From: a virus
IMG/VR virus record: IMGVR_UViG_3300028925_000752
Location: 1 to 20,155 of that record
DNA: 20,155 bases
Strand: one strand, 5' to 3'
The notes beneath the pieces were generated by a model. The model saw only the letters and a program-made list of their open reading frames with translations. It was not told the origin of the DNA and did not search any database. Below are positions 1-20,155 of this stretch, one piece after another. The translations under genes and the position numbers were made by a program. Every line of letters starts with the position of its first letter. Position 1 is the stretch's first letter.

Positions 1-696
1 CTGGATGCAGAGAGACTGGAAGACCAGAGACTCCGCCCAGACAACTACGAGCACATCTGGGAAGGCGGGATGCTTATCCATGTGGATGGGGCATACTATG
101 CCGTTGAGATGCGAGAGGCTAACGCACAGGGCCGTATAACGTCTGTAAACTACGATCCTGCCCTACCTGTAGTAACCGCATGGGATTTGGGTATGGGCGA
201 TTCTACGGCGATCTGGTTCGCTCAGATGCACGGCCCAGAGGTCAGGCTGATTGACTACTACGAAAGCAGCGGTGTTGGATTAGAGCACTACGCCAGAGTC
301 TTAGAGCAAAAGCGCTACTTCTACGGACAGCATATCCTGCCGCACGATGTCAGAGTCAGGGAGCTTGGCACTGGTAAGAGCCGATACGAGACATTGATGC
401 AACTAGGCCTAAATCCCATCACAATCGCGCCTCAGCTCGGTGTTGACGATGGTATACAAGCGGTAAGGTCTATGCTCAATAACGCTTGGTTCGACAAGGA
501 GAACTGCGACAGGGCTATTGATGCTATACGTCAGTACCGTAGAGAGTACGACGACAAGGGAATGACATGGCGGGGGCGTCCATTGCACGACTGGACATCT
601 CACTGTGCTGATGCCCTCAGATACCTAGCTGTTGGCTATCGGAAGACCAGCAACTGGGGTGATCCTATCCGCCGCAACCTTCAAGGTCTCGCATGA
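1..696 (+). CDS. terL: Terminase large subunit, C-terminal part (5' truncated by window edge)
   Basis: The reading frame is open from base 1, so the gene begins upstream; 231 residues are visible. This is the C-terminal part of the DNA-packaging motor protein that cuts concatemeric phage DNA and feeds it into the capsid at the portal vertex. The ATPase domain lies outside the window. The visible start reads YEHIWEG, a common linker sequence in large terminases. An RNase H-like nuclease domain follows: VVTAWDLGMGDSTA with its Asp at 184-186, a second strand ending LIDYY (Asp at 253-255), and a C-terminal DWTSHCADALRYL with acidic codons at 589-591 and 610-612. These are the expected places for metal-binding acids. 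The stop is TGA at 694-696. The family call is confident; the packaging type (pac or cos) cannot be judged from this piece. Confidence 0.9.
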   Translation: MDAERLEDQRLRPDNYEHIWEGGMLIHVDGAYYAVEMREANAQGRITSVNYDPALPVVTAWDLGMGDSTAIWFAQMHGPEVRLIDYYESSGVGLEHYARVLEQKRYFYGQHILPHDVRVRELGTGKSRYETLMQLGLNPITIAPQLGVDDGIQAVRSMLNNAWFDKENCDRAIDAIRQYRREYDDKGMTWRGRPLHDWTSHCADALRYLAVGYRKTSNWGDPIRRNLQGLA

Positions 697-702
697 TATA
701 AT
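694..702 (+). promoter_or_regulatory. Extended -10 promoter element (TGATATAAT)
   Basis: TGnTATAAT starts at the terminase stop codon and lies 28 bases before the TTG start of the next gene. It is a perfect extended -10 element for a sigma70-type RNA polymerase. I see no convincing -35 box, which extended -10 promoters do not need. The same box occurs in two other intergenic gaps of this window, which strengthens the call. Promoter activity is inferred. Confidence 0.45.
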
Positions 703-729
703 CTCTGCATAACCGCGTGGAGATATATT

Positions 730-2409
730 TTGTACCCAAAACCAAAAACCCTATTAGAGCTAATCACTGAGCGCAACCCTGCCGCCTTGGGAACTGCTGG
801 ATTGGCTGGCGCGGCTACATTGCAGTCAGAGGATGCCGACGCAACTTTTCTTGGTTTAAGATCATTAAAAGGCTTGGCAAACCAAGATATGCTAGGAATG
901 GCTAAGAAAATGCAAGCTACTGGCATGAATGCTGAGGATATATGGGGCCGCACAGGTTGGAATCAGGGCGCCGATGGGATGTGGCGAACTGAGCACACAA
1001 ATTACGACAACACCAAAATAAATCTAGAAGGTTTGGAGGGAAGCGGCAGTAATGTTTTGACGCTTGGCGATGTTATAGACGACCCAGTGCTTTTAAACTC
1101 TTATGACGGCGAAAACCCACTGCTACTAGGCGAAGTGCAAAATGAAGGATATGGGCTCGAACTTCCCAAGTTAAGGGATTACAAGATACAGTTTGATCCT
1201 AAGTTAATGACATCAAGTATTGATGGTTCTTTTGATCCCAAAAATCATGCTATAACTTTGAGCCCAGACCTGACCTATAAAAAATTGCGAGAAACAATAT
1301 TGCATGAGATGCAACACGCCGTACAGCAACAAGAAGGGTTTTCTGGTGGGTTAAGTACAAATGCTATCAAATATGCAATGGACAACTACTTTGATGATAG
1401 CCAAAGTTTTAGGTATTTACAGTCGCTCTTTGGTACAAAATTGCCAAGGGAGATAAATGATGAAGATGTTTACAATGCTTATAAAAATAATGCAGGGGAG
1501 GTTGAGGCCGAAGTTGTAGTTGGTAGAGATAAGCTCGCCAGCATGAAGCCTTACAACCCAAGGGCTGTGCCACCAGAACGGTTTGAAAGAGCTGATGGCG
1601 CACTTCCGCGCGAACAACAGAACCTTCTCCAACTTACTGATTTCGACGAATCTGAACAAGAGATTTACGGCGAATATGGTGGTCGATTCAAACGAAACGA
1701 AAAGAATCTAGCTACAGGTCTAGGATTGCTTGGAGCTGCTGCTGGGGCCAGTGCCGATGATGGCGAGCAGGATGCTGTAGAGATGACAGATCAAGACAGA
1801 TATGCCGCAGACGTTCAGAGAGCCCAACAAATGGCCCAGAGCGACGATCCTGCCATGCAACAACGTGGGCAGGCATGGTTAGACCAGTTTGGCGGAATGG
1901 CGTCAGAAGACGATTCTGAGCCCTTTGATGCCAACTACAATTTAACCGACCAGCCGCTGTGGCTTGCTCAAGCTGGAGAGACTTTTCTGAGAGATATTGG
2001 CGGGGCAGTTTCGGGTATGTTTGATCCAGAGACAGGTAGAGAGATCAGAGAGAATCGCACACTGCCGGCAACCGATGGCACTGATTACCTTGATCAACAA
2101 TTTTACGGCGCATTGGGCACTGCTTTACAGCCGGTTGCTTCAGGCATTAAACGTGTAGCAGATATGCCCTACAACGCACAAACTGTGCAGATGGCTGCCA
2201 ATCCCTACGCTATTCCAATGCCTAGCCCAGAGATGCAGCAAGACACTAGCACTTTGAACGAGGCCATCGGTTTTGCTGCGCAGGAATACGACAAACTAAG
2301 CGACAGACAAAAGCGCAATGTCGCTAGGGCTGGCAATACTGCTGAGACGATTAGTTATATTTTGCCCGGAATGGGGTTGCTTAAAAAATATTTCGGAGGT
2401 GCCAACTAA
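730..2409 (+). CDS. Large phage protein with HExxH metallopeptidase-like domain (LPD23-like?)
   Basis: This is a 559-residue protein. The start is TTG at 730, chosen because GGAG at 719-722 sits seven bases before it and no ATG lies nearby. A conserved-looking block (roughly residues 55-265) contains DIWGRTGWNQGADGMWR, then HEMQH at 192-196 inside TILHEMQHAVQQQEGF, and GEVEAE at 256-261. HExxH followed by a downstream Glu is the zinc-binding pattern of zincin-type metallopeptidases. This arrangement resembles the polyvalent-protein-associated domain LPD23 found in phages and conjugative elements, a family assignment I make from memory. The remainder is acidic and Gln-rich, and the C-terminal end is Gly-rich and hydrophobic. 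Its place between terminase and adaptor fits a virion or co-injected protein. The substrate is unknown. Parts of the gene are AT-rich (35% GC by hand count over 1381-1500). Stop and next start overlap as TAATG. Confidence 0.6.
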   Translation: MYPKPKTLLELITERNPAALGTAGLAGAATLQSEDADATFLGLRSLKGLANQDMLGMAKKMQATGMNAEDIWGRTGWNQGADGMWRTEHTNYDNTKINLEGLEGSGSNVLTLGDVIDDPVLLNSYDGENPLLLGEVQNEGYGLELPKLRDYKIQFDPKLMTSSIDGSFDPKNHAITLSPDLTYKKLRETILHEMQHAVQQQEGFSGGLSTNAIKYAMDNYFDDSQSFRYLQSLFGTKLPREINDEDVYNAYKNNAGEVEAEVVVGRDKLASMKPYNPRAVPPERFERADGALPREQQNLLQLTDFDESEQEIYGEYGGRFKRNEKNLATGLGLLGAAAGASADDGEQDAVEMTDQDRYAADVQRAQQMAQSDDPAMQQRGQAWLDQFGGMASEDDSEPFDANYNLTDQPLWLAQAGETFLRDIGGAVSGMFDPETGREIRENRTLPATDGTDYLDQQFYGALGTALQPVASGIKRVADMPYNAQTVQMAANPYAIPMPSPEMQQDTSTLNEAIGFAAQEYDKLSDRQKRNVARAGNTAETISYILPGMGLLKKYFGGAN

Positions 2410-3695
2410 TGGCTAAGGCTGCAGTAAAAGGTTTGCTTAAATCCTTAGATGAGGACAAGCCAAAACCAAAGAAAAAGAAAAACGAACCATTTAAGCTGCC
2501 TGAAAACTACCAGTCGCCCGATTCTTTTGGGCCAGAAGTTACGACTAGGCGGGCTGGTGAGGTTATTGAGGCGCCAAGATTACAGTTCCAGACACCTGCT
2601 GGTTATGTGGAAGACCCAATATCGCAGTTAGCAATTGCTGGCGAGTACGGCGAAGGCGTCCCCAAAGCAATGATCACAAAAGAGCAAAAGGCGCTGGAAC
2701 AAAGTGAGCGATACAGGGCAATGCAAGAAAAAAGGCCAGAAGGCAGTAGGGTAGTTGCAACACAAGACACTGCTCTGCCGTCTATTAGCTGGGAGCAGCT
2801 TCAGGGCAGGCCAGCTATTATGCTTCCGGCAGACATGGCTATTGGTGGCGGGTTGCTGCAGAGAGTAGGCGGTGTTGATATTGAGCCGATGTACTTGCAT
2901 GGCGGCCCATTCTATTCTGACATCTGGAAGAGCTGGGCATCTGACTCTGGCGCAGCTACGGGCAAACAGGCCCACGCAATGAAGGTCATGGAAGAGACGG
3001 GCCAATTGCCTTTCATGATCTATTCGCCAATGCAACACGCCGGATCAAACTTTAGCTATCACCCATCAATGGCGCAGCTTAGATACCTAGAAGCAACCGG
3101 AGACCTAGATGCTGCAGGTAAAGCGCAGTTAGATCAAATGATGCGAAGTTTGCTTGATAAGGGCGACACTAAAAATATTGCAAAAAACTGGGAAGGTTAT
3201 AGTAGCGCCAGCGACATGATGGATTTAATAACCAACAGAGAAAGGGCAGCATCACTTGGATTTTCAACTGGCAACTTAAGAAAAGCATTGACTCCAATAT
3301 TAGGCCAAAAGCAAATGCAGATGCATGGCACTCTTCCGTTGTCTGATATCTATCAAGCTGTAAACGAGCCAAATATGCATAACATGGCGCCGCGTCAGGT
3401 AGGTTTGCGTGGATTGCTTGCAGAGTTTGAGCAGCCAGAAAACCTGAAGCCAACAACTGAAGATATGGCTATTAGCTACAACACCCAGATACCGGCACAG
3501 CAGGCATTTCAGATAGAAGGCGGTACACTGCCTGCGCAGGTTTTGTTTAGAGATATGTTCCAATCTAGATCAAACAAAAATCCTGCACAAGCGTATCGCA
3601 GCGCCCAAACTTCAGGCAGTGCGCAGGACTATCAAATGCTAGACCAAGAGACAATAGATAGGATAATGCGCTACATGGAAATGAACCAGCAATAA
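2409..3695 (+). CDS. Hypothetical phage protein, possibly virion-associated
   Basis: This is a 428-residue protein. The ATG at 2409 overlaps the previous stop and is served by GGAGGT at 2395-2400, eight bases upstream, so the two genes are probably translated together. The N-terminus has a strongly basic stretch (KPKPKKKK at about residues 17-24) followed by a disordered Pro/Glu-rich region. A more ordered part begins near residue 121 with LPSISWEQLQGRPAIMLPADM, then HGGPFY at about 164-169 and WAS at 176-178. The C-terminal half is mostly helical in character, with many Met and Gln. I do not recognise a catalytic motif. Short motifs of this kind (GGP.Y, WAS) recur in large phage polyvalent proteins as I remember them, so a role linked to the preceding HExxH protein is plausible but unproven. 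The gene ends 31 bases before the adaptor gene, in a gap that carries a TATAAT box. Confidence 0.6.
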   Translation: MAKAAVKGLLKSLDEDKPKPKKKKNEPFKLPENYQSPDSFGPEVTTRRAGEVIEAPRLQFQTPAGYVEDPISQLAIAGEYGEGVPKAMITKEQKALEQSERYRAMQEKRPEGSRVVATQDTALPSISWEQLQGRPAIMLPADMAIGGGLLQRVGGVDIEPMYLHGGPFYSDIWKSWASDSGAATGKQAHAMKVMEETGQLPFMIYSPMQHAGSNFSYHPSMAQLRYLEATGDLDAAGKAQLDQMMRSLLDKGDTKNIAKNWEGYSSASDMMDLITNRERAASLGFSTGNLRKALTPILGQKQMQMHGTLPLSDIYQAVNEPNMHNMAPRQVGLRGLLAEFEQPENLKPTTEDMAISYNTQIPAQQAFQIEGGTLPAQVLFRDMFQSRSNKNPAQAYRSAQTSGSAQDYQMLDQETIDRIMRYMEMNQQ

Positions 3696-3700
3696 TGCTG

Positions 3701-3706
3701 TATAAT
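3701..3706 (+). promoter_or_regulatory. -10-like TATAAT box in the gap before the adaptor gene
   Basis: TATAAT lies in the 31-base gap, 20 bases before the adaptor ATG at 3727, and is followed by GGAG at 3717-3720 as the ribosome binding site. The bases before the box read CTG rather than the TGn of a true extended -10, and no good -35 is visible. It is supported mainly by recurrence of the same box in the gaps at 697 and 9393. Confidence 0.35.
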
Positions 3707-3726
3707 TAAGCCAACTGGAGATCTCG

Positions 3727-4350
3727 ATGGCATTAACAAACTACACAGAGCTGAAGACGGCTATTGCTGACTTTCTCAACCGCGATGACTTAGGTTCGGT
3801 AATCCCTACCTTTGTCTCGCTGTGTGAGGCTCAGGTCAACCGTCAGATCCGTCATTTCAAGATGGAGAATCGCGCTACATCAACGATAAATGAGCAGTAC
3901 CTGACACGGCCTAGCGATTGGTTAGAGACCATCCGAATGACCGTAGAGGCTGACACTACTCGACAGGTAGAGTTGATCTCACGCGCTGCGCTGGTCGATA
4001 AAAAGGCTCAAACACTGGGGGCTACAGGCGCGCCACGGTTCTATACGAATAGTGAAGACAGTTTCGAGCTGTACCCTGTACCCGATGGTGACTACGACAT
4101 CGAGGTTCTCTACACGCAAAAGATTCCTGCGCTGTCTGACAGCAACCCTACTAACTGGCTGTTGACCGACCACCCTGACGTTTATCTATACGGGGCACTG
4201 GTTCACTCAGCACCATATCTGCAGGAAGATGGACGGGCTCAGACTTGGGCTCAAATGTACGGGGCTGCTGTTCAGGCTGCCAATATGACATCAGAGAAGG
4301 CTAAGTACAGCGGATCTGGACTAACACCCAAAATACGAGGGCTACGATGA
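3727..4350 (+). CDS. Head-tail adaptor (SU10-type adaptor / P22 gp4-like)
   Basis: This is a 207-residue protein. The ATG is preceded by GGAG at 3717-3720, six bases away. The N-terminus, LKTAIADFLNRDDLGSVIP, followed by EAQVNRQIRHFKMENR, a middle LTRPSDWLE, and the C-terminal part WLLTDHPDVYLYGALVHSAPYL are hallmarks of the podovirus adaptor family. Its members form a twelve-subunit ring under the portal and join it to the tail nozzle after DNA packaging. The length fits the family. The helical start with conserved RDD and the late HPDVYLYGAL helix are the most diagnostic segments. It opens the tail module and overlaps the next gene by four bases (ATGA). I am confident of the family; the detailed contacts are inferred from homologues. 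Confidence 0.85.
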   Translation: MALTNYTELKTAIADFLNRDDLGSVIPTFVSLCEAQVNRQIRHFKMENRATSTINEQYLTRPSDWLETIRMTVEADTTRQVELISRAALVDKKAQTLGATGAPRFYTNSEDSFELYPVPDGDYDIEVLYTQKIPALSDSNPTNWLLTDHPDVYLYGALVHSAPYLQEDGRAQTWAQMYGAAVQAANMTSEKAKYSGSGLTPKIRGLR

Positions 4351-4727
4351 GCTTTTCAAACTACTTAGAAACCGAAGTGCTGGATCACGTTTTTGGCGGC
4401 AACGCTTACACTGCTCCATCTACTTTGTACCTTGGCCTATACACTGCAGCACCATCAGACACTGGCGGTGGCACTGAGGTATCTGGTGCAAGCTATGCAC
4501 GACAGTCTGCAGCTATGACTGTATCTGGCAACGAAGCTACTACTAGCGCATCCGTTGAGTTTCCTGCGGCTGGTGGATCATGGGGAACTATCACCCATGT
4601 TGGAGTATTTGACGCAAGCACAGGCGGAAACCTGCTGGCGTATGGCGCACTCACCGCAAGCAAGACTATTGATACTGGCGACATTTTCCGTATCCCAGCA
4701 GGATCTTTAGATATAACGCTGGACTGA
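4347..4727 (+). CDS. Small tail fibre-associated structural protein (Gp80-like)
   Basis: This is a 126-residue protein. Its ATG overlaps the adaptor stop (ATGA), with GAGG at 4337-4340 as ribosome binding site. The sequence follows a pattern seen in many tailed phages: an N-terminal YLETEVLDHVFGG helix, STLYLGLYTAAPSD, then EVSGASYAR, FPAAGGSWGTITHVGVFDA and a final IPAGSLDITLD. It is nearly all beta strand after the first helix. Homologues are usually annotated as phage tail fibre or minor tail protein (mycobacteriophage Gp80-like), and their exact role is poorly defined. Its place between the adaptor and two repeat-built fibre genes fits a small subunit of the tail or fibre attachment site. 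One base separates it from the next gene. Confidence 0.7.
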   Translation: MSFSNYLETEVLDHVFGGNAYTAPSTLYLGLYTAAPSDTGGGTEVSGASYARQSAAMTVSGNEATTSASVEFPAAGGSWGTITHVGVFDASTGGNLLAYGALTASKTIDTGDIFRIPAGSLDITLD

Positions 4728-4728
4728 T

Positions 4729-5544
4729 ATGTACTCTGTCGATTCATACTCTACGGTACCGATTGGGGCTGTAGAGTTAGACATAGTATCGGCGACTATA
4801 TTCGCCACTAGCGATGCCTCCATTACTGGGGGCTTTGTGCTGTCTGTAGACGCGCAAGTTTCTGCAGCTACTAGCCTGTCTGCAGCGATAAACCGCGTTA
4901 GATTGGCATCTGTGCAGGTTGACGGCCAGTCTGGATGGGCTGCCGGCGCAAACATTGTCAGGGATGGCGGATCGACAATACTTGTAACCAGTGCATCGCA
5001 GATGGCTGGTGAGCGGGTAGCTGAAGCACAATCAGCGATAAATGGCACAACACAACAGGCGACTATTGCTACGCGCATCCGCACAGTATCTGCCGACATA
5101 GATGGTTCTGCCGCCCTTGATATTGCAGGCGAGCGAGTAAAACTAGGTAATACTGAAGTTCAAGTACAATCTGGCATAGCTATTGATGCCAATCGAGTAC
5201 AGAGCGGCGCTGTTGTAGTATACGCTGACACTGGACATGACTTCTCTGCAAACGCTGTCAAGTCCGGCTCTGTGGTCATCTACTCTAACGCAAGCATAGA
5301 GTCTGACGCTGCAGTAACCGCTATTGGACAGGTGCAAGCTCTGGCTGAGGCTGGAGTTGATGTCGAGGGTGTTATACTCTGGGTTGAAGTGCCAGACGAC
5401 CAAGAGACTTGGACTGTAGTTACGACCGGCAATGAGATCTGGACAGACGCAAATAGCGACACACAAAATTGGACTGACACTGTAAGCGGCTCTGAAACTT
5501 GGGCTGATGCAACATCAACTACTGAAGACTGGGAGGCCGCATAA
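4729..5544 (+). CDS. Repeat-built tail protein: ten 20-residue repeats plus 10-residue Trp repeats
   Basis: This is a 271-residue protein starting one base after the previous stop. After 14 residues the sequence divides exactly into ten units of 20 residues (residues 15-214). The better units begin [NE]RV or NAV, have Gly or Ser near position 6, alternate hydrophobic residues, then end in Ala/Gly (for example [20 protein letters not shown]). After an 11-residue linker come four units of 10 residues, each with Trp at position 3 (ETW, EIW, QNW, ETW), and a short final EDW. No enzyme motif is present. Regular alternating hydrophobics in exact-length turns suggest a stacked beta structure such as a beta-helix or trimeric fibre shaft; that is inference. 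Its place between the Gp80-like gene and a fibre gene supports a tail-fibre or fibre-linker role. The stop overlaps the next ATG (TAATG). Confidence 0.7.
4771..5370 (+). repeat. Ten 60-bp coding repeats (20 residues each)
   Basis: Translation of this stretch falls into ten consecutive 20-residue units without any insertion or deletion. Units are recognisable at protein level ([42 protein letters not shown]) but have diverged at DNA level, so the array is old and kept by structural selection rather than freshly duplicated. Confidence 0.75.
5404..5541 (+). repeat. 30-bp coding repeats with one Trp per unit
   Basis: Four full 10-residue units start at 5404, 5434, 5464 and 5494, and a partial fifth starts at 5524. 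Each has the form x-x-Trp with mostly Thr/Asp/Ser after it: [46 protein letters not shown]. The period is exact and is half that of the preceding array. Confidence 0.75.
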
Positions 5545-6554
5545 TGGCTGATACGAACACAACTACTTTCAGCTTGGTCAAACCAGAGGTTGGCGCCTCT
5601 GAGGATACTTGGGGCACCAAGCTTAACGCTAACCTAGACACTATTGATGACTTGCTAGATGGCACTACTGCTATTAAGCCAAACCTTACTGTTGGCGAGT
5701 GGAAGGTAGGCGGCACTGCTGTTACATCTACCGCAGCAGAGCTTAATCTTTTGGACGGCGTTACGGCAACCACTGCCGAACTAAATCTGCTTGATGGCGT
5801 AACCGCAACCACTGCTGAGCTGAACATATTGGATGGCGTTACAGTAGATGCGGCGACCATCAACATTCTTGGCGATGTTACTGCAACGGCGGCAGAATTG
5901 AATATTCTTGACGGAGTAACTGCAACTGCCGCAGAGTTAAATTTGCTGGATGGCGTTACTGCGACAACTGCTGAGATTAACTTGCTAGACGGCGTAACCT
6001 CCACGACTGAAGAGCTTAATATTCTAGACGGTGTGACCGCAACCGCCGCAGAGATAAATGCTTTAGACGGCATTACAGCAACTGTAGACGAGCTTAATAT
6101 CCTAGACGGTGTAACCGCTACAGCATCAGACTTAAACGTCTTAGACGGCATTACAGCGACCACAGCAGAGCTTAACTACGTCGATGGCGTAACTTCTGCC
6201 GTGCAGACTCAGATCGACTCTAAGCTAGGCGATGAATATCAAGAAATGCCGCAGAACGCAAAAGACAGCTCTTATACTCTGGCTCTGTCGGATAGCGGTA
6301 AGCACCTGTATCACAGTAACTCTACAGCTTACACTTGGACTATACCGGCAAACAGCTCGGTAGCATTCCCACTTGGCACAGTAATTACTTTCGTGAACGA
6401 TGGTTCCGGCGATATAACTATTGCCCGCGCTTCCGGTGTTGCTTTGATTGTTTTTGGCACCGACCAAAACGCTACTCTGTCGCAATACGGCTTGGCCACT
6501 GCAATCAAAGTCGGCACTGATCGCTGGTATATCACTGGCACTGGTGTAGCGTAA
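5544..6554 (+). CDS. Tail fibre protein with [13 protein letters not shown] repeats
   Basis: This is a 336-residue protein. The ATG at 5544 overlaps the upstream stop and has GGGAGG at 5531-5536. The N-terminus ([22 protein letters not shown]) is the typical fibre start that precedes such repeats in many phages. Residues 63-218 are twelve 13-residue repeats around the consensus [13 protein letters not shown]; the fourth is the most divergent ([13 protein letters not shown]). The C-terminal ~105 residues ([14 protein letters not shown] ... [19 protein letters not shown] ... [11 protein letters not shown]) form a small beta domain common at the tips of phage fibres. This is a trimeric host-contact or shaft protein by family resemblance. 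No S74 chaperone is attached here. The stop overlaps the next ATG. Confidence 0.85.
5730..6197 (+). repeat. Twelve 39-bp coding repeats in the tail fibre
   Basis: Twelve in-frame units of 39 bases encode 13-residue repeats of the [13 protein letters not shown] type. Codon choice differs between units, so the DNA identity is lower than the protein identity. A long open frame on the opposite strand here is a by-product of this repetition. Confidence 0.9.
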
Positions 6555-7255
6555 TGACGGGCGTACTTGGTGGTGTATTGCTGGGCGCAAGGCAGGATCG
6601 ATTTGTCTATGAGGCAATTGATTTTGGGCGTGTAAGTACATCCGGCTCAATACATACGTTTTCAGTCACGGATGGTGACAATATAAAAGCTGGGGAAGAT
6701 TTAAATTATCTTGCCTTTATGATGTTCAACGGTGCAGCTAACACCAACTCGGTCTCGTCTTTTGCATTTCAAGGTACTAGCGCAAACATACTGTATGACT
6801 TTGTTGTCGATCAGACAGATTCAGAGCACGCCGGTGTCACAATAGGTGCGCATTATGTTGACAATGGTCAGCCAGACAAAGGTGTAGTTATAGGTTTAAG
6901 CAACACAATAAACGCCAAGGTAACTGGCTACTACCGATTCTTTGGAGGCAGGGGGGCTATTCTTACGCCTACTTATATAGAGCGGGCAAACTTATCTTAC
7001 CCTCAAACGCACAGCGGAATATCAGTTAAAAAAGACGATGTTGTGATTGTTTTGGTTTGTGCAAGAAACCTTGCGGCTAACCCAATATCAGCTACTAATT
7101 TAACTGAAGATTTCACATACGGATCTGGAGAGATGGATTATTCTGGATTCTCTACGCAGATTGATGCTGATGGTACGTTTAGCACAACAATAGATGTCAC
7201 TAACGAAGAGCAACAATACGGCCATATCTTACTTGTAGTTAGGAAAGGTGATTAA
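6554..7255 (+). CDS. Hypothetical tail-module protein
   Basis: This is a 233-residue protein with ATG overlapping the fibre stop (TAATG). I see no good Shine-Dalgarno, so translation is probably coupled to the upstream gene. The N-terminus is Gly-rich and hydrophobic (TGVLGGVLLGAR), followed by a sequence dominated by short alternating-hydrophobic strands and Gly/Asn turns, with no recognisable enzyme motif. Internal landmarks are VTIGAHYVDNG, VTGYYRFFGGRGA and a C-terminal HILLVVRKGD. A jelly-roll-like or other beta-sandwich tail protein is plausible from the pattern, but I do not recognise the family. Its place between fibre and nozzle genes points to a tail or baseplate-like structural part. 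Two bases separate it from the next gene. Confidence 0.6.
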   Translation: MTGVLGGVLLGARQDRFVYEAIDFGRVSTSGSIHTFSVTDGDNIKAGEDLNYLAFMMFNGAANTNSVSSFAFQGTSANILYDFVVDQTDSEHAGVTIGAHYVDNGQPDKGVVIGLSNTINAKVTGYYRFFGGRGAILTPTYIERANLSYPQTHSGISVKKDDVVIVLVCARNLAANPISATNLTEDFTYGSGEMDYSGFSTQIDADGTFSTTIDVTNEEQQYGHILLVVRKGD

Positions 7256-7257
7256 GA

Positions 7258-8736
7258 ATGCCCTATGTCAGTATTGCTTTACCGGCAGGAATGCGCAATC
7301 ACGGCACAGACTTGGAGTCTACAGGACGATGGATTGATGGCAATCTGGTGCGCTGGCAAGGTGGATCTCTACGGCCAGTAAATGGCTGGGATCTGCGCAA
7401 AGCAACTTCATCATCGAACCCACCGCGCGGTTCTTTAGCATGGGTAGATAACTCATACGACCGACAAATTGCTTTTGGTACATCTAGCGAGCTATATGCC
7501 ATCAGTCAGGCAGGTGTACTAACCGATATCACGCCAACTGGCTTGGCTACAGGCTATGCAGATGCCGACGAAAACTTGGCATTTGGCGGCAAACCTTTTG
7601 GCACTGGATACTATGGCACAGAGCGCCCTTCTAACGGCGTTTTGCTGGAAGCGACTACATGGGCTTTAGATAACTGGGGCCAGAACCTTGTCGCCTGTCA
7701 CAGCGCTGATGGCCGTTTGTTCGAGTGGGATTTGAATACGTCAAACGATGCCGCTGTAATTGCAAACGCCCCCGTAAACAACAAGGGGCTACTGGTTACT
7801 GAAGAGCGATTCTTATTTGCCCTAGCCTCTGGCGGTAATCCGCGCAAGATTGCATGGTCGGATCGTGAAAACAATACCGATTGGACTCCAACTTCATCAA
7901 ACGAGGCTGGCGACATAGAGCTGCAGACTAGCGGCGAGATCATGTGTGGTGTACGCACAAAAGGTCAGGCAGTCATTATAACGAGCAGGGATGCGCACGT
8001 TGCCGTTTACCAGGGCCCGCCATATGTGTATGGCTTTGAGCGTGTAGGCAGCTCATGCGGCGTTATATCGCGTCAGGCGGCGGTCTCAGTTGTTGATGGT
8101 GCATTCTGGATGGGCACCAATGGATTCTATGTGTTCAACGGTTCTGCAGTGCAAGATCTGCCATGCGAAGTTAGAGACCATGTGTTCACTGATATGAACA
8201 CTGCGCAAAGCTCCAAGGTTGCTGCAGTGCACAATGGGCAGTTTGGCGAGGTCTGGTGGTTCTACCCTTCTGGCGATTCAACAGAAAACGACTCTTACGT
8301 CGCATATGACTATGAAGAGCAGCACTGGCACTTTGGTAAGCTAGATCGTACTACTGGAGTGGATCGAGGCGCATTCAACCGCCCCCTATGGTTCGATGCG
8401 AGCGGTAACGTATACGACCAAGAGAAAGGTAACAACTACGGCGGCCTAAAGCCTTACGTCGAGTCTGGGCCGATTATGATTGGTTCTGGTGATCAGATTG
8501 CTAAAGTTATTGGCCTAGTACCTGATGAAGAAACACAGGGCGACGTTACAGCCTACTTCAAGACTCGTTTCTACCCCAATGGTGAAGAGCGGGAGTATGG
8601 GCCATTTGCAATGGGCGAGCCCACTAACTGTCGATTCTCTGGCCGCCAAGTGCGGATGAAGTTGATCGGTAGAGACCTAGATGACTGGCGTGTAGGACAG
8701 ATGCGCTTAGACATTATTGCCGGCGGTAAGCGATGA
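7258..8736 (+). CDS. Tail nozzle / packaged-DNA stabilisation protein (P22 gp10-like)
   Basis: This is a 492-residue protein, close in length to P22 gp10 (about 470). The ATG is preceded by AAAGGTG. The N-terminus (PAGMRNHGTDLESTGRWIDGNLVRWQGGSLRPVNGW) is the recognisable start of a family found in many podoviruses, in which the protein forms a ring below the adaptor, seals the packaged DNA and continues the tail channel. The rest has repeated short motifs suited to a beta-propeller or beta-rich ring: LFEWD, FLFALASGGNPRKIAWSDREN, HVAVYQGPPYVYGFERVG, FWMGTNGFYVFNG, VWWFYPSG, YVAYDYEEQHWHFGK. A late KTRFYPNGEEREYGPF segment is followed by RQVRMKLIG. Gene order with the adaptor upstream supports the role. 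It overlaps the next gene by four bases (ATGA). An alternative label is simply tail tube protein gp10-like. Confidence 0.7.
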   Translation: MPYVSIALPAGMRNHGTDLESTGRWIDGNLVRWQGGSLRPVNGWDLRKATSSSNPPRGSLAWVDNSYDRQIAFGTSSELYAISQAGVLTDITPTGLATGYADADENLAFGGKPFGTGYYGTERPSNGVLLEATTWALDNWGQNLVACHSADGRLFEWDLNTSNDAAVIANAPVNNKGLLVTEERFLFALASGGNPRKIAWSDRENNTDWTPTSSNEAGDIELQTSGEIMCGVRTKGQAVIITSRDAHVAVYQGPPYVYGFERVGSSCGVISRQAAVSVVDGAFWMGTNGFYVFNGSAVQDLPCEVRDHVFTDMNTAQSSKVAAVHNGQFGEVWWFYPSGDSTENDSYVAYDYEEQHWHFGKLDRTTGVDRGAFNRPLWFDASGNVYDQEKGNNYGGLKPYVESGPIMIGSGDQIAKVIGLVPDEETQGDVTAYFKTRFYPNGEEREYGPFAMGEPTNCRFSGRQVRMKLIGRDLDDWRVGQMRLDIIAGGKR

Positions 8737-9386
8737 GAGATGCGTCGCCAGTACCGGCTGCTGACTGGAAGAAGTGGGCTGAGGCTATGCGCCGATGGGC
8801 GGATCGGACTCGCTCAAAGCTTGTAACCTTTCTAAGTGACGACAGTGCCGCAGAAGACGGAGTGCTGCTGTGGGATCGAGAAGGCTACCCAGTAGTATCT
8901 AAAAACGGAGAGTGGCGGCAGATAGTTCTTGCTGATGGGGGCGGGATGTTTGTTCGCACATCTGAAACCTATGCCGCAGCAATCAATACGGCATACCCAA
9001 TAGTCTGGGAGTCTACGGCCTTTGCGTTTGGTATGAGTTTAGATAGCGGAGACAACTCAAAGATAGTGTTTGACGAGTCTGGCTATTATTTAGTCAACTT
9101 CTCTGTCGAGCTTGAGTCTGGAAGCTCTAGCGCAAAGGACGGATATTTCTGGCCACGAGTAAACGGTACGGATGCCGCAGGTTCTACAATTCATGTTACC
9201 CTGTCTGCTAATGGGGATGCTTTTGTAATGAGCAGGTCGGCTTTTTTCTACATAAATGCAGGCGATGAGCTGCAGGCAATGTGGGCAGTCGATGATACTG
9301 ATTTGCATATGCACACTGAGCCGGCTACATCCTTTTGCCCGTCTTCACCAGCGGCTACAATCTCCATTACAAGGCTAAGGCAGTAA
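8733..9386 (+). CDS. Tail protein with C1q/TNF-like trimeric domain
   Basis: This is a 217-residue protein with ATG inside the upstream stop (ATGA). A short basic and aromatic helix (WKKWAEAMRRWADRTRSKL, residues ~12-30) comes first, probably an attachment or trimerisation segment, then a linker with LLWDREGYPVVSKNGEW. From about residue 75 it shows the strand order of a C1q/TNF-like jelly roll: DNSKIVFDESGYYLVNFSVEL, GYFWPRVNGTDAAGS, ANGDAFVMSRSAFFYINAGDELQAMW and a final SPAATISITRL. Such domains trimerise and are frequent at the distal ends of phage fibres and spikes, often for receptor contact. Being last in the tail module and directly after the nozzle gene, it is a candidate tip or central fibre. 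The fold is inferred by pattern. Confidence 0.6.
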   Translation: MRDASPVPAADWKKWAEAMRRWADRTRSKLVTFLSDDSAAEDGVLLWDREGYPVVSKNGEWRQIVLADGGGMFVRTSETYAAAINTAYPIVWESTAFAFGMSLDSGDNSKIVFDESGYYLVNFSVELESGSSSAKDGYFWPRVNGTDAAGSTIHVTLSANGDAFVMSRSAFFYINAGDELQAMWAVDDTDLHMHTEPATSFCPSSPAATISITRLRQ

Positions 9387-9389
9387 TTC

Positions 9390-9398
9390 TGCTATAAT
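9390..9398 (+). promoter_or_regulatory. Extended -10 promoter element (TGCTATAAT)
   Basis: A perfect TGnTATAAT lies in the 25-base gap after the C1q-like gene. GGAG at 9402-9405 and the ATG at 9412 follow immediately. A start site 6-8 bases after the box would put the 5' end of the RNA at or inside the ribosome binding site, giving a leaderless or nearly leaderless message, so either the promoter is weak or its main use is readthrough. No -35 is visible. Confidence 0.4.
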
Positions 9399-9411
9399 TG
9401 TGGAGAATGTT

Positions 9412-9786
9412 ATGAGCGAAGTTACATTAGAAAGTGAGTTGGAGCGGTGCAAAGATTGGCTTGAGGCGGCACTAGAGCACTCAGGCGGAACGCACACTTT
9501 TGAAGACATTGTTGCAGGTATAAACAGTGCAGCTTTCCAGTTTTGGCCGGCACCTAACGGAGCGGCGATTACTGAAATAATAGAGTTTCCAAGAAAGCGT
9601 GTATTGCACGTTTTCCTAGCTGGCGGCGAGCTAGATCAGATCGTCGATATGGATAAGAGTGCAGGCGAGTTTGCCAAGGCGAATGGTTGCACTGCAATGA
9701 CGATTGCTGGCCGCAGGGGCTGGGAAAAGGTACTTAAAAAGAACGGGTGGGATTACTATTTCACCACACTGAGCAGAGAGGTCTAA
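9412..9786 (+). CDS. Small GNAT-like phage protein
   Basis: This is a 124-residue protein. I chose ATG 9412 because GGAG at 9402-9405 is six bases upstream; an in-frame GTG at 9400 would overlap that site. Landmarks are QFWPAPNGAAITEII, KRVLHVFLAGGELDQIVDM, ANGCTAMTIAGRRGWEKVL and a terminal NGWDYYFTTL. The beta strands, the GC...GRRGW motif (residues 92-104) and the small size match a family of small phage proteins encoded among podovirus tail and ejection genes. They resemble the core of GNAT acetyltransferases. The acetyl-CoA loop (Q/R-x-x-G-x-G/A) is not clearly present, so enzyme activity is doubtful. It may be a structural or regulatory relic of the fold. It is the first gene of the ejection-type block and sits one base before the next gene. 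Confidence 0.5.
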   Translation: MSEVTLESELERCKDWLEAALEHSGGTHTFEDIVAGINSAAFQFWPAPNGAAITEIIEFPRKRVLHVFLAGGELDQIVDMDKSAGEFAKANGCTAMTIAGRRGWEKVLKKNGWDYYFTTLSREV

Positions 9787-9787
9787 T

Positions 9788-10288
9788 ATGTCAGGCGGCG
9801 GAAAAGGCGGTGGTCAAACCACTACAGCAAAGATTCCAGATTGGGTAAAAGAGCCCTCAATCCGAAACTTGGCGCGAGCTGAGGCAGCACAAAAGATTGG
9901 CTATATGCCCTATATGGGCGCAGATGTAGCCGCAATCAACCCCTTACAGCAACAGGCTATGCAGTCAAACTATGACGCTGCAGCAGCCTTTGGTATGGCC
10001 CCAGTTGGGGGTAATGCTATGGCTGGCTTACCGCAAGCGCAAGACTTTGGCGGGGGCGTGATGGGCTACAGCAGCTATCCGATGTTTGAGGCTGCGCAAC
10101 AGGAGTTGGCTGCTCAACAACCACAAACTCAGGCTGCTTACGATCAGTTGTTCTTCAACGATCGAGGTTATGCTGCGGCAAAACCCAATACGACTAATGT
10201 TGGCAACAACCCAAACAGCAAGTACGGCCCCTATTATCAGGGCACCACTGGGCTGCTAAATAATAACTTTTATGGCGGCATTGCATAA
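9788..10288 (+). CDS. Virion protein, N-terminal half of a probably split ejection-type protein
   Basis: This is a 166-residue protein with a GAGAGAGG-type ribosome binding site just before the ATG. It opens with a Gly/Lys-rich stretch (MSGGGKGGGQTTTAKIPDW) and continues WVKEPSIRNLARAEAAQKIGYMPYMGADVAAINPLQQQAM. This is the usual N-terminus of a long Gln/Ala-rich virion protein found in many podoviruses. In those relatives, as I recall them, a NPYENQVV...SGAFGG region follows in the same polypeptide; here that region is in the next gene. The C-terminus (NPNSKYGPYYQGTTGLLNNNFYGG) is Asn/Gly-rich and probably disordered. No signal peptide or catalytic motif is seen. A role as a DNA-ejection or internal virion protein is inferred from composition and neighbours. 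Confidence 0.6.
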   Translation: MSGGGKGGGQTTTAKIPDWVKEPSIRNLARAEAAQKIGYMPYMGADVAAINPLQQQAMQSNYDAAAAFGMAPVGGNAMAGLPQAQDFGGGVMGYSSYPMFEAAQQELAAQQPQTQAAYDQLFFNDRGYAAAKPNTTNVGNNPNSKYGPYYQGTTGLLNNNFYGGIA

Positions 10289-10314
10289 ATTTAAAGAATT
10301 AACTGGAGAGTAAA

Positions 10315-11643
10315 ATGGGCGCACCAGCAGGCACTAATGTAAATCAAAATACAGGCATCAATGGCACCGGTATGGGCGCACAAAATATTGGCGACTTCAA
10401 TCCCAACCTTCCAGCCGGCGTTCAACAATTTTTGCCTACATCCTCACCAGCAGGCACTAATGTAACTGGGAACGCAGGAATGCCGCAAAGCATGGTAAAC
10501 GCTGGCGGCCCTAACGTCTATCAACAGGCTGCTGCTGGTGTTACAGGCGGAATGGCAGGCACTGCACAAGAGATGGGCTACAACCCAATGCAAGTGCAGG
10601 CTGGAATGGGTAATGCAGCAATGGTAGGTCAGCAAGGCCCGCTATCTGCCGATCAAGTACAGGCTGGGCAGATTGCCAGCACTGACCTATCTGCCTATTT
10701 TAATCCATACGAAAATCAAGTTGTTCAGAATACACTGGCCGATATTAACCTGTCTGGACTGGCTCAGCAGAACGAGCTAGAAGCGCAAGCAAGCCGATCT
10801 GGCGCGTTTGGTGGCGCTCGGCATGGGGTAGCACTGTCTGGCCTTGGTTCTGAGCTTACACGGCAATCTGGGCAGGCTGCTGCAGCTTTACGTCAGGCTG
10901 GCTTCCAGAATGCACAGCAAATGGCACAGCAAGACATCGCAGGCCGTATGCAGGCTGATTTGGCTAACCAGAGTGCGAACCTAAACGCTGACACTACGAC
11001 TGCACAACTGGCTCAGCAAGCCGCTATGGGCAACCAAGCCGCTGCTAACGCTATGACTCAGTTTAACCTTGGCAACAACCTAACCGCACAGCAACTGAAC
11101 CAAACTGCTGGCCTACAAGGCTCACAGCAGCGCCTAAATGCGTCTAATCAGCTCGCTAACATAGGCAACCTAGGCTTTGGTATGGGGCAGGATATTCAAG
11201 CTAATATGGCCCGTGATGGCGCTCTACAGCAGGCTACTCAGCAAGCCATCATTGACCAAGCTAAAAACCAATACGCAGCGTACACTGGTATGCCTGCAAG
11301 CACTATTGGATACTTGTCACAGGCTCTTGGCGCGACTACTGTCCCGCAGTCTCAAGAGACCACTAAACAACTAGGCCTGATGGATTACCTATCTGCCGGA
11401 GCCAGTATTGCGTCGATGTCTGATCGTCGCCTCAAGAAAAACATTGAGAGCATTGGTGAGCTTAACAACGGCGTTAAGATCTACAAGTGGGATTGGAACG
11501 AAGCCGGTGAAGAAGTTGGCATGGTTGGATCTGGTATCGGTGTTATTGCACAAGAAGTTGCAGAGACTATGCCAGAGGCCGTACTTGAGGCTGACAACGG
11601 CTACTTGATGGTAGACTACAGAAAAGTATTGGAGGCCGCGTAA
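10315..11643 (+). CDS. Gln/Ala-rich virion protein with C-terminal Peptidase_S74 chaperone domain
   Basis: This is a 442-residue protein. The ATG has GGAG at 10305-10308, six bases upstream, and an in-frame TAA at 10300-10302 rules out an earlier start. Residues 1-120 are Gly/Asn/Gln-rich and low in complexity. Residues ~125-200 hold a conserved helical region (AYFNPYENQVVQNTLADI, then SRSGAFGGARHGVALSGLGSEL and AAALRQAGFQNAQQMAQQD), typical of podovirus ejection-type proteins. The C-terminus from residue 369 (SDRRLKKNIESIG, then VGMVGSGIGVIAQEVAETMPEAV and MVDYRKVLEAA) is a Peptidase_S74 intramolecular chaperone. Its Ser369 and Lys374 are placed like the Ser-Lys pair used for self-cleavage in endosialidase tailspikes. 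In those proteins the domain trimerises the spike and is cut off. Here the attached part is not beta-helical. Stop and next start overlap (TAATG). Confidence 0.75.
   Translation: MGAPAGTNVNQNTGINGTGMGAQNIGDFNPNLPAGVQQFLPTSSPAGTNVTGNAGMPQSMVNAGGPNVYQQAAAGVTGGMAGTAQEMGYNPMQVQAGMGNAAMVGQQGPLSADQVQAGQIASTDLSAYFNPYENQVVQNTLADINLSGLAQQNELEAQASRSGAFGGARHGVALSGLGSELTRQSGQAAAALRQAGFQNAQQMAQQDIAGRMQADLANQSANLNADTTTAQLAQQAAMGNQAAANAMTQFNLGNNLTAQQLNQTAGLQGSQQRLNASNQLANIGNLGFGMGQDIQANMARDGALQQATQQAIIDQAKNQYAAYTGMPASTIGYLSQALGATTVPQSQETTKQLGLMDYLSAGASIASMSDRRLKKNIESIGELNNGVKIYKWDWNEAGEEVGMVGSGIGVIAQEVAETMPEAVLEADNGYLMVDYRKVLEAA
10322..10465 (+). repeat. 21-bp direct repeat within the virion protein gene (10322-10342 and 10445-10465)
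   Basis: Two identical 21-base copies in the same reading frame, 123 bases apart start to start, both encode PAGTNV near the N-terminus of the S74-bearing protein. The first copy begins seven bases after the start codon. The identity at DNA level suggests a fairly recent duplication. Confidence 0.7.
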
Positions 11644-12020
11644 TGCCTATGCCGTTACCCCCTGAGTTGCTTGCCCAGATAGCCGCACAAACTAAAGCTG
11701 GCGCAATGGAGGGCATGGCACAAAACCCCATGCTTAACCAGACACCTACAATTGGTGAGGGCCAAGGCTTTCAAATCCCATCGAGAGACCAATTTAATCA
11801 GCTTGCAGGTCAGCTAGGACAGATAGGTCAGCTAGAGCAAGTGCCTATGCTCCAGATGCAGAGAGGGGGCGGTACCTACATGGCGCAGCCACCGCAGATG
11901 CAAAGCTTTACACCGCCTATGCCAACTCAAACTGCAGAGGCTGGCGATGGCCAAGATCAGAAAGGCTTACTAGCAATGCTAGATGAGCTGATGAAAAAGA
12001 AAGGAGCCGCAGCACAATGA
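11643..12020 (+). CDS. Small Met/Gln/Pro-rich virion-module protein
   Basis: This is a 125-residue protein. The ATG overlaps the previous stop, with GGAGG eight or so bases upstream in the end of that gene. It has a hydrophobic/Met start (PMPLPPELLAQIAAQTKAGAMEGMAQNPML), a Gln/Leu middle (DQFNQLAGQLGQIGQLEQVPML), a Pro/Gln-rich stretch and a C-terminal helix with basic end (GLLAMLDELMKKKG). There is no known domain and composition is its most informative feature. It lies between two ejection-type proteins and overlaps the next gene by four bases (ATGA), so it is probably made at similar levels and could be an assembly partner or linker. The function is unknown. Confidence 0.6.
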   Translation: MPMPLPPELLAQIAAQTKAGAMEGMAQNPMLNQTPTIGEGQGFQIPSRDQFNQLAGQLGQIGQLEQVPMLQMQRGGGTYMAQPPQMQSFTPPMPTQTAEAGDGQDQKGLLAMLDELMKKKGAAAQ

Positions 12021-13195
12021 GTCTACTGAATATGCTTGGCCGCAATCCTGCAGCAATGGATGAGATGGAAAAGGCTCGCCAGCTTGGCTTGCAAAACAAA
12101 ATGCCGCCCCCGCAGCAGCAACAACAGCAAGGCCCGTCCATGTGGCAGCGTTTCAATCAGCCTCAAAACTGGGCTGCGCTATCTAACGCATTCAACACTC
12201 TGCGCTTTCAGCCAGACCAAGGTTTAGCCGCGTCCAATCAAAAGATTATTGATGCAAGTGTGGCAGGCAAGGGTGCAAATGCTACTATTGAATGGCTACG
12301 CAAGAAAGGTCGAGACGACCTAGCCGACATGGTAGAAAAGAATCCATCAATAGCGTCTAGCGTTTTGAGTGCAATGCTAAAAGGCGAGCAAACGTCTGCA
12401 ACTGCACCATCAAAGGTTAGAGAGTACGAATACGCAAAAGCCAATGGATATGAAGGCAGCTACCAAGACTTTGTACAGATGGGTACTGCATCTGCTGAAA
12501 CTTTTGGAACCACTCCGCGAACAATCATAACGGAAGACGGCGGGACTCGAACTGTTTTGCTTGGCAATCGCGGAGGCATACAAGATGTAGACACCGGCGG
12601 CGGCAGAATGCCAGTTGGGGCTGAAAAAGTAGATCTTGGTACGCATTTCCAGTATTTCCAAGGAGGCGTACCAGTAGGCGCTCCAATACCAAAAGATGTT
12701 GCTGGTGAGCGTGAGCAGGCAGCTATTGGTACGGGCATGGGCGAGAAAGCCATTGAAGATCTGCAAGGTGCAACGCAAACTATTGAAGTTTTGGGGACGC
12801 AGCTAAATAAAATAGATGAAGTGCTCGGCAGTAAACAATTAACAGAAGCAGTTGAATCTCGCGTCGGCCCAGTTCAGGGCAGGATGCCTGCAATAACGTC
12901 TCAGCAAACATTAGGTGAATCGTACATTGATCAAATAGCTGCGCAATCATTTATGCGAGCTTTTGAAAGCTTGAAGGGTGGCGGCCAGATCACTGAGAAA
13001 GAAAGTGCTGCAGCTAAAGCCTCATTGGATAGACTGGCAAAAATGACTCTATCTGACGAAGATTATATCAATGCACTAAAGCAAGCCAGAGATGAACTTG
13101 CTACTCTAGTGGCCCTCAACAAAAGAAAGCTAGAGCGAGCAAAAAATGATCTGGGCGGAAAACAAAGCGGAATTACCAGAAGGGTGGTTGACTGA
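12017..13195 (+). CDS. Predicted internal virion / ejection protein
   Basis: This is a 392-residue protein. The ATG lies inside the previous stop (ATGA) and has AAAGGAG about eleven bases upstream. The N-terminal 45 residues are Met/Gln/Pro-rich with a run of six Gln (PPPQQQQQQGP). A helical block follows (WAALSNAFNTLRFQPDQGLA ... TIEWLRKKGRDDLADMVE), then an EYEYAKANGYEGSYQDFV segment and a beta/turn region. The last third is a long helical domain with SFMRAFESLKGGGQITEKE and LSDEDYINALKQARDELATLV. That GGGQITE...SDEDY pattern is common in podovirus proteins from environmental phages, where the protein is regarded as structural. No lysozyme or transglycosylase motif is present. A role as an ejected protein forming part of the genome-delivery channel is inferred. 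It overlaps the next gene by one base (TGATG). Confidence 0.6.
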   Translation: MSLLNMLGRNPAAMDEMEKARQLGLQNKMPPPQQQQQQGPSMWQRFNQPQNWAALSNAFNTLRFQPDQGLAASNQKIIDASVAGKGANATIEWLRKKGRDDLADMVEKNPSIASSVLSAMLKGEQTSATAPSKVREYEYAKANGYEGSYQDFVQMGTASAETFGTTPRTIITEDGGTRTVLLGNRGGIQDVDTGGGRMPVGAEKVDLGTHFQYFQGGVPVGAPIPKDVAGEREQAAIGTGMGEKAIEDLQGATQTIEVLGTQLNKIDEVLGSKQLTEAVESRVGPVQGRMPAITSQQTLGESYIDQIAAQSFMRAFESLKGGGQITEKESAAAKASLDRLAKMTLSDEDYINALKQARDELATLVALNKRKLERAKNDLGGKQSGITRRVVD

Positions 13196-14832
13196 TGGCT
13201 TTTGAATATGACGTACCAATAGACGGCAAGATAGTTACCGTTAGGTCTGATGAAGATTTAACTGACGACGAGGCTTTTGCTTTAGCGTATCGCCAATCAT
13301 TGGCGTCAAGTTCACAAACAACAGCTCAAGCTGTAGATTCAGAAGAGCAGTCTTGGCCGTCTGCATTAGCAAGCGGATTGGGTAACCTGCCAGAGTCTAC
13401 TTACAATCTTGGAAAAGGTGTAGTTGAGGCAGTTGCCAGTCCAGTTGAGACACTGACAACACTAGATAAGCTTGCTCGCGGTATTGTGCAGCGAGTGCTT
13501 CCTGATGCGCTAGTTGATGCTTTGGGCCGTGATGAGCGTGGCGATCAGGTCTATAAGGCAGTAGCAGATCATTACGTTAGAACATATGGAAGTGAAGAAG
13601 GGTTTAAGAACGCAGTAGCTGAAGATCCAGCCGCCATACTTGCTGATGCATCAACGCTTTTGACTGGGGGTGGCAGTTTGGCTGCTAAAATGCCCAAAAT
13701 GGCGCAGGTTGGCGAAGCAGCTGTTGCAGCAGGCAAAACAATCGAGCCCATTAGTGCCTCATTGAATCTGGCAGGAAAGGCTGGGGCAGCACCTGCGGCG
13801 GTTCTAGGAGCAACAACTGGCGTTGGCGCAGAGCCAATTAGAGAAGCATTCAGGGCTGGCCGTGCAGGCGGAAAGAAAGGTGAGACCTTTAGAGCCAATA
13901 TGCGAGGCAATGCACAACCGACTGAAATTGTTGATACTGCAAAGCAGGCACTGGCAACATTGCGCCAGCAGGCATCAGAGTCTTATCAACGCAACATGGC
14001 GGGCGTGTCTAAAGATGCAACCGTGTTAGACCTGTCAGATGCCATTAATGCTCTTGATGATTCATTTAATAAGTTTGCTGCCTACAAAGGCCAGATTAAA
14101 AATAAATCTGTAGCTGATGCTCTCAAGCAGGTTCAAGCTAAAATTGATCAATGGAAATCGCTAGACCCTGCAGAGTTTCACACCCCAGAGGGTTTAGATC
14201 AGCTGAAGCAATCTATTGGTGAGACACTAATGAATGTTGATCCAACTAACAGAACCGCATACGCGGCTGTTAAGCAGGTCTATGACTCAGTGAAATCTTC
14301 AATAGCCAAGCAGGCTCCGGATTACGCGAACGCCATGAAGGAATACTCACAATCTGCAGATCTCTTGCATGAGATGGAAAGGGCTTTGAGCCTTGGCAAT
14401 AAAGCATCGGCAGATACATCATTGAGAAAGCTTACTTCTTTGATGCGTAATAACGTCAACACTAACTATGGTGAACGGTTGCGTCTAGGTAGAGTTTTGG
14501 ATGAAGCTGCAGGCGGTGAATTAATGCCTGCAATTGCTGGGCAAACAATGGAAACTTTGATGCCTAGAGGTATTCAGTCTGCAACTCAGCCATTGGCTGT
14601 AGTTCAGGGGGCCAGTACAGGGAACATACCATTGGCCGCTGGCGTCGCTGCCGCGTCATCCCCGCGACTTGTAGGCGAAGCTGCACACCTTATGGGTAGG
14701 GCTGCTGGCGCTACTGGGAAAGCGGGAGGATCAGCAATTAATAGACTAACGGCACCATACAGAGACCCAGCAGTATATAATGCTTTGGTGCAAGCTGGCT
14801 TGCTTGAAGAGCGTCTAAAGGAGAAAAGATAA
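13195..14832 (+). CDS. Predicted internal virion / ejection protein with membrane-prone segments
   Basis: This is a 545-residue protein. The ATG overlaps the previous stop and AGAAGGGTGG lies just upstream. A short N-terminal domain (FEYDVPIDGKIVTVRSDEDLTDDEAFALAYRQSL) precedes a Gly/Ala/Val-rich segment (SGLGNLPESTYNLGKGVVEAV). Residues ~150-210 are very Ala/Gly-rich and hydrophobic, as is the stretch near 470-515. Between them are long amphipathic helices (KQALATLRQQASESYQRNM, NALDDSFNKFAAYKGQIKN, ALKQVQAKIDQW). This mix of helical and membrane-prone regions is usual for large ejection proteins that cross or line the cell envelope during DNA entry. I see no enzymatic motif. It lies directly before the portal gene, whose ribosome binding site (AAAGGAG, 14817-14823) is in its last codons. 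Confidence 0.6.
   Translation: MAFEYDVPIDGKIVTVRSDEDLTDDEAFALAYRQSLASSSQTTAQAVDSEEQSWPSALASGLGNLPESTYNLGKGVVEAVASPVETLTTLDKLARGIVQRVLPDALVDALGRDERGDQVYKAVADHYVRTYGSEEGFKNAVAEDPAAILADASTLLTGGGSLAAKMPKMAQVGEAAVAAGKTIEPISASLNLAGKAGAAPAAVLGATTGVGAEPIREAFRAGRAGGKKGETFRANMRGNAQPTEIVDTAKQALATLRQQASESYQRNMAGVSKDATVLDLSDAINALDDSFNKFAAYKGQIKNKSVADALKQVQAKIDQWKSLDPAEFHTPEGLDQLKQSIGETLMNVDPTNRTAYAAVKQVYDSVKSSIAKQAPDYANAMKEYSQSADLLHEMERALSLGNKASADTSLRKLTSLMRNNVNTNYGERLRLGRVLDEAAGGELMPAIAGQTMETLMPRGIQSATQPLAVVQGASTGNIPLAAGVAAASSPRLVGEAAHLMGRAAGATGKAGGSAINRLTAPYRDPAVYNALVQAGLLEERLKEKR
14776..14781 (+). promoter_or_regulatory. Possible -10 box (TATAAT) upstream of the portal gene
   Basis: TATAAT occurs inside the end of the preceding gene, 51 bases before the portal start. 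It has no TG extension and no convincing -35, so this is weak on its own. It is listed because other boxes in the window also sit before gene starts; about five TATAAT hexamers would be expected by chance in 20 kb. Confidence 0.2.
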
Positions 14833-16950
14833 GTGGATCTAAAGCCAATGGAACGCGACGACGTAGAGGCTATTGCCCGCGACGCAGTAACAAACGCAGT
14901 AGACTTTGTTGAGTCGAATATCGCCTCAGATCGAATCAAGGCCCAGCGCTACTATGACGGCGAAACTGACATTGGCCATGAAGAAGGTCGATCTAAGGTT
15001 GTAGCCACTAAGGTGCGAGACACTATCCGTGCAATCAAGCCAAGCCTGATGCGCGTGTTCTTGGCTACTGATAAGCCAGTTGAATACGTCCCTACCAACC
15101 CTCAAGACGCCCCCGCCGCAGAGCAGGCTACTAGCTATGTATCTAAGCTGTTCAACGAGGTCGGCGGCTATCGTATTATCAACGATGCGTTTCACGATGC
15201 TCTGCTAAAGCGATCAGGTATCGTTAAGGCTTACTGGGACACCTATGAAGAGTCAGAGACTTACGAGTACAGCAATCTAACCGATGCAGAGTATTCAGTG
15301 ATTGTGAACGATGACGAAGTAACTGTCATCGAGCACGAAATGACTGAGAGCATGGAAGTAGAGATGAGCCCTGAGATGGGTATGGGTATGCCTGAGTATC
15401 AGCCTGCCATGCACTACCTGAAGATCTCTCGCAAGTGTGTCTACGGCAAGCTTTGTGTGGAGTCTATCCCGCCGGAAGAGTTTTTCGTAGACGAGAACGC
15501 CAAGTCTATCGACGACGCCTATGTTTGTGTACACCGCACTGAAATGCGTGTTGGTGAGCTTGTGGCTATGGGTTATGACTTCGACGAGGTTGTAGAGCTA
15601 ACCGGCCTGCAATACTCTGACTCATTCAGCGAGACTGAAGATTTTTACCGTCGCGGATACGATCAGGATCACGACGACGAGAACGTACTAGATCCGTCTA
15701 TGCGCTTAGTCGCCGTGTCTGAAGCCTACATGAAGATCGACGTAGAGGGCACTGGCATACCGCAAATGCACAAGATATTGCTTGGCGGTAACGACTACCA
15801 ATTGCTTGATTATGAGCCTTGGGGTGAAGTTCCCTTTGCTCACTTTGAGATTGATCCTGAGCCACACGCCTTCTTTGGTAGTTCTATTGCTGATCTCATT
15901 ATCAACGACCAAGACGCATACACTTCAATGCTGCGAGGCGTACTGGATAACGTCGCACTGACCAATAATCCACAACGTCAAATAATCGACGGCATGGTAA
16001 ACGTAGACGATCTGCTCAACAACGAGATCGGATCTATTATCCGCGTGGCCCAAGATGGCGCAGTTCGAGATCTCTCGGTACCTTTTGTTGCCGGCCAAAC
16101 CTTGGGTGCTCTGCAGTATTTCGACCAAGAGATAGAGTCCAAGACAGGCGTCACAAAAGCCTCTACAGGCCTTTCACCCGATGCCCTGCAAGCTACTACT
16201 GCTACGGCTGTAGCTGCCACTGTACAGGCTCAGGCTGGCCAGATCGAGGTCATGGCGCGTAACTTGGCAGAGGGCGGTATGCGTCGCCTGTTTAAGTTGA
16301 TCTTGAAGTTGGTTGTCGAAAACTCAGACGATCAGAAGATGCAATACTTCTCTGGCATGGACTACACGCCTATTGATCCGCGTATGTGGAACACTGGCAT
16401 GGATGTCAGCGTAAACGTCGGACTGGGTACTGGCCAAGAAGATCAGAAGCTTGCCACCCTGAACCAGACTCTACAGCTACAAATGCAGATCATGCAGGGC
16501 TATGGATTGCAGAATGGCGTAGTAACCCTGACAAACATACGCAACACCCTAGGCGATATGCTTGCCGTAGGGGGCGTTAAGAATGCAGACCGTTACTTCC
16601 AGCCCATGAACGCACAGATTGAGCAGCAACTACAGCAGCAGGCCGCACAGGCAGCTCAGGGCCAGCAACAGCAAGATCCGCAGGCTCAGGCATACTTGCA
16701 GGCAGAGCAGCTCAAAGCGCAGCAAAAAGCACAGTCTGATATGATGAAGATTCAGATCGAGGCGCAGAAAGCAATTGCTGCAGATGACCGTGAACGCGAC
16801 AAGATGGATCAAGATATGCTGGTAAAAGCAGCAGAGATCCTAGGTAAATATGGCACCGCTGTCGATGTAGAACGAATCAAGACAATGCAGAATGAGCCCC
16901 GATACCCTCAGCAAACACCGGCGCAGGCCGTACAGGGCGGTAGATTTTGA
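14833..16950 (+). CDS. Portal protein
   Basis: This is a 705-residue protein, close in size to P22 gp1 (725). The start is GTG at 14833, nine bases after AAAGGAG; an ATG five codons later is less well spaced. It forms the dodecameric ring at the unique capsid vertex through which DNA enters and leaves and to which terminase and adaptor bind. Recognisable segments include DRIKAQRYYDGETD and VATKVRDTIRAIKPSLMRVF near the N-terminus, ALLKRSGIVKAYWD, a central ISRKCVYGKLCVESIPPEEFFVDENA, HAFFGSSIADLIINDQDAYTSMLRGVLDN and NNPQRQIIDGMV. The last ~110 residues are Gln/Ala-rich and predicted helical (QQLQQQAAQAAQGQQQQ), like the C-terminal barrel helices of P22-type portals. Its position downstream of the tail and ejection genes, rather than next to the terminase, is unusual. 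The stop overlaps the next TTG start. Confidence 0.9.
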   Translation: MDLKPMERDDVEAIARDAVTNAVDFVESNIASDRIKAQRYYDGETDIGHEEGRSKVVATKVRDTIRAIKPSLMRVFLATDKPVEYVPTNPQDAPAAEQATSYVSKLFNEVGGYRIINDAFHDALLKRSGIVKAYWDTYEESETYEYSNLTDAEYSVIVNDDEVTVIEHEMTESMEVEMSPEMGMGMPEYQPAMHYLKISRKCVYGKLCVESIPPEEFFVDENAKSIDDAYVCVHRTEMRVGELVAMGYDFDEVVELTGLQYSDSFSETEDFYRRGYDQDHDDENVLDPSMRLVAVSEAYMKIDVEGTGIPQMHKILLGGNDYQLLDYEPWGEVPFAHFEIDPEPHAFFGSSIADLIINDQDAYTSMLRGVLDNVALTNNPQRQIIDGMVNVDDLLNNEIGSIIRVAQDGAVRDLSVPFVAGQTLGALQYFDQEIESKTGVTKASTGLSPDALQATTATAVAATVQAQAGQIEVMARNLAEGGMRRLFKLILKLVVENSDDQKMQYFSGMDYTPIDPRMWNTGMDVSVNVGLGTGQEDQKLATLNQTLQLQMQIMQGYGLQNGVVTLTNIRNTLGDMLAVGGVKNADRYFQPMNAQIEQQLQQQAAQAAQGQQQQDPQAQAYLQAEQLKAQQKAQSDMMKIQIEAQKAIAADDRERDKMDQDMLVKAAEILGKYGTAVDVERIKTMQNEPRYPQQTPAQAVQGGRF

Positions 16951-17213
16951 ATATAAAAGAGTGGGCGGGCAAGGTTCGCCACTTACAGAACGACCCCGTA
17001 TTTTCGGAAGTTCTGAAAAAGATTCGAGAGCAGCAAGTTGAAGTGTTCTTGAACGCTGGATCGCAAGATTCAGACCTAATGAGTGCCCATGATATAATAC
17101 GAGCACTGGACAAAATCGAAGGTTACTTCAACTCCGTCCTGTCGGAAGAGGCAATCTTCGATAAACGACAGCAACGGAAGGAGTCAGCACCGTGGAAACG
17201 ACTGAGCCGGTAG
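16947..17213 (+). CDS. Small hypothetical protein between portal and scaffold
   Basis: This is an 88-residue protein. The start is TTG at 16947 overlapping the portal stop (TTGA). The only later in-frame Met is well inside the conserved-looking part, so TTG is preferred although the Shine-Dalgarno (AGGGCGG) is poor. The sequence is one helical domain: NIKEWAGKVRHLQNDPVFSEVLKKIREQQVEVFLNA, then HDIIRALDKIEGYFNSVLSEE and a basic tail (KRQQRKESAPWKRLSR). A short protein of this kind is often found between portal and capsid genes in podoviruses; its function is not known to me. It overlaps the scaffold gene by 22 bases and may help couple translation. An extended -10 element is embedded in it at 17090-17098. 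Confidence 0.65.
   Translation: MNIKEWAGKVRHLQNDPVFSEVLKKIREQQVEVFLNAGSQDSDLMSAHDIIRALDKIEGYFNSVLSEEAIFDKRQQRKESAPWKRLSR
17069..17098 (+). promoter_or_regulatory. Possible promoter for scaffold and capsid genes
   Basis: TTCAGA at 17069-17074 matches the -35 consensus at four of six positions. Eighteen bases later comes a perfect extended -10, TGATATAAT at 17090-17098. It is inside the 88-residue gene and 94 bases before the scaffold start. A promoter here would boost scaffold and major capsid expression, which end at the terminator at 19204. Activity is inferred. Confidence 0.45.
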
Positions 17214-18205
17214 TAGAAACTTTTGATGGAACCATCGACAGCGCAGTAGATATGCTGTTGGAACCAGAAGAAACGGAAGAAGTAGAATCGCCAGTAGAAG
17301 ATGATGAGGGCCAGCAGCCAGAAGCATCTGATGATCAGGATGATCAAGACGAGAGCGATGAAGATCAAGATGAACCTGAAGAGTCTGATGATGACTCTGA
17401 GGATGATTCTGAAGAGGACGACGAAGACGCAGAACCTGAAGAAGCAGATCAGGAGCAATCTTTCACCGTTGTAGTAGACGGCACCGAAAAGGTTGTGACC
17501 CTTGATGAGCTTAAGCGTGGTTACAGTGGTCAACAATATGTCCAAAAGGGTATGCAAGAGGCAGCAGCACTCCGTAAAGAGACTGAGGCAGCTTATACAG
17601 CCCTTATTAGTGAAAGGCAGCAGTTAGCACAGGTCTATCAGGCAATGCAGTCTGGGGCCATTGCACCGCCGCCACAACCGCCATCACGAGAACTGTTTGA
17701 TAGCGACCCCATAGGTTATATGGAAGCCAAACTTTCTTACGATGAGAATGTTCAGAAGTATGAGCAGCACCAGGCGCAAGTGCAGCAAGTATTTCAGCAG
17801 CAATCTGCAGCGGAGCAGGCAGCACAGCAAGCTTATATGCAGCAAGAGCTTGAGACATTGAAGCAGGTAGTACCTGAGTTTGCAGATCCAGATAAGGCAG
17901 TTAAGGCTAAAGACTTACTGTTAAATGGCGGGCAAAAGCTTGGATACTCTGCTGAAGAGATTGGCTCGGTTATGGATCACCGTGCGCTTAATACGCTAAT
18001 GAAGGCTATTAAGTACGACGAGATCATGGCCGGCAAGGCAAAAGCCGACAAGAAGGCGACCGGAGCGAAGCCCCGTACCCGCCCATTGAAAGCTGGAACC
18101 AAGCAGGCGCCAAGATCAAGTAACAAGCAACTAAGGCAACAAAAGGCCAAACTGAAACAGTCGGGAAGCGTAGAAGACGCTATCGGCTTACTATTTAACG
18201 CTTAG
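17192..18205 (+). CDS. Scaffolding protein
   Basis: This is a 337-residue protein starting at GTG 17192, eight bases after AAGGAG at 17178-17183. The layout is that of a capsid scaffold. It has a long acidic, disordered N-terminus (residues ~23-90, almost all Asp/Glu/Ser/Gln) and a short folded piece (SFTVVVDGTEKVVTLDELKRGYSGQQYVQKGM). A long Gln/Ala/Glu coiled-coil region (residues ~110-230) is followed by a strongly basic C-terminus (KADKKATGAKPRTRPLKAGTKQ ... KQLRQQKAKLKQ) and a final EDAIGLLFNA. In P22-like systems the basic C-terminal helices bind the coat protein and the scaffold leaves after assembly. It lies 11 bases before the major capsid gene, the classic order. I see no protease domain, so scaffold removal by exit rather than by cleavage is likely (inference). 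Confidence 0.85.
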   Translation: METTEPVVETFDGTIDSAVDMLLEPEETEEVESPVEDDEGQQPEASDDQDDQDESDEDQDEPEESDDDSEDDSEEDDEDAEPEEADQEQSFTVVVDGTEKVVTLDELKRGYSGQQYVQKGMQEAAALRKETEAAYTALISERQQLAQVYQAMQSGAIAPPPQPPSRELFDSDPIGYMEAKLSYDENVQKYEQHQAQVQQVFQQQSAAEQAAQQAYMQQELETLKQVVPEFADPDKAVKAKDLLLNGGQKLGYSAEEIGSVMDHRALNTLMKAIKYDEIMAGKAKADKKATGAKPRTRPLKAGTKQAPRSSNKQLRQQKAKLKQSGSVEDAIGLLFNA

Positions 18206-18216
18206 GAGATACAATC

Positions 18217-19182
18217 ATGGCACAGCCAAGCAATACTTTTGATTCATACGACGCCAAGGGCATTCGCGAAGATCTTGAAGATGTGATCTACGACATCAGC
18301 CCTGAAGAGACCCCCTTTTACTCAATGTGTAAAAAGGTCAAGGCTACTAACACTTACCACGAGTGGCAAACTGATGCGCTCCGTTCTTCTGCTGCCAATG
18401 CGCACATTGAAGGCGACGCAACTTCTGCTGAAGCTCGCGGTGCAACTACCCGTCGCGGCAACTACACTCAGATCTTCAAGAACGCTGTTGTTGTAGCTGA
18501 CACCGACGAAGGCCTGAACAAAGCTGGCCGCGCCAAAGAGATGGCTTACCAAGTCCTGAAGATTGCCAAAGAGCAAAAACTCGACATTGAAAAAGCTCTC
18601 TTTGACAACAACGCCCGTGCTGCTGGCGACTCTTCAACTGCTCGCGAACTGGCCGGTGCTCCTGCTTGGATCGTTAGCAACGTTGATTTCCAAGACGGCA
18701 ACAGCGGTGCAAACCCAACTGGCGACGGCACTGACGCCCGTACTGATGACGGTACTCCTACCGTATTCAGCCAAGCTAAGTTCGACAACGTAATGCAGCA
18801 AATTTGGGAAAGCGGCGGCAAGCCCGACGTATGTTTCCTATCTGCATTCCAGATGAACAAAGCCTTGGGCTTCACTGGCATGAACAACCAACGCAGCACT
18901 ATCGGTGCATCTGTTGGCGGTACTAACGCTGTAATTAACGCAGTAGACGTTTACGTTACTCCTTGGGGTACCGTTGAGTTTATGCCTACTCGCGAAAACC
19001 GCAGCCGTGACGTATTCATCATGCAGAAGGATATGTGGGCTGTTGGCGTACTGCGCCCAACCAAGAACACTCAACTGGCAAAAACTGGCGACAACACTAC
19101 TCGCCAAGTTGTCACTGAGCTGACTCTTGTATGTAAGAACGAAAAGTCTAGCGGCATCATTGCAGACAACACTGTAGCGTAA
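18217..19182 (+). CDS. Major capsid protein (SU10-type, DUF5309 family)
   Basis: This is a 321-residue protein. AGGAG precedes the ATG by nine bases. It starts ATG-GCA and has a higher GC content than the early part of the window (33 of 60 bases in 18421-18480). The segments QPSNTFDSYDAKGIREDLEDVIYDISPEETPFYSM, TYHEWQTDALRS, IEGDAT, RGNYTQIFKNAVVVADT, LDIEKALFDN, and the later VDVYVTPWGTVEFMPTR and VFIMQKDMWAVGVLRPT match the major head protein family of Escherichia phage SU10 and many environmental podoviruses (HK97 fold). It builds the capsid shell together with the scaffold encoded just upstream. A strong terminator lies 21 bases after the stop. Very likely this is the most highly expressed gene of the window. 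Confidence 0.92.
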   Translation: MAQPSNTFDSYDAKGIREDLEDVIYDISPEETPFYSMCKKVKATNTYHEWQTDALRSSAANAHIEGDATSAEARGATTRRGNYTQIFKNAVVVADTDEGLNKAGRAKEMAYQVLKIAKEQKLDIEKALFDNNARAAGDSSTARELAGAPAWIVSNVDFQDGNSGANPTGDGTDARTDDGTPTVFSQAKFDNVMQQIWESGGKPDVCFLSAFQMNKALGFTGMNNQRSTIGASVGGTNAVINAVDVYVTPWGTVEFMPTRENRSRDVFIMQKDMWAVGVLRPTKNTQLAKTGDNTTRQVVTELTLVCKNEKSSGIIADNTVA

Positions 19183-19203
19183 GCTATAGCACTTAGGTGC
19201 ATG

Positions 19204-19233
19204 GGGGGAGGGTAATTCCTCCCCCTTTTTTTT
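19204..19233 (+). terminator. Rho-independent terminator after the major capsid gene
   Basis: An eight-base-pair GC stem (19204-19211 with 19218-19225), a six-base loop and eight T follow in order, 21 bases after the capsid stop. It is the clearest terminator in the window. A small upstream hairpin (GCAC at 19189-19192, GTGC at 19197-19200) precedes it and may help. Confidence 0.9.
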
Positions 19234-19247
19234 AGATAGGAGATAGC

Positions 19248-19529
19248 ATGAAGATTGGCGAAAAGATCCATCACGATGGTGATAAAATCATTGTGCAGAA
19301 AACCTATGACAACACCCCAGTGCTCGAGCGTGTAGCTGCCGCAAAGCAACTAAACGGCGGTGTAGTAGGCGAGAATCGTTTTGTTGGCTCGGTACCCTTG
19401 CACTTGCTTGGGCAGTGGGCCAAAGAGGCTGGCATTAAGTGGGATGACCCAGCCATGAAGGATGTACTTAAGCGCAAACTGATGTCAGGTGAGTTTGCTA
19501 AATTACGGGCTTGGGAAGGTACTTACTAA
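19248..19529 (+). CDS. Small conserved-type phage protein downstream of capsid gene
   Basis: This is a 93-residue protein whose ATG is preceded by AGGAG with good spacing. Transcription must pass the terminator at 19204 or start in the short gap. Landmarks are KIGEKIHHDGDKIIVQKTYDN, a middle NRFVGSVPLHLLGQWAKEAGIKWDD, and a C-terminal LKRKLMSGEFAKLRAWEGTY. The pattern GSVP..L...W..E.GI recurs in small proteins that follow the capsid gene in environmental podoviruses, as I remember them. Their role is not established, and a head-completion or fibre-regulatory role are both possible. No domain motif is seen. The stop overlaps the next ATG (TAATG). Confidence 0.65.
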   Translation: MKIGEKIHHDGDKIIVQKTYDNTPVLERVAAAKQLNGGVVGENRFVGSVPLHLLGQWAKEAGIKWDDPAMKDVLKRKLMSGEFAKLRAWEGTY

Positions 19530-20155
19530 TGGCATTTAGCCGCGCAGATTTTGTACAGCAAACAACCAATACAACTGGTACTGGCACTTACTCTCTGAGC
19601 GGCTCCGTAAGTGGCCGTCAAGACTTTTTAGACGGCAATGCCTCTGGCAGTACCGTACGCTATTCCGTAACGGATGGCACAAACTGGGAAGTTTCTGAGG
19701 GTATCTTAACCAGTGGACAGGTAACTCGCGCCACTGTTATTGCATCAAGCAACTCAGGCGCAGCAATTAGCTGGTCTGCCGGCGACAAGTTCATATCGCA
19801 AGTATTAACTGCCAGCGAGGTTGATGATCTGGCTACTGAGTCTTATGTTGACTCTGTAATAGCTGGGTTAGTCGATAGCGCCCCAGAAGCACTCGACACA
19901 CTTAACGAGCTTGCCGCTGCACTTGGCGACGACCCAAACTTTGCAACCACAACAGCCACATCAATTGGCGAAAAGCTTGCCAAGGCATCAAACCTGTCAG
20001 ACCTAGCCAACGCCGCAACTGCCCGCACCAATCTAGGCTTGGGCACTGCCGCCACAACCAACTCCACAGCATACGCTACAGCCGCACAAGGGGCATTGGC
20101 AGACTCTGCCTTACAGTCCAACCAAACTATTACCTTGTCTGGCGATGCCAGCGGT
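19529..20155 (+). CDS. Second tail fibre protein, N-terminal part (3' truncated by window edge)
   Basis: The ATG at 19529 overlaps the previous stop and follows GGAAGG. The frame stays open for all 209 codons to the window end. The N-terminus (FSRADFVQQTTNTTGTGTYSLSG, then GSTVRYSVTDGTNWEVSEGILTS and AGDKFISQVLTASEV) is a beta domain known from virion-anchoring ends of phage fibres. It is followed by a shaft region rich in Ala, Thr and Asn: LDTLNELAAALGDDPNF, NLSDLANAATARTNLGLGTAA and TAYATAAQGALADSALQ, which is standard fibre repeat vocabulary. A receptor-binding tip would lie beyond the window. Together with the fibre at 5544 it indicates at least two fibre types, in two different modules. 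The host-binding role is inferred from the family. Confidence 0.8.
   Translation, partial: MAFSRADFVQQTTNTTGTGTYSLSGSVSGRQDFLDGNASGSTVRYSVTDGTNWEVSEGILTSGQVTRATVIASSNSGAAISWSAGDKFISQVLTASEVDDLATESYVDSVIAGLVDSAPEALDTLNELAAALGDDPNFATTTATSIGEKLAKASNLSDLANAATARTNLGLGTAATTNSTAYATAAQGALADSALQSNQTITLSGDASG

Follow-up and report, generated by a model that had tools for sequence, protein, structure and literature searches.

The locus described here raises the question of what is made by a gene that directly follows a member of the Gp80 family of phage genes and whose product consists largely of short repeats of near-constant length, and of what part such a protein might play in the virion. The window, by which we mean the whole stretch of DNA that was analysed, is the entire IMG/VR record IMGVR_UViG_3300028925_000752 (20,155 nt), and Pfam and PHROG scans recover from it the gene set of a tailed phage.

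The gp80 gene and its neighbours

The genes of the window that are referred to in the argument are the following:

3727..4350, plus strand: SU10-type tail adaptor of 207 aa, upstream of the Gp80 gene (PF24175, E 4e-36; PHROG 2941)
4347..4727, plus strand: Gp80-family protein of 126 aa, the predicted bead protein (PF23140, PHROG 240, PDB 8jou_a)
4729..5544, plus strand: repeat protein of 271 aa, putatively of rope type, with an ATG start and a TAA stop (ORF list, junction bases, conserved N-terminus)
5544..6554, plus strand: tail-fibre-like protein with its own type of repeat, the downstream neighbour of the repeat gene
7258..8736, plus strand: virion structural protein of 492 aa (PHROG 3287, E 1.4e-89)
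14833-16950: portal (PHROG 1216)
18217-19182: major head protein (PHROG 1328)

The Gp80, repeat and tail-fibre-like genes are tightly packed, since a single base separates the Gp80 stop (which ends at 4727) from the ATG of the repeat gene at 4729, and the tail-fibre-like gene, whose ATG is at 5544, shares one base with the end of the repeat gene. The tail-fibre-like gene contains tandem repeats, and the long minus-strand ORF at 5519-6163 that lies opposite to it is probably no gene. Farther away, the ORF at 730-2409, between the terminase end and the adaptor, has matches to LPD23 and DUF6782 (a putative metallopeptidase) of the kind that occur in polyvalent proteins; the protein of 10315-11643 carries a C-terminal Peptidase_S74 chaperone domain, and the ORF immediately 5' of it (9788-10288) may belong to the same gene. 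In phage Venkman, a gene downstream of the relative of the repeat protein bears the annotation "stabilization protein".

The 4347-4727 product belongs to the Gp80 family by its match to PF23140 (E 5.9e-48, with 162.9 bits against a cut-off of 27) and to PHROG 240 (E 4.7e-34), and its sole match among solved chains is chain a of PDB 8jou (E 6.9e-14), an entry titled "Fiber I and fiber-tail-adaptor of phage GP4". Fold comparison was run on the model of a relative, L062, and not on the window protein; the Gp80 part of that model superimposes on GP4 8jou_a with Z 9.6 and rmsd 2.8 (111 aligned, 31% identity), on chain K of the Sf14 entry 9c39, which is gp31, with Z 9.6 and rmsd 2.5 (101 aligned), and on chain K of the Bas63 connector with Z 9.2. 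Genes of this kind are numerous in phage records: the Gp80 of the window matched 409 records at E 0.001, and an IMG/VR scan that started from five aligned Gp80 sequences found at least 558 relatives.

The 20-residue units and the Trp ladder

The repeat protein itself divides into three parts:

4729..4770, plus strand: residues 1-14, an N-terminal aromatic/Ser segment that resembles the N-termini of relatives
4771..5370, plus strand: residues 15-214, ten contiguous 20-residue units (lag test and unit model; family consensus ERVRLGSATISATSSVTASG)
5371..5541, plus strand: residues 215-271, the Trp ladder, whose first Trp is residue 4 past the last unit

A first-pass annotation of this DNA, made from the sequence alone, had begun the protein at 4771, which is in fact residue 15; the start codon lies at 4729, and the N-terminus upstream is common to homologues (MYSVSPFST in the closest relative, L004, MYGLSAFSQ in Venkman and MFGICSFSQ in ctXG6705). 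This segment is a possible anchor for the protein. The same annotation had divided residues 15-214 into ten 20-residue units with no gaps, and this is borne out by the self-similarity of residues 1-214, which reaches z 7.4 at lag 20 and z 6.1 at lag 40, where the maximum over lags 4-44 in 1,000 shuffles was 4.5. For residues 214-271 the values are z 6.7 at lag 10 and z 7.1 at lag 20, the 95% level of the shuffle maxima being 3.2. The 10-residue period that had been proposed for the C-terminal Trp turns is thus confirmed but their start has to be moved, as the ladder opens with W218 rather than W228 and has six rungs rather than five (W218, W228, W238, W248, W258 and W268); when its units are counted from residue 215, there is no gap after the tenth 20-residue unit. 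The gene of L004, which is 77% identical, ends past the third Trp rung. The repeat protein matches no Pfam or PHROG family at E <=0.001, and among 48 scanned members of the repeat family two PHROGs and one Pfam family were each hit by a single member, with E values of 0.00085 to 0.00096; the Pfam scan of these 48 listed matches up to E 0.01.

For a broader view of the repeat grammar we used 57 non-redundant sequences, left from 90 after removal at a BLAST identity of >=60%, among which are the window protein and three Bcep22-like proteins. The mean excess similarity in this set is 0.99, 0.92, 0.81 and 0.65 at lags 20, 40, 60 and 80, and -0.03, -0.05 and -0.04 at lags 10, 30 and 50, which amounts to an average period of exactly 20 over long stretches and supports the earlier suggestion that the exact lengths reflect a structural constraint. 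A unit made of two similar 10-residue halves is ruled out by the value at lag 10, and a two-unit super-period, with one unit for each half of a Gp80 dimer, was also rejected (30 of the 57 sequences have a higher value at lag 40 than the average of lags 20 and 60, p 0.64). The unit model, whose consensus is given above, was trained on the ten units of the first-pass annotation; most of its positions offer a choice of small or beta-branched residues, in line with the low identity that had been remarked upon among the units, and small and hydrophobic residues alternate along it. When proteins are parsed with this model the spacing between units is 20 in 375 of 432 cases, and it is 21, 22 and 24 in 15, 7 and 8 cases, so that unit length, which the first-pass annotation held to be invariant, does vary to a small extent; the parser charges for gaps and therefore leans towards 20, while the lag test is independent of it. 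The number of units is variable, from 4 to 23 in 54 of the proteins, with one unit each in the three Bcep22-like proteins.

The Trp ladder usually keeps a fixed register with the repeats, the first Trp after the last unit being at offset 4 in 39 of the 57 sequences, at 14 in four, at 24 in one and elsewhere in 13. Ladders range from 1 to 6 rungs in the family, and at least two rungs (a Trp, then Trp, Tyr or Phe at +10) are found in 53 sequences and one rung in the other four. Some members contain long non-repeat stretches amid the repeats (L032, L036 and L076). Such a part is present in L032 (922-2514) and L036 (2657-5050), and in L032 only it gives a sub-cut-off match to Laminin_G_2 (E 0.004). 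L076 (6735-7973), L079, L090, L095 and L097 have in common an insert of ~100 residues, HPxRFSTTSDGTHxSGTEYTTGVT...YYCxxHxGMGG, which is cupredoxin-like by eye, although the insert-bearing protein of L076 has no Pfam match. Two alignments (A1 and A2) were so diverse that they could not serve to search for patterns.

Pairing of the repeat gene with gp80

From the IMG/VR scan we kept the best 80 of the at least 558 loci. These are the best-scoring relatives of the Gp80 of the window and include near-identical pairs, so that they represent neither an independent nor a random sample. The ORF after gp80 is complete in 73 of the 80 loci and is cut by the contig end in the other seven, which were excluded. 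At least one pair of Trp residues spaced by 10 occurs in the last 60 residues of 66 of the 73 complete ORFs, as compared to 2 of 433 other ORFs from the same loci (plus-strand, mechanically called and >=150 residues long) and 11% of shuffled tails; a search for the Trp repeat in homologues had been proposed in the first-pass annotation. The ORFs that follow gp80 in L029 and L078 end, by eye, in Tyr/Trp variants of the ladder, and in L087, L092, L096, L098 and L102 gp80 is directly followed by a different gene, while a repeat protein that has 3 to 5 Trp-Trp pairs is encoded further downstream. A looser test, for any aromatic ladder with spacing 10, was dropped after 79 of 438 control ORFs passed it, mostly the adaptor with its Tyr-Trp pair; five of those 438 controls were the displaced repeat proteins, and the strict Trp-Trp test was used instead.

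The 20-residue period is also common in this position. Over whole proteins and lags 4-44, the best lag among the 80 next ORFs is 20 in 45, 40 in 13, 10 in seven and another value in 15, and local tests on the 73 complete ORFs find some lag with z >4 in 49, of which 44 have it at lag 20. In the reverse direction, 11 loci were found by way of the repeat protein; in seven of these gp80 lies upstream at a distance of ~2.0 to 4.1 kb, and the repeat gene of the remaining four starts <2 kb from the contig start. In the window, too, the repeat gene adjoins gp80, as we would expect of a rope gene.

The lag test was also run on named phages. Lag 20 reaches z 11.6 in the Methylophilales phage Venkman, whose repeat protein is gp51 and whose Gp80 homologue is gp59, 10.5 in ctXG6705 and 10.0 in MEP402, and ctvy9321 has its best lag at 21 (z 10.0); the values are lower for PBC5 (4.4), phiM5 (3.2) and Itty13 (2.8). 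MEP402, a Methylophilales phage (L009, 3256-4379), has a repeat protein that ends, as does the product of the next gene, in Trp motifs of the type YVKxxGxWK, which are spaced by >10 and appear by eye to be a different Trp module. Among the Bcep22-like phages the protein after gp80 gives z at lag 20 of 8.1 (IL02), 6.9 (DC1), 4.2 (JC1) and 3.2 (Migl). Lags 20 and 22 are mixed in this group (lag 22 in JC1, z 5.3), and the match to the unit model is weak, being equalled by fractions of 0.036 (IL02), 0.006 (DC1) and 0.074 (JC1) of shuffled sequences.

In ten further phages, chosen annotated genes near gp80 were tested rather than every gene. A z >5 at lag 20 was found beside gp80 in the mycobacteriophages Dati (8.6) and CELFI (6.2) and in the Psychrobacillus phage PVJ1 (5.5), and two genes from gp80 in Velveteen (7.4). 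No such value was found among the tested neighbours in the other six (Mvi-JY20 with 4.8, J4, Yut3, Rollin, ph08 and Gmala1 with 3.6); lags that have nothing to do with the repeat rose as high as 4.8 here, so that smaller values mean little. The mycobacteriophage minor tail proteins (phrog_416) encoded at 2789-3949 of L108 and 3596-4753 of L120 have 20-residue repeats and lie next to or near a gp80 homologue, and Dati gp33 has a Gly_rich_2 domain (E 2e-15) past its 20-residue repeats. Across the named phages the partner has been annotated variously as hypothetical, virion-associated, minor tail protein, E3 ubiquitin-protein ligase and serine-rich adhesin.

A proposed cord through Gp80 beads and the alternatives to it

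Each fibre I of the Ralstonia podophage GP4 reportedly consists of five gp80 dimers that are joined by an elongated rope protein. In the available text of PMC13243795, chain g of 8JOU is described as forming a fibril in GP4 and the GP4 Gp80 protein as a dimer. The window resembles this system in pairing a Gp80-family bead gene with a gene for a presumably elongated partner, and for the Gp80 half the likeness is clear in both sequence and model. For the other half, no PDB chain convincingly matches the cord family or its Bcep22-like counterparts, which are relatives of GP4, and a search of the window for a homologue of the 93-residue chain D of 8jou, by way of BcepIL02 gp57, gave nothing convincing (E 0.36). 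These counterparts differ from the window family in their mixture of lags 20 and 22 and in having, by eye, no C-terminal Trp ladder (1-2 rungs by count). From the gene pair and the repeats we infer that the window family represents a rope of the GP4 type.

The neck whiskers of Sf14 and Bas63 (PDB 9c39 and 9mt4) offer another likeness, in that a Gp80-like protein, gp31, is combined in Sf14 with a threading protein, gp30. According to the available portion of PMC11821841, each whisker set of Sf14 comprises two gp30 and two gp31 chains, and a single gp30 chain threads both whiskers. Sf14 gp31 falls into the same PHROG as the Gp80 of the window (PHROG 240, E 1.9e-27); against PF23140 it scores below the cut-off (E 1e-4), and hhalign gives a probability of only 31% (E 5e-4). 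The threading protein gp30 (phrog_3977, 166 aa), unlike the window protein, is free of 20-residue repeats when read by eye, and the unit model gives no match to it, its best score being reached by 18.6% of 1,000 shuffles; we thus regard Sf14 as a precedent for the mechanism and not as evidence of membership.

Two further systems have been described in the literature. In phage LSH1, as far as the accessible text of PMC13243795 goes, gp35 is a Gp80-like dimer with an HHpred match to 8JOU_g that, in LSH1-related IMG/VR genomes, always co-occurs with a protein bearing a low-confidence beta-helix stretch, and its authors ask if a repetitive motif is the cause of the poor beta-helix model. The gp34-gp35-gp36 module of LSH1, as presented there, is like the pair in the window in combining a Gp80-like dimer with a puzzling beta-helix-like partner; gp34, known here from that description alone, differs from the window protein by an additional lyase-like domain. 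A gene in the first 40 kb of Slicko01 that was considered as a candidate for an LSH1-like module proved to encode an unrelated conserved protein. Phage A-1(L) has five bead-chain fibres at its neck, made of gp82-gp81-gp80, and in the part of PMC10966104 that was available the beads are modelled as head-to-tail trimers and no cord is described, in contrast to a cord of the GP4 type; the name gp80 in that phage is probably a coincidence of numbering.

AlphaFold2, run on the repeat protein alone with 48 sequences, gave a mean pLDDT of 51.3 and a pTM of 0.38, and Foldseek found no match to this model at E <=0.001. The rigid, self-standing stacked shaft that the first-pass annotation had proposed is thus unsupported, as no confident structure was obtained for the monomer; a monomer prediction is, however, blind to trimerization and to the binding of a partner, and regular strands are present in the low-confidence model, about one every 10 residues across much of residues 20-213. 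The Trp ladder has no strands in the model, yet residues 221-240 show the highest confidence (66 and 71 in blocks of ten). In a single-chain model of Gp80 plus the repeat protein of L062, the pLDDT in blocks of ten starts at 32-37 over the first 20 residues, is 59-82 over residues 21-120 and drops to 23-51 in the cord; this would be expected if the chain needs its partner in order to fold, but a poor repeat alignment would have the same effect.

In our view the protein of 4729-5544 is probably the cord, or rope, that threads dimers of Gp80 into a bead-chain fibre like fibre I of GP4, and this fibre would reach from the virion towards the host. The main rival, which we consider unlikely but take seriously, is a free-standing beta-solenoid or trimeric beta shaft in which each unit would be one two-strand turn, the turns would stack to a rod with the Trp region as a thinner continuation, and Gp80 would decorate or cap the rod instead of being threaded. 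The near-exact unit length with its small drift, the alternation of small and hydrophobic residues and the strands of the low-confidence model are all in its favour. So is the top-Z match of the cord part of L062, the curli protein CsgA (Z 10.7), but the rmsd of that match is 8.1; whatever the low-confidence cord models resembled in fold (GlmU, LpxD, CsgA and others) was set aside as evidence. The poor pLDDT and pTM and the empty Foldseek search speak against a solenoid, as does the dissimilarity of the unit halves at lag 10, though a solenoid is compatible with the latter. A beta-solenoid rises by ~4.8 Angstrom per turn, and ten turns would therefore span only ~5 nm, which is short for a part that links several beads. 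Fixed unit length with free unit number would be shown by a cord that seats beads and by a solenoid alike; it is the combination of the gene pair, the precedent for threading and the failure to fold alone that tips the balance towards a cord. Several results count against a cord of the GP4 type: the L062 model, with its low pLDDT in the cord, shows no direct contact to Gp80, PDB chains give no convincing match, the two-unit super-period was not found, the Bcep22-like proteins match the unit model only weakly and by eye have no C-terminal ladder, and in six of the ten further phages the tested neighbours of gp80 stayed below z 5 at lag 20.

The cord would work as follows. The Gp80-family protein from the upstream gene would form dimeric beads, and the extended cord would pass through a row of them. 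The beta-strand-forming stretches of each 20-residue unit (RVxxGxAxIxGxAxVxAxG) would dock on Gp80 at a fixed spacing, as a result of which unit length would barely drift while unit number would be free to do so. By its N-terminal aromatic segment the cord may be anchored at the neck or tail collar, if this is indeed the end at the virion. The Trp ladder at the other end, whose register with the last unit is usually fixed, may hold the final beads or some piece that terminates the fibre.

That the protein is an adhesin, with its Ser/Thr/Ala-rich strands displayed, its Trp ladder binding a host glycan and Gp80 a mere anchor, seems improbable to us. The tail-fibre gene neighbourhood would suit an adhesin, and so would the extra domains of some relatives (the weak Laminin_G_2 match of L032 and the Gly_rich_2 domain of Dati gp33). 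Adhesive tips are usually variable, whereas the units and the ladder recur across diverse relatives, and the register of the ladder is fixed to the last unit in most of them, as a contact made during assembly would suggest. The least credible of the readings is an assembly factor that is no part of the virion, such as a scaffold that gathers Gp80 dimers and then departs. Two cases speak for it and against the cord, JC1, where the virion proteins named in the available text of PMC9144972 include the Gp80 homologue gp53 and not gp54, the protein of the slot next to gp80, and phiM5, whose record flags the Gp80 homologue as a particle protein but does not do so for the repeat protein. Against such a factor stands the label virion-associated that the protein in this slot bears in the records of BcepIL02 and BcepMigl; moreover, mass spectrometry readily overlooks small low-complexity proteins with few tryptic sites.

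A bolder form of the cord reading, to which we give rather less than even credence, is that the cord acts as a molecular ruler. Each exact 20-residue unit would seat Gp80 subunits in constant number, so that a fibre would owe both its bead count and its length to how many units its cord has (4 to 23 in the proteins parsed), with the Trp ladder as an end stop. On this view the family would supply the half of Gp80 fibres that has been missing in podo-, sipho- and myophages, mycobacteriophage minor tail proteins included, a half that Pfam and PHROGs hardly cover among the 48 members scanned. Should the cord reading itself be true, it would name the partner of a large class of phage fibres, explain why structure prediction fails for such proteins when they are folded alone, and provide these fibres with a simple code for length in the number of their units.
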